In this document: piece by piece, positions 1 to 52,605 of the stretch
Numbering within the stretch: position 1 is the first letter of the stretch
Layout of the letters: each line of letters begins with the position of its first letter
DNA from: Longimicrobiales bacterium
GTDB taxonomy: Bacteria > Gemmatimonadota > Gemmatimonadetes > Longimicrobiales > Gaopeijiaceae
Assembly: GCA_028823235.1 (NCBI GenBank)
Contig: JAPKBW010000020.1
Location: forward strand, 1 to 52,605
Direction: 5' to 3'
Length of the DNA stretch: 52,605 bases
The notes under the pieces: generated by a model
Database searches by the model: none
What the model was told of the DNA's origin: nothing
The model's input: only the letters and a program-made list of their open reading frames with translations
Program-made: the position numbers and the translations under genes

Positions 1-74
1 TGCGCCCGACAGGATTCGAACCTGTGACCTCGTGCTCCGGAGGCACGCGCTCTATCCAGCTGAGCTACGGGCGC
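1..74 (-). tRNA. tRNA-Arg (anticodon CCG)
   Basis: Read on the minus strand, the sequence folds as a complete cloverleaf. It has a seven-pair acceptor stem (GCGCCCG with CGGGCGC), a D arm around GCTC/GAGC, an anticodon stem CGTGC/GCACG with loop CTCCGGA, and a T arm ACAGG-TTCGAAT-CCTGT. The anticodon CCG reads the arginine codon CGG. The discriminator base is A at position 1. The CCA tail would lie outside the window, so whether it is encoded cannot be seen. Confidence 0.97.
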
Positions 75-409
75 TTTGACGTACTCTTCTCAGAGTTACT
101 GGCTTTTCGACCTCATCGGCCATTGTCCACACTCCGGGGTGTGAACGTTTTGTGCGCATGTTGAGAGGCTCTGTTTCGCCTCTCGAAACTCACCGACCTA
201 CAAGACGCGGAGTAACATAGTCCCAGCGTCGGCCTGTTGGTAGGAGGTTTTCAACGTCCCAAACGCTCTCCGTCTCGTGGTTGCCGCAACGTCTGCATCT
301 AACGGGTGATTCCTTTCCGTTGCCCAATTACCCCGGTAGGCGGGCCAAAGACTGTCCTGCTGCGGATCCAGGTTCGCCAATCGGCAGCCTTAATCAACCT
401 CCTGTGAGA
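75..409. other. Intergenic region, no gene recognised
   Basis: This lies between the tRNA and the end of the barrel-like gene. I see two small inverted repeats, at about 128-143 (CACAC/GTGTG) and 163-184 (GAGAGGC/GCCTCTC). Neither is followed by a T run, so they are weak terminator or processing-site candidates at best. The short reading frames here look like chance. Confidence 0.4.
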
Positions 410-961
410 TCAGCCACCGAGCCGATAGGAAATCCCCGTCTGGAACACGACGGGAATCACCAAGGCTTCAGTGTCGAAGAGGACCGAGCCCCGGACCTTC
501 AAGGGGAACTGGATCTTCCCGCTACCCAGCACGGTGCCCACCGCGACGTTGAGGCTCGGATCGGTAAATCCATCAAAAATGTGGGCTCCGATGGCGATTT
601 CGCCGAACCATGAGTGATTCTCACCCATCCAGAATCGAGTGAAGCCGAGCAGCCGCAGAGCCTTGGCGTCCCCCCTGAGCTTCTCGCCGTCGCGCGTAAC
701 GTCATACGCGAGGAGGTGATGGAGACCACCTTCCAGACCCGCCTGAAGGCCGGATCGGCTTTCTCGCCGACCAAACACCACCTGACCGCTAAATGCGTAC
801 GAGACCGGGGCTGGGTTGTACACCCCGCTACGAAGCCAGTCCACCGCATCGACCGCCGTATACCCCACATCTCCCGTGACCTCTATCGCTATCTGGCCTG
901 AGACGTCCATGGAGATGCCGAACGAGGCAAGAAGGACTAGGGCCGGCATCAGCTTTCGCAC
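410..961 (-). CDS. Secreted beta-barrel-like protein of unknown function
   Basis: The product is about 183 residues. I place the start at GTG 961 because GGAG sits six bases upstream and the leader then reads VRKLMPALVLLASFG, a plausible Sec signal peptide. ATG 949 is the alternative. A longer in-frame start near 1168 would run into the RNase P RNA and is rejected. The mature part has alternating polar and hydrophobic stretches, many Gly and aromatic residues, and ends in YRLGG, as in small outer-membrane barrel proteins. No enzyme motif is visible. It lies just downstream of rnpB. The barrel assignment is inferred from composition; I do not recognise the family. Confidence 0.6.
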   Translation of the reverse strand: MRKLMPALVLLASFGISMDVSGQIAIEVTGDVGYTAVDAVDWLRSGVYNPAPVSYAFSGQVVFGRRESRSGLQAGLEGGLHHLLAYDVTRDGEKLRGDAKALRLLGFTRFWMGENHSWFGEIAIGAHIFDGFTDPSLNVAVGTVLGSGKIQFPLKVRGSVLFDTEALVIPVVFQTGISYRLGG

Positions 962-1078
962 GAGGTGCTCCGTAGAGTTATTGGCGAGACTCAGGAAAGA
1001 TACGGCGATCTCCACCCGAAATGACGTTGGAAATCCCCTGACCTGCACACGCCGAGCAAGAACTGGAGCACAAAGGTC

Positions 1079-1108
1079 GGCGCCCGCCGCTGGATTGCGA
1101 CGGGCGCC
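1079..1108 (-). terminator. rnpB terminator: Hairpin just after rnpB, probable terminator
   Basis: On the minus strand this is a 12-pair stem (GGCGCCCGTCGC with GCGGCGGGCGCC, one G-T pair) around a six-base loop. It begins eight bases after the RNase P RNA 3' end. The following bases contain only a short T run (CTTTG), so it is a strong stem with a poor U tract. Location and stability support a role in ending rnpB transcription. Confidence 0.55.
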
Positions 1109-1115
1109 GTCAAAA

Positions 1116-1478
1116 TGAGCGCGCGGAATAAGCCGAGTTCTGTCCCCTTTCGGGGGAGGATCATTCATCTAGGGTCGCTGTTGCCAGCGACCTCAAGCAG
1201 CCTACCCGGGACTCAGACGGAGCGGGCAACTCCTCGTCCCCTATTTGGCCTTGCTACGAGTGGGGTTTACCGTGCGACCTCTGTTCCCAGCGGCCCGGTG
1301 CGCTCTTACCGCACCTTTTCACCCTTGCCTGTGCCGCAAGCGGCCATCGGCGGTCTACTTCTCTGTGGCACTTTCCGTCGCCTCACGACGCCCGGGCGTT
1401 ACCCGGCACCCTGCCCTGTGGAGCTCGGACTTTCCTCCCGTGGCCGAAGCCACCGGCGATCCTCACTCGCCACGCTCA
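1116..1478 (-). ncRNA. rnpB: RNase P catalytic RNA, bacterial type A
   Basis: This is the RNA subunit of ribonuclease P, which removes 5' leaders from tRNA precursors. The minus strand carries the universally conserved blocks in order: GAGGAAAGTCCGAGCTCC near the 5' end, ACAGGGCAGGGTGCC, ACGGAAAGTGCCACAGA, AGGCAAGGGTGAAAAGG followed by GCGGTAAGAGCGCACC, ACGGTAAACCCC, and GACAGAACTCGGCTTA near the 3' end. The ends TGAGCGTG and CGCGCTCA pair to form P1, which sets the boundaries at about 1478 and 1116 and gives about 363 nt, a normal type A length. A strong hairpin follows. Open reading frames across this interval are spurious. Confidence 0.97.
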
Positions 1479-1703
1479 ATAGGAAAACTGACGCCTAAGA
1501 GACCGGACAGCCAGACGTAGAGCGTATTCCAGGCCCACCGGAACGAAGCATGGGTCTCGCTCCGACCAGTGGCCTTGGTCTTCAAATGTCCGGGACCCAC
1601 CAGGCTCCAGCGCAGCCAAGTACGCCTCTGCAGCTGAGGGCACGCTCAAAAAGATGAACAGCCGCCCCTCGCCTCGCCTCCTCAGGCCGCCTATCCTCGC
1701 GGC

Positions 1704-2855
1704 ATGACATCCCCCGCCTACGACCTCGATGCGGTGCGCCGGAAGATCCCGATCCTCCGGACGCACATCCCCATGAACAATTGCTCGCAGGCACCTCAAT
1801 CCGAAACCACGCGGGCCGCAGCCGACGCTTACCTGACCTCGTGGGCAAACGACGGGATGGACTGGGACTCGTGGATAGCGGAAACCGACGCCGCCCGAGC
1901 GGAGTTCGCAGCGTTCGTCGGGGCTGATCCGTCCGACGTGGCGGTCGCAACCTCGGTCTCGCAGGCCACTGCAAGCGTCGCAACGGGGTTGGAGTGGTCC
2001 AGCGGCCGCGATCGTGTCGTCGCGAGCGGTGGGGAGTTTCCGACGGTGGGACATGTATGGCTCGCTCAGGAGCGTTTGGGTGCGTCCGTCGACTGGGTGC
2101 CGGTCCGCGACGGTGCGATGGAACTGGCCGACTACGAGCGCATGATCGACGAGCGCACGCTCGTCGTGTCTGCCTGCCGTGGGTACTACCAGACCGGCTT
2201 CAAACAGGACATCTCAGCGATCGCAGAGCTCACGCACGCCAAGGGCGCGCTTCTGTTTGTGGACGCCTACCAGACGATGGGGAGTGAGCGATTCGATGCT
2301 CCTGCTTCTGGGGCAGACTTCGTCACCTCCGGAAACCTCAAGTTTCTGATGGGAATCCCGGGCATCGCCTTCCTCTGGATCCGGCCGGGTCTGGCCGAAC
2401 AGCTCCGACCAACGATTACCGGATGGTTTGGGCGCGAAAATCCCTATGCATTCGATACGCAGACCCTGGACTGGGGCGTCGGAGCCCGCCGGCTCGATAC
2501 CGGTACGCCACCGATTCTGGAAGCGTACGTAGCGCGGGCTGGCATGCGGTGGCTTCGCGAGATCGGACTCGATGCGATCGGGGAATGGAACGCCACTCTT
2601 GGGACCCGATGTGTTGAGGGTGCGGTCGAACGGGGACTGACCGTCCTTGGACCGACCGACCCGGTGAGACGCGCACCGACCACTGCGATCCACTGCGAAG
2701 AAAGCCATGCTGTCGAGGCGACATTGCGCAGCCAGAACATCATCGCCTCGGCCAGGGGTCACGCGATCCGACTCGCGCCGCACTTCTACAACACGACCGA
2801 CGACGTGGACCAAGCACTCGACGCACTGGCGGAAGCCATGAAGACCACATCGTGA
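1704..2855 (+). CDS. Class V PLP aminotransferase (cysteine desulfurase / selenocysteine lyase-like)
   Basis: This is a 383-residue fold-type I PLP enzyme. The PLP-binding Asp is D187 in FVDAYQ, with Q190 nearby, and the likely Schiff-base Lys is K213 in SGNLKFLMGIPG. The active-site stretch differs from the SGHK of SufS, and no persulfide-forming Cys loop typical of NifS/SufS is evident. It is therefore more likely a class V enzyme acting on another amino acid than an Fe-S assembly desulfurase. No strong Shine-Dalgarno precedes the ATG, and GTG alternatives are not obviously better. The NSS transporter starts ten bases downstream, so the two are probably co-transcribed, consistent with import and breakdown of an amino acid. 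The substrate is not predictable. Confidence 0.88.
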   Translation: MTSPAYDLDAVRRKIPILRTHIPMNNCSQAPQSETTRAAADAYLTSWANDGMDWDSWIAETDAARAEFAAFVGADPSDVAVATSVSQATASVATGLEWSSGRDRVVASGGEFPTVGHVWLAQERLGASVDWVPVRDGAMELADYERMIDERTLVVSACRGYYQTGFKQDISAIAELTHAKGALLFVDAYQTMGSERFDAPASGADFVTSGNLKFLMGIPGIAFLWIRPGLAEQLRPTITGWFGRENPYAFDTQTLDWGVGARRLDTGTPPILEAYVARAGMRWLREIGLDAIGEWNATLGTRCVEGAVERGLTVLGPTDPVRRAPTTAIHCEESHAVEATLRSQNIIASARGHAIRLAPHFYNTTDDVDQALDALAEAMKTTS

Positions 2856-2865
2856 GGGCCGCCTG

Positions 2866-4197
2866 ATGACGCCGCGCGAAACCTTCGGTTCCCGCATCGG
2901 CGTCCTCGCGACGATGGTCGGTCTGGCGGTCGGTCTCGGGAACGTGTGGCGCTTCCCTTATATGGTCGGGCAGTTCGGGGGCGGCGCCTTCATTCTTCTT
3001 TATCTGGGAATCGCCTTTCTAGTCGCGATTCCGGCGCTCATGGGCGAATGGTCGATCGGCCGACACACCCGACTGGGGACACTCGGCGCCTTCGAAGAGA
3101 TCGGTCTGCCGGGCGGTCGATACTTTGGCTGGCTGCTCGGCGGCATTGCATGGGTAGCTGTCGCATACTATACGAACGCCATCGGTTGGGTGGCCTACCA
3201 CGCCCTGGCACAAGCCGCGACCGGCATCGGCATGGGTTTCGACGCCTCCGCCATCCTCCCGCCGGAGACCGGCCTTTCACCGAAGTCGATGACATTGCAG
3301 ATCTTCTTCACTGCTGCGGTGCTCGCGACCCAGGCAGCGGTGATCCTCCGAGGCGTCCGCGCCGGCATTCAGAAAATATCGATGATCGTGACTCCAGTCC
3401 TGTTCGGGACGTTGCTCATCATCATCGTTCGATCAGTGACACTCCCCGGCGCGGGGGAAGGGGTCGCGTGGCTGCTCTCTTTCGACTTCTCAGCGCTAAC
3501 ACCGACCGCGGCCATCGCCGCCCTCGGCCAGGTAGTGTTCTCGGTCGGACTCGGCGGGACGCTGATGGTCGTCTATGGCTCGTATCTGGGCGACGAAGTC
3601 GACATCAAATCGAACGCGATTTTTACGGTTATCGGGGATACGGGGGCCGGACTGCTCGCGGGACTGGCCATCTTCCCGGCGGTGTTCGCCTTCGGGATGG
3701 AGCCCGGGGCCGGGCCGGGGCTGCTCTTCGCGACTTTGCCGCAGGTCTTCGCCCAGTTGCCCTTTGGGTGGGTGTTTGGCTTCCTCTTCTTCGCGGGGCT
3801 GTTTGGCGCTGCGCTGCTGTCGGGAATCGCCGCATATGAAGTCATCGTCGCGGGCTTCACCGACCGCCTGGGGTGGACGCGGAAGAAAGCGACCTGGACC
3901 GTATACGCCGTGTCGATGGTCCTGGCGCTCCCGCCGATGATCAATCTCGAGATCTTCGTGCCATGGGACCTCACGTTCGGGTCGGGGGGTCAGACGTTCG
4001 GCGCTCTGGTTGCGGTGGTCACTGTGGGATGGACCATGAATCGCGGCACGCTGCTCGAGCAGATCGCGGGCGACACGCCCTCGGGGGCGGACCGAGCATT
4101 AGTCCACTGGCTGAGGTGGGTGGTCCCAACCGCCGTGATGACTGCAGCCGTGTGGTGGCTCCTTACCGATGTGCTGGGTATCGTCGGGGGCGCCTGA
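2866..4197 (+). CDS. Neurotransmitter:sodium symporter (NSS/SNF) family transporter
   Basis: This is a 443-residue inner-membrane protein with about 11 hydrophobic helices, the usual count for short prokaryotic NSS proteins such as Tyt1. The family hallmark in TM1 is clear at residues 20-33 (GLAVGLGNVWRFPY), where backbone atoms and Asn bind Na+ and substrate. Members import amino acids or related amines with sodium. GAGGG lies seven bases before the ATG, overlapping the end of the aminotransferase gene. The ten-base gap to that gene suggests a two-gene operon in which the transporter supplies an amino-acid substrate. The exact substrate cannot be read from the sequence. Confidence 0.93.
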   Translation: MTPRETFGSRIGVLATMVGLAVGLGNVWRFPYMVGQFGGGAFILLYLGIAFLVAIPALMGEWSIGRHTRLGTLGAFEEIGLPGGRYFGWLLGGIAWVAVAYYTNAIGWVAYHALAQAATGIGMGFDASAILPPETGLSPKSMTLQIFFTAAVLATQAAVILRGVRAGIQKISMIVTPVLFGTLLIIIVRSVTLPGAGEGVAWLLSFDFSALTPTAAIAALGQVVFSVGLGGTLMVVYGSYLGDEVDIKSNAIFTVIGDTGAGLLAGLAIFPAVFAFGMEPGAGPGLLFATLPQVFAQLPFGWVFGFLFFAGLFGAALLSGIAAYEVIVAGFTDRLGWTRKKATWTVYAVSMVLALPPMINLEIFVPWDLTFGSGGQTFGALVAVVTVGWTMNRGTLLEQIAGDTPSGADRALVHWLRWVVPTAVMTAAVWWLLTDVLGIVGGA

Positions 4198-4227
4198 TCG
4201 GGCCGACATTCCGTTTCCTCACTCTAG

Positions 4228-4767
4228 ATGACTATGCGACTCTCCGTGGGTTTTCTCTCCGCTCGCCTCCTCGTTCTCGTCCTCCTCGCGCTGGCCGGAA
4301 CGGCGAGCCAAGCGGCAAGCCAGTCCGACGCGACGGTCGTCTATCTGGTCCGCCACTCGGAACGTGCAGAAGACGGATCGGATGATCCGCCCACTTCGGC
4401 CGAGGGCCGTGAACGGTCAACCCTGATCGCATCGATGCTCGCGGACGCGGATCTGACCCAAATACACACGACAGATCTCAAGCGCACCCGACAGACGGGC
4501 ACACCGACGGCAGAAGCTGCGGGAATCGACTTCATGCTCTACGACCCGGGCGACCTCCAGAGCTTCGCAGACGAGCTAAAGGCGACCCCGGGACGACATC
4601 TGGTGCTCGGGCACAGCAACACCACGCCGCAGATGGTGACGGCGCTCGGTGGTGATCCGGGTTCGGACATTGAAGAGATGGAGTACGATCGCTTCTATAT
4701 CGTGACGTTGACGGATGCCGGAGCCAGTACCGTTCTGATTCGCTTCGGCGCTCCGTTCGGCGGCTAG
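4228..4767 (+). CDS. Secreted histidine phosphatase (phosphoglycerate mutase-like)
   Basis: The product is 179 residues with a Sec signal peptide (about residues 1-30, ending ASQA). The mature part is a compact histidine-phosphatase domain like SixA. The catalytic RHxE motif is R42-H43-S-E45, the second arginine is around R85-R87 (LKRTRQT), and the second catalytic histidine is H128 in VLGHSN. The enzyme should hydrolyse phosphomonoesters through a phospho-His intermediate in the periplasm. Two ATGs (4228 and 4234) give nearly the same leader. It follows the NSS gene by 30 bases and precedes the FAD enzyme by 24 bases, so it may belong to the same transcript. The substrate is unknown. Confidence 0.85.
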   Translation: MTMRLSVGFLSARLLVLVLLALAGTASQAASQSDATVVYLVRHSERAEDGSDDPPTSAEGRERSTLIASMLADADLTQIHTTDLKRTRQTGTPTAEAAGIDFMLYDPGDLQSFADELKATPGRHLVLGHSNTTPQMVTALGGDPGSDIEEMEYDRFYIVTLTDAGASTVLIRFGAPFGG

Positions 4768-4791
4768 GCTCACCACCTTTGTGAGCGGACG

Positions 4792-6231
4792 ATGAGCCAC
4801 GACGCGGTTGTCGTCGGTGCGGGTCCCAACGGCCTGGCCGCGGCAATCGAGCTGCAGCGAAATGGCGTCTCGGTCCTCCTGCTCGAAGCGAACCATACTG
4901 TCGGAGGTGCGGCCCGAACCGAGGAACTGACCCTTCCTGGCTTCAAACATGACGTGGGCTCCTCCGTGTATCCGCTCGGCATCGGTTCTCCGTTCTTCGC
5001 GTCACTCCCCCTGGCTAAGCACGGACTCGAATGGGTCCACCCAGACCTGCCTCTCGCCCATCCACTCGATGGCGGCCGCGCAGCGACGCTGGAGCGAGAC
5101 CTAGAAAGCACGGCCCGCGCTCTTGGTGGGGACTACGCCGCGTACATGCGATTCGTCGGTGACTTCGTTACGGAGTGGCCGACGTTCATCGAGCATGTGC
5201 TGGACCGTCCGACCCGTCTTCCACGGGCCCCTCGTCTCATGGCCCGGTTCGGTGCAGTCGCCCTCTCGTCAACGACGAAAATTGGGCGCCGATTCAAGAC
5301 GGAAGAAGGCAAAGCCCTGCTGGCTGGGAATGCGGCGCACTCCGGAGTTGAACTGGAAGCAGCGTTCGGAGGGGCCGTGGCTACCACGCTCATGGCCGCC
5401 GGCCATGCGGTGGGTTGGCCCTTCCCGAAGGGCGGCGCCGGGGCACTCACATCAGCCCTCGCCTCGTACTTCCTGTCACTCGGCGGAACGGTCGAGACCG
5501 GTCGAAGGGTCGCATCGCTCGACGATCTCCCTGGCGCGAAGGCCACGCTGCTCGGTCTGACCAATGGTCAGATTGGGCATCTGGCTTACGACCGGCTTTC
5601 TCCCCGAAAGCGAGCCAACCTCGCTGGATGGACGTACGGCCAGGGCGCGTTCAAAGTGGACTGGGCGCTCGACGGTCCGATTCCGTGGGAGAACGCCGAC
5701 GTGCGCCGGGCGGGCACGGTGCACGTTGGCGGGACATTCGAGGACATAAGAGCAGCCGAATGGGACGTCACCCGCAACAAGATGAACAACCGACCGTTCC
5801 TGCTGCTTGCTCAGCACACTGTGTTCGACCCCTCGCGCGCGCCCGAAGGCAAACACACGGTGTGGGCCTACTGTCACGCACCCAGTCGGGCGCAGGGCGA
5901 AGCGGGCGAGCGCTTCGTGCTCGAAGCCATGGAAGCTCAGATCGAGCGGTTCGCACCAGGCTTTCGTGACCTCATTCTGGGTCGCGCGGTCCACACCCCG
6001 TATCAGTTGGAGACTTGGAATGAGAATCTGCGCGGTGGGGACCCGAACGGGGGCGCGTTGACGATCAACAACGTGCTTAGTCCCGCTCGGCTCAGCCGAC
6101 GACCCTGGCACCTGCCATTAAAGAATTTTTACCGGTGCTCGGCTTCAGCGCCACCCGGTGGCGGCGTGCATGGCATGGTTGGCTACCACGCCGCACGGGC
6201 CGCCCTACGGGACACGTTCGGAGTCCGGTAG
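4792..6231 (+). CDS. FAD-dependent oxidoreductase, phytoene dehydrogenase / PYROXD2-like
   Basis: The product is 479 residues. The N-terminus has a dinucleotide-binding motif [13 protein letters not shown] (residues 6-18) ending in an acidic residue (LLLEAN), followed by the GGAARTEE segment typical of CrtI-like flavin enzymes. The C-terminus has a second FAD-contact region ([22 protein letters not shown]), also characteristic of the family. No carotenoid genes lie nearby, so a role in carotenoid synthesis is unlikely. The PYROXD2-like branch, whose bacterial substrates are poorly known, fits better. It ends the plus-strand run and converges with the S9 peptidase gene 60 bases away. Confidence 0.88.
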
Positions 6232-6291
6232 CTGCTGCCTGCGTCTACCTGAGTGCGGGTCCGTCGCCCTCTTCAGACACGCCCATTCTCG

Positions 6292-8538
6292 TCATTCACC
6301 CCCGCCCTGCTCCGACACGGGCGCACCACTCACGGCATCGAAGTGTTCTGCAAACCAGTCGAACATCCGCTGCCAGTGATCGTCGAAGTCCTCGGCGCTA
6401 CTGGAGCGGCCAGCTCCATGACCGCCGGCCGTATAGTGGACCCAGACCACCTCTTTCTCGAGACGACGCATGGCATAGTACATCTCTCGCTGGTTTGTCG
6501 CGGGGACGTTCCAGTCGCCTTCGCCGGACAGCATGAGAAGCGGTGTCTCGATGCGGTCGGCGAACATCACGGCCGAGTGGTCAATGTACTTCTGCGGTTG
6601 CTCCCAGAGCGACGCGCCGATGCGATCCTGACCGACCTCGGCAGCCGCATAGTTCCGTGTCGTGATTTTGGGTGAGTCCCCGAGGAAGGAAATCATGTTC
6701 ACCTTCCCGGAGACATTAGCAGCCGCCGCGAAGCGGTTCGTCTGAGTGATCAGCAGGTTAACTGCGTAGCCGCCGTAGCTCTGCCCATAGACGCCGACCT
6801 GATCGGCATCGATGAGGCCACGTTCGATCAACGTGTTGATCGCGTTCGGGACCGCCTTTAGCCATGCCTCCCCAGGATACCCTTCCTCGAACTGGACCGA
6901 CGGACGAAATCCGAACCATCCCTGCGAGGTAATCAGGTTCATGTTCTCGTTGAACCCGTTGTCGAAGAACTGCTCGTACACCTCGGCAACAAGCGGATAC
7001 TTCTTCGTGGGATCGTAGTCGACCGGGTAGTAGAGGATGCCGTAGAGGGTATTTCCGTCCACGTCGAGATACTCGACGAGCTCCGTCTTCGAGATCGAAA
7101 CGTCCGCGAGCTGAGGATTGAGCTCGGTGAGACGGGTCGGGCCATCGAACGCATCTCCCATAGCCCAGACATCATCGGGACGATCTCCGTCGGACATCGT
7201 GTAGGCGACGGTCGACCCGTCAGCGGAAACGCGCCACCCGCGATACAGATTTGCGTCCAACATCAATGTCTCTATGTCACCTGACTGTACATCGAGTCGC
7301 CTGAGTCCCCTCTCCCACCGATCCGCTGCTGAATACGAGAAGTAGATGGAACGCCCATCATCACTCCAGTGAAGGACGCTGCGTCGAGGCCGATCGTCTT
7401 CATCCTTCTCGAGCGTGAGCAAGGTCTCCACCTCTCCTGCTCCGACGTTCAGCAGGTGCCAGCCCTTCGACGACGTGAGCAACAGGCGATCACCCGCATT
7501 GCTCCACCGATCGACCGAGAAGCTGATCTCGGCGGTATCGCCGGGGATCTCACGGAGGCCCTCGGTCACGTCGATGGCTTCATCCATCTCCAGATCTCGA
7601 ATGAAGACCGTCCCTTCCTCAGCATAGGCGTAGGCCGACCGATCATCGTTCCATCGAACATCGACTCGTTCCTCGGACGGCTCGACGAGCACGACCGGCT
7701 CACCGCCGTTGAGATCAAGTGCGTACAACCCGTAGTCCGTGCCATCACGGCGAGTGTACGAGGTCTTCGTCCGCACGGACGTCGAGTAGGTCATCTGCGA
7801 CCCATCGAGCGAGAAGCCGACACCCTGCGGGACCACGTCGTCCAGCAGCTGTCGCACCGATCCGTCTTCAAGCGTTACGAGGGCTGTAATCTGTTCGTTC
7901 GCGATGTTGCGAACGTCGTCCCACGCCAGGAAATCGTTGCGGGAATCCTGCACGATGACGGGTGCGCTGGTGAGGCCATAGAACGCGTCCCGCGCTCGTT
8001 CCGCCCATCCGGCGGCCCTGAGAGTGACGAGTACCGAATTCCCATCGGGCATCCAGGCGATGGGGGAAGACGACGCAATCGCCAGTGAGGTGTCGAGCGA
8101 GCGAGTCTCGGCGGCGCCTGTATTCGCATCGTACACGCGGAGATGGAACGCGACACCGTCGTAGGACAGATACGCAAGGCGTTGACCGTCAGGCGACCAC
8201 GTAAAATCACTGAGTTGAGAAGGCTCTTCGTGCAGCCACGTGCGATCACCGTTTTGTGTGTCGATGACAACGGCGGTGACCAGCGACGGGGCGACGTACG
8301 TGGGGTCCCCATACCGCTGGTGATCGACATCTGTCCGGCCGCGCCGCGTCCGAACGGTGACCGCAATACGTCGCCCGTCCTCGCTCATCGCCGCGATCTG
8401 CGGGGACCGCACGTCCAGGGCCAGCTCGGTGTTGAAGTGGACGGACTGCTGCGCAGACACTTTTGCCACCGGAGCGGAAGCCCCGACTGCAAGGATGACG
8501 AGCAGGCGCGTGATCATCGCTCGGCGGCGGTACGGCAT
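6292..8538 (-). CDS. Secreted S9 family peptidase (prolyl oligopeptidase-like)
   Basis: The product is 748 residues from ATG 8538, chosen because GAGGAG lies six bases upstream and a signal peptide follows (residues 1-30, MPYRRRAMITRLLVILAVG, cleavage near VSAQQ). Residues of about 40-490 form a WD40/TolB-like propeller, with repeated W-S-x-D-G and aspartate-rich turns. The C-terminal alpha/beta hydrolase has its catalytic triad in order: S587 in GQSYGGY, D675 in SGEGDWNVP, H707 in GGHGAG. Such enzymes cut short peptides, often dipeptides, in the periplasm. It converges with the FAD oxidoreductase. A single-gene unit is likely. Confidence 0.95.
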   Translation of the reverse strand: MPYRRRAMITRLLVILAVGASAPVAKVSAQQSVHFNTELALDVRSPQIAAMSEDGRRIAVTVRTRRGRTDVDHQRYGDPTYVAPSLVTAVVIDTQNGDRTWLHEEPSQLSDFTWSPDGQRLAYLSYDGVAFHLRVYDANTGAAETRSLDTSLAIASSSPIAWMPDGNSVLVTLRAAGWAERARDAFYGLTSAPVIVQDSRNDFLAWDDVRNIANEQITALVTLEDGSVRQLLDDVVPQGVGFSLDGSQMTYSTSVRTKTSYTRRDGTDYGLYALDLNGGEPVVLVEPSEERVDVRWNDDRSAYAYAEEGTVFIRDLEMDEAIDVTEGLREIPGDTAEISFSVDRWSNAGDRLLLTSSKGWHLLNVGAGEVETLLTLEKDEDDRPRRSVLHWSDDGRSIYFSYSAADRWERGLRRLDVQSGDIETLMLDANLYRGWRVSADGSTVAYTMSDGDRPDDVWAMGDAFDGPTRLTELNPQLADVSISKTELVEYLDVDGNTLYGILYYPVDYDPTKKYPLVAEVYEQFFDNGFNENMNLITSQGWFGFRPSVQFEEGYPGEAWLKAVPNAINTLIERGLIDADQVGVYGQSYGGYAVNLLITQTNRFAAAANVSGKVNMISFLGDSPKITTRNYAAAEVGQDRIGASLWEQPQKYIDHSAVMFADRIETPLLMLSGEGDWNVPATNQREMYYAMRRLEKEVVWVHYTAGGHGAGRSSSAEDFDDHWQRMFDWFAEHFDAVSGAPVSEQGGGE

Positions 8539-8747
8539 AACGAACTCCTCGATGGTGCTCCCCGCGCTAGATGAGGCGCCGGAATGGGCGAATAATCTAG
8601 GCGCCCGCAAGCCGGAGCACATCATGGCACTTCTCGTTCTCCCGCAAGCCATTGAAGGCAATGGTTCACCCGGAGGCACCGATCAGTCCACGACCGATCC
8701 TCCATGGACGCCTCGACCCACTCGATCGCCGTGTCATCTTGGCCCTC

Positions 8748-8825
8748 CTAGGCAGCGACATGTTGAACAAAAACGGCGGCTCCGATCAGGCAAAGAACGC
8801 CCAGAATCATGCCGTGTCGTCCCAT
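8748..8825 (-). CDS. Possible 25-residue single-pass membrane peptide after apbE
   Basis: This short frame starts at ATG 8825, six bases after the apbE stop codon. It encodes MGRHGMILGVLCLIGAAVFV followed by QHVAA and ends with TAG. It is basic at the N-terminus, then about 17 hydrophobic residues, as in a small inner-membrane peptide. There is no strong Shine-Dalgarno, so it would need coupling to apbE translation. Its position at the end of the NosR-like/ApbE operon makes it a candidate accessory subunit. It may equally be chance; only conservation in relatives would tell. Confidence 0.35.
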   Translation of the reverse strand: MGRHGMILGVLCLIGAAVFVQHVAA

Positions 8826-8831
8826 GCCAGC

Positions 8832-9854
8832 TTAGACACCCCGCGCGGCGAATCCAGAGCTTACAGTACGCTCGCCCTGCTTGTTCACGAACAGCCCTTC
8901 CACATCTTCGCTGGCCTCCACCATCGTCATGCCGTCGGCAGTCCCCATAACGAGGAGCGCTGTGGCATAGGCATCGGCCCCCATCGCGCTTGGATGCAAC
9001 ACACTCACGGATGCCACCTCCTGAGGTGACCGACCAGTCCGCGGATCCACGATGTGGTGATAGGTCCGGTCGTTCGTGAAACTCCGCATGTAGTCACCCG
9101 AGGTCGCGAGCGACACTCCGTCGAGTCGCACGACAGTCACAATCCCCTGCTCGTGGTCCGGGTCCTGCACACCGACGGTCCACGGATTTATCCCCGACCC
9201 GTCGGCAGTTGCGATGTCTCCGCCCGCATTGACCATCACCCGCTCGGCACCGGCGCGAAGAAGCACGTCTTTGGTGCGATCCACAATGAAGCCCTTCGCG
9301 ATCCCATCCAGCGTTACGGACATCCCGGGGCGCTCAAACGACATGACATCGTTCTCGATTCGGAACGCTTTGTGATCGACCAACTCGAGTATCCGCTCGA
9401 CCGAATCGTCCGAAGGCGGGCAGCCGTCCCGCAGGAAGCTGGACTCCACCAATGAGAGAAGGGGCGCGACCGTAACATCAAAGGCGCCTCCACTCCGAAC
9501 GCTCATAGCCTCCGCGTCGGCCACCACGAGAGTCAACTCGTTGGGCACTCTGTCCAGGCGACCCGTACGGTTGAGAAGACTTACCGGCGTATCGTCACGA
9601 TGTCGACTTAGGATCGACTCTAGTCGATTCATCTCGGAGAATGCCGAGGCAATCATCGCGCGGGCGCTGGCCTCATCCGGGTGCACGACCGTCAGGGTCA
9701 CGAGCGTGCCCATCTGCGTCCGCGTCTGACTGACACGGTGCAGGCCGGCTTCTTTCAACAGACTCATGGTCAGTCGACCACCAAACGCGACGGACACCCC
9801 TGCCACCGCGACGATCCTGAGCGCATCTCGTCTCGAAACAGTTCGATTAGTCAT
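8832..9854 (-). CDS. apbE: FAD:protein FMN transferase (ApbE)
   Basis: The product is 340 residues. It begins with a Tat-like leader (SRRDALR at residues 8-14, then a hydrophobic stretch), so it acts outside the cytoplasm. ApbE family features are GTLVTLTV near residue 50, the DGIAKGFIVDR segment, the YHHIVDPRTGRSP motif, and the Mg-binding stretch GADAYATAL. The enzyme transfers FMN from FAD to a Ser/Thr of a target FMN-binding domain. The gene overlaps the 3' end of the upstream NosR-like gene by eight bases, and that protein carries just such a domain, so it is the obvious substrate. Confidence 0.95.
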   Translation of the reverse strand: MTNRTVSRRDALRIVAVAGVSVAFGGRLTMSLLKEAGLHRVSQTRTQMGTLVTLTVVHPDEASARAMIASAFSEMNRLESILSRHRDDTPVSLLNRTGRLDRVPNELTLVVADAEAMSVRSGGAFDVTVAPLLSLVESSFLRDGCPPSDDSVERILELVDHKAFRIENDVMSFERPGMSVTLDGIAKGFIVDRTKDVLLRAGAERVMVNAGGDIATADGSGINPWTVGVQDPDHEQGIVTVVRLDGVSLATSGDYMRSFTNDRTYHHIVDPRTGRSPQEVASVSVLHPSAMGADAYATALLVMGTADGMTMVEASEDVEGLFVNKQGERTVSSGFAARGV

Positions 9855-12060
9855 CGACTGCCTCGGGTGCCGACTCGGCCGTCAGCTGAATGAGTCGCGG
9901 TCGAATGACATTCATGTCGTGACGACAGACGCCCGCCTTCTGAATGAGCTGGACCTCACACACGTTGCAGCGCACGCACTCATGGAAGTCGATATCCGGT
10001 CCACGAATCGCTCCCGTCGGGCACTTCTGCTCGCAAATCTTGCAGTGCCCGCACTGCTCTACGCGCTCGATCCTCTTGAGTGAGAGCAACGAGAGCACAC
10101 CGAGCGCCGCTCCGAGGGGGCAAGCATAGCGGCAGTAGAATCTCGGAATTACAACCGACGCAGCGAGAAACACGGCTGCAATCGTCCACAATAGCACATC
10201 GCTGCTGCGAAAGAACACCGTGCCGAAAGGCTCAAAATACTGATAAAGGCTCACGCGACTGCCCGCGAGAGCGGGTAACACGATGACGGCCAACACCACG
10301 TACTTCGCGTAGACCGCCTTGTCGTGGATCGCTTGTGTCAGCGGGCGCTTGAGAGACTTCGGCACGAACCTGTCAATGAAATCCTGCAGGGCACCGAACG
10401 GGCAGAGGAATCCGCAAAAAACGCGACCCCAGACAAGCGTCGTGATCAGTGTGAAGGCGACAATGAGCAGCAGTGGGATGTCACGCAGGTAGACACCCAC
10501 ACCTGCCCAGATACCGCTCGTAATGTGTGACACCGACAAGAAGCCACCGTCTCCGAAGCCGAGCCCGAACAGGGTGACCGTGAGGGCAACCCAGCGGAGG
10601 GATGGGATCTTCGTCGCGAACGCGACCGTCCCGAGTGCGAGGACCAGAAGCATCAACGCGACCCGAGGCCATGACGTGCCGGCGAGGGTTCGCTCCAGCA
10701 ACGTCTCGTCCTCCGTCAGTACGAAATCGAGGTCGGCGGCCTGAGCGTCGTTCAGGTTCCTGGCCGGTATCACAGCGGCCGCCTCTCCGTCCCCGATCTC
10801 TCCGTCGGCAGCACCTGTCTCACCCGCCGCAGCTCCCGGGACCGAGTCGAGCACCTCCGCATCGGCAGCCACCTCGCCAGTCGCCTCTTCCGCCACCTCT
10901 GCAGTCGCCTCTTCCGCCACCTCGACCTCGTCCGGACCAGGAGTCTCAGAAGCGCGGTCAGCCGAGGCCCGTTCCTCAGCTGCCGCAAGCGACGCCTCCT
11001 CTGCAGCAAGGAGACGGGCCTCCTGGCTGACATACTCGATATTGTGAGTGCCCAGATCGCCGAGGTCATAGATGAGCGTAAAAGGCCTCGACATGTCCAC
11101 CGCGCCGTCGACCAGCATGATGCCCACCATGGTCGCCTCACCGGAAACGATCCCCCCTGAAGGCAGTCCCATGCTCACTACATTGCGTGAGTCGACCTCT
11201 GTAACCTCACCTTCCTGCTCGACGGTCCACCCCTGTTGACGGAACAGACGGAGCCGTGATCCATCGACCGCGTAGAGGAGGAGATTTTCTCCTCCACCGC
11301 GACGCTCAGCCGAACGCAGAGCGCGCTCATAGAGCTGCGGGCCAAAATAGTACTCACCGAGACGATCATTTGAGATATGAGCGAGTGAGATCCCGGCGGT
11401 CCCTTCTCCGGGCTCGGTAACCACAAAGCGCTCGACAAAACCTCTTTGACGAAGCTCGAACCACGACAACCCCACCGGGTCGACGATGCCCGACTCCGTC
11501 GAGAGGTCGGGAACGCCTCCATATGCGGCGGCGACCCGGCGTGCAGAATCACGGACTCCTCTCGAGAGGGCCCGCACCGAAATTGATACACGGGAAATCC
11601 CCTCGATGTCGCCCCAGAGCTGGAATGGGTCACCGATGTGTTTGCCGGCATACTGCTCCTGGAAGCCGGGAGTCCGAAGAAAATCGCCCATGCTGCTCAT
11701 GTACGATTCCTGATAATCAATGACCCGCATTCCAGTCAGCGTCCCGTCCGGCAGGATGCCTACCAGAGCTTCGATAGGCCCACTGTACCCGAACTGCTCG
11801 GGAGGGAGATCCGACGTCAGGAAGACGTATCCGTGCACGACCTCGGTGGCCTCAGACGTGCTGTGATAGCCGGTAAGAACGGGTGGATCGCCTGCGACCT
11901 CGGAGAAGCGATCAGCCCCGGGCATGACGGTGCGCACCAACGACTCGCGGACACCCCGTACACGTTGGCCAGACACCGTCACAGCGCTGGCCACGAGCAG
12001 CATTGTTGTGGCTCCTGCGATCAGACAGGAGCGCAGGCACAGGGTTCGGAAGTCCGTCAT
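9847..12060 (-). CDS. NosR-like FMN-binding and polyferredoxin membrane protein
   Basis: The product is 737 residues. A signal or first membrane segment (about 10-30) leads to a periplasmic FMN-binding domain. In GISRVSISV (about 154-162), S159 aligns with the flavinylated Thr/Ser of NosR/RnfG/NqrC. The domain is followed by an acidic Ala/Glu-rich linker (about 350-440), several membrane helices, and cysteine motifs CGFLCP (C549, C553) and CRYACP (C643, C647). Two ferredoxin-type clusters follow: C670/C673/C676/C680 and C695/C698/C701/C712. This is the NosR/NirI architecture, which carries electrons between the quinone pool and the periplasm. No nosZ, nosD or nosF gene is in the window, so nitrous oxide reduction is not implied. 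It is translationally overlapped with apbE. The ATG lacks a clear Shine-Dalgarno. Confidence 0.9.
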   Translation of the reverse strand: MTDFRTLCLRSCLIAGATTMLLVASAVTVSGQRVRGVRESLVRTVMPGADRFSEVAGDPPVLTGYHSTSEATEVVHGYVFLTSDLPPEQFGYSGPIEALVGILPDGTLTGMRVIDYQESYMSSMGDFLRTPGFQEQYAGKHIGDPFQLWGDIEGISRVSISVRALSRGVRDSARRVAAAYGGVPDLSTESGIVDPVGLSWFELRQRGFVERFVVTEPGEGTAGISLAHISNDRLGEYYFGPQLYERALRSAERRGGGENLLLYAVDGSRLRLFRQQGWTVEQEGEVTEVDSRNVVSMGLPSGGIVSGEATMVGIMLVDGAVDMSRPFTLIYDLGDLGTHNIEYVSQEARLLAAEEASLAAAEERASADRASETPGPDEVEVAEEATAEVAEEATGEVAADAEVLDSVPGAAAGETGAADGEIGDGEAAAVIPARNLNDAQAADLDFVLTEDETLLERTLAGTSWPRVALMLLVLALGTVAFATKIPSLRWVALTVTLFGLGFGDGGFLSVSHITSGIWAGVGVYLRDIPLLLIVAFTLITTLVWGRVFCGFLCPFGALQDFIDRFVPKSLKRPLTQAIHDKAVYAKYVVLAVIVLPALAGSRVSLYQYFEPFGTVFFRSSDVLLWTIAAVFLAASVVIPRFYCRYACPLGAALGVLSLLSLKRIERVEQCGHCKICEQKCPTGAIRGPDIDFHECVRCNVCEVQLIQKAGVCRHDMNVIRPRLIQLTAESAPEAVDD
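10878..10925. repeat. Two 24-base tandem copies in the NosR-like linker
   Basis: The unit CAGTCGCCTCTTCCGCCACC plus four bases occurs twice in a row, the copies differing only at the last base. Because 24 is a multiple of three, the frame is kept and the copies encode the alternating Ala/Glu/Val/Thr linker of the NosR-like protein. It looks like a recent slippage duplication in a disordered spacer. Confidence 0.8.
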
Positions 12061-12374
12061 GCCGCGAGCATAGGTGGCCTTCCGGATCTCGGCAAACCGG
12101 TCGGCCAGACCTCCCCGACAACTCTACCGAATCGCACTCCGCCGAGAACGAGTCGGACACCACCATTGGCGGTCACGGCACGTACCGTCACTCCGTCATC
12201 ACCTAGCGTGGTACCGGGCCACTTTCTGGTCCGATCCTGGATCGTGACGCCACGATCCTGCACTCGCGGCGCCTATCGAGATGCATGAACGAATCGACTT
12301 CATACTGGTGCGCGATTCCGCTGGAGCTGGGTCGGACGATTTGAATCATCGATACTTCAGGGCTGAGGTCATCG
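12061..12374. other. Intergenic region upstream of the NosR-like gene
   Basis: This interval should hold the promoter of the NosR-like/apbE transcript. I see no convincing -35/-10 pair and no riboswitch-like block. A short minus-strand frame near 12060-12260 has weakly protein-like composition but no start signal or recognisable motif, so no gene is called. Confidence 0.4.
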
Positions 12375-12414
12375 GTGAAAAGGGGGGGCACCGCGCCCGG
12401 CACCCCCCCTTCAC
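12375..12414 (-). terminator. Rho-independent terminator after the M28 peptidase gene
   Basis: On the minus strand, GTGAA-GGGGGGG pairs with CCCCCCC-TT-TTCAC around a GC-rich loop, and the stem is followed by TTTTC. It lies about 40 bases past the M28 stop codon and before the NosR-like promoter region. It would therefore insulate the two units. The seven-G/seven-C core is unusually uniform. From the plus strand it has no T run. Confidence 0.7.
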
Positions 12415-12455
12415 TGTTTCCTCATCCGGCGTTCAGACCCGAGTGGTCTTCCAGA

Positions 12456-14045
12456 TCAGTTCCCGTAGGCGCGTCGCGACGGACGACACTGTGGCCATGT
12501 ACCAGGCTGACCCGTTCGGGGATTAACCGGAAGTAGCCGCGTGTCACGTGGGACGCGATCAGGATCCTCAGACGCCATATACGCGGTCATGGCTGCGAGT
12601 GTCGCGTTATGACGCAAATCGTCGAAGATCAGCTTGTCAAACGTGTCGATGTTCGTGTGCCACGTGTACTGGCGGTAGTCAGGATAGTTCGACTGGAAGC
12701 GGAACACGGGAATGGGGATGCACGTGAAAGCCATGTGATCACTGCCACCCCCAGGGCTCCGCCCGGCTCTACCGGGCAGCGGGATCCCCTCCGGGACACT
12801 CGGCGCATCGAGCTCGACCTGGTCGGTGATCTCGTTCGGCATCGACGAGAACCACCGTGCGAAGTGCGCACCGGCTCCAAGGAATCCCTGCATCCGAATG
12901 AAGTCGACTCTCCAGGTACCGTTGTCCTGGTTGAACCCAACCTGCATTCCATCCACCACTTCGGGGTGGTCTTCGCGGAAGGCCGTCGACCCGAGGAGTC
13001 CCTGCTCCTCCCCGCCCCAGTGACCCACGATGATCGATCGCCGCGGGTTCGGATACGTCGCCTGCAGGATACGCATCGCCTCCATCATCATGATGGTGCC
13101 GGTGCCGTTGTCCGTGGCGCCGGACGCGCCGTCCCATGAATCAAGATGGGCGCTCAACATCACGTATTCGTCAGGCAGTTCTGTACCGCGGATCATGCCG
13201 ACGATGTTGAACGCTGGGCGATCCCCAGTGAATTCAGACTGCGCGTCCATTCGGACACGAGGCGCTTGGCCGCGCTCGGCCATACGAGCGAGTAGTCCGT
13301 AATCCTCACAGCTGAGGTGAGCCGTGGGTATCCGCGTCGTGTTCGCGGAGAAAATCTTGTCCGCACCCCAGGCATTGGACCAGCGTGACGTGAACAGTGC
13401 GACAGCGCCCGCCTCTTCGAGCCGAGCCTCGAGTCCGTCACCGATCGCACGAATCGACTGACCCCATGCACTCTGAGCCGCAGCACGCTCTTCCTGCATC
13501 CGCGCCCACGATGATTCCGTCGCGTGCTCAACCCAAGACTCGGGAGCTCGGCAGGTCGGCTGAGCAAACGAGATCGCCACCATCTTCCCGCGGGCCTGGG
13601 GGAGCCAGGCCTCAAACTCCGCTTCGTTGTTGAAGCGGGGGAGAATGACGACATCCGCGTCGACAGGTCCCTCCGTGCCGGGGCTCCAGGCCATGATCAT
13701 GCCGGAAAGAGATCGGACTCGAGGCGAGATCAGGTCGATATGAGAGTAGCCTCGCTCCCAGCCACGCCAAGACCCCCACACCTCTTTCTCAACATCGATG
13801 CCCCAGTCGGCGTACTTCGACATTACCCAATCTCCGGCACGGTCGAAGCCGGTCGAGCCAAGCAGCCGGGGGCCGATCGAGTCGAGGAGCGCCTGCGCCA
13901 GATCAAAGATCTGCGAACCATCTTCCATCCCCTCCTGCCACATGCCACGGATCACTGGGTCATCCGTGGGGAATGTCTGAGCCTCGAGAGGCTGAGTCGT
14001 CAGGAGTATCGAAAGCCCCAGCGTCGCGAACCACGTCTTCTTCAT
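12456..14045 (-). CDS. Secreted M28 family zinc aminopeptidase/carboxypeptidase
   Basis: The product is 529 residues with a signal peptide (1-22, ending LEAQ). AGGGGG lies shortly before the ATG. A PA-like insert occupies about residues 125-265. The M28 catalytic domain follows, with all expected residues: H300 (SAHLDSW), D312 (GATDNGTG), catalytic E346 and zinc ligand E347 (GGEEQG), D374 (NQDNG), and H463 (WHTNIDT). These bind two zinc ions and cut amino acids from peptide ends. It is likely periplasmic or surface-attached. It has its own terminator and appears monocistronic. Confidence 0.93.
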   Translation of the reverse strand: MKKTWFATLGLSILLTTQPLEAQTFPTDDPVIRGMWQEGMEDGSQIFDLAQALLDSIGPRLLGSTGFDRAGDWVMSKYADWGIDVEKEVWGSWRGWERGYSHIDLISPRVRSLSGMIMAWSPGTEGPVDADVVILPRFNNEAEFEAWLPQARGKMVAISFAQPTCRAPESWVEHATESSWARMQEERAAAQSAWGQSIRAIGDGLEARLEEAGAVALFTSRWSNAWGADKIFSANTTRIPTAHLSCEDYGLLARMAERGQAPRVRMDAQSEFTGDRPAFNIVGMIRGTELPDEYVMLSAHLDSWDGASGATDNGTGTIMMMEAMRILQATYPNPRRSIIVGHWGGEEQGLLGSTAFREDHPEVVDGMQVGFNQDNGTWRVDFIRMQGFLGAGAHFARWFSSMPNEITDQVELDAPSVPEGIPLPGRAGRSPGGGSDHMAFTCIPIPVFRFQSNYPDYRQYTWHTNIDTFDKLIFDDLRHNATLAAMTAYMASEDPDRVPRDTRLLPVNPRTGQPGTWPQCRPSRRAYGN

Positions 14046-14389
14046 GTTGCCCCCTGGTGCAGAAAATCGACGGTTAATCGGCAGGCCGGTTCAGGCCCCG
14101 GTGCGAAATCTACCCCGAATCGCCCGACTCGGTTTCCCTCTCCAGATCGACACCCAATCGACCCCCGACGCTGATGATCCTCATCGGCCGTGTTGCCGGT
14201 GAACCAGCCATGGAGGAGGACTTCCACATAGATCGGGGGCCAGGAGAGCGCCCCATGGTCATGGCGACGAGGGGGGCTCTCAGCAGCGTGGCTAAGGCTG
14301 ATATAACAGCTTAAGAAACTGGGGGGTGACGGCACGGCGCGCGACGCCATGGGACGCACGAATCCATTACGGCGAAACGATGCTAGGGG
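14046..14389. other. Intergenic region between the M28 and quinone reductase genes
   Basis: About 344 bases without a supportable gene. It contains the M28 promoter region on the minus strand and the end of the quinone reductase gene. The one long minus-strand frame has rare-codon, low-complexity composition and no homology I recognise. No clear hairpin with a T run is visible. Confidence 0.4.
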
Positions 14390-15367
14390 TCAAGGAACGA
14401 GAATAGTCGAGCCGACCGTCTCTCTTGCTTCGAGGGCCCGGTGCGCGTCTGGCACGTCAGCCAGGTCGTAGCGGCCACCGATATGTGGTCGGATGTGCCC
14501 GTCCAAGATCATGCCGAAGAGTGCACCAATACCCTCCATCGTGTCCTCGGGCGTGGCGTAGTAGTCGCCCACCCTGGGCCGAGTCAGAAACAGGGATCCG
14601 TTCTTCGCGAGCACGAGTGGTGACATCGGCCCGACTGGCCCTGAGGCATTCCCGAAGGTGACCATCATCCCCCGGGGTGCCAGTGAGAGAATCGAGGGCT
14701 CGAAGGTGCTCGCACCGACCGAGTCGTAGGCGACGGCACACATCTCCCCATCTGTGATCTCGCGAACCTTCTCTGGGATATTCTCATCGCGATAGAGAAT
14801 GACATGGTCACACCCATTCGCCCGCGCGATCTCGCCTTTCTCGGCCGTGCCTACCGTCCCAATCACGTTGGCGCCCAGTGCGCGGAGCCACTGACAAGCG
14901 ATCAGCCCAACCCCGCCGGCCGCGGCCGTAAGCAACACATTGTCACCCGGCTGAACCGCGTAGGTTCGGCGAACCAAGTACTCGACAGTACAGCCCTTCA
15001 CCATCACTGCTGCGGCCACCTCGTCACTGATGGCATCCGGAACGGGAACGAGCCGTGTAGCCGGCAGCACGCGTCGCTCGCAGTACGAGCCGATGGGCCC
15101 GTTGCTGGTGTAGCACACACGATCTCCAATGGAGACATCCGCGACGCCACCACCCACCGCTTCGACGACCCCAACACCCTCAGACCCTGGAGTGAACGGC
15201 GCCGCCACCGGGTACAGTCCCGTCCGGTGGTAGACGTCGATGAAGTTCAGACCTATGGCTGTGTGGCGGACAAGGACTTCGCCCTCATCAGGGGCGCCCG
15301 GGTCCTGCTCCACCCACTCCATGACTTCTGGACCACCCACTTCCTGAACGACAATCGCACGACTCAC
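14390..15367 (-). CDS. NADPH:quinone reductase-like MDR family oxidoreductase
   Basis: The product is 325 residues, the usual length for QOR proteins. The start is GTG with AGGAGAG four bases upstream. The N-terminal GroES-like half includes GLNFIDVYHRTGLYP and the conserved GSEGVGVVEAVG. The nucleotide-binding half has AAAGGVGLIACQW, the NADPH-binding glycine turn. The FGNASGPV segment near the end is characteristic of quinone oxidoreductases rather than zinc alcohol dehydrogenases, and zinc-binding cysteines are absent. It probably reduces quinones or other electrophiles in the cytoplasm. It is divergent from the M14 gene. Confidence 0.93.
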   Translation of the reverse strand: MSRAIVVQEVGGPEVMEWVEQDPGAPDEGEVLVRHTAIGLNFIDVYHRTGLYPVAAPFTPGSEGVGVVEAVGGGVADVSIGDRVCYTSNGPIGSYCERRVLPATRLVPVPDAISDEVAAAVMVKGCTVEYLVRRTYAVQPGDNVLLTAAAGGVGLIACQWLRALGANVIGTVGTAEKGEIARANGCDHVILYRDENIPEKVREITDGEMCAVAYDSVGASTFEPSILSLAPRGMMVTFGNASGPVGPMSPLVLAKNGSLFLTRPRVGDYYATPEDTMEGIGALFGMILDGHIRPHIGGRYDLADVPDAHRALEARETVGSTILVP

Positions 15368-15449
15368 AGAACTCTCCTAGTTGAACAACGAGGGGGGATC
15401 AATCTATCCTCCCTGCCCACGAGCAGAAATCACGAATACGGAGAACCCA

Positions 15450-17096
15450 ATGCGCGTAACACATCGACTTCTCTCGCTCTTAGCAATCGGAGCGCTCTTC
15501 ACCGCAGTAGCCCTGGCGAAACCGACCAGCGCCGCCTCACAGGTGAACTGGGACCCGGTAGCTGACGGGTACCCCCAAACCGCTGCGGAAGAGAACGGGT
15601 TCAGCGCTCATACTCGTCACCTGGAGATGTGGGACTACCTTGAGGAGCTTCGCGAGGTCAGCTCGGACATGCGCCTCGGGACGTACGGGCAGACCCGGGA
15701 AGGTCGAGACCTCGCCTACGCGGTCTTCAGCCGTCCGCTGGTCGTAGAACCGTGGGAGGCGATGGCGCTCGGGAAGCCGATCGTTCTCTTCGCCGCCAAT
15801 GTCCACGGAGGCGAGCGGACGTTCCGTGAAGGGCTGATGATCCTGATGCGGGACCTCGCGACGCCCGGAACCGACGCCAACGCGATGCTTGATCAGGTCA
15901 CAGTGGTTGTCGCGCCTCAGATTAATCCAGATGGCTTCGAAGCCACCGTGCGGGGTCAGCGCGGAAACTCATGGGGCATAGACCTGAATCGCGACTACGT
16001 GAAGCTTGAGCATCCGACCATCCAGAACTACGTCCAGAATCTGATCGGCGCTTGGCGTCCGCATCTGTTAATTGATGGACACAACGGAGGTGCCCGGCCC
16101 TACAACCTCAATTACCAGTGCACGAGTCATTACGATTCAGCCATCGAACTGACACTCGCCTGTGACGACCACATCTTCCCGGCGATCGACGCGAAGCTGG
16201 AATCGGAAGGCCTCAGGGCGTGGTACTACTCGGGCGGGGATGAAGAAGAGTGGAATACCGGCGGCTCTCAGGTCAGGATCGGCCGGAACTACGGTGGCAT
16301 GATTAACGGAGTCGCAATCCTCTTCGAGGCTCCCCAGCAGGAGCTCGAGGTCGGAGCGCGCGCGGGATACCTCGGCTATTACGCGACGTTGGAATGGGTG
16401 GCTCAGAACGGAGAGCAGCTCGTGAATACAGTCAACACTGCCCGAGCTGAGACGATCGCGATGGGGGCCGCGCCGAGCGGAAAAATTGCAGTCGCAATGG
16501 AGTACGCCGCAGAGGGCTACCCGGTCGATTACACCATCGTGCGGGGAGGAGGCTTCAACGCAGAACCCGGCGAGACCGTCGACACGATCGAGGTGACTGG
16601 GGCACGGCTCATGAAGAAGCCAGTCGCGATCCAGCTGCGCGACCGACCTTGGGCCTACCTGCTGCCGCGAGACGCTGAAGACGCGGTTGCTCTGCTGCTT
16701 CGCCACGGAATCACGGTCGAACGGCTCATCGAACCCGTGTCACTAGAGGTTCAGGCCTACACGGTCGAAGACGTCACCCACGAGCGGCAGTACAACCACT
16801 CGGCAGTGACCCGCATTCAGGTCGGAGAAGTCGTCACCCAGACTCGTGATTTCCCAACAGGTACCTACGTCGTGCCGACCGCCCAGAACCTTGGTCGCCT
16901 CGTGACCCACATGCTCGAAGTCGAGACCGAGGACAACGTCGTATACTGGAACACCATGGATGCTTGGGTGCCCAGGCCTGGTGCGCCGCAGGCGGGTAGA
17001 GGTCGCGGCAACGCGAACGCCGGGCCACCCTTGTCCCCGATCTTCAAGCTGATGCTGCCGGCGAATCTGAAGGCGTCGATGGTCGAAGCCCGCTAA
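15450..17096 (+). CDS. Secreted M14 family zinc carboxypeptidase
   Basis: The product is 548 residues from ATG 15450. GGAG sits six bases before this ATG and a signal peptide follows (about 1-30, ending TSAAS); an upstream in-frame start at 15381 lacks both. Zinc ligands are H119 and E122 (HGGERT) and probably H211 (DGHNGG). The substrate-binding arginine region is N180-R181 (IDLNRDY), and LFEAPQQE carries the likely catalytic glutamate. The C-terminus (about 350-500) is a separate domain without a recognised motif, followed by a Gly/Arg/Pro-rich stretch. It removes C-terminal residues or acts on cell-wall peptides outside the cytoplasm. It ends four bases from the convergent unknown gene. 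Confidence 0.9.
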   Translation: MRVTHRLLSLLAIGALFTAVALAKPTSAASQVNWDPVADGYPQTAAEENGFSAHTRHLEMWDYLEELREVSSDMRLGTYGQTREGRDLAYAVFSRPLVVEPWEAMALGKPIVLFAANVHGGERTFREGLMILMRDLATPGTDANAMLDQVTVVVAPQINPDGFEATVRGQRGNSWGIDLNRDYVKLEHPTIQNYVQNLIGAWRPHLLIDGHNGGARPYNLNYQCTSHYDSAIELTLACDDHIFPAIDAKLESEGLRAWYYSGGDEEEWNTGGSQVRIGRNYGGMINGVAILFEAPQQELEVGARAGYLGYYATLEWVAQNGEQLVNTVNTARAETIAMGAAPSGKIAVAMEYAAEGYPVDYTIVRGGGFNAEPGETVDTIEVTGARLMKKPVAIQLRDRPWAYLLPRDAEDAVALLLRHGITVERLIEPVSLEVQAYTVEDVTHERQYNHSAVTRIQVGEVVTQTRDFPTGTYVVPTAQNLGRLVTHMLEVETEDNVVYWNTMDAWVPRPGAPQAGRGRGNANAGPPLSPIFKLMLPANLKASMVEAR

Positions 17097-17109
17097 GCCC
17101 TCAGCGGGC
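17088..17109. terminator. Small hairpin spanning both convergent stop codons
   Basis: A seven-pair stem (GCCCGCT with AGCGGGC) and eight-base loop sit exactly where the M14 gene and the minus-strand unknown gene meet. The TAA of one gene and the TGA of the other both fall within it. There is no T run on either side, so it may be only a weak bidirectional pause or RNA 3'-end element. Confidence 0.4.
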
Positions 17110-17784
17110 AGTCACCCGACATTCTGCGAAGCTGATACAGCGCATCGCGAAGCTGCGTCGGTCCTCGGGCGGGATCCCGAGGATCGACAAAGCTTCGATC
17201 AGTTCTCGCACAGAGATCTCTTCCGCTGGCTCGAACTGAACGAGCGCCACCCAAAAGGGGATCACCTCGTTCGGTGCTCGGAACTCGTACTTGTAGATCC
17301 AATCGAGCGCGTCCATCTCCCGAGTCAGTGTCGTATGATCGAGCTGGTCGCGCGGCCCAACGCCCATAGGTAGTTCGAGGATTTCGAACGAGAGGGCGTG
17401 ATTGTCCCTCCAGCGGCTCAGCGCACGATCGATGTCTTCAAAGGATGCCTGCAGACGCAGAAGCTGCTGGGCATACTCAGCCAGAAGTGCATTGTTGTGC
17501 TTCACGCCTTTTCCCAGAGCGATCTCCATGTGCTCCGTGTATGCGTCGGCGTCCCCGGCTTGAAGCGCTTCCATCGCGAGCAGGTACTCCGTGTCGGCTT
17601 CGGCCGGATTGAGCGCGGCGACCACCTCAGCCATCTGGGTCCACTCAGCAGACCCTTGGTCGATCACCGCGCTCGACCTCGCGACCAAAAACTCACGCGC
17701 GCCGAGCGCGAGCGCGAGCACATAGATGACGATCAGCATCCGGAAGCGGCGATGCCACGATGCGGCGTCCGGAGCCAGTGCCAT
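17101..17784 (-). CDS. Unknown membrane-anchored protein, helical-repeat-like
   Basis: The product is 227 residues and I do not recognise it. One hydrophobic helix near the N-terminus (about residues 14-33) anchors a soluble domain that would face the periplasm. The soluble part is mainly amphipathic helix, with EYLLAMEALQAGDADAYTEH resembling a tetratricopeptide hairpin. Several Cys occur at the end (CISFAEC). The ATG overlaps the stop of the upstream membrane-protein gene by one base (TGATG), so translation is coupled and the two products probably work together. Confidence 0.65.
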   Translation of the reverse strand: MALAPDAASWHRRFRMLIVIYVLALALGAREFLVARSSAVIDQGSAEWTQMAEVVAALNPAEADTEYLLAMEALQAGDADAYTEHMEIALGKGVKHNNALLAEYAQQLLRLQASFEDIDRALSRWRDNHALSFEILELPMGVGPRDQLDHTTLTREMDALDWIYKYEFRAPNEVIPFWVALVQFEPAEEISVRELIEALSILGIPPEDRRSFAMRCISFAECRVTAR

Positions 17785-18902
17785 CAGAGCCCCTTCTGCG
17801 TCTGCTTGTCCGAAACCTTCCAGATGAACGAGTCCATGTAGTAGTGCATCAACCCGTACACGTAGATCATCATCTGCGAGAACAGCGCGTAACTGCTCGA
17901 ATAGTCCAGTGCCGGGATTCCGAACGCAGCGATCGCCGGGTACGGCGCGAAATTCACGACCCCGAATCCGAACTCATCCAGCGGTCGATTGATGAGAAGC
18001 TGGAACACTACCGCGTACGCGATTCCTCCGACAAGGAACCAGCGCAGGTGACCCGGACCGACCAGCCTGCTCCAGAAGCCAGTGCGGAACGTACCCTTGT
18101 CCTGACTCTTCCTCATGAACGAATAGACCATCACGATGTACTGAACGCCGTGCATCAAACGGTGGGCGACCGCGTATAGCAGGATGGAGTTCGTGTTCCA
18201 CGCGACGAAGTACCAAAGGAAATAGCTCGCTCCGATGAATGCGTACTTCACGGGGTTGATGATCGCCCCATCCTGAACTGTCCGGTACAGGTGGTACGCG
18301 TAGAAAATCAGGTAGCCGACCACGACGACCTGACTGAACACCAACAAACCACTCACGAAGTCGACCGACAGCGGAACCCGCATCCGATGCAGTTCGCGGA
18401 TCCACAGGAACCTGAACATCGGGGCATTCAGGAACATGAATGCATAGAGAACGCAGTGAAGTCCGAGGTCCACGCGCCGCGTGTGTTTCAGCCCCGCCCC
18501 TGCTTTGAAATCGTATATCCGTGCCAGGCCGTGCTGCTGCATGATGCTGTGCTGGTGGTCCCAAGCAGTCACCAGCAGAAGCAGCGTGATGGGTGCGAAT
18601 TGCAGGCCCATGATCGTGAAGCCGATGATCGCGATCGGCCCGATGATCAGCCGGTCCTTGAAACGCTCCCAAACGTCCGGCATACCGTAGGACCGCACCC
18701 AGCCCGCGTAGTGATGCGGAATGGTGATCCACAAATTGATGGACGCGACGGCGACGTAGGGTAGCCATGCCTGAAAACCAAGCGCGAGCGCAACCGCGAA
18801 GAACGGCAGGCCGAGAAACCAGACCAGGTCTGCTTTCGGACTGAGGATGTAGCCGGTCTTGAACATCGAGGAGGGATTCGAGGCGACCCGGGGCTCAGCC
18901 AC
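17784..18902 (-). CDS. Unknown polytopic membrane protein with histidine-rich motifs
   Basis: The product is 372 residues with about eight to ten hydrophobic helices. Near helix ends it has several histidine clusters: PHHYAG, DHQHSIMQQHG, HRLMHGVQY and MHYYMDS. Their placement resembles metal- or heme-binding membrane enzymes (fatty-acid desaturases, Brp/Blh carotene cleavage proteins), but spacing does not match a family I know. The start is probably GTG 18902; an internal ATG at 18866 (MFKTGYIL) is possible. It is coupled to the helical-repeat protein downstream. An integral-membrane oxidase or lipid-modifying enzyme is a guess only. Confidence 0.65.
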   Translation of the reverse strand: MAEPRVASNPSSMFKTGYILSPKADLVWFLGLPFFAVALALGFQAWLPYVAVASINLWITIPHHYAGWVRSYGMPDVWERFKDRLIIGPIAIIGFTIMGLQFAPITLLLLVTAWDHQHSIMQQHGLARIYDFKAGAGLKHTRRVDLGLHCVLYAFMFLNAPMFRFLWIRELHRMRVPLSVDFVSGLLVFSQVVVVGYLIFYAYHLYRTVQDGAIINPVKYAFIGASYFLWYFVAWNTNSILLYAVAHRLMHGVQYIVMVYSFMRKSQDKGTFRTGFWSRLVGPGHLRWFLVGGIAYAVVFQLLINRPLDEFGFGVVNFAPYPAIAAFGIPALDYSSSYALFSQMMIYVYGLMHYYMDSFIWKVSDKQTQKGL

Positions 18903-18982
18903 GGAGATCCAGGAAAATAACGACCCGGAGGGTCGAAGGGACTACCCAGGACCGCATGCTGCCCATGACCTCGGCCGGTGGC

Positions 18983-20449
18983 CTAGTCTCTGTCCTGATC
19001 CGACACCCGACTGAACGCCTTCAGCACCTCACGCGTGAGGTCCCAGCGATTGAAGCCCTGGCGGCCGTAGTCGAGGCCACGACGAACGATGACTAGGTCG
19101 TGCGACGGCACAACAACGACATACTGGCCTCGATTTCCAGCGGTGGAATAAGCGTCAGCCGGGATGTCGTCCCGGGTATTCGGCACCAGCCACCATTGCC
19201 CTCCGTAATGTTCGCCAGTTTCCGCGGTGGCCGGCGCAGGCGTGCGGACGAAGTCGATCCACTCTTCCGAAATCAGTCGCTCGCCATTCCACGTACCGCC
19301 ATTCAGGTATAGCAAGCCAAAACGTGCAAGGTCACGGGCGTTCGTGTAGACCTGACTGCTGAGAATGAAATCGCCAAAACGGTCAGCGCTGAGAAGTGTG
19401 TTCCGCATGCCGATCTTGTCGAGGAGCCGTCGACGCGGGAATTCCAGGTACGCCTGGTCGTCGCCCAAAGCCAGCTTCATGGCGTACACGCCGAGTAGAG
19501 TGTCGTAGTTCTCGTAGTCCCAGAAGGTCCCCGGCTCACGAATCAGCGCACGACTCCGAGCCCCCGTAATCGAACTCGCTCCCGCCCAGTAAGACATTCC
19601 CGAACCCGTCGCGTACTCGAGACCGCCATTGTCGATCGTCTCGAGCCCGCTGGACATGTTGAGCACGTTGCGAAGCGTGATTTCGTTCCGGGGGTCTGAC
19701 TCCACAGCCCGGCCGCCGGGCAACCATGCGATTCCAAGAGGCTCGTCGAGGGACATCCTGCCTTCGTCTACCATCATCCCGATGAGCGTCCCTGCGATGC
19801 TCTTCGCCGTTGACCAAGTCCGAGTCTTGGTCGTCACCTCGACGCCCGGAGCGTAACGTTCATGCAGAATCTTTCCCTGATGTACCACCATTAGGCTCAG
19901 GGTGACCTGCTCAGGAGACTCACGCTCGAACGCCCACTCGGAAGCAGCATCGAGCGCCGCCGCATCGACGCCCGTCGGGAGAGATACCTCCTCCACCAGG
20001 TCACCATCGGGCCACGAGATCGACGCGGGGTCGCCGGGCACCAGAGCCATCACGAGTTCGGGCAGGGTCTCTATGTCTTCAAACGTCTGATCTGGAGCCA
20101 TCACTACGCATCCGATTCCCTCGCGATAGGCCGCTCGCATCGTCGGCGTACCACCGGCTGCTCCGATTGCGACCGCCTGTCGCTCCCAGTCCACGTCGTA
20201 GTCTCCCCCCTGAGGAGATCCGACCGGCTGTGCGAGAAACGCGAGCTCTTGGTCGAAAACCTGCTCAAGCGACCGCTCCCCGGTGAACAATCCATTGCAC
20301 ATGAAAACCGCCTGCTGACCGTGGCGAATCATGTCGCGCTGCGGTCGCCAGTAGTCGTAGCTGTCTTCCTGCTGGCCGGCGATCGGAGTGGTGAGGACCG
20401 CCAAAGAGGCAAGTGTCAGCAAGTATGGAGTGTGGCTGCGGTATTTCAT
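18983..20449 (-). CDS. Secreted serine hydrolase, class C beta-lactamase fold
   Basis: The product is 488 residues from ATG 20449, where the signal peptide MKYRSHTPYLLTLASLAVLT begins. In the penicillin-binding/class C family the nucleophile motif SxxK is S213-T-A-K216 and the YxN motif is Y312-E-N314. The third KTG-type motif is replaced by an AGNRGQYV stretch, as in many esterase-like members. The N-terminal 150 residues are an extra domain without a recognised motif. Members are esterases, D-peptidases or amidases rather than true beta-lactamases. No Shine-Dalgarno is obvious. It stands alone between two intergenic gaps. Confidence 0.85.
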   Translation of the reverse strand: MKYRSHTPYLLTLASLAVLTTPIAGQQEDSYDYWRPQRDMIRHGQQAVFMCNGLFTGERSLEQVFDQELAFLAQPVGSPQGGDYDVDWERQAVAIGAAGGTPTMRAAYREGIGCVVMAPDQTFEDIETLPELVMALVPGDPASISWPDGDLVEEVSLPTGVDAAALDAASEWAFERESPEQVTLSLMVVHQGKILHERYAPGVEVTTKTRTWSTAKSIAGTLIGMMVDEGRMSLDEPLGIAWLPGGRAVESDPRNEITLRNVLNMSSGLETIDNGGLEYATGSGMSYWAGASSITGARSRALIREPGTFWDYENYDTLLGVYAMKLALGDDQAYLEFPRRRLLDKIGMRNTLLSADRFGDFILSSQVYTNARDLARFGLLYLNGGTWNGERLISEEWIDFVRTPAPATAETGEHYGGQWWLVPNTRDDIPADAYSTAGNRGQYVVVVPSHDLVIVRRGLDYGRQGFNRWDLTREVLKAFSRVSDQDRD

Positions 20450-20897
20450 AAAATACGGCCCGTAAGGCGATACGACATGGGGAGGAACAGCCAACCTATG
20501 CGCCCCTTCCAAGCCTGGCCACGACCGAACTCGCTGCGTTCACGGAAGCGTAACGCCAGCTGGACATCGAGATACAGTTCCAGTCGGGGTTGTGAGCGTA
20601 GTCGCGAAGTCCACCGACCCGAGCCCTCAGATATCACGGTGGGGCAGCCTTGACGTGCTACGTGAACGCCACCTGGCCCCGGTAGCGTTCATGTCTCCGA
20701 AGGGAGGGGCTGGAAAAGAATCTTCGCCAAATTCAGCCAAGGCGAAAATCGACAACGCCGGCGATATCAATCGACGGGACCTGGCCTCACTTTTTACAAA
20801 CTGACGGTTGAGGGCTAGGGGTGGACGTATCGGAGTAGCCAGTGCCATCGCAAGGGTTCCACATTCTGGTTCACGCCGCTCACGAGCTGATCGGTCG
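20450..20897. other. Intergenic region, no gene recognised
   Basis: This interval contains the promoter region of the serine hydrolase and the end of the M42 gene. One minus-strand frame near 20446-20637 has an amphipathic, coding-like look (PRLELYLDVQLALRF), but it has no start signal or family, and it overlaps the hydrolase start. It may be a worn gene fragment. No terminator with a T run is visible. Confidence 0.4.
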
Positions 20898-23009
20898 TTA
20901 CCGCTCGCCAGCCATCGCGACGGCTCGGATCAAATCACTCAGCCGCGCTAGATCGCGCAGATCCAGCACCTCCCCAGGCGAGTGGCTATAGCGCCCGGGC
21001 CATGAGAGGCCCTGGTTTGGGGCCCCCCAGAACGTGAACCGAGTGCCGTCGGTGCCGCCCTGAGTCAGTCCCATCTGAATCGTGATCCCGGCCTCCCGGG
21101 CCGCTCCGAGCACTCGATCGCGCTCACGATCCGGTGAAACACCCGAATTCTCGGTTGCCCGAAGCACGGGTCCGTTCCCGAGCGGCGCAAAGGCAAAGTG
21201 GGGAGACTCGAGGGGGGTATCCGACGATACGAACGTATCGATCGAATAAATACGTCGGGTCGAGGTGGCGAAGCGCCGCGCCATCGCCGATGCGCCGACG
21301 AGGCCGCCCTCTTCGTGCACGGACCACGCGAAAATCACCTTGCCCGGCAGCGCCTCCGGATCGATCGCATTGATCGCGGTGAGCAGCGCCGTCGTCCCAG
21401 CACGATCGTCCAAGGCCCGCGCCACATAACGACTCCGACCCATCCGGAGTCCTTTCTTGTAGCTAGTCACGGACGAGCCTTCAGAGACACCGCGCGCCTC
21501 CAACTCAGCTCGGGTCAGACCGAACCAGGCCTGTTCCGGAGGAGGATTCTTTTCATCCGCCTGATCGCGTGTACGAAACACGCCCCGCAACGGCTCTTTG
21601 GCCTCGGCCTGAAGTGACTCCGTTTTCCAATGTCCGTCGATGTCGTCCCCGCGAGCGAACCGTGTGCTGGGTGCAGCCGGTGGACCGAAGTGCAGCAGTG
21701 CGGTCTGGCCCTCCCATGCCGAAGAAACAGCGCCACCGAGGCGGTTGAGAGAGACGACACCGTCCTCGTCAATCGATTCCACTTCGTAGCCGACCTCGTC
21801 CATGTGAGCCATGAACACCGTCGTGTCTCGGTCAGGACCAGCGGCAACCCAGATGTTGCCGATATCATCGACGACAGCACGGTCACGAGCCCAATCGGGT
21901 AGCCCTTCTAGGACGTACCTGCGCACCGACCACTCATGGCCCGGCGTACCGTAGAGCTCGACCAGATCTGTTAGCATGCCGGCCAGCTGGGAATGGACTG
22001 GATCCATGTGGGCCGTTCGAAGGGGAGCGGGAGCCGGCGCAGCCACCCAGCGCCCCGGGGCCGTAACACCCAAAGCCGTCGCGGCCGCCTCCAGCACCGA
22101 TAGTGCCTCCACATCGCCCAGGACCTCCATATGGGCACCAGCAGACTTCACCGCTGGCTCAATCCACGCGACTGAGGTAACGCCTGCGCGATCCAGCACC
22201 TCAGCCATCGACCCGAACGCAACAGGTGCCCGTACCTCTCGGCTCCCGCTGCCGCCTGGGGCTAAAATCACGACGTCGTCAAAATTTCCGCCGCGCGCGA
22301 TGTAAGATGACAGCCCGACCCATCCAAAACCCTCCTGAGCGCTAAGAATGAAGTGTGTCTCACCCTCTGGCATCGTACCGGCAAGGGTCGCGACCGCCGC
22401 ACAGCCGGCTCGGCGGCCTGCATCGGGGCCTGCGACCGCACCCTCCATGACCCAAGCCGGGAGTTCCCGCACGATGGGATCAAGGAGCCCGATCCCCAAA
22501 GCCCGGACATCAGCGGCTGAGGTAGCACCAACATCTACCCACAGATCATCGGCAGATACGACCGCCGTCTCATCTCGATGCTGCGCTCCAAAGTGTCCGT
22601 TGCTCCGAGCAACCACGCCAGCCACCGGACCAGAGCGAGTCAGTATGCGCACCGGCTGGGCTTCGAAGGCTTGGTCCCAAAGCGGATGGCTCGACCCTCG
22701 GCCGATCCGGTGTGTGCGCAGATATCCGTCCTCGGTGATCTGACTGGCGGAGAGGGCGGGGCGATCCAGCGCACAGGCGACAATCCGGCGGGGCCCGCCT
22801 GAACCCACAACTCGTGCAATATTACCCCACTGGTCAGCTTCCCAGCCTGGCATCTGAGTCCCGACAGGTGGCGAGAGTCTTGTCTCATAGCCGGTCACCA
22901 CGTCCAACGTGACCCATGAGGCGATCGCCTCTAGGTCGTCAGGAGCCTGGGCGGCGGCGTTTCCGGACAGAACAGCAATAAGCGTAACGACCAGCGTCGA
23001 TCGAATCAT
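20898..23009 (-). CDS. Secreted double-domain M42 peptidase with a degenerate first domain
   Basis: The product is 703 residues from ATG 23009 (GAGGAAG eight bases upstream; signal peptide ends near NAAAQ). The C-terminal half, from about residue 333, is a standard M42 co-catalytic metal aminopeptidase: HMDEVG (402-407), ALDDRAG (532-538), HEEGG (565-569), D591 (YSIDTF), GGTDG near 680. The N-terminal half (about 25-330) has the same fold signatures in the same order but has lost key residues: CALDRP at 79-84 in place of AHMDEV, and AQEGFG in place of HEEGG. The family is normally about 350 residues, so this is a tandem duplication with one probably inactive copy. That copy may serve in assembly or substrate binding. 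Confidence 0.88.
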   Translation of the reverse strand: MIRSTLVVTLIAVLSGNAAAQAPDDLEAIASWVTLDVVTGYETRLSPPVGTQMPGWEADQWGNIARVVGSGGPRRIVACALDRPALSASQITEDGYLRTHRIGRGSSHPLWDQAFEAQPVRILTRSGPVAGVVARSNGHFGAQHRDETAVVSADDLWVDVGATSAADVRALGIGLLDPIVRELPAWVMEGAVAGPDAGRRAGCAAVATLAGTMPEGETHFILSAQEGFGWVGLSSYIARGGNFDDVVILAPGGSGSREVRAPVAFGSMAEVLDRAGVTSVAWIEPAVKSAGAHMEVLGDVEALSVLEAAATALGVTAPGRWVAAPAPAPLRTAHMDPVHSQLAGMLTDLVELYGTPGHEWSVRRYVLEGLPDWARDRAVVDDIGNIWVAAGPDRDTTVFMAHMDEVGYEVESIDEDGVVSLNRLGGAVSSAWEGQTALLHFGPPAAPSTRFARGDDIDGHWKTESLQAEAKEPLRGVFRTRDQADEKNPPPEQAWFGLTRAELEARGVSEGSSVTSYKKGLRMGRSRYVARALDDRAGTTALLTAINAIDPEALPGKVIFAWSVHEEGGLVGASAMARRFATSTRRIYSIDTFVSSDTPLESPHFAFAPLGNGPVLRATENSGVSPDRERDRVLGAAREAGITIQMGLTQGGTDGTRFTFWGAPNQGLSWPGRYSHSPGEVLDLRDLARLSDLIRAVAMAGER

Positions 23010-23122
23010 CGTGGAAGCTTCCTCATTGGAAGAGGGCGGCAGCGACCTCGTCGCCCCCGCCCTCTCCTTCACAATTGGATAGAACATACTCCGCCCGAAG
23101 GCGGATCTGAGCCGGTCCCGTA

Positions 23123-23626
23123 CTAGTGGATTCGGCGATACGTCGCGTGGCTGACACCCGTGATCTTTCCGTCCGCATCCATGCGGACGTACTCGTTCTC
23201 GATGGTGTTCCCATCTTCGGACAGCATGTTGATAATGACCTGTGTTACGCGGCCACCCCGCTTGTTAATGATGCGCGTGGTGGTCTCGTTGACCCACTCG
23301 ACCGCGGTCTCAGCATTGTCCTGGCCACCAACCGCACGAAAATCACCGTCGAACATGGTGTTGTAGCCCCACTCATTGTCTTCACCACCTGCATTGGTGG
23401 ATGCCACCGTGATGGCCATTCCGTCGCCATTCCAGGCCTCATACGTCATGATATTGATCGACGGCGGCGGGTTGTCGGAGTCCATCTGCCAACGGCCGAA
23501 GCGTGTGCTCGGGTCTGCGTCTACAGCTTCCGGCGCTGCGTCCGGCGCGGGTGCCTCCGTGCAGGCCGACATGGTCAGGCCAAGGGCGAAGGTTGCGAGT
23601 CCGAGAATCAAATTCCGTTTAATCAT
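23123..23626 (-). CDS. Small lipoprotein of unknown function
   Basis: The product is 167 residues from ATG 23626. The leader IKRNLILGLATFALGLTMSAC ends in a lipobox, so the Cys is lipidated and the protein is membrane-anchored on the outside. The first 20 mature residues are Ala/Pro/Asp/Glu-rich, a flexible tether. The rest (about 45-167) looks like a small beta-rich fold with TYEAWNGDGMAI and TRIINKRGGRVTQV strands, resembling small DUF domains that measure a molecule's level relative to a reference, but I do not recognise it. A GTG at 23638 is an alternative start. It lies upstream of the M42 gene, separated by 113 bases. Confidence 0.72.
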   Translation of the reverse strand: MIKRNLILGLATFALGLTMSACTEAPAPDAAPEAVDADPSTRFGRWQMDSDNPPPSINIMTYEAWNGDGMAITVASTNAGGEDNEWGYNTMFDGDFRAVGGQDNAETAVEWVNETTTRIINKRGGRVTQVIINMLSEDGNTIENEYVRMDADGKITGVSHATYRRIH

Positions 23627-23742
23627 GTTGGATACCACTCCATACGATGTGCGAAAGTTTTCGGCGCAAAAGAAAAAGCAGGGTCAGTTCCCCGGCAGCC
23701 TTGTCAGATTCTTCGCCAACATAGGACACGGAGGCCCGATCG

Positions 23743-24030
23743 TCACGGGTGCGGCGCGTGCTCCGGAAAGTCGCAAAACATCTTCCGGATCATGCCCTCT
23801 ATCACAGATTCCATCAGATCTGGATCCACCAGAGCCCAACTGATGTTGAAGGCGGTCCAGCTAGGCCGGACGACGTCCTTGGTTTCGGCGCCGGCGATGT
23901 CCACCAAGATGGTGCCTTCGTCCCACTGGATGATCCGCGCTCGGTCGGTCGGCGCAGGTCTCGTGTACCCTCGACTCTCATCCGCTTCGTATACATCCAC
24001 TCGGCTCCGGACGGCCACTTCACTCCACTT
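23743..24030 (-). pseudogene. C-terminal fragment resembling DUF4136 lipoproteins
   Basis: The last 95 codons of a minus-strand frame read as protein. The pattern matches the end of DUF4136 domains: EGTILVDIAGAETKDVV, then a W-T/S-A segment, then DPDLMESVIEGMIRKMF and DFP. DUF4136 proteins are about 180 residues with a lipobox leader. Here the N-terminal half and any leader are missing and upstream sequence in this frame looks non-coding. A GTG at about 24012 with GGAG nearby could start a short product, but truncation is more likely. The family match is from memory and is tentative. Confidence 0.4.
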
Positions 24031-24190
24031 ATGATTCTTTCTCCTGCAGGCCGCCCCCTTCACTTCTTGGAACGCTGACCGGAGGCTCAGAGGGGGCCCC
24101 GGAGATACGCACGGAAGCCTGTCCGGACAGAAGGGGGCATAGCCGCTCGAAGCTTGCCTCGGCCCCTCTCCGACGGGAGGTTGAGACGCA

Positions 24191-25759
24191 ATGTTGCCCC
24201 TCGCCCCTCTCCGTCTACGGACTCCTGTGCTCACGATTCTTCGCCGCCTTGGTGGTCCTTTCTCCAGACTACGTAGCTCAGTTCTGCTTCTCTGCGTCCT
24301 CGGCATTGCCTGCTCGGCTGAGAGTGCTCAAGACACACGGGAACTGGCTCCCGCCTTTGCGGCGACTCAACCGGAGATCTTCGACGCCTCGGGGGCGCAG
24401 GTTAACGCCTGGGCCGACTTCGATGGTGATGGGGATCTGGACCTATTCGTCGGCTTTCGCGGGCGGGCAAATCGGCTCTATCGAAACGACCTCGGCACCT
24501 TCACCGACATCGCTGTAGAGCAGGGCCTCGCTGATGAAGAAGAAACCCGGGCAGCTGCCTGGGGCGACTACGATGGAGATGGCGACGCGGACCTTTACGT
24601 CGGCTTCGCTTCCATAGGCATCGGAAATCGACTGTACCGGAATGACCGAGGAACCTTCACGGATGTAGCCGCAGAACTCGGGGTGGACCGTGCGGGCACC
24701 AGCCGCCAACCGGCCTTCGTAGACTTCGACGGAGACAACGACCTCGACCTCTTCGTCGCTTTTCGGGATCGACCCAACAGTCTGTTTCGGAACGACGCGG
24801 GCGTCTTCCAGGACGTTACAGAATCGTCGGGCATCGGAGATCCACGCCGCACCGTGGGCGTGGCCTGGTTCGATATGGACGGGGATACCGATCTCGATGC
24901 GTTCGTGGCCAACCAGAACGGCGACCAGGACGGATTCTTCCAGAACCGAGGCGATGGCACCTTCGAGGACATCGCCGCATCGCTCGACATGCACCAGCCG
25001 GGACGAGCCGAGAACTTGGGCAGCGTCGGTACCGCGGTTTCCGACTATGACAACGACGGCGATCTGGATCTGTTCGTCGCTTCTTACGGCCCTGACATCC
25101 TCTGGCAGAATCAGGGCGATGGCACCTTCACCAACGTGGCGCCTGGCACGCCGCTCGCCGGCGACCATCACTCGGTGTCGGCTGCCTTTGGCGACTTCGA
25201 CAACGATGGGTGGGTCGATCTGTACGTCGACACGTTCCTAGCCGGGGAAGCCGAGGCGCGCGACTACCTGTTCCGAAACGTCGGCGGGGTCTTCACGGAG
25301 GTCACACCCGATACGCTGACAGCCCGAGGGGCGAGCCACGGTGTGGCTTGGGCCGATTTCGATGCAGACGGAGACCTCGATCTGGCGCTGGCGAACAACA
25401 ACAACGAATCGGGGACGCACCCGCTGTACCGAAACGAGATCGACCCGACTCGATCCAGACGGGCGATCCAAGTCGCAATCGTGAACAACAAAGGCGTCTG
25501 GACCCGACCGGGGGCGACCGTAACACTCCGCAGAGCCTCCGATGGATATATATCCAGCCGGCTCGTCGATACTGGCGGCGGCTATTCATCACAGGGAATG
25601 ACCCCAGCCCACTTCGGACTGCCGGCCGGGAACGGCCCGGTCAGCGTCTCCGTGTCATGGTTCGAGCAGGGCGAGGCGCGCACCGCCTCAGTCTCAGAGA
25701 TCGTGCCCGACGCATTCAGCACCCGCTGGCTGGTCCTGCGCATGGGTGTCACTCAATAG
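24191..25759 (+). CDS. FG-GAP/VCBS repeat lipoprotein with ASPIC/UnbV domain
   Basis: The product is 522 residues. After a signal peptide ending in LGIAC (lipobox, about residue 41), seven calcium-binding FG-GAP-type loops are visible: DFDGDGDLD, DYDGDGDAD, DFDGDNDLD, DMDGDTDLD, DYDNDGDLD, DFDNDGWVD, DFDADGDLD. They should form a seven-bladed propeller. The C-terminal segment (about 415-515), with IQVAIVNNKGVWTRPGATV and GGGYSSQG, is the ASPIC/UnbV domain found with such propellers (CRTAC1-like). These proteins are surface or periplasmic, probably binding carbohydrate or protein partners; the exact role is unknown. It is divergent from the lipoprotein region. Confidence 0.93.
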   Translation: MLPLAPLRLRTPVLTILRRLGGPFSRLRSSVLLLCVLGIACSAESAQDTRELAPAFAATQPEIFDASGAQVNAWADFDGDGDLDLFVGFRGRANRLYRNDLGTFTDIAVEQGLADEEETRAAAWGDYDGDGDADLYVGFASIGIGNRLYRNDRGTFTDVAAELGVDRAGTSRQPAFVDFDGDNDLDLFVAFRDRPNSLFRNDAGVFQDVTESSGIGDPRRTVGVAWFDMDGDTDLDAFVANQNGDQDGFFQNRGDGTFEDIAASLDMHQPGRAENLGSVGTAVSDYDNDGDLDLFVASYGPDILWQNQGDGTFTNVAPGTPLAGDHHSVSAAFGDFDNDGWVDLYVDTFLAGEAEARDYLFRNVGGVFTEVTPDTLTARGASHGVAWADFDADGDLDLALANNNNESGTHPLYRNEIDPTRSRRAIQVAIVNNKGVWTRPGATVTLRRASDGYISSRLVDTGGGYSSQGMTPAHFGLPAGNGPVSVSVSWFEQGEARTASVSEIVPDAFSTRWLVLRMGVTQ

Positions 25760-25779
25760 CCGACGGCGTCAGGACCCGA

Positions 25780-26086
25780 CTTCCGACTCAGAGGTCGTCG
25801 CGTGTCCCTGCAGCCGATCGGGTCAGCCTGAAGAACGCGATCCTCAAGCTCGGCCCTCCGGGCGAGTCGCCCGCTCGGACCGAAGTGCCGGCCAGCATGC
25901 AAGTGTGCGTCGATAAGACCGGGAAGAACAGCGAACCCGGTCAAATCAAAAACGCGATCACCCCGGTCCTGCGTGGTGCCAAGGACGGACGAGCCTGACC
26001 TCGTCCTGAGCCAATAGCGACTCGGAGAACGCCGGAGCACAGCCAGCAATCAGAAGCACCGCTAGGAGCCGGAGTCAGAGACGCAT
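25780..26086 (-). pseudogene. Broken N-terminus of a secreted amidohydrolase
   Basis: The ATG at 26086 overlaps the DUF1028 stop (TGATG). It opens a lipoprotein-like leader, MRL-stop-LRLLAVLLIAGCAP, with an in-frame TGA at codon 4, and continues to LLAQDEVRLV. The frame is then lost. In the next frame the sequence resumes with GDRVFDLTGFAVLPGLIDAH and LHAGRHFGPSGR, the metal-binding DxH region of imidazolonepropionase-like amidohydrolases. About 30 residues between the two parts are missing, and nothing of the catalytic domain follows before the convergent FG-GAP gene. It is clearly decayed: early stop, frame shift with internal deletion, and 3' truncation. Confidence 0.75.
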
Positions 26087-26922
26087 CAGGGTGCCCCTAT
26101 CGACTCCTTCCACGCGTCATAACGCATGCGGAGTGTCCGGACTGGGTTCGCATCTTCCTCAGGCGACGTATTCGTGGGGACGACCATTAAGTAGAGGTAG
26201 TAGTCACCGTCGTTGTAAGGCGACCCCATGTCCTCCGGATGGTTCTCGGCGAATACGCCGACCGCATCATCAGGATCCGCGGCCAGCAGATACGACACGT
26301 GGGCGGTCTTCCCATTGCACGGGGCCATCTCAGGTAGCGGCTCACGAGCGCAGGTGCAGCGGACGTCGCCGCCTCGAGCGTCCGCGACTTCCATGGCAAG
26401 CATCACGCGATCGACGATGCTCTCGTCGCTGTGCTGCATGATTGTCGCGGCCGCCGTGAGTGCCTGCTCAGTCGCGATGATATTGCCCTGCACCGCCCAG
26501 ATAATGCCGTCGTCCGACTCACCCTGGAGGTCCATGGACACGTTGCCGTTTCCGGAGCCGGAGAAGCCCGCGGTGCGGCCCTGCATATCGATGATGCCGA
26601 ACTGCCGCCGCTCGATCAGCGTGTCCGCCTGCAGCATCCCGATGATCACTTCGGGCGCAGTACCCCGCTGCATTTGGGCGTAGATGAGCTTCTGGTTCTC
26701 GTGAGTGCGGTCCACACCTGCCTGTGCGGCAGCGACTCCGACACCTGGGATCACAATCGCCTGCAGCTGCTTGAGCTGATTCGGGCGCGTAGCCGCGCAG
26801 GTGGCCGAAGAAATCACCATACGGCCTGTGGCACGATCGATCGCAATGATCGACCAGGTCCCGGAAACGGGCGAAGGCAGCACCAACGCAGCCATTGCCA
26901 AAGCGATGAGTATACGACGCAT
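26086..26922 (-). CDS. Secreted DUF1028 family protein
   Basis: The product is 278 residues with a signal peptide (1-21, cleavage near VSGTWS). The start ATG has AGAGG six bases upstream. After cleavage the mature protein begins TWSIIAIDRATGRMVISSATC, the DUF1028 pattern of an Ntn-hydrolase-like fold with a nucleophilic Thr/Ser near the N-terminus. FSGSGNGNV and VQGNIIA in the middle are family signatures. The biochemical role of DUF1028 proteins is not established; peptidase or amidase activity is often suspected. Its stop codon overlaps the start of a decayed amidohydrolase, so the two once formed a coupled pair. Confidence 0.9.
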   Translation of the reverse strand: MRRILIALAMAALVLPSPVSGTWSIIAIDRATGRMVISSATCAATRPNQLKQLQAIVIPGVGVAAAQAGVDRTHENQKLIYAQMQRGTAPEVIIGMLQADTLIERRQFGIIDMQGRTAGFSGSGNGNVSMDLQGESDDGIIWAVQGNIIATEQALTAAATIMQHSDESIVDRVMLAMEVADARGGDVRCTCAREPLPEMAPCNGKTAHVSYLLAADPDDAVGVFAENHPEDMGSPYNDGDYYLYLMVVPTNTSPEEDANPVRTLRMRYDAWKESIGAP

Positions 26923-27106
26923 GGCGAACCTCTCAGAAGGGCATGAACACGGATGGCGAAGCTGAAGCTGCGCCGGATGAGTGTCAAACGGAGGCCCGCG
27001 TTCCTGTCGTCACCGCGGGCTAGCCATGTTGGGATCAGAGGCTGTTCCAGCATGAAGATCGGCTGGTGGGTCAGGAGGCCGTGGTCACCGTGTAACCCCA
27101 AATCTG

Positions 27107-27418
27107 GTGGGGCGGCCCCATCGCGGTCGGAGACTCTGTGTACTACCGCCCGTCACGGAACGTGAGAAAGTCCTTACCCCCTCCAAGCGGCCTGCGGTTT
27201 CGGCCGACCGGATCAGGGTCGCGCGCGATTGTGCCGTGTGCTTAACCGTTGTCGGCGAATACCACGTGTTCGGGAACCAGATCGAGTTCGTCCTCAATGA
27301 CGATCTGCTCGGGCGGACCGAGATTCTCAATCGAGTGCTCGCGACCGCCTCAGAGTTTGCCTTCACCATCGAAACGAATCTCGGCCTGCCGGTCCGCTTC
27401 CAGTTCAACTTCCGCTGA
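27107..27418 (+). pseudogene. Probable C-terminal gene fragment, family unknown
   Basis: The last 60 codons before TGA 27418 have strongly GC-biased third positions, as in the real genes nearby. They encode a beta-strand-like tail with GEYHVFGNQIEFVLNDDLLG and a final phenylalanine/asparagine-rich FQFNFR, as in outer-membrane barrel C-termini. Upstream, a different frame (VGDSVYYRPSRNVRK) also looks coding, which suggests a frameshift. There is no credible start. I read it as the tail of a lost plus-strand gene; the family is not recognisable. Confidence 0.35.
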
Positions 27419-27430
27419 GCGCAGGACTGG

Positions 27431-28888
27431 TTAGTACGGCAGCAGGTACAGCGCTACAGCCAGGAACGGGATCAGCAGAATCATCATCGTGATTCCGTAG
27501 CCGAACATGTCGCGAGCTCGGAGACCCGTGATCGCAAGCAACGGAATGGCCCAAAATGGATTCAGCAGGTTCGTGTGGGCATCGCCGACTGCGTACGCGG
27601 CGATCGTCTGGCCGGGTGGGATCCCCAGTTCTGAGCCAGCGAGTAGCATGGGTCCACCAACGATCGCCCACTCACCACCCGCAGAGGGGACGAATACGTT
27701 CAGCACGCCGCCGGTCAGCCAGGCGGTGATTGCAAAGGTGTCCTGAGTGGCAACCGAGAGCAGCGCCTCCGTCATGGAGTCGACGAGGCCAGTCCCCGTC
27801 ATGATACCGATGATTCCCGCATAAAACGGGAACTGCAGGATCACCCCTGCGCTGCCTCGAACCGCGTCGTTGAACTCCTGCTGATATCGGGCAGGGCTGA
27901 CGTAGAGCAGCATCCCGATCATCATGAACCCAAAGTTGAACACATTCAGGTTGAGGGCGCCGAGCCCTTGTGTCCAAAACGCGTGCAGAAAGAGGATGAG
28001 TCCGGCCACAGCCAGGATCCCGCCGAGCACACGGCTGTTGTCGATGCGGTCAGCGAGCGTCCGCTCACCGACGTCCGCCGAGGCGTGAGCCGCGGACTTG
28101 TCCGGAACTCCCCCCGCGCCTTCCTCTGGCTCGTTCTCGACATCGAGGTAGTGCTCGATGCCCCGGCAATTGGCGTCGGGCGGGGCCAGCATATACAAGA
28201 GAATGGACCCGACCAGCAGCGAGAGGCCAGTCAGGATCAGTGGGTAGGGATGAAATACCCATTCCGTCGCCGGAACGACTCTGTCGATGATCCCCGTGGT
28301 CATGAACACGTTCCCGTCCGTGGCCTGGAGCAGTCCCGCGGAACTCGACAGCCCCCAACCCCACGTCAGGCTCATGCCGAGATATCCGGCAACGGCGAGG
28401 AGAGGATAGTGGACAGGGATGCCTGCCTTGTGGGCCACCTTCCCCATCTCACGGGCGAGGATCGCACCGAAAATCAGGCCAAGTCCCCATGAAATCCAAC
28501 CGACGATCATCGAGCCAAGGCCGACGAGAACCACTGCCTGCCGTCCGTTCGACGGGAGCTGGACCAGGCGAACGATGCCTGCCCGCACGCGCGGGTGATA
28601 CGCGACCACAAATCCCGTCACGAGGATAATCACCATCTGCATCGCGAACTGGAGCAGGTTCCAGAATCCGCCGTACCAGGCGAGCGCCACCTCTGCCGGT
28701 GTCGATCCCTCTGAGAGGAACGCCGCCAGCGCCGCCACGTAGGTGAGGATGATCGCAAACAGAAACGGGCTGGGCATCCACCGTTCGACACGATCTGCAA
28801 CGCCCTCACCGAATTTTTGGACCAGTGTCATGGGCACAGCCACGTCCCCGCCGCTGGGGGTTGCCCCGGCCTTCTCTCTGGTGCTCAA
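27431..28888 (-). CDS. atoE: AtoE-type short-chain fatty acid transporter
   Basis: The product is 485 residues, slightly longer than E. coli AtoE (440), and has about 12 membrane helices. The start is TTG: GGAGG lies six bases before it, and the TTGA overlaps the stop of the ankyrin gene. An N-terminal hydrophilic leader of about 25 residues precedes the first helix. The N-terminal WMPSPFLFAIILTYVAAL, internal WGLGLIFGAILAREMGK and late VFVPSAGGEWAIVGG segments match PF02667 (SCFA_trans). An acidic loop (about 240-275) is extra. It probably exchanges short-chain acids such as acetoacetate or butyrate. It closes the five-gene operon. Confidence 0.9.
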   Translation of the reverse strand: MSTREKAGATPSGGDVAVPMTLVQKFGEGVADRVERWMPSPFLFAIILTYVAALAAFLSEGSTPAEVALAWYGGFWNLLQFAMQMVIILVTGFVVAYHPRVRAGIVRLVQLPSNGRQAVVLVGLGSMIVGWISWGLGLIFGAILAREMGKVAHKAGIPVHYPLLAVAGYLGMSLTWGWGLSSSAGLLQATDGNVFMTTGIIDRVVPATEWVFHPYPLILTGLSLLVGSILLYMLAPPDANCRGIEHYLDVENEPEEGAGGVPDKSAAHASADVGERTLADRIDNSRVLGGILAVAGLILFLHAFWTQGLGALNLNVFNFGFMMIGMLLYVSPARYQQEFNDAVRGSAGVILQFPFYAGIIGIMTGTGLVDSMTEALLSVATQDTFAITAWLTGGVLNVFVPSAGGEWAIVGGPMLLAGSELGIPPGQTIAAYAVGDAHTNLLNPFWAIPLLAITGLRARDMFGYGITMMILLIPFLAVALYLLPY

Positions 28889-30897
28889 TGCACACCTCCG
28901 CCGGGACGCTTGGTGGATGTCCGAGCCACAGCCGTTGACTGGTCATCCTCCTCGGTCCTCGGTGCCCATGGGTCGTCTACGCCCGCGAGTGGGCAGAAGT
29001 CGCCCGTATCAAGGAAGTGCGTGTGCAGGCACTCCAATGTCGAGCCCATCTCCTGAAGGAATTCGACGGTTTCGGGAAAGGCAAAGCGAGTGAAGAATCC
29101 AGACCTGCCTCCGCGCGCCATATCCGCCGTCGACTGTCCGAGCCGTGTGATCACCGTCACGTCGCCGCCCTTGGAAATTAGGTATTCGATGAGTTTGTTG
29201 TCGCCACGGGACGACGCATAATGCATCGCCGTGAAGCCCCATGAGTCTCGCTGGTTCACATCTGCTCCGAGTTCTTCCACGAGATAGCGGACGGCCGGGA
29301 TGAAGCTGTACGGGACGTTTCGCACGCTGAACGATCCGAGACCAGTGAACCCTCCGCCCGCAGCTACGTGGATCGGCCAGGCGTTCGAAGCATCCTCGGG
29401 TATCCACGGCAGCCCGGAATCCTCCTGCTGCCGACCGTCTTGCTGACGACGCTCACGCATGCCTACGGCGGGCCAGGCGGTCGGCATGTTCGGATCCGCC
29501 CCATGAGCTACGAGAAGTGCCATCGCATCGACGTCCTGGGCGTACGCAGCGCGCCAGAAAGGCGTGGCGCCCTTGAGGTCCGTGCCAATCTTGGTCAGCC
29601 CGTACTCCCAGTACCAGAGATGCGTCCGGAGTCTGAGATTCGGATCCGCCCCCGCCGACAGAAGCGCTCCAATCACGTCCATGTACTGGGCAGACTGTTG
29701 GTCGTGCGCTCGCGGTTGGGGATAGTTCGACTTGGGCGCCCAATGCGTGTTCAGCACGGCAAAAAGAGGATTGGCCCCATCTGTCGACGCAGAAAGGTTT
29801 GGGTCGGCGCCGCGCTGGACGAGTTGCAGAGCAAGATCAAACTGGCCGTTGAGCGTTGCCATGAGCAGGGGACTCGTCTTGTCGCCCCCACTCACACGAT
29901 CGATGTCCGCTCCCCCATCAAGGAGGGCGTTTGCGGCTTCGACATGCCCCTCACGGGAAGCATGTAAAAGGGCGGTCATACCGCCGGTCATACCGACGAG
30001 TGTCTCGCGATACCGTGGCCGCGGCACATCCGGGCCACCGGGATAATCCGGCCGATACGACACCAACTCGTCGGGGTCGTACTCGCTATAGGGCTCGCCG
30101 GACCGCAAATAAGCGCGCTGAGCCTCGATGGCTTGCTGCAGCTGGCTCGGGGACGGCGCCCAGCCATCACCTCCCTCATCGGTCTCTTTGATGGCGGTCA
30201 GAGTCTGACGCAGGTGCCGGCCTGCGGCGAGATCTGCGAGGACATTCCGCCGTACGTCGACCACCACGGTCTGGACGGAAGGGTCGGCCGCCGCGGCAAG
30301 CAGAACCCGCACGGCTGCCGCACGGTCCTTCCCTGCAGCAAACATGAGCGGCGTCTGCCCCGAAGAAGCTTCGAGCGCGTTCGGGTCTGCACCATGTTCG
30401 AGCAGGGCGGCTACCGCCGCCTCACCATCGATCGCCGCCGCCGCGAGATGAAGAGCGGTGACCCCGCTACTCGTTGTCGCGGCATTCGTGTCACTCCCCG
30501 CAGCCAGGAGCAGCCGCACCACCTCGCCGTGCCCCCGCTGTGCCGCGAGATGCAGCGGGAGATAAGCGCCGATGCGGGTGCCTGCGTCCACGTTAGCGCC
30601 CCCTTCGATCAGCGCACCGGCCACCAATGCATCTCCCTGCTGCGCAGCCCAGTGCAGCGCACTCATGCCATCGCCTTCCGCTGCATTGACGTCGGCGCCA
30701 CCGGCAATGAGTGCCACGACCGCCTGCGCATCGCCCTGGCGCGCGGCCTCCACGATCGGATCCACTCCCAAAAAAAGATCTGACCAATGATTCTCTATCA
30801 GCCCGAGGGCAGGCGTCGGACTAGCGGAGAGTGCGACGAACAAACATGCCCATGTACTGGCCAACGCAAGCCTCGACCCGCGCGACACTACTCTCAC
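28885..30897 (-). CDS. Secreted ankyrin-repeat protein
   Basis: The product is 670 residues with a GTG start overlapping the DUF1552 stop (GTGA). A signal peptide (about 1-31) puts the protein outside the cytoplasm, which is unusual for ankyrin proteins. Repeats with the D-x-x-G-x-T/S-x-L-H-x-A-A consensus occur at about 50-225 (five, for example GDGMSALHWAAQQGD), 310-400 (three) and 540-620 (two or three). A proline- and tryptophan-rich segment (about 480-540) separates the last set. A nonconserved acidic C-terminus follows. It is probably a scaffold for the neighbouring DUF1592/DUF1552 proteins. Its partner and function are unknown. Confidence 0.93.
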   Translation of the reverse strand: MRVVSRGSRLALASTWACLFVALSASPTPALGLIENHWSDLFLGVDPIVEAARQGDAQAVVALIAGGADVNAAEGDGMSALHWAAQQGDALVAGALIEGGANVDAGTRIGAYLPLHLAAQRGHGEVVRLLLAAGSDTNAATTSSGVTALHLAAAAIDGEAAVAALLEHGADPNALEASSGQTPLMFAAGKDRAAAVRVLLAAAADPSVQTVVVDVRRNVLADLAAGRHLRQTLTAIKETDEGGDGWAPSPSQLQQAIEAQRAYLRSGEPYSEYDPDELVSYRPDYPGGPDVPRPRYRETLVGMTGGMTALLHASREGHVEAANALLDGGADIDRVSGGDKTSPLLMATLNGQFDLALQLVQRGADPNLSASTDGANPLFAVLNTHWAPKSNYPQPRAHDQQSAQYMDVIGALLSAGADPNLRLRTHLWYWEYGLTKIGTDLKGATPFWRAAYAQDVDAMALLVAHGADPNMPTAWPAVGMRERRQQDGRQQEDSGLPWIPEDASNAWPIHVAAGGGFTGLGSFSVRNVPYSFIPAVRYLVEELGADVNQRDSWGFTAMHYASSRGDNKLIEYLISKGGDVTVITRLGQSTADMARGGRSGFFTRFAFPETVEFLQEMGSTLECLHTHFLDTGDFCPLAGVDDPWAPRTEEDDQSTAVARTSTKRPGGGVH

Positions 30898-32315
30898 CCG
30901 CCCGCCCCATTCGTTGGCCGGCTTCCGGGATACGTCAACGGAAGGGCACCCGTACTATCTCCGAACCCGTCCATGTCGTGACCCATCCCCTGCATCACGC
31001 TCAGGAGCGGGTTCGCCATGGGCGTTCCCTTGGGCGCACGCAGGTGAAGGTTCCCCTCGAGTGCCCCGTTCGCGTGACCCATCAACAGGAGAGGGCAGCG
31101 CCGATGATTGTGGAGATTGGGGTCGCCCATCGGTGAACCCCATACGATGGCGGTCTTATCCAGCAGTGAACCGTCCCCATCAATCGTGTTCTTCATGCGC
31201 TCGAGCAGGTACGCGAGTTGGCCGGTGCGGTGTGCGTTGATCTTGTTGAAGTCCATGATGTCCTCGGGGACGTTGCCGTGATGCGAGGCCCCGTGGTGCG
31301 ACTTCGTGGTACCGCTGTTCGGGAACGTGCGATTCGACTGATCGAATCCGGTCTTGAACGTGATGACCCGAGTCATATCTGTCTGCAGCGCGAGGACCTG
31401 GAGGTCGAACATCAGTTGCATGTGTTCCTCCCAAGAGTCGGGGATGCCGGACGGAGCTTCGGGCATCTCCCGCTCTTCTCCGCTGCTGTTGCGGGCTTCG
31501 ACGAGCTGAATCCTCCGCTCCACTTCCCTCACATGGGTCAGATACTGATCCATCGCAAGACGGTCCGTAGCACCCAGAGAGGTCCTCAGGCGGGCCACCT
31601 CTCCGACGATATAGTCAAGCATGCTCCGATCAGTCCGACGCCGCGCTGCACGATCCTCCGGCGTATCCCCTGCTCCGAACAACCGCTCGAACACAGCGCG
31701 AGGCTCTCGAATCGCAGGAAGTGGTTGGTTCGGCGACGCCCATGACAGCGAGGTGGTATAGGCGCAGTGGTAGTTGTACGCGCACCCACCCCCCCGATCG
31801 ATCACCTCTGTGCACAGTTCGAGCGACGGGAGCGCCGTGTCTTGCCCGAACCGTTGCGCATGGATCTGGTCGAGCGATGTGCCGAGAAAGACGTCGGATC
31901 CCTGCGTCTGCTTCGGGTGGGCCTGCGTGAGAAAGACCGCGGTCGACCGATCATGATCGCCCCCGATCTCCTCGGGCCGATACGGCTCCGCCATGCGGCA
32001 ATCCGTATTACTGACGACCGTCAGGTACTCGCGGTAAGGTTCGAGCAGCTTGAGCTGGCTGTCGACGTGAAAGTCGAAGTCGCGCCCGACTTTGGCTGGC
32101 GCGAAAAGATTCTTGGCATCGCCCCACTCGCTACCGCCGGCGCTCCCCATCGATTCTTCTATGCCGATGAAGCGCGTGAACCCGGAGTCACGACTCTTGT
32201 CGACCCATGGGCGGCCTGCCGGAACCATGGCGTCCATGAACGGCAGAGCGAAGCTGGCGCCCAGGCCACGCATGAAAGTGCGACGAGACAGATGAGTACC
32301 TGTGATGAATTCCAT
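30894..32315 (-). CDS. DUF1552 (HXXSHH) domain protein
   Basis: The product is 473 residues from ATG 32315, where MEFITGTHLSRRTFMRGLGA gives a twin-arginine-like leader. A longer start at 32369 would run into the upstream gene. The PF07586 hallmark SHHGASHHG occurs at residues 339-347. The family is usually encoded beside DUF1592 proteins in planctomycetes, verrucomicrobia, acidobacteria and relatives. Its biochemical role is not known; a metal-dependent hydrolase related to sulfatase/alkaline phosphatase-like DUF1501 proteins is a common guess. The gene starts four bases after the DUF1592 stop and overlaps the ankyrin gene start. Confidence 0.93.
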   Translation of the reverse strand: MEFITGTHLSRRTFMRGLGASFALPFMDAMVPAGRPWVDKSRDSGFTRFIGIEESMGSAGGSEWGDAKNLFAPAKVGRDFDFHVDSQLKLLEPYREYLTVVSNTDCRMAEPYRPEEIGGDHDRSTAVFLTQAHPKQTQGSDVFLGTSLDQIHAQRFGQDTALPSLELCTEVIDRGGGCAYNYHCAYTTSLSWASPNQPLPAIREPRAVFERLFGAGDTPEDRAARRRTDRSMLDYIVGEVARLRTSLGATDRLAMDQYLTHVREVERRIQLVEARNSSGEEREMPEAPSGIPDSWEEHMQLMFDLQVLALQTDMTRVITFKTGFDQSNRTFPNSGTTKSHHGASHHGNVPEDIMDFNKINAHRTGQLAYLLERMKNTIDGDGSLLDKTAIVWGSPMGDPNLHNHRRCPLLLMGHANGALEGNLHLRAPKGTPMANPLLSVMQGMGHDMDGFGDSTGALPLTYPGSRPTNGAGG

Positions 32316-32319
32316 AGCG

Positions 32320-34791
32320 TTACATCCCTTCGTGTGCGCCCTGGAGGGCACCGTCATCGGCGCCTGCATCGGCCGCCGGTTGAGATCGCATCATCTGGAA
32401 CGGGTCGCTCTGCACGACGCCGAGAATGAACGACGACATACGGTAGTCATTGGCCTCAGCATCCGCCGTGATCTGCCGCACGGATGGCTGATCGTAGTAC
32501 TCGGCGCGCCTGCCGATCGCGTAGGCCAGCAGGTTGGTCGTGAAGTTCCGGACTATGGGGATGGGCCGCTTCAGCAGGACGGTAGTGAGATCGGCTGGCG
32601 TGCTGACTGGGGTCCCATCGTAGAACGTGCCGCGTGTGTCCAGCGCCACCTGATTCTCGCGAATTCGCCATTGGCCGGTCACGTCGAAATTGTCCAGAGC
32701 GAGCCCGATTGGATCCATGAATCGATGGCATGAATTACACGTCGGGTTGGCGCGGTGGATCTCCATGCGTTCGCGGGTGGTAAGCCGCCGGCCTGACGCG
32801 GCACCCTCCGTCTCTTCAAAATTCGGAACGTTCGGTGGCGGCGGCGGCGGTGGTGTGCCCATCAATACTTCCATGACCCACTTGCCCCGGAGCACTGGAG
32901 ACGTCCGCGCAGACATGGACGTCAGCAGTAGCACGCTACCGTGCCCCAGAAGACCCCTGCGGGTCTCGTCAGGATACGAAACCCTCCGAAATTCGCCACC
33001 GGCAATTCCGGAAATCCCGTAGTGCTCTGCAAGGCGGGCGTTCAAAAACGTGTAGTCCGCGTCCAGTACCTGCAGCAGGCTTCGATCTTCACGAATGAGA
33101 TGGTCGAAGAAGAGCTGGGTCTCCCTCACCATGTCGTCCCCGAGCTGACCCGTGAAGTCCGGATAGAGGTACAGCTCTGGATTGTTCTTCTTCGCGTCCT
33201 GAAGGCGCAGCCACTGGGAGGCAAAACGGACGGACAGGGCCTCAGATCGCGGGTCCGCGAGCATTCGGCGCACCTCACCCTCGAGCACTGCCGGATCTGA
33301 GAGTCGCTCCTGCTCTGCGAGAATCAGCAGCCTTTCATCCGGGCCTGTCGCCCACAGGAAAAACGAGAGCCGTGACGCCAGATCCACATCGCTGATCCGG
33401 TAGTTCTCGTTCTCCCCGACGCCAGCGGGAGGTTCTTCCAGACGGAATATGAACGCCGGGTTTGCCAAGATCGCCTGCAGGGCCGTGCGCACACCGATTT
33501 CGAAGCCGGCCTCCGCGGCCCCCGTGTCATAGAAGGACATAGGGCCCGCGATGTCATCCTCTGTCACCGGGCGCCGGTACGCGGCCTGCGCGACCTTGTG
33601 GACGATGGCCTCAGCACACGGGCGCTCATCCTCAGAGGTGTCGGGATAGCAGGAAAACAAAGCCTCCCGGCTTGGCGTGGGCGAGACACCACTCGGGGTC
33701 TCCGGACCCGTGACCATGAGGTCCGCGAGGTGCGGCAGGGCAGTGATACCGTAGTTGGCCCACTGAATGGCGTCTTCACCGCCTACGAAGGACCACTCGA
33801 AAGGGCTCAAACGGTCTTCGTACGGTCCGTCGATATGCCGGACGAACGCAGCAGCGATCCGGCGCTGGCCTGCGCGGACAAAGACCGGCTCGGTCCGGAG
33901 AGGGTGCCCGGTCTGCCCGTTGTGCTCGAGCCGTAGCAACGCGACACCCTCGCCATCAATCGAGATGTCGAGATCTTCAAACCCAACGCCTTGGCCGAAC
34001 AGGGTCTCGATTGTAAACACATACTCGCCGTCGGCCGGGAAGTCGTGCGTAACGACCATCCCGCCCCGCGTACCAAAGGGGGTCCCCTCCAGATGATCCC
34101 AAGCGTGTTGGGACACCTCGATTGGGTTCATGTACTTCGTTGAAGTCGAGACAGCTTCAGGATTCCCAACCGCGATCCGGCTCACCTCGGTGGCCGCGCG
34201 GAGGTATGCCTCGAGGAGAGTCGTGGAGAGGCCCTGCGCGTCGGACAGATTGTCGAAATTCCCGAGGTAGGTGTCCGCTGGGAGCCAACGTCCCGCATCG
34301 ATTTCAAGGCCGAGAAGTTCGCGCACGACCCGTCCGTACTCGGCCCGGTTAAGGCGCTGGAAACGGCGCGAGCCCGGATTCGGATTCGCGGCGGCAGCCC
34401 CGTCGACGACTGCCTCCAGCCTCTCGACGAGGGCCAGCAGCGTGTCACCCTCAGGGCGATTCGCACCGGGCGGTGGCATCATGCCGGCCCGCAGCTTCAC
34501 GATCATCTTCTCTGCGACTGCGGCGTTCTCGTGCGCCGAGGCCGGGTCATATCCATCCAAGGTCAGATTGCCCGTCAGCCGCCGCTCGTTGTGGCAGCGG
34601 ACACAGTACCGATCCACGACGCCGACGAGGTCGGTTGCCTCTCCGGGGCCAGGGCCACCTAGGGACACCACATCGTCAAATACAGCGCGACTTGGCTCGA
34701 CTTCCGCAACATACACACGCCCCTCTGATGTCTGGCTAGCTAGTGTGAGCCAGACACCCAAAAGGGCCGTCGCTGCGGTGAATGTTTTCAT
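32320..34791 (-). CDS. DUF1587-DUF1592-DUF1588-DUF1585 cytochrome-like protein
   Basis: The product is 823 residues from ATG 34791 (GGAG five bases upstream; signal peptide, cleavage near TLASQT). It has two c-type heme motifs: C63-V-R-C66-H67 in a planctomycete-type cytochrome c domain and C685-N-S-C688-H689 in the C-terminal DUF1588/1585 region. In between lie the DUF1587 stretch RLNRAEYGRVVRELLGL, a carbohydrate-binding-like beta domain (about 235-330), and the DUF1595/DUF1592 segments with SRLSFFLWATGPDERLL. A run of seven prolines follows. The protein is periplasmic and probably redox-active. The gene is directly followed by DUF1552, its usual partner. Confidence 0.93.
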   Translation of the reverse strand: MKTFTAATALLGVWLTLASQTSEGRVYVAEVEPSRAVFDDVVSLGGPGPGEATDLVGVVDRYCVRCHNERRLTGNLTLDGYDPASAHENAAVAEKMIVKLRAGMMPPPGANRPEGDTLLALVERLEAVVDGAAAANPNPGSRRFQRLNRAEYGRVVRELLGLEIDAGRWLPADTYLGNFDNLSDAQGLSTTLLEAYLRAATEVSRIAVGNPEAVSTSTKYMNPIEVSQHAWDHLEGTPFGTRGGMVVTHDFPADGEYVFTIETLFGQGVGFEDLDISIDGEGVALLRLEHNGQTGHPLRTEPVFVRAGQRRIAAAFVRHIDGPYEDRLSPFEWSFVGGEDAIQWANYGITALPHLADLMVTGPETPSGVSPTPSREALFSCYPDTSEDERPCAEAIVHKVAQAAYRRPVTEDDIAGPMSFYDTGAAEAGFEIGVRTALQAILANPAFIFRLEEPPAGVGENENYRISDVDLASRLSFFLWATGPDERLLILAEQERLSDPAVLEGEVRRMLADPRSEALSVRFASQWLRLQDAKKNNPELYLYPDFTGQLGDDMVRETQLFFDHLIREDRSLLQVLDADYTFLNARLAEHYGISGIAGGEFRRVSYPDETRRGLLGHGSVLLLTSMSARTSPVLRGKWVMEVLMGTPPPPPPPNVPNFEETEGAASGRRLTTRERMEIHRANPTCNSCHRFMDPIGLALDNFDVTGQWRIRENQVALDTRGTFYDGTPVSTPADLTTVLLKRPIPIVRNFTTNLLAYAIGRRAEYYDQPSVRQITADAEANDYRMSSFILGVVQSDPFQMMRSQPAADAGADDGALQGAHEGM

Positions 34792-34836
34792 GAAATCTCC
34801 GGTCGCTCCCAATGTAGGGTGCGGCCAGTGGAGCGG

Positions 34837-35232
34837 CTATCGGCCTGGATGTTCTCTGGGCGATCGGCGGATCCCGTTGATCGAGCCCTCACCAAGATAC
34901 CCGCTCATGCCCCCCATGAATTCGTCGCCGGTGAAGTGCAACTCCATGGTCGCTCCTACGTCCGGAACGAGAAACGTCATCGTGTGACCATCCAGCACCA
35001 CCTCGGTAATCGTCGCAGCACCCATCTCTGTGTCGATGTCACCCGTAAGGCCACCGCCCTCGAGGCCCCGGACCGACAGCACGCCATCCACCTGGAGCCC
35101 CTCGATCATGATCGTCACATCCCAGACGCCCACGGGATCGAAGGGCTCTGGTGAGGGGAGGGCTCCAGAACCACCCCTACAAGCACTCAGCACCAAGGTC
35201 ACCACGAAGAGGACTGACGTTTTTCTATGCAT
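34837..35232 (-). CDS. Small lipoprotein, first gene of the DUF1592 operon
   Basis: The product is 131 residues. AGGA lies seven bases before the ATG. The leader ends in the lipobox LVLSAC at about residue 18, so it is a lipoprotein. The mature part (VGVWDVTIMIEGLQVDGVLS, then ISD/TE-type strands and GDEFMGGMSGYLGEGS) is a small beta-barrel-like domain of the kind that recurs in secreted proteins with a low-specificity ligand pocket. I do not recognise the family. Its stop is 45 bases before the DUF1592 start, and it probably shares the promoter of this operon. Confidence 0.7.
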   Translation of the reverse strand: MHRKTSVLFVVTLVLSACRGGSGALPSPEPFDPVGVWDVTIMIEGLQVDGVLSVRGLEGGGLTGDIDTEMGAATITEVVLDGHTMTFLVPDVGATMELHFTGDEFMGGMSGYLGEGSINGIRRSPREHPGR

Positions 35233-35397
35233 GACTTAATCCTGACCGGGTTCCGTATGAGTTAGGGATCAGCGACTCAGGTGGCAACTCCATCAGGAAC
35301 TTTCGACGCCTCGGGTCAAAGCGTCCCCATCGGGTCAAGCCGATCGTACGCCTCCAAGCGCGATCAGAACTGACGCGGGTGAGGCCATGGCCCTCCA

Positions 35398-35586
35398 TTG
35401 CTGGAGCGAGTCTTCCTGAACGATTCCATCCCGCCGATCGACCTCGAGCTTCGCACCGAGGAACAGGCAAGTGAGTTCGAGGTGTACACAGACAAGCACC
35501 AGCGGTTCTCCGTGAGAATCCGAGTGCGAAGGGACACGGCGCACCTCTACGTGATGGCCGCGTTCAGTCCACCGATATCAGACTGA
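35398..35586 (+). CDS. Possible small protein, function unknown
   Basis: This is a 62-residue frame from TTG 35398, since no ATG or GTG is in frame after the upstream stop at 35380. Third-position bias and sequence (SIPPIDLELRTEEQASEFEV and FSVRIRVRRDTAHLYVM) look coding. GAGG lies 13 bases before the TTG, too far for a good site. It could be a small soluble protein or the remnant of a larger gene. It lies between the DUF1592 operon promoter and the phosphatase gene. Confidence 0.35.
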   Translation: MLERVFLNDSIPPIDLELRTEEQASEFEVYTDKHQRFSVRIRVRRDTAHLYVMAAFSPPISD

Positions 35587-35607
35587 CCACCTCTTTCCCG
35601 ACATACC

Positions 35608-36144
35608 ATGCGTATCCGTCAATCCCTCTTTGCCGTAGCGATCTCTTCCATGGCCATCGCGCCGCCACTGCAGGGTCAGCAAGCCGAACCGCTCGAAACG
35701 ATCCGCAACTATACATGGGTCTCGGACGACCTCTCCTCCGCAGGACAGATCGCGTACCCGCAGATTCCCCTGCTCGCAGCGGAGGGCTACGCGGTCGTCG
35801 TGAACCTGGCGATCGCCGATGAGGCCCGGAACGGACAGGAGGGATTCCTGGTGGCTGAGACGGGACTTACCTATGTCCACATTCCAGTGGACTGGGAGCA
35901 GCCGACGCTCGACGACGTCGACATGTTCTTCGATATCATGCAGGCAAACGAAGGCCGGAAGGTCTTCGTGCACTGCTTCGCGAACATGCGGGCATCAGCC
36001 TTCGTATATCTGTACCGCACCATGGTTCAGGGAGTCTCCGAAGCCGAGGCTCGCGCTACGATGAGCGTAGTGTGGGACCCAGGTGAGTTGGAGCAGTGGG
36101 CCGGGCTGATCGAGCGGGCTCAGGCGCGAGGGCCCAGGCAGTAG
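35608..36144 (+). CDS. Secreted protein tyrosine phosphatase-like protein
   Basis: The product is 178 residues with a signal peptide (about 1-24, ending LQGQQ). The catalytic loop is HCFANMRASAF, with four residues between Cys and Arg as in the beta-lactamase hydrolase-like/COG3453 group, rather than the five of classical dual-specificity phosphatases. The upstream IADEARNGQEGFLVAETGLT segment and the conserved Asp in VHIPVDWEQP fit this group. Periplasmic location of a PTP-fold protein is unusual. Its substrate is unknown and some relatives may not be active. It is probably monocistronic. Confidence 0.8.
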   Translation: MRIRQSLFAVAISSMAIAPPLQGQQAEPLETIRNYTWVSDDLSSAGQIAYPQIPLLAAEGYAVVVNLAIADEARNGQEGFLVAETGLTYVHIPVDWEQPTLDDVDMFFDIMQANEGRKVFVHCFANMRASAFVYLYRTMVQGVSEAEARATMSVVWDPGELEQWAGLIERAQARGPRQ

Positions 36145-36343
36145 AGCGGGCGGCAACTCTCAGGGCAGAAAACGCCTTCTCGACACGTCCTCATCCGAGC
36201 GGGGTGTCGTAGTGGGTTCAGTCACCGACGAACGAGGCATTTAGCCACCGCTACGATCAATCGAGTGAACATACGCACGTCTGCCACCCGCCTTGCCGTG
36301 AAACCTAGGTCTGACTCCGCCGCCCCTTCCGCTATCTTCGGAG

Positions 36344-38053
36344 ATGTCGCCAACAATATCGCCTGACGCGAACCGTGCGTTCGCTGACCTCGGGCTCGGA
36401 TCGGAGCTTCTGGAGTCCCTCGCAACACTGGGATACGAAGAGCCTACACCTATTCAGCGGGAAGCCATCCCCCACCTTCTCGAAGGCAAGGACCTGCTCG
36501 GCCTCGCCGCGACAGGAACCGGAAAGACCGCTGCGTTCGCACTGCCTCTTCTCCAGAGGATCGAGACTGGGGGGCCCGTCCCAGCTGCCCTGATCTTAGT
36601 CCCGACTAGAGAGCTCGCGGTGCAGGTCGCGAGAGCGGTCCACAGGTACGGGAAGCCGTTGAAGGTGAATGTACTCCCTATTTATGGAGGCCAGTCCTTC
36701 CGCCAGCAGCTCAATGTGCTCAAGCGGGGCGTGGACGTCGTGGTCGCAACACCTGGCCGGGCGCTCGATCACATCCGACGAGGGACACTGAAACTCGGCG
36801 GCCTTCAGGTGCTCGTTCTCGATGAAGCCGATGAGATGCTGGATATGGGCTTCGCTGAGGACCTCGATGCGATCATTTCCGAGGTTCCCGATGAGCGCCA
36901 AACACTGCTGTTCTCTGCAACCCTCGCTCCCCGCATCGGGACGATTGCGAAACAGTATCTGACCAACCCGATCGAAGTCCGCATCGCAGCCGAGGAGGAG
37001 GGAAACATTCCTCTGGTACGGCAAACCGCATACCTCGTGCGGCGCCCCCACAAGCTGGCCGCGCTCGGTCGAGTACTCGACCTGGAGGCACCCGAGGCAG
37101 CCCTCGTGTTCTGCAGGACCCGAAACGACGTCGACGAGCTGGTCGAAGCGTTGAACGGCCGTGGCTATCGGGCGGAATCAATGCACGGGGGCATGTCGCA
37201 GGACGAGCGCGAACGAGTCATGAAGAAGCTGCGCAACAACGCAGTTGACCTCCTCGTGGCAACGGATGTTGCTGCCCGTGGGCTCGACATTTCGCACCTC
37301 ACTCACGTGATCAACTACGAGGTGCCGTCCTCTCCGAAGTCCTACGTCCACCGAATTGGCCGGGTCGGTCGGGCCGGGCGTGAAGGCGTGGCAATTACTC
37401 TGGCGGAGCCGCGCGAGCACGCCCTGCTACGCAATCTCGAGCGTCTCACCAAGCAGAAGATCGAAGTCGAGTCACTTCCAACCGTCGCAGACCTCAGGGC
37501 CCGGCGTCTGGAGCTCACCCGAGCGTCGGTTCGGGAGTCGATCCTCGAAGGTGATCTGGACAACTTCAGGGTCGTCGTCGAGTCGCTGTCCGACGAGTTC
37601 GATCTCTTCGATATCGCTCTCGGCGCTGTGAAGATGGGTCACGAAGCGACGATCAGCGTCGCCGAGGGAGACGAAGAAGACATACCGATCGAGCAGCCCA
37701 GACACGAACGGTCGAAAGGGAAGAAGAAAGGACGTCCTGCTAATCGCGATCGGGCACATGAATCGACCGAAGCGGGCGAGCCCGACGGACGGCGCGGAAA
37801 GGCGAGACTTGGCAACGTGCAGCGCATCTTTATCGGCGTCGGTCGTGAGAGTGGAGTTCGACCCAAGGACCTCGTTGGAGCAATTACCGGAGAGGCCGGG
37901 ATCCGAGGTACGCAGATCGGTTCGATTCAGATCTCGAAAGCCTTCAGCATCGTCGAGGTCTCGCAAGATGTGGCCAGCCACGTGCTCGAGTCCCTTCGCG
38001 ACGGGAAGATCAAGGGCAAGCGCGTTCAAGTGAAAATGGACAAGGGCCGGTAA
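36344..38053 (+). CDS. deaD: DEAD-box ATP-dependent RNA helicase with DbpA RNA-binding domain
   Basis: The product is 569 residues. All helicase motifs are present: Q motif near 30, ATGTGKT (56-62), PTREL (87-91), DEAD (160-163), SAT (191-193), VATDVAARGLD and HRIGRVGRAGREG. A basic linker (about 440-490, RHERSKGKKKGRPANRDR) leads to a DbpA-type RNA-binding domain (NVQRIFIGVGRESGVRPKDL to the end). This is the CsdA/DeaD layout (E. coli 629 residues), acting in ribosome assembly and mRNA turnover, often at low temperature. GGAG directly abuts the ATG, so the initiation signal is atypical. It is followed by the amidase gene 72 bases on. Confidence 0.95.
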   Translation: MSPTISPDANRAFADLGLGSELLESLATLGYEEPTPIQREAIPHLLEGKDLLGLAATGTGKTAAFALPLLQRIETGGPVPAALILVPTRELAVQVARAVHRYGKPLKVNVLPIYGGQSFRQQLNVLKRGVDVVVATPGRALDHIRRGTLKLGGLQVLVLDEADEMLDMGFAEDLDAIISEVPDERQTLLFSATLAPRIGTIAKQYLTNPIEVRIAAEEEGNIPLVRQTAYLVRRPHKLAALGRVLDLEAPEAALVFCRTRNDVDELVEALNGRGYRAESMHGGMSQDERERVMKKLRNNAVDLLVATDVAARGLDISHLTHVINYEVPSSPKSYVHRIGRVGRAGREGVAITLAEPREHALLRNLERLTKQKIEVESLPTVADLRARRLELTRASVRESILEGDLDNFRVVVESLSDEFDLFDIALGAVKMGHEATISVAEGDEEDIPIEQPRHERSKGKKKGRPANRDRAHESTEAGEPDGRRGKARLGNVQRIFIGVGRESGVRPKDLVGAITGEAGIRGTQIGSIQISKAFSIVEVSQDVASHVLESLRDGKIKGKRVQVKMDKGR

Positions 38054-38125
38054 CCGCACGCATGTTGCTTGTCCCAGCGGACTGAATCATTCCGTCCGCG
38101 AGACTGGCATAAAGAGGGCCGCCCT

Positions 38126-39799
38126 GTGATCACCTTGAAGACGTCCCGAACGCTTCTGCTCGCGGCCCTGCTCGCTGCCCCGCTACTCGCAGCCTGCAGC
38201 GGATCCGCGGCTGACTCGGCGACATTCAATGTGGTGGAAGCCACGATTCCTGAAATGCAGCAGGCGATGGAAGAAGGGCACCTGACATCCCGTCAGCTGG
38301 TCGAGGCCCACCTGATCCGCATCGCCATGTACGAGGAACGGGTGAACGCGGTCATCGCCATCAATCCGAACGCGTTGACCGATGCCGAGCGGCTCGACCA
38401 GGAGCGTGCGGACGGTCGCGTACGTGGCCCGCTTCACGGTATTCCCGTTGCACTGAAGGACAATGTCCACACCATGGACATGCCGACCACGGGCGGAGCC
38501 AAAGCGTTTGAAGGCTATTTTCCGCCGTACGAGGCGACCATCACGACCAATCTCCGTGAGGCCGGAGCGATCATCATCGCCAAGACGGTCATGACCGAGC
38601 TCGCGAACTTCACGGCTGCCGGCATGCCGGGGAACTACAGCGCGATCGGTGGCTACGGGCTCAACCCGTATGACCCACGCCGTGATCCTCGTGACGGTCG
38701 AAACGATGGCCGGCCCGTCATGGGTGTTGGTGGGTCGAGTTCAGGGATCGGAACTGCGATGAGTTTCTGGGCGGCGAACGTCGGAACGGAGACATCCGGA
38801 TCGATCCTCTCTCCGGCCAACTCGAACATGCTCGCGGCGATCAAGCCCACGGTCGGGCGAATCAGTCGATACGGCATCATTCCGATCAGTGGGGACCAGG
38901 ACACTGCTGGCCCGATGGCTCGGACCGTCACGGACGCGGCCATCTTCTTTGGCGTGTTAGAGAGCGCATCGCCTGATCCGAACGATGCGGCCACCACGCT
39001 CTGTCAGGTCCCGGCGAACGGAGACTACACGCCCTTCCTCAACCTGGACGGCCTGCAGGGCGCCCGGATCGGCATCCCGAGAGCCCTTTACTACGACTCG
39101 ATTCAAGTGCCGGGCACCAACCGATGGCAGAGCCGGATGAATGAGGAGAGTCGAGCCGTCATGGCTGATGCGATCGCCATCCTAGAGGCCCAGGGGGCAA
39201 TCGTCGTCGACCCTGCCGACATCCCGAGTGTCATCGACACGGATCCGGCCACGAGCCTGGTCACAAACGGTGGAAGCAGCGTCTTGGACTACGGGATGAA
39301 GCGTGACTTCAACGCATGGCTCACTACGCTGGGCGAGACCGCGCCAGTGAAGACGCTCACCGAGCTACGTGAATGGAATCTCGCGCACCGCTCCATGGGC
39401 GCGATCAAATACGAGCAGGCACGGCTCGACGGTGCAGACGCGATCGACCTCGAAGCCGATCGCGCTCAGTATGAGGCTGACCTCATGCAGGACAATGTGC
39501 TTAACGCGACGCGCGGAATCGACGCGGCCATGACCGATCATGAGCTCGACGCATTGCTCTTCCCGAGCTCCAGCGGGGCCGGAATCGCGGCCAAGCCCGG
39601 GTATCCGACCGTCATCGTTCCGTTCGCCTTCGTGGCAAACGATGGCGGCCCTGAGATGCCGGCTGGGTTCGATGCCAAGCCTCGCCCCTTCGGCGTGAGC
39701 TTCACCGGATCAGCTTGCTCGGAGCCACGGCTGATCGAGCTTGCCTATGCTTTCGAGCAAGCATCCATGCGCCGTATCGCACCTCCGAGGATGAACTAA
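38126..39799 (+). CDS. Amidase-signature lipoprotein
   Basis: The product is 557 residues from GTG 38126, with GAGGG nearby; an upstream ATG at 38069 lacks a leader. A lipobox LLAAC at about residue 24 makes it a lipoprotein. The amidase signature triad is visible: K111 (ALKDN), cis-Ser within GGSSSGIG (204-206) and nucleophile S226 in GTETSGSI. The fold hydrolyses amide bonds, for instance in aryl amides, peptide amides or amino-acid derivatives. The location outside the cytoplasm suggests use of environmental amides. It converges with the carbonic anhydrase gene. Confidence 0.9.
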   Translation: MITLKTSRTLLLAALLAAPLLAACSGSAADSATFNVVEATIPEMQQAMEEGHLTSRQLVEAHLIRIAMYEERVNAVIAINPNALTDAERLDQERADGRVRGPLHGIPVALKDNVHTMDMPTTGGAKAFEGYFPPYEATITTNLREAGAIIIAKTVMTELANFTAAGMPGNYSAIGGYGLNPYDPRRDPRDGRNDGRPVMGVGGSSSGIGTAMSFWAANVGTETSGSILSPANSNMLAAIKPTVGRISRYGIIPISGDQDTAGPMARTVTDAAIFFGVLESASPDPNDAATTLCQVPANGDYTPFLNLDGLQGARIGIPRALYYDSIQVPGTNRWQSRMNEESRAVMADAIAILEAQGAIVVDPADIPSVIDTDPATSLVTNGGSSVLDYGMKRDFNAWLTTLGETAPVKTLTELREWNLAHRSMGAIKYEQARLDGADAIDLEADRAQYEADLMQDNVLNATRGIDAAMTDHELDALLFPSSSGAGIAAKPGYPTVIVPFAFVANDGGPEMPAGFDAKPRPFGVSFTGSACSEPRLIELAYAFEQASMRRIAPPRMN

Positions 39800-39824
39800 C
39801 GCGGCTGAACCAGAGCGGCTCGCG

Positions 39825-40436
39825 TCAGAGAAACTCGACGACGCCGGTCTCGAGACAGTACTCGGCGCCAACCACATGCAGACCTCCCCCGTCGACGAGT
39901 CGATGCAGCAGGTCCGAATGGGCGGTGAGTTCATTCATGGACGTGTCGACATTCGTCCGGACCGCGTCCCCGATGAGCGATTCGGGCGTCCACCCTGGGG
40001 CCGCTGACGCGAGTCGTTCGACCGCGGGACGGATTCGGTCCACGATGGACTGCAGATTCGCAGAAGGAGACACACTAGCGCCCCTGATCTGCTCAAGCGT
40101 CGCCAGGACCGCACCGCAGCCGGTGTGCCCCATCACAACGACGAGGCGTGTTCCGAACTCAGTCGCAGCAAATTCGACGCTGCCCACCTGAGATGAGGCC
40201 GCGATATTTCCAGCGACGCGGATCACGAAGAGAGCACCCAGCCCCTGATCGAAAATCACCTCAGCTGGAACGCGTGAGTCCGAACACCCGAGGATGATGG
40301 CAAATGGCGACTGCCCGCCGACCAGTTCGGCCCGACGGTGGTGCGCCTCGGCCACCGTCAGATTCGGCGCATCTGCCACGAATCGGGCATTTCCGTCTTG
40401 CAGGCGGGCGAGGGCTTCAGCAGCAGGAAGCGTCAT
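39825..40436 (-). CDS. Beta-class carbonic anhydrase
   Basis: The product is 203 residues from ATG 40436. The zinc site is C51-S-D53-S-R55 (CSDSRVP) plus H104 and C107 (GHTGCGA), as in all beta carbonic anhydrases, and the Asp-Arg pair controls access to the zinc. It interconverts CO2 and bicarbonate in the cytoplasm. It is divergent from the ketopantoate reductase-like gene, with about 70 bases between the starts. It would supply bicarbonate for carboxylases or help pH balance. No clear Shine-Dalgarno is seen. Confidence 0.95.
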   Translation of the reverse strand: MTLPAAEALARLQDGNARFVADAPNLTVAEAHHRRAELVGGQSPFAIILGCSDSRVPAEVIFDQGLGALFVIRVAGNIAASSQVGSVEFAATEFGTRLVVVMGHTGCGAVLATLEQIRGASVSPSANLQSIVDRIRPAVERLASAAPGWTPESLIGDAVRTNVDTSMNELTAHSDLLHRLVDGGGLHVVGAEYCLETGVVEFL

Positions 40437-40505
40437 CAATGTTCTGAGTAGAGAGGAGTGGCTCCAAATATTCGCTCAGGAGCCCTTCACACGGCAACTT
40501 CCGGT

Positions 40506-41516
40506 ATGAATTCTGACACGATTGTAATCTGGGGCGCCGGCGCTATGGGCGGGTCCATCGGCGCCTGGCTGGTCCGCGCCGGCCAGCCAGTTCTATTCGT
40601 CGACACCGACGAACAGCACGCCCGGGTGATCCGTGACTCAGGCCTCAAGATCATCGGGCCCGTCGACGAATTCTCGGTAAACGCGGACTGCGTTCATCCC
40701 AGTGACGTGACTTCTGAGATCACGACCGTGTTCCTCGCGGTGAAGGCTCATCACACCGAGGAATCCGTCCAGGCGATCGAGCCCCTGCTGGCCTGTGACG
40801 GAGTCGTAGTCTCGATACAGAACGGACTCAACGAACTCGTCATTGCGGCGGCCGTCGGTGACGATCGCACGATCGGTTCGTTCGTGAACTTCGGCGCGGA
40901 CGTTCTTCACCCAGGTGTGGTAATGCGTGGGAATCGAGGCACTGTCGTTGTTGGTGAGCTCGATGGCGCACGCACGGACAGGGTCGAGGAAGTGCATCGC
41001 TTGCTGAGCCTCTTTGAGCCCAAGGCCCAGCTGACGGACAACATATGGGGATACCTGTGGGGCAAGCTGGCCTACGGATCAATGCTGTTTGCAACGGCCC
41101 TGACCGCCGCGTCGATTGCCGATGTCCTCGCTTCTCCGAAGCACCGCCCTGCCCTCATCGGCCTGGCTCGAGAGGCTATGGCCGTCGCTGCTTCACGCGG
41201 GGTGCGCCCAGAGGCTTTCGACGGATTCGACCCGGGAGCGTTCGCTCCTGAGGCGTCGTCCGTGGCCGCGACCGAGAGCCTCGACGCACTGGTCCGGTTC
41301 AACCGGGCATCCGCAAAGAGTCACAGCGGCGTGTGGCGCGACCTCGCGGTCCGAAAGCGCCGCACGGAAGTCGATGCGCAGATCGCACCCATCGACAGTA
41401 TTGGAGCGGAAAGCGGCGTGCCTACACCGCTGACCCGACGACTGGTGGAGCTGGTCCATGATGTCGAGGAGGGTCGAAGAGATCAAAGTTGGGAAACGCT
41501 GGACCAACTCATCTGA
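40506..41516 (+). CDS. Ketopantoate reductase family protein (ApbA/PanE-like)
   Basis: The product is 336 residues from ATG 40506. The NADPH-binding motif GAGAMGGSIGAWL is at residues 10-22. The conserved lysine of the catalytic helix is in WGKLAYGSML. SIQNGLNE resembles the GIQNAL/Gln-Asn-Gly stretch typical of the family. The C-terminal helical domain is present. A role in pantothenate synthesis would be reduction of 2-dehydropantoate, but several paralogues in this family act on other 2-keto acids, and no panB/panC gene is nearby. I therefore give no gene symbol. It is followed by the M20 gene after about 100 bases. Confidence 0.87.
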   Translation: MNSDTIVIWGAGAMGGSIGAWLVRAGQPVLFVDTDEQHARVIRDSGLKIIGPVDEFSVNADCVHPSDVTSEITTVFLAVKAHHTEESVQAIEPLLACDGVVVSIQNGLNELVIAAAVGDDRTIGSFVNFGADVLHPGVVMRGNRGTVVVGELDGARTDRVEEVHRLLSLFEPKAQLTDNIWGYLWGKLAYGSMLFATALTAASIADVLASPKHRPALIGLAREAMAVAASRGVRPEAFDGFDPGAFAPEASSVAATESLDALVRFNRASAKSHSGVWRDLAVRKRRTEVDAQIAPIDSIGAESGVPTPLTRRLVELVHDVEEGRRDQSWETLDQLI

Positions 41517-41616
41517 CATCAGTCGCCTGGTGCATCCGGGGCAAGTACTTTCCGGCCCCCTAACGAGCGATCTGTCGCTCGCGTCACGCACGAACACGTC
41601 CGACTGGAGTCTCGAC

Positions 41617-43065
41617 ATGATGGCTATGCGCCGCCTTCTCGCACTGCCACTTCTGCTTCTGCCAATCCCAGTTTTTGCTCAGAGCACCGACACCGAACGA
41701 GCGGCCGCACGCGACATCATCGCCGAAATCGATGTGCTCCAAGCCCGGCTGAACCCGACGGGGATGGCCGAGGACCTCGCAGGCCGGAATGACGAAATGC
41801 GGGAGGCGCTCGTCCGCCGTACGACAGAGCTGTGGGAGTCGGAGATGCAGGATCTCAGCGACTTTATCGGTCTCAATCCCGAGGTCGGCTGGGAGGAGTT
41901 CCTCGCCGTCGATACGCTGTCGTCAGTGCTGCGAGGTCGGGGGTGGGATGTCGAGGTGGGGGTCGCCGGTCTGGAGACCGCCTTCGTCGCGACTTGGACG
42001 TCGCCAGCCGGCCAGGACGGACTGATGCTCGGCATGATTGCCGAGTATGACGCCCTGCGTGACGCAGATGGTCCGTTCCACGGGGATCAGCACAACGCGC
42101 AAACGCCGATCGTATTCGCATCAGCGTTCGCCATGGCGGAACACATGGCCGCTGAGGGAATTCCCGGGCGACTGCGCATCTACGGAACGCCGGCGGAGGA
42201 GGTCGGTCCGCCGGCGAAGGTCATTATGCACGAAGCGGGGATCTTCGACGGAGCCGACCTGCTCATCCGCAGCCACGGTGTCACCCAGACCTCGCGCGCT
42301 CAGGTCGGGTTCGGGAGTTGCTGCCTCAATATCAATGAGGTGAAGTACACCTTCCTCGGGAAGCCATCGCATCAGATGGCCTCGTGGCACGGGCGTAATG
42401 CGCTTGAAGCGGCAGTCCACTTCTACTCGATGGTGGACGGCCTGCGCTCGACCTTTCGCCCAGAAGCATCGATTCAGGGTGTGATCCCGGAAGGCGGCGA
42501 GGCGCCGAACGTCGTGCCCCAGCGAGCCGTCGTGGACTATTACATCCGATATCCCGACCCGATCTATCTGGAGCACATCAACAACATGATGGACGACGCG
42601 GCGCGCGGCGCGGCGATGGCCACTGGGACAGAAGTGCAGATCGATCGGTACGGTGAATACCGGGACGGGCTCTCGCTCGGAACTCTCCAAGAGCTTGCCT
42701 TTGCCTACGCGAACGAACTGGACGCCCCAAACATCAATCCAGAGCCCAGCCGACCCTCGGGTTATGAGGAGACAGGGGTCGTCACAAAAGACATTCCCGG
42801 CATCGGAATCAGCGTGTTCAGCTCACGTGGGGCGAATCATACACGCGGCATGCTCGACGATACCTTCAACGAGATCGGCCACACCGGCTTTCGCATCAGT
42901 GCCGAAATCATGACGTCGATGCTCTACGACTACCTCACGCGACCGGAGCTTCGCGAAGCCGTGATCGAGGAACAGGCCATCCTCGCGGGGCTCCTGGATC
43001 AATATCACGACGCTCTTCGCGCAGCCTATGCCAGCGAACTGGGGAGCCCGATCTCACAGAGGTAG
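41617..43065 (+). CDS. Secreted M20 family amidohydrolase/peptidase (AbgB-like)
   Basis: The product is 482 residues with a signal peptide (1-23, ending VFAQ). GGAG lies seven bases before ATG 41617; ATG 41626 is equally possible. Catalytic-domain motifs are EYDALRDADG, GDQHNAQTP, GTPAEEVGPPAKV and SHGVTQT, and the lid domain is at about 245-360. In place of the CGH metal-binding turn of AbgB/aminoacylases (GCGHN), the sequence reads GDQHN, so one metal ligand is changed. Such enzymes hydrolyse N-acyl amino acids, dipeptides or aryl-glutamates. Here it would act in the periplasm. Specificity is unknown. Confidence 0.88.
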   Translation: MMAMRRLLALPLLLLPIPVFAQSTDTERAAARDIIAEIDVLQARLNPTGMAEDLAGRNDEMREALVRRTTELWESEMQDLSDFIGLNPEVGWEEFLAVDTLSSVLRGRGWDVEVGVAGLETAFVATWTSPAGQDGLMLGMIAEYDALRDADGPFHGDQHNAQTPIVFASAFAMAEHMAAEGIPGRLRIYGTPAEEVGPPAKVIMHEAGIFDGADLLIRSHGVTQTSRAQVGFGSCCLNINEVKYTFLGKPSHQMASWHGRNALEAAVHFYSMVDGLRSTFRPEASIQGVIPEGGEAPNVVPQRAVVDYYIRYPDPIYLEHINNMMDDAARGAAMATGTEVQIDRYGEYRDGLSLGTLQELAFAYANELDAPNINPEPSRPSGYEETGVVTKDIPGIGISVFSSRGANHTRGMLDDTFNEIGHTGFRISAEIMTSMLYDYLTRPELREAVIEEQAILAGLLDQYHDALRAAYASELGSPISQR

Positions 43066-43218
43066 CGCCCATCGGAAATTCTCGAAGGCTCCCAGAGATT
43101 GGCGCACCTTCGGGATCCACGACAGGTCGAGATACGGCACGATGCATGGATCCCGAAGTGCTCGATCCTGTCGCCGCTGTCTTCCAGAAAGAAGATCATC
43201 ATCGTTCAGCCGTGTCCG

Positions 43219-43431
43219 CTATTCCGGATCTTTGCCGTTCGGACCAATCACCTTGTACAGGATGTATCCGGCAGCGCCAACTCCGAGCACAACCGGTACC
43301 CAGCCAAGCAGGTTGAGTACGATCGCGCCACCGAGGACCACCGCAGCTCCCTGAGCCCAGCCGATCATCTTCGCAGATGACTTCACTCGAGCGATGTCCC
43401 GCTCCGTGTAAATCTTCTCGGGCAGATTCAT
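43219..43431 (-). CDS. Small membrane protein coupled to the PQQ dehydrogenase
   Basis: The product is 70 residues. The ATG overlaps the upstream stop codon (ATGA), so its translation depends on the PQQ enzyme. A charged N-terminal helix (MNLPEKIYTERDIARVK) precedes two closely spaced hydrophobic segments (WAQGAAVVLGGAIVLNLLGW and VVLGVGAAGYILYKV). It resembles small membrane anchors of the YtxH or DUF type, but I do not recognise it. It may anchor or pair with the dehydrogenase. It converges with the M20 gene. Confidence 0.7.
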   Translation of the reverse strand: MNLPEKIYTERDIARVKSSAKMIGWAQGAAVVLGGAIVLNLLGWVPVVLGVGAAGYILYKVIGPNGKDPE

Positions 43432-45158
43432 CGGTCGAGCGCGAATACCCAGAGCACACCACCTTGGGGTACGTAGGTGAACGTGCCTCGGGCTGAGTCC
43501 ACGCGACGTGTCATGCTCGCCGGGTCCACTCCCCATCCGGACTGGACGGCTATGTACTGGACGCCATCTACGGCATATGTGACCGGAACGCCCATCACAC
43601 CGGAGCTCAAACGCTTGCTCCACAGTTCCGCACCTGTTCCTGCATCAAAAGCGCTGAACCTCCGATCAGGCGTTCCACCCATAAAGACCAATCCACCCCC
43701 AGTTGTGAGGACCGAGCCCCAGTTAAGCGATGGAAAATTGGTCGTCCACTCGAGTGTGCCGGTATCGAGATTCCACGCCTGAAGTTCTCCGATGTGATCG
43801 GCCCCCTCGCGGAGAGTCATCTCAGAATCTGCACCCGTGTATCCGCGGCCCGGGATATACTCGACCTCCAGCCCCTCAATTGATCCGCAGTGATTGGTGT
43901 TCGCCGGGATATACAGCAGGCGCGTGTCGGGATTGAACGCCGCCGGTGGCCAATCCTTCCCTCCCCAGAGCGAAGGGCAGAACGACGTAACCTGCCCGGT
44001 GGTCGGCTTGTGGTCGGGGTCATATGTGGGGCGCCCGGTCTCCGGATCGATACTCGAGAAGACGTCCTGATACACATACTCGGTGGCATCGACGAAGCTG
44101 ATGCCGTCAGCGCTTCGTTCCAGTGTCCACAAATACCCGTTGCGACCCGGGTGCACGAGCGCAGGAAACGTCCGGCCGTCACGTGTAAGGTCCACAAGCA
44201 GCGGCGTCGACACCTCATCCCAGTCCCAAGACCCGTTCCAGTGATACTGATGGTAGCCCCGGATCTCACCCGTCTGGAGATCAAGGGCGAGCACAGAGTT
44301 CGTGTACAGATTGTCTCCGTCCCGCTGATCGCCTACCCATGGACCCGGATTGCCGGTGCCCCAGTAGGTGAGACCCAACGCCGGATCGTAGTGTCCAGGC
44401 AGCCAAACGGGGGCGCCACCGGTCTCCCAGGTATCGCCAGGCCAGGTGTCGCTGCCGAAGTCGCCCGGCTCTGGCACGGTGTGCGTCTTCCATACCTCCA
44501 CCCCGGTTTCCGCATCTAACGCCACGACGAAGCCACGGATGCCAAGCTCGCCACCCGAGACCCCCGCCATGATTCGCCCTTCGACCGCCAGCGGCGCGGT
44601 CGTCATGTAATAGCCGGACCCGTTGTCGGCGACGGAGACGTCCCAGATCTCTTCTCCGGTCAAGGCGTCGAGCGCAACCACCCGCGCGTCCAGTGTCGCC
44701 ATGAAGACTTTGTCTTCATAAAGGGCAACGCCCCGATTCGTGTTGTGGATCGCGATGAGACGGTCCGGCAGGTCATGCTCGTAGAGCCAGAGCAGATCGC
44801 CGTTCCGGGCGTCGAGTGCGAACAGTCGATTACCCGGCGTCGTGATATACATCACGCCATCATTCACGATCGGTGGAGATTCGTGACCGCCGCGGACGCC
44901 GGTGGAGAACGTCCAGGCCGCCTCGAGATCGGACACGTTGCCGGATGTGATCTGATCGAGCTCGCTGAAACCCCAGCCCGCATAATTCCCGCGGTAGCTC
45001 AGCCAGTTCTCAGGCTCGGGATTCTCAAGGCGGTCCTGAGTAACGGACCGGTATGGGGGCGTCACGGCCAAAGCCATTGGTGGCGGGCCAGAGGCACATG
45101 CCGTCGTCACGAAGAACAACAGCAGCGCGCCAGTCAATCGTAGTCGCGGTCCCTTCAT
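43428..45158 (-). CDS. PQQ-dependent dehydrogenase (quinoprotein), lipoprotein-type
   Basis: The product is 576 residues from ATG 45158; GGAGGG precedes it by five bases and a lipobox FFVTTAC follows (C21). Propeller W-motifs repeat throughout (for example GDLLWLYEHDL, GEEIWDVSV, TGTLEWTTNF), an eight-bladed PQQ propeller. The active-site stretch WNGSWDWDEVS has D312 and D314 in a D-x-D spacing, the pattern linked to lanthanide-dependent enzymes. N270 (TGNPGP) fits the metal site. The vicinal Cys-Cys pair of classical PQQ alcohol dehydrogenases is absent; the sequence reads NGSGYYMTTAP at that place. It oxidises alcohols or sugars in the periplasm. No heme c domain is fused, so electrons go to a separate acceptor. 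Confidence 0.9.
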   Translation of the reverse strand: MKGPRLRLTGALLLFFVTTACASGPPPMALAVTPPYRSVTQDRLENPEPENWLSYRGNYAGWGFSELDQITSGNVSDLEAAWTFSTGVRGGHESPPIVNDGVMYITTPGNRLFALDARNGDLLWLYEHDLPDRLIAIHNTNRGVALYEDKVFMATLDARVVALDALTGEEIWDVSVADNGSGYYMTTAPLAVEGRIMAGVSGGELGIRGFVVALDAETGVEVWKTHTVPEPGDFGSDTWPGDTWETGGAPVWLPGHYDPALGLTYWGTGNPGPWVGDQRDGDNLYTNSVLALDLQTGEIRGYHQYHWNGSWDWDEVSTPLLVDLTRDGRTFPALVHPGRNGYLWTLERSADGISFVDATEYVYQDVFSSIDPETGRPTYDPDHKPTTGQVTSFCPSLWGGKDWPPAAFNPDTRLLYIPANTNHCGSIEGLEVEYIPGRGYTGADSEMTLREGADHIGELQAWNLDTGTLEWTTNFPSLNWGSVLTTGGGLVFMGGTPDRRFSAFDAGTGAELWSKRLSSGVMGVPVTYAVDGVQYIAVQSGWGVDPASMTRRVDSARGTFTYVPQGGVLWVFALDR

Positions 45159-45479
45159 TGGGCCCTCCCCCGAAGTCGGCCGACCAGGCTGTCTCGATGC
45201 CGGCACCTAGGTGAACATGGGACCGCCGTCCGGTGCGGCAAGCATCGACAGGGAACCCCGCCGGGTGAATCCTCCGAAGTATGCCCGTGTGACCAGGCGG
45301 GCATACTTTGAGGCGAACGATGGCAAAAGGCGCCAATCGACATTTCGCACAGTCGGTCACTTGAAGCGGCCAAGCTGGCCTGGATCATCCGCGACGCCAG
45401 CCAGCAGGAGCACTGCGAGCCATCCGGCCTGGCTTTGCCAAATAGGATGTCGATCCACTGAATGGACCCACGGGGTACC

Positions 45480-46346
45480 CTACGGGCGCGTCTTTCGGCG
45501 AACGAGCCCTTCCTGCGCCACCGACGCGACAAGCTGTCCGCTCCGGGTATAGAAGGTCCCACGGGTAAAGCCCCGGGCACCCCCTGCGGCCGGACTCTCG
45601 GCCACGTAGAGCATCCAGTCGTCCATGCGAACTGGCCGGTGGAACCAGATCGAATGGTCGAGACTGGCGACCATCACGTTGGGATCCCGAAGGCTGATGG
45701 CGTGCGGACGCAGTGCAGCGTCGAGAAGCCCGTAGTCTGACGAGTACGCTAGGAGTGCCTGGTGGTGTACAGGGTTGTCATCAACCGGGCCTATCGCCTT
45801 CACCCAGTAGCTACGGGTCGGTTCGCGCACCGTCACATCGAACGGGTCACTTCCGTCCGTCGCCCGAAAGTCCAGCGCGCGATCCTGTGTCAGAATCGCG
45901 CGATAGGCCTCCGGGATCTCGTCGGCTCGCTCGCGGATCTGCTCCAATTCGGGGCGGAGCGATTCCGGATCAGGGACGTCCGGCATTTCTGTCTGATGTT
46001 CGTCGCCTTCCTCGTGGCGGTGGAACGACGACGACATGGAGAAGATCGCGTTGCCGTTCTGGATCCCCGTGACACGACGAGTCGAAAACGATCCCCCGTC
46101 GCGCAAGCGCTCCACGAAGTAGACGACAGGAACAGATAAATCGCCTGGCAAGATGAAATAGCCATGCATGGAGTGAAGCGGGCGATCTTCCTCCACCGTG
46201 CGCGCAGAGGCCACCAGCGCCTGGGCGAGGACCTGACCACCAAAGATCCGGCCCGTCCCGATGTTGCGGTTGTCACCACGGTAGATGTTTTGCTCAATGG
46301 GCTCGAGCTCGAGCAAGGCGACGAGGTCAGCGGCAGTGGCGGGCAT
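45480..46346 (-). CDS. tesB: Acyl-CoA thioesterase II (TesB)
   Basis: The product is 288 residues, close to E. coli TesB (286). AGGAG lies five bases before the ATG. It is a double hot-dog fold. The early FGGQVLAQALVAS segment and the later SLDHSIWFHRPVRMDDWMLY block are family signatures, including the catalytic Asp before HSIWFH. It hydrolyses acyl-CoA thioesters in the cytoplasm and could release free fatty acids during fat or amino-acid catabolism. It is divergent from the spermidine-synthase-like gene across a long intergenic region. Confidence 0.95.
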   Translation of the reverse strand: MPATAADLVALLELEPIEQNIYRGDNRNIGTGRIFGGQVLAQALVASARTVEEDRPLHSMHGYFILPGDLSVPVVYFVERLRDGGSFSTRRVTGIQNGNAIFSMSSSFHRHEEGDEHQTEMPDVPDPESLRPELEQIRERADEIPEAYRAILTQDRALDFRATDGSDPFDVTVREPTRSYWVKAIGPVDDNPVHHQALLAYSSDYGLLDAALRPHAISLRDPNVMVASLDHSIWFHRPVRMDDWMLYVAESPAAGGARGFTRGTFYTRSGQLVASVAQEGLVRRKTRP

Positions 46347-47022
46347 GGGCGCTCCTGTGTAGGTGCGATCGTGGATGAGAAGCTACTCGGTCGTGCCGGG
46401 AGAGACGCATACGCGTGCTCATTACCATATATATCTCACTTGATACACATCTAGTCCCCAGAGTCCCGCCCGCACCGGAGTGTCTCCTTAGAGCCAGTCC
46501 ACCGCACCGAAGCCCCCGAAGCCCCACTGGTTTCACATTCTTCTGGCGCTCGCCAACAAGGATGTCTTGCCCAGCCATGGCGAAGCAGCAAGTGCGACAC
46601 ATTGCCCCGGGCGCTCTTCTTCTACCCTACCCTCGCTCATGTCGTGAGTGATTCGGTGGCGACACGATCGCCATGCTGGAAGAGATCGTCGGGCCTGACC
46701 GGCGCCGTTCACGATGATGGGCTCCATATGTCCGGTGTGCCTATCACCTGCTTCCCATGGTCACATCGAGCACCGGAGCAGTGGTCGCCCAGAGCACGCA
46801 CGCACGCGGAAGGTCATTCGCCGTTCACTAGGGCAGAGACCGCATTCGGCATAGAATGCTGTCCGTCTCAGCGCCGACGCTGATTCCGTAGGTCGGTTGA
46901 TGTTGCGCCACAGAGCCAAGCTTCCGAGAGCTGGAGTCTGCCTCGGCATCGACATAGCACGCCACCCTGCGCCACTTTTCTTAACGACGGCCGCTCATCC
47001 TATCGCAATCTCACAGGCGTGC
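46347..47022. other. Long divergent intergenic region, no gene recognised
   Basis: This 676-base stretch separates tesB (minus) and the spermidine-synthase-like gene (plus). It holds an AT-rich patch at about 46421-46452 (ATTACCATATATATCTCACT), which stands out from the GC-rich surroundings and is the best promoter candidate in the interval. No tRNA, riboswitch or transposase is visible. Reading frames here are short and unlike proteins. Confidence 0.4.
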
Positions 47023-47688
47023 ATGCAACTCATTCACACTGCGCCCATTCCCGGAGAGGGCGGCGAGCTGGGGCTATATCGACGAGGTGAGGACTACTTC
47101 ATCAAGATCGTGGGTGGTCAAGACCTCATGAACACCCGGGCACACGCGTCGGAAGACGCTCTCGGTGCCATCGCATGCAAGGACCTCGCGAATAATCCCC
47201 ACAGCCGAGTGCTCGTCGGCGGACTCGGAATGGGCTTCACTTTGTCCGCGGCTCTCGAAACGCTACCACGTGACGCCGAGGTCGTCGTCGCGGAAATCGT
47301 GCCTGGAGTAGTGGAGTGGAACCGAGGCGTCCTCGGATCATCGGCCGGCAGACCGCTGGATGACGACCGTGTGCAAGTGCAACTCGTTGATGTGTCAGTG
47401 GTGATCCAGAATGAGCGCATCGGCTTCGATGCCATCTTGCTGGACGTGGACAACGGGCCGGACGGGCTGACGCGCGCTTCGAACAAGCGGCTTTATTCGA
47501 AGAAAGGACTCGCGGCAACACACCGGGCGCTTCGGCCCGAGGGGGTCCTGGCGATCTGGTCCGCGGGTCCGGACAAAGCCTTCACAAAACAGATGCGAGC
47601 GGCGGGATTCGTCGTCGTCGAGACCACGGTGAGAGCGCATGCCGGCAAGGGTGCCAGACACGTGATTTGGATGGCGCGACGAGCGTAG
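47023..47688 (+). CDS. Spermidine-synthase-like SAM-fold protein
   Basis: The product is 221 residues from ATG 47023, preceded by a weak AGG; an in-frame start at 46897 would add 42 residues that look non-coding. The fold is a Rossmann-type methyltransferase: the nucleotide-binding turn is VLVGGLGMGFT (64-73), followed by the acidic residue E93 (VVAEIVPGVVEW) and LLDVDNGPDG. It resembles spermidine synthase-like proteins without the full aminopropyltransferase active site. Likely a methyltransferase or a polyamine-related enzyme of uncertain substrate. Confidence 0.8.
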   Translation: MQLIHTAPIPGEGGELGLYRRGEDYFIKIVGGQDLMNTRAHASEDALGAIACKDLANNPHSRVLVGGLGMGFTLSAALETLPRDAEVVVAEIVPGVVEWNRGVLGSSAGRPLDDDRVQVQLVDVSVVIQNERIGFDAILLDVDNGPDGLTRASNKRLYSKKGLAATHRALRPEGVLAIWSAGPDKAFTKQMRAAGFVVVETTVRAHAGKGARHVIWMARRA

Positions 47689-48176
47689 TCAGCCTTGGCG
47701 AGTTCGATGATGCTGAGCCGGCGTCCGTTTCAAACCGTCGGCGTCACGGCAAAGGGCTGCCTGGATCTTTCCCCGGGTGGATTCTTCGGCCCGAGCGATG
47801 TCATCGTGCCCATGCAGTGGGTAGTTCATAGCTATCAGCTCGAGGGACGGAGGCGCGCCACGGACACGGCCCAACATGCACTGGGTGAGGCTGATGCAGG
47901 CATCCACGAGGTCCGGAGCCTCTGCTGTCCGCCACGGCTCAGATTCAGGTTGTGGAAGCTCCCTCAACCGGTTCCGATGGCGAGAAAGACAGAGCTTCGT
48001 GTCTGGTCTGAACTTGACCCGGCTTGGCCCAAAGCCAAGACGCCGTGCCATGCGTCGACTCCCGGCTATGCCCTGCCAAGGACTCGAGCACCACACTTAC
48101 TGAGCAGAGGGTGTGACGCCGCCTATGCGCCTGGCCACGTTGAGCAAGGCGACGCGCGCGAAGAGGCGAACGATGG
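47689..48176. other. Intergenic region between convergent genes
   Basis: About 490 bases without a supported gene. A minus-strand frame (47689-48096) has weak coding-like runs, but its third-position bias is lower than in real genes nearby and no motif is recognisable. No strong terminator hairpin with a T run is apparent, although both flanking genes end here. Confidence 0.4.
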
Positions 48177-50279
48177 TCACAAAAACTCTTTGGGCCTCTT
48201 TTCTTTGAGGTCCGGGTAGGGCGTCCGGACGGTCCAGACGATCGAGAAGGTGACCACGAGGCCTGCCAGTCCGGCAGCGTAGGCCCACCACGGGACCGGC
48301 GTTTCCCCGGTGACCCATCCCAACTGGAGGGGCACCAAGGCGATGAAGTTGTTTCCGAAATGCCAGAGCATGGCGGGGAAGATCGAGCCGGTCATGAGCA
48401 CGACCGCGGCGAAGAGCACACCGAGGTAGGCGGTCGGGAGGATCCGGAAGAGGGAAACGTGGAAGAGCCCGAATATGGCTCCCGCGACGAGGCAAACGGC
48501 GACCGGGCCAAAGGTCTTCCGGAGTCCGTGCAGGAGTGCGCCGCGGAAGGTGAGTTCTTCGAAAATACCTGGGATGACGGTCAACATAATGACGAGTTGC
48601 CAGAGCGGCATGTCGTCACCAAGGAGGGACTCTCCAAACGCTTCGAGGACGTTTTGCGGAACGGGGAAGAGGTAGGTGTTCACTAGTCCGCTGAGACCGA
48701 TGCCGACGATGTATCCGGAGGGGATCCCGATCAGTACGGCCAGCCACACGGCCGGGTGCACGGTCCTGAACGCGAACACTGTCTTCGCATCTAGCCCGTA
48801 CAGTCGGATCATCAGGAGTGAGCCGCCGAACATGATGATCAGGATGTTCACGACGATCTGACCTCGGACGCCGAGCGCCTCACCGAACCAGAGGGAAACG
48901 ACGAGGAATGTGACCCACATCACACCGAACCAGCGCAGGACGTGGCGCGGAAAAAGAGCGGGGCCGCCCGTCAGGTCGGCTTCATCCAGATCCGAAGCCG
49001 AGATCAGACGTTCCATGGACAGGGTGCGCTCGGTGAGGCGAGCTCCCCACCATGCCGCCCCACCCGTCGACGCGAACGCGAGCATCAGGAACGTCCAGTC
49101 GTACTCACCGATCATGATCTCCCGCACGGCCACCCCGATGCCCGCAATCGGGAACAGGACGATCGCCGATCGCAAGTCCATGCCTGGCAGCATCGCGACC
49201 AGCGAAGGCACCAAGAAAACGAAGAGGAGCGGGAACAGGTAGAGCTGGTATTCCTTGTAGCTCTTCGCGTAGCCCGACAGCAGCAACAGGGCGCTCGCCA
49301 CGAGGACCGTGAGTGGCAGGAAGAGAATCAGGATCAGCAGGGGGTCCATCGGCGAAAGCGCGATCACAAAACGCTCGGGCAATTCGACGACTCCGAGTAC
49401 CAGATAGAGGAGCAGGTTGAGGATATTGATGGCTGCCACCGAGATTCCCACCGCAATGATGCCCATCATTTTCGCTTTCACGATGTCGGATCGGGCCGCT
49501 GCGGTCGTCAGTAGCGTCTCCAGCGTTCCGCGCTCCTTCTCCCCGCTGATCGTGTCGACCGCCATGATTGAGCCGCCGCTGAGCATCAGGAACAGCAGGA
49601 AGGGCGTGAGTGCGAGACCCAGGAGGGCTCCTCCCTCGCGTTGCGCGCTCGCGGTGTTCTCCGTCGTGACGGCCGCGACCTGCTGAATGGCGACCGGAAA
49701 TCCACCGGCCCGGTACACGCTGTCTCGCAGCTCCGAGCGGACCTCGGCCATGCGGTTGCCAAGGCGTTCCGCCGCGTTGCGCGAGAAGTCACTTTGTCCG
49801 CGATGTCTCAGGCGCAGGGTGGGGAGCGAGAGTTCGGACTCGGTCTCCGTGTCGGCCTCGGCAGCCTCTTCCGCGCGGATACGTTCGTAGGTCTCCGGCG
49901 ACAGAGCCTCGACAACGACGTGGATCGCCCCGGCGCCCAGCAAGGAGTCGGCGTCGGCGTCGGCGCGTTCCTCGAAACGGACCGCGCCCGTCGTCGTGTC
50001 CGGATCGTTGGCTTCGCGTTCGAGAGCGGCTGCCAGGACCGCCCGACCCCACTCCGCTTCATCGCCGGTGACGGCGTACTCGTATACCGTGTCGTCGAGC
50101 CGCCGCTCCTCGCTTCGCTCGACTGCACGCATCACAAAGATCATGCCTGGGATGAGCACCAGGGGTGCCACGATCGCGATCAGGACGGTGCGAGTGTCGC
50201 GTATGAGTCTCTTGATCTCATACCGGAAGAGCGTCAACAGAACGCTCCGATTCCCTCTTGAGGGAGGTTCTCCGCTCAC
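48177..50279 (-). CDS. ABC-2 type permease fused to a CPBP intramembrane protease
   Basis: The product is 700 residues with a GTG start overlapping the ATPase stop (GTGA). Residues of about 1-420 form a NatB-type exporter permease: one helix near 25, a large extracytoplasmic domain (about 45-195), then five or so helices with GEKERGTLETLLT, the coupling motif to the ATPase. From about 450 a second membrane unit carries the CPBP (Abi/CaaX protease) motifs: E574-E575-x3-R579, F603-x3-H607 and H640-x2-N643. This fusion is known in databases as a permease/CPBP protein, but its function is unclear. It could process a peptide or lipoprotein substrate while the ABC unit exports it. Confidence 0.9.
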   Translation of the reverse strand: MSGEPPSRGNRSVLLTLFRYEIKRLIRDTRTVLIAIVAPLVLIPGMIFVMRAVERSEERRLDDTVYEYAVTGDEAEWGRAVLAAALEREANDPDTTTGAVRFEERADADADSLLGAGAIHVVVEALSPETYERIRAEEAAEADTETESELSLPTLRLRHRGQSDFSRNAAERLGNRMAEVRSELRDSVYRAGGFPVAIQQVAAVTTENTASAQREGGALLGLALTPFLLFLMLSGGSIMAVDTISGEKERGTLETLLTTAAARSDIVKAKMMGIIAVGISVAAINILNLLLYLVLGVVELPERFVIALSPMDPLLILILFLPLTVLVASALLLLSGYAKSYKEYQLYLFPLLFVFLVPSLVAMLPGMDLRSAIVLFPIAGIGVAVREIMIGEYDWTFLMLAFASTGGAAWWGARLTERTLSMERLISASDLDEADLTGGPALFPRHVLRWFGVMWVTFLVVSLWFGEALGVRGQIVVNILIIMFGGSLLMIRLYGLDAKTVFAFRTVHPAVWLAVLIGIPSGYIVGIGLSGLVNTYLFPVPQNVLEAFGESLLGDDMPLWQLVIMLTVIPGIFEELTFRGALLHGLRKTFGPVAVCLVAGAIFGLFHVSLFRILPTAYLGVLFAAVVLMTGSIFPAMLWHFGNNFIALVPLQLGWVTGETPVPWWAYAAGLAGLVVTFSIVWTVRTPYPDLKEKRPKEFL

Positions 50280-51085
50280 CGAATCGTCTCCGACGTGCTC
50301 GGGCTGCCGATGTCCGCAGTCGCACCCTCGTCGTCACTCAGATTGGCCATCACGAAGTGGACGAAGATGTCCTCCAGATAGTGCTGCCCGGTTGCGCGAC
50401 GGTGCTCGTCGAGCGTGCCGAGCGCCAACATTCTGCCCCGATCAATGATGCCGATTCGGTCACAGAGTTTCTCGGCCTCGCTCATGATATGCGTCGAGAG
50501 AATGATCGTCTTGCCCTCGTCTCGGAGTTCGCCGACCACGCGCTGCATCTCGAGTGCGGCCAACACGTCTAGCCCGACCGTCGGCTCGTCGAAAATGAGG
50601 ACTGGGGGGTCATGTGCGATGGTGCGGGCGATCGAGATCTTCTGCTTCATGCCGCTGGAGAGTTTTTCCACGCGGGCGTTGGCATACTCGGCGATTCCGA
50701 AGCGCTCGATGAGCGCACCAACGCGTTCGGGAACGCGTTCGGACGGGTATTGGTTGATCCTGGCGAAGAACTCGAGGGTCTCTCTACCGGTCAACCTTGG
50801 ATAAAGGGCAGTGGAGGCCGAGAAGAAGCCCAGACTGCGTCGGACGGCCTCCGGTTCTGAAAACACATCGTGACCGTTGAGAGAGGCGCGCCCCCCGGTG
50901 GGCTTGAGGATTGTGGCAAGCATCCGAAGGGTGGTCGTCTTGCCTGCTCCGTTCGCTCCCAGCAATCCGAACACCTCTCCTGGGCGACAATCGAAGTCGA
51001 TACCGTCGACCGCGCGAATCTCGCCGCGGGACTCGTCCCAGAAGGACTTTTCGAGTCCCTCGACCTGGATCATCGATTCTACCAT
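50276..51085 (-). CDS. natA: ABC transporter ATP-binding protein, NatA type
   Basis: The product is 269 residues from ATG 51085, one base after the upstream permease stop, with AGGAG nine bases before. Walker A is GANGAGKT (43-50), the signature LSSGMKQK (142-149), Walker B VLIFDEP (162-168), and the H-loop STHIMSEAE. The Q-loop position reads FFSASTALY, as in NatA-family ATPases rather than importers. It energises export through the two flanking permeases. Sodium export (NatAB) or drug/peptide export is possible; the partner permease with a protease suggests the latter. Confidence 0.92.
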   Translation of the reverse strand: MVESMIQVEGLEKSFWDESRGEIRAVDGIDFDCRPGEVFGLLGANGAGKTTTLRMLATILKPTGGRASLNGHDVFSEPEAVRRSLGFFSASTALYPRLTGRETLEFFARINQYPSERVPERVGALIERFGIAEYANARVEKLSSGMKQKISIARTIAHDPPVLIFDEPTVGLDVLAALEMQRVVGELRDEGKTIILSTHIMSEAEKLCDRIGIIDRGRMLALGTLDEHRRATGQHYLEDIFVHFVMANLSDDEGATADIGSPSTSETIR

Positions 51086-51086
51086 G

Positions 51087-52418
51087 TCAGACGACTCCTT
51101 GTTCGGCGCGAGCCGTCGGCTCGCTTCCATTCCGGTTAATCAAACGCTCCTTCGCGAAGCGCCAAAAGCTCCCGTCGTAGGAGCCCAAGAGCAGATCTTC
51201 GAACTGAAGTACCGCTCGAGCGAGCAGGAGGCAGAGCGCGACCATGACCAGCAGCACCGCGAGCGTCTCTGCGATGAGGGGCCACAGAAACACTCCGTTG
51301 ATGGCGTCACGGATCATCATCGCGGCGTTAGCTACGGGTATCGCCGCGATGGTCGGTGTCAGCGTCTGATCGGTCTGCTGTCCAAGCACCATTGGGAGCA
51401 GAGCGAGCAAGACGACGGGCTGCGCCATGGCCTGGCCGTCTTTGAAGCTGCGAGCGAACGCTGCCAGAATCATCATCGCGGCCGCGAAGAAGAGGGCCAG
51501 CGCAACAGCGGCGACAATCATGACGGGAAGCGCGAGGAAGGGAAGCGAGAACTGAAATTCGGCGCCGACCCCTGCGAGGAGGGGACCCATGACCGCTCCG
51601 AGCGAAACGAACATCGCGGTCACGTTGAGAACCCCCGCCGTGATCCCCAGTGTCGCGACGTAGAGATATTTGGCGGTCACTATGCTCAGCCGAGAGGCCG
51701 AAACCGTCATCAGCGTCTCCCACGTAGAGCGCTCCCTCTCGCCGGCAGTGCTGTCGATCGCCGGCACCAAGCAGCCAAGCGCGACCATAAGAACGAGGAA
51801 GCTCGGGATCATTATGCCGAGGAGCAGGGCACCCATGTCCTCTCCACTCGACACGTTGTCCTGCAAGATTCGGAACTGTCCGCGATCGGTGGCCGCGATG
51901 CCGAGTTGGGCCGCCTCGGAGTCGACCCATGCGTCACGGTAGTCGTCTACGATGCCTTCGATCCGATCACTCGCTCGTCGACTGCGCTCGACCGCACGAT
52001 CGTAGTGAATCACGATCCGGAAATTCTCGGCGAACCGATCGCCTTCGGTATCCGGCGGCAGGAACGTCAGGAGCGCGTCGAGTTCACCGGCCTGGATGAG
52101 CGCGACCGCAGAATCCGAACCAACTGCGGCGAGGATATCAAGGTTACTGCGATTCTCGAGCGTATCCATCAGGACCGCGTGACCGCTCGGCGCATCGACG
52201 AGCATGATCCGAGAGGTAGCGCGGTCGGCAAGGCCCGATACGAACATCATTGCCGTGAACATCACCCAGAGCATGACTGGATAGAGAAAGATCGGCATGA
52301 GGATGCTGTTCGCGACGATGGTGCGCTCGCGGAATGCCGAGCGAAGCTCGCGTCGGTACAGGATCCAGATGTCCTGCCAGTTCACGGTAGCTGGACGCCG
52401 TAAGTTCTCTTTCTGCAT
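51087..52418 (-). CDS. ABC-2 type permease (NatB-like), first gene of the exporter operon
   Basis: The product is 443 residues from ATG 52418, with AGG at a suitable distance; an upstream ATG at 52454 is possible. An N-terminal helix (about 35-55) precedes a large external domain (about 65-205), then six helices. The coupling motif GERERSTWETLMTVSASR at about 240 resembles that of the fused permease. It differs from the fusion partner in lacking a protease domain. Together with the ATPase and the fused permease it forms an asymmetric exporter. No regulator gene lies within the window; the operon promoter should be between 52419 and the window end. Confidence 0.88.
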   Translation of the reverse strand: MQKENLRRPATVNWQDIWILYRRELRSAFRERTIVANSILMPIFLYPVMLWVMFTAMMFVSGLADRATSRIMLVDAPSGHAVLMDTLENRSNLDILAAVGSDSAVALIQAGELDALLTFLPPDTEGDRFAENFRIVIHYDRAVERSRRASDRIEGIVDDYRDAWVDSEAAQLGIAATDRGQFRILQDNVSSGEDMGALLLGIMIPSFLVLMVALGCLVPAIDSTAGERERSTWETLMTVSASRLSIVTAKYLYVATLGITAGVLNVTAMFVSLGAVMGPLLAGVGAEFQFSLPFLALPVMIVAAVALALFFAAAMMILAAFARSFKDGQAMAQPVVLLALLPMVLGQQTDQTLTPTIAAIPVANAAMMIRDAINGVFLWPLIAETLAVLLVMVALCLLLARAVLQFEDLLLGSYDGSFWRFAKERLINRNGSEPTARAEQGVV

Positions 52419-52605
52419 GCCGACAACCTGCCGTCCACGTCGAGTCGACAGCAAGTAGCTACGCGGAGGAATTCATTGCCCCTAGTACTCGCACTATTTA
52501 AGCGATCGGCTGCGGTCTAGGGCGCATTTTGTGGCGCGACGGGTGACTTATGGGAGACTTAAGACTAGGCGAGACCTCCATAGACAAAGCCCCACAAGCG
52601 TATAA

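Follow-up and report, generated by a model that had tools for sequence, protein, structure and literature searches.

The closest described systems are the "planctomycete-specific" DUF1592/DUF1552 gene pairs and the Cbp2D-type proteins of Cellvibrio and Teredinibacter. Genes of the PSCyt type bear CBMs and adjoin sulfatases (PMC5615132), and the DUF1552 and PSD genes of Rhodopirellula are stress-responsive (PMC2754498). In Cbp2D and TERTU_3803 an X183 cytochrome is joined to DUF1587, X132, CBMs and GSDH-like domains, and cbp2D plays an important part in the growth of Cellvibrio on insoluble cellulose (PMC8981238, PMC10916295, PMC12542752); the X183 domains of Teredinibacter failed to reduce an LPMO (PMC10916295). 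Environmental bacteria carry DUF1592/DUF1552 genes in abundance. Our literature search found no paper treating DUF1592 and DUF1552 together, no reaction assigned to them, and nothing joining the ankyrin family described below to these cytochromes.

The locus that we have studied lies in a 52,605-nucleotide stretch of DNA from a Longimicrobiales bacterium (hereafter the window) and shares with the planctomycete-specific pairs the same domain set, a paired gene, a multi-copy occurrence and two CXXCH motifs. It differs from them by a third, coupled gene encoding a secreted ankyrin protein of one specific family, and by its occurrence in Gemmatimonadota, Acidobacteriota and Pseudomonadota together with variable uptake genes. 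With Cbp2D and TERTU_2913/TERTU_3803 it has in common a c-heme at the N-terminus, then DUF1587, and a CXXCH module at the C-terminus, as well as a putative link to carbohydrate binding and a link to GSDH-like domains. However, the DUF1592 protein of the window has no CBM2, X158 or fibronectin domain and has a predicted internal jelly roll; it is paired with DUF1552 and ankyrin genes, and no LPMO is shown in the window. The ORF listing and Pfam searches recovered five colinear genes, in agreement with an earlier note made from the sequence alone that had placed them in one direction and had read them as a five-gene operon:

35232–34837, minus strand: lipoprotein of 131 amino acids with a lipobox-like LSAC; no Pfam or NCBIfam match
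32320–34788, minus strand: DUF1592-type cytochrome of 822 amino acids (ATG at 34788), domains PSD3-PSD5-PSD4-PSCyt3-PSD2; core gene 1
30894–32315, minus strand: DUF1552 (HXXSHH) protein, Pfam E 1.7e-83; core gene 2
28885–30897, minus strand: secreted ankyrin protein, from Pfam ankyrin matches and alignment of a conserved family; core gene 3
27431–28888, minus strand: SCFA_trans (AtoE-like) permease, PF02667 E 4.6e-116; lineage-specific add-on

Our comparative analyses show that these five genes do not make one unit, and that the core consists of the DUF1592, DUF1552 and ankyrin genes, whose association exceeds chance. The host genome has eight DUF1592 and eight DUF1552 genes, every one paired, and the same ankyrin family follows seven of the eight DUF1552 genes; its only other occurrence there is a contig-end fragment on the small contig C43, which complements the copy truncated by the end of contig C37. 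The ankyrin gene lies downstream of DUF1552 in 25 of the 29 Gemmatimonadota loci surveyed, in 17 of 29 from Acidobacteriota and in 1 of 28 from the sample of the order Pseudomonadales; of 80 relatives drawn from three phyla, nearly all keep the arrangement DUF1592-DUF1552-ankyrin. A plasmid of the culturable Novosphingobium sp. KACC 22771 likewise bears the whole trio. This bears out the proposed tie between the ankyrin gene and the pair, and supports its membership in Gemmatimonadota, Acidobacteriota and some Pseudomonadota. The three core genes are co-inherited and multi-copy: distance matrices within the trio correlate (r 0.94–0.97), a genome may hold as many as a dozen copies of the trio, and DUF1552 copies reach 14 in one genome.

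The best placement of the DUF1552 start, at ATG 32315 rather than at the longer start of the ORF listing (32369), leaves a 4-base gap after DUF1592, as had been proposed. Two further junctions had been described as 4-base overlaps. The one between DUF1552 and the ankyrin gene (30894–30897) recurs in 59 of 78 loci, and we read it as probable translational coupling. The other, between the ankyrin and AtoE genes (28885–28888), exists only with a TTG start for AtoE; starting instead at the first ATG (residue 20, about 28831) would open a gap of 50-odd bases, and among relatives the spacing ranges from about 0 to 250 bases, the overlap not being conserved. A scan of the region for sigma-70-type promoters found none (1.9 expected), the terminator scan was uninformative, and no RNA families were found. 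The recurrent ORF clusters c3, c7 and c10 were left out of consideration as probable antisense shadows of high-GC genes.

The ankyrin protein belongs, from its alignment, to one particular conserved family, which carries large invariant insertions of non-ankyrin sequence, and 36 of 38 relatives have a hydrophobic, signal-like N-terminus. Its similarity to the NCBIfam Ank models of Dot/Icm effectors is that of generic ankyrin repeats (83 bits against cut-offs of 600 and similar values). The family is a strong marker of the module and apparently an undescribed one.

The DUF1592 and DUF1552 families are both of the exported type. In DUF1592, an X132-like cytochrome in CAZy terms, the PSD3, PSD5, PSD4, PSCyt3 and PSD2 domains all score above Pfam cut-offs, and the two c-heme sites announced by the earlier note are present (CXXCH at residues 62–66 and 684–688) and kept in 35 of 35 relatives. 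Its AF2 model (pLDDT 73.2) contains a jelly roll at residues ~211–366, for which CBM6/35/36 structures head the list of structural matches (CBM6 2cdp: VIA Z 8.8, barely above the noise range of the tool, 97 residues aligned at 3.0 Å); the resemblance to CBM6/35 is suggestive, and the Pfam search of the protein returned no CBM. DUF1552 (PF07586, 281 bits against a cut-off of 30) has the HXXSHH motif in 30 of 31 sequences and an RRxF motif in 31 of 32 relatives, a signal of twin-arginine-type export. It models as a sulfatase/alkaline phosphatase fold without the sulfatase nucleophile motif: 402 chains match with Z of 8 or more, and sulfatase 2qzu aligns over 276 residues (VIA Z 14.5, 4.7 Å) with a model of only moderate confidence (pLDDT 63.5). 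The predicted fold is thus common to that superfamily across about 270 residues, but the formylglycine (S1) signature C/S-x-P-x-R is lacking (CxPxR in 0 of 31 sequences; SxPxR in 3 of 31, not conserved), and invariant GDHDR, HXXSHH and HxH motifs are found instead, with many invariant His and Asp residues including H121, H298, H341, H345, H346, H402, H404 and H424. Searching the PDB by sequence, with single queries and profiles for DUF1592 and DUF1552 and also with AtoE, brought up no informative match; matches to BRICK1 and to designed filaments were rejected as coiled-coil or low-complexity similarity.

Around this core, the neighbours are exchangeable. SusC and SusD are inserted between DUF1592 and DUF1552 in nine loci, an NHL propeller takes the place of AtoE in 18, a PQQ-type sugar dehydrogenase (GSDH) lies near the module in seven, a CBM9-like/DUF5916 gene lies upstream in six, and in Planctomyces a 3-keto-disaccharide hydrolase follows DUF1552. 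Nine relatives thus carry inside the module the SusCD pair of polysaccharide utilisation loci, whereas the window copy has no SusC/SusD and no adjoining carbohydrate gene, and the partner enzymes are not glycoside hydrolases.

We tentatively favour, with somewhat less than even confidence, the view that the trio is exported and forms a redox module directed at sugars, with uptake genes that can be exchanged. This reading draws on the conservation of the trio, the sulfatase fold, the CBM-like jelly roll, the SusCD, GSDH and CBM9-like neighbours, the Planctomyces 3-keto-disaccharide hydrolase and the PSCyt and Cbp2D literature. Against it stand the jelly-roll Z close to noise, the moderate confidence of the DUF1552 model, the failure of the Teredinibacter X183 domains to reduce an LPMO and the lack of a carbohydrate gene next to the window copy. 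The genes at 34788–28885 would represent a single copy of a mobile module of three genes, encoding an exported redox system that acts on carbohydrate-like material, oxidising or trimming it outside the cell. The jelly roll of DUF1592 would bind the sugar-like substrate while its two hemes carry electrons, DUF1552 would act as a metal-dependent partner and process the substrate at its His-rich site, and the ankyrin protein might dock onto or assemble both through its invariant inserted loops, translational coupling providing matched amounts of ankyrin protein and pair. Paralogous copies may handle different substrates, and each lineage would bring in an uptake or accessory gene of its own, be it SusC/SusD, an NHL propeller, a PQQ-type sugar dehydrogenase or an AtoE-like permease; the permease at the window copy would import a small organic acid or something similar. 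A bolder and very doubtful extension is a new extracellular oxidative system, in which a two-heme cytochrome would pass electrons to, or receive them from, a His-rich metal centre in a nucleophile-less sulfatase-type fold and the ankyrin protein would contribute to the site of substrate binding or docking, allowing LPMO-independent glycan attack with many paralogues per genome. With the trio defined, a fold given to DUF1552 and the swapping of uptake genes between lineages recognised, what was a loose association becomes a system open to expression and assay as a complex.

An unlikely alternative is a periplasmic attack by the module on hydrophobic or aromatic compounds, such as sterols or secondary products of plants and algae, with DUF1592 passing substrate electrons to the respiratory chain and the carbohydrate-like neighbours being incidental. 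On Sphingobium plasmids the pair is accompanied by genes for cytochrome c', cytochrome b561, an SDR, a flavin monooxygenase and a Rieske protein, and another Sphingobium locus lies near acyl-CoA dehydrogenases and a hydroxysteroid dehydrogenase; such neighbours suggest hydrophobic substrates and speak against sugars. Nevertheless, these pairs are only ~24–30% identical, lack the ankyrin gene and are distant in the tree, whereas SusCD, GSDH and CBM9-type genes adjoin ankyrin-linked copies.

The model of the earlier note, in which all five products serve one pathway and AtoE takes up a short-chain acid set free by a periplasmic complex, appears quite unlikely. Its exported redox module stands for the DUF1592, DUF1552 and ankyrin proteins and fails as a five-gene unit. 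The lipoprotein, separated from DUF1592 by 48 bases, lacks relatives among the fetched loci, shows no association beyond chance and is probably not part of the module. AtoE is a lineage-specific add-on, associated beyond chance only within one lineage. Like the ankyrin gene, it recurs beside the pair in other genomes and is not peculiar to this one. Its tight spacing in the window, its position behind the module in 12 of the relatives found across three phyla and in 6 of the 15 genomes of the host family with a close homologue, and the correlation of DUF1552 and AtoE distances (r 0.915, 13 taxa) favour a single pathway. Yet the neighbourhood survey placed AtoE behind the module in only 11 of 61 loci with room for it (absent in 50), and 9 of the 15 close homologues in the host family lie elsewhere, some of these stand-apart homologues adjoining GSDH or gluconolactonase-like genes. 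The permease, the sole copy in the host genome, is a full-length PF02667 match (388.9 bits, cut-off 27) that falls below the TIGR00366 equivalog cut-off (387.6 against 575.75 bits), and it is therefore no more than a candidate short-chain-acid transporter. It is ~32% identical to AtoE-type proteins of class relatives, and no ato CoA-transferase genes occur among the adjacent ORFs examined.

The ankyrin protein AnkB has been proposed to protect or assemble a Pseudomonas catalase. The least probable reading sees in DUF1592/DUF1552 a generic diheme module with a respiratory, peroxidase or stress role and no catabolic substrate, protected or assembled by the ankyrin protein. It agrees with the invariant heme motifs and with the stress response in Rhodopirellula (PMC2754498), but the DUF1592 structure search listed no di-heme peroxidase among its matches (a miss that is no proof against one), and both the many divergent copies per genome and the variability of the uptake genes suggest that substrates have diversified.

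The conserved unit at this locus consists of three genes, encoding a two-heme DUF1592 cytochrome, a DUF1552 protein and a secreted ankyrin protein. The earlier note had proposed a five-gene operon running from a lipoprotein to AtoE. Our ORF and Pfam check of the window found all five reading frames where it placed them, and the association it described is real and conserved, but its boundary was wrong, the unit being DUF1592-DUF1552-ankyrin. The features of the window are:

34788-32320, minus strand, DUF1592, ATG start at 34788
32315-30894, minus strand, DUF1552, ATG start at 32315
30894-30897, minus strand, four-base DUF1552/ankyrin overlap
28885-28888, minus strand, four-base ankyrin/AtoE overlap, only with a TTG start for AtoE
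35608-36144, plus strand, divergent from the operon, secreted dual-specificity phosphatase-like protein (PTP-NADK / BLH_phosphatase matches)
24191-25759, plus strand, secreted, lipoprotein-like FG-GAP/ASPIC-UnbV protein
1112-1478, minus strand, class A RNase P RNA gene
1-74, minus strand, tRNA

The order of the unit's three genes is nearly universal among 80 relatives drawn from 84,980 species genomes, and in 59 of 78 loci the nearest start gives the same four-base DUF1552/ankyrin overlap. The source genome (Gemmatimonadota, 3.1 Mb) contains eight DUF1552 and eight DUF1592 genes, every one paired; in seven copies DUF1552 is followed by a member of the one ankyrin family, and the eighth belongs to a tandem array, DUF1592-DUF1552-DUF1592-DUF1552-ankyrin. 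A profile search of this whole genome found no further member of that family beyond a fragment on the small contig C43, which is complementary to the copy truncated where contig C37 ends. In broader neighbourhood samples, biased to the best Pfam matches per genome, DUF1592 precedes DUF1552 in 29/29 Gemmatimonadota, 30/30 selected-genome, 27/29 Acidobacteriota and 23/28 Pseudomonadales order sample loci, and the ankyrin gene follows it in 25/29, 25/30, 17/29 and 1/28, respectively. This bears out the proposed tie of ankyrin to the pair and implies that the pair is general and the ankyrin-linked triple a sub-type. The pair was already known. No description of the triple seems to exist in the literature that can be searched, and the value of the triple is that a long-standing unknown becomes testable.

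The two outer genes fared differently. None of the fetched loci contains a relative of the lipoprotein, which drops out of the unit. Of the 61 loci that leave 1.5 kb or more of room, only 11 have AtoE after the ankyrin gene, at a spacing that varies among relatives from about 0 to 250 bases; these 11 are all close relatives from one tree region, with three changes on the tree. It is the sole PF02667 gene of the source genome, and among 15 same-family genomes with a close homologue (its own included) it lies behind ankyrin in six and elsewhere in nine. AtoE is a lineage-specific option, either a passenger or a partner for uptake. In 18 loci (L041, L046, L080 and 15 others) its slot just after the ankyrin gene is taken by a same-strand NHL-repeat propeller gene, mostly within 200 bases, and nine loci carry SusC and SusD between DUF1592 and DUF1552, all in one orientation and followed by the ankyrin gene (L057:1022-11371, and L035, L036, L039, L040, L042, L047, L051 and L077). 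This alternation indicates that the transport genes are exchangeable accessories. Six other loci have a related propeller gene upstream of DUF1592, and at L017:5498-17416 AtoE is flanked by two complete modules in tandem. Some stand-alone AtoE homologues, as in loci L226, L229 and L220, adjoin PQQ-type sugar dehydrogenase, gluconolactonase-like or Gfo/Idh/MocA genes, a hint that their substrates are sugar acids and not fatty acids.

On the best-supported reading, the module is exported and performs redox chemistry on carbohydrate-like material. DUF1592 has two CXXCH sites in 35/35 relatives, and its residues 211-366, to which Pfam is blind, form a beta-sandwich in the AF2 model. CBM6/35/36 modules top its structure search (best Z 8.8, 97 aligned, 3.0 A), a resemblance that is suggestive only, given the tool's own noise level of Z near 7-8. 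This CBM-like domain supports the carbohydrate reading, as do neighbouring SusCD, sugar dehydrogenase, CBM9-like and 3-keto-disaccharide hydrolase genes, and the CBM fusions and adjoining sulfatases reported for PSCyt genes (PMC5615132). So does an architecture that DUF1592 has in common with Cbp2D of Cellvibrio and the TERTU proteins of Teredinibacter; in Cbp2D and the TERTU proteins, cytochrome-DUF1587-X132 parts are fused to CBMs and PQQ-dehydrogenase-like domains, and Cbp2D loss impairs growth on cellulose (PMC8981238, PMC10916295, PMC12542752). X132 would correspond to the DUF1592 set, judging from three things: how the domains are ordered, the CXXCH motif, and the label 'DUF1592 domain-containing' given to a Cellvibrio CBM2 protein (PMC6004670). 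The main rival, a hydrophobic or aromatic substrate, is suggested by distant Sphingobium DUF1592/DUF1552 pairs. The reaction and electron direction, complex formation and AtoE's transported product are putative; the earlier note had envisaged a periplasmic redox or degradation complex feeding this transporter a small acid.

DUF1552 carries a twin-arginine-like RRxF motif in 31/32, and its model (pLDDT 63.5) aligns with sulfatases along most of the chain (best Z 14.5, 276 aligned, 4.7 A, 9% identity; 402 chains at Z 8 or more). A motif check of relatives found no conserved formylglycine signature of sulfatases; in its place GDHDR, HXXSHH and HxH are conserved. The ankyrin protein has a signal-like N-terminus in 36/38. 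Its long invariant insertions, conserved across phyla in the family alignment (e.g. WPxxGMRERRQQDGRQQEDSG, THLWYWEYGLTK and a C-terminal C-x3-HFLDTGDFC), rule out a bland scaffold.

The three proteins show correlated pairwise distances (r 0.94-0.97), as would be expected for co-inherited genes; this alone is no proof of interaction. In a quick-method tree of 113 DUF1552 proteins, the window protein and its close relatives form a strongly supported, nearly all ankyrin-linked clade mixing Gemmatimonadota, Acidobacteriota and Pseudomonadota, a pattern indicative of horizontal transfer. All three genes also occur on a Novosphingobium megaplasmid (L124; 1.3 Mb) of the named soil strain Novosphingobium sp. 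KACC 22771, a candidate experimental host, beside molybdopterin-binding dehydrogenase, SDR, LysR and PfkB genes. One acidobacterial genome (G237) has 14 DUF1552 copies, and two Gemmatimonadota genomes array several along one contig (G099 C57, G086 C16), suggesting substrate-driven expansion.
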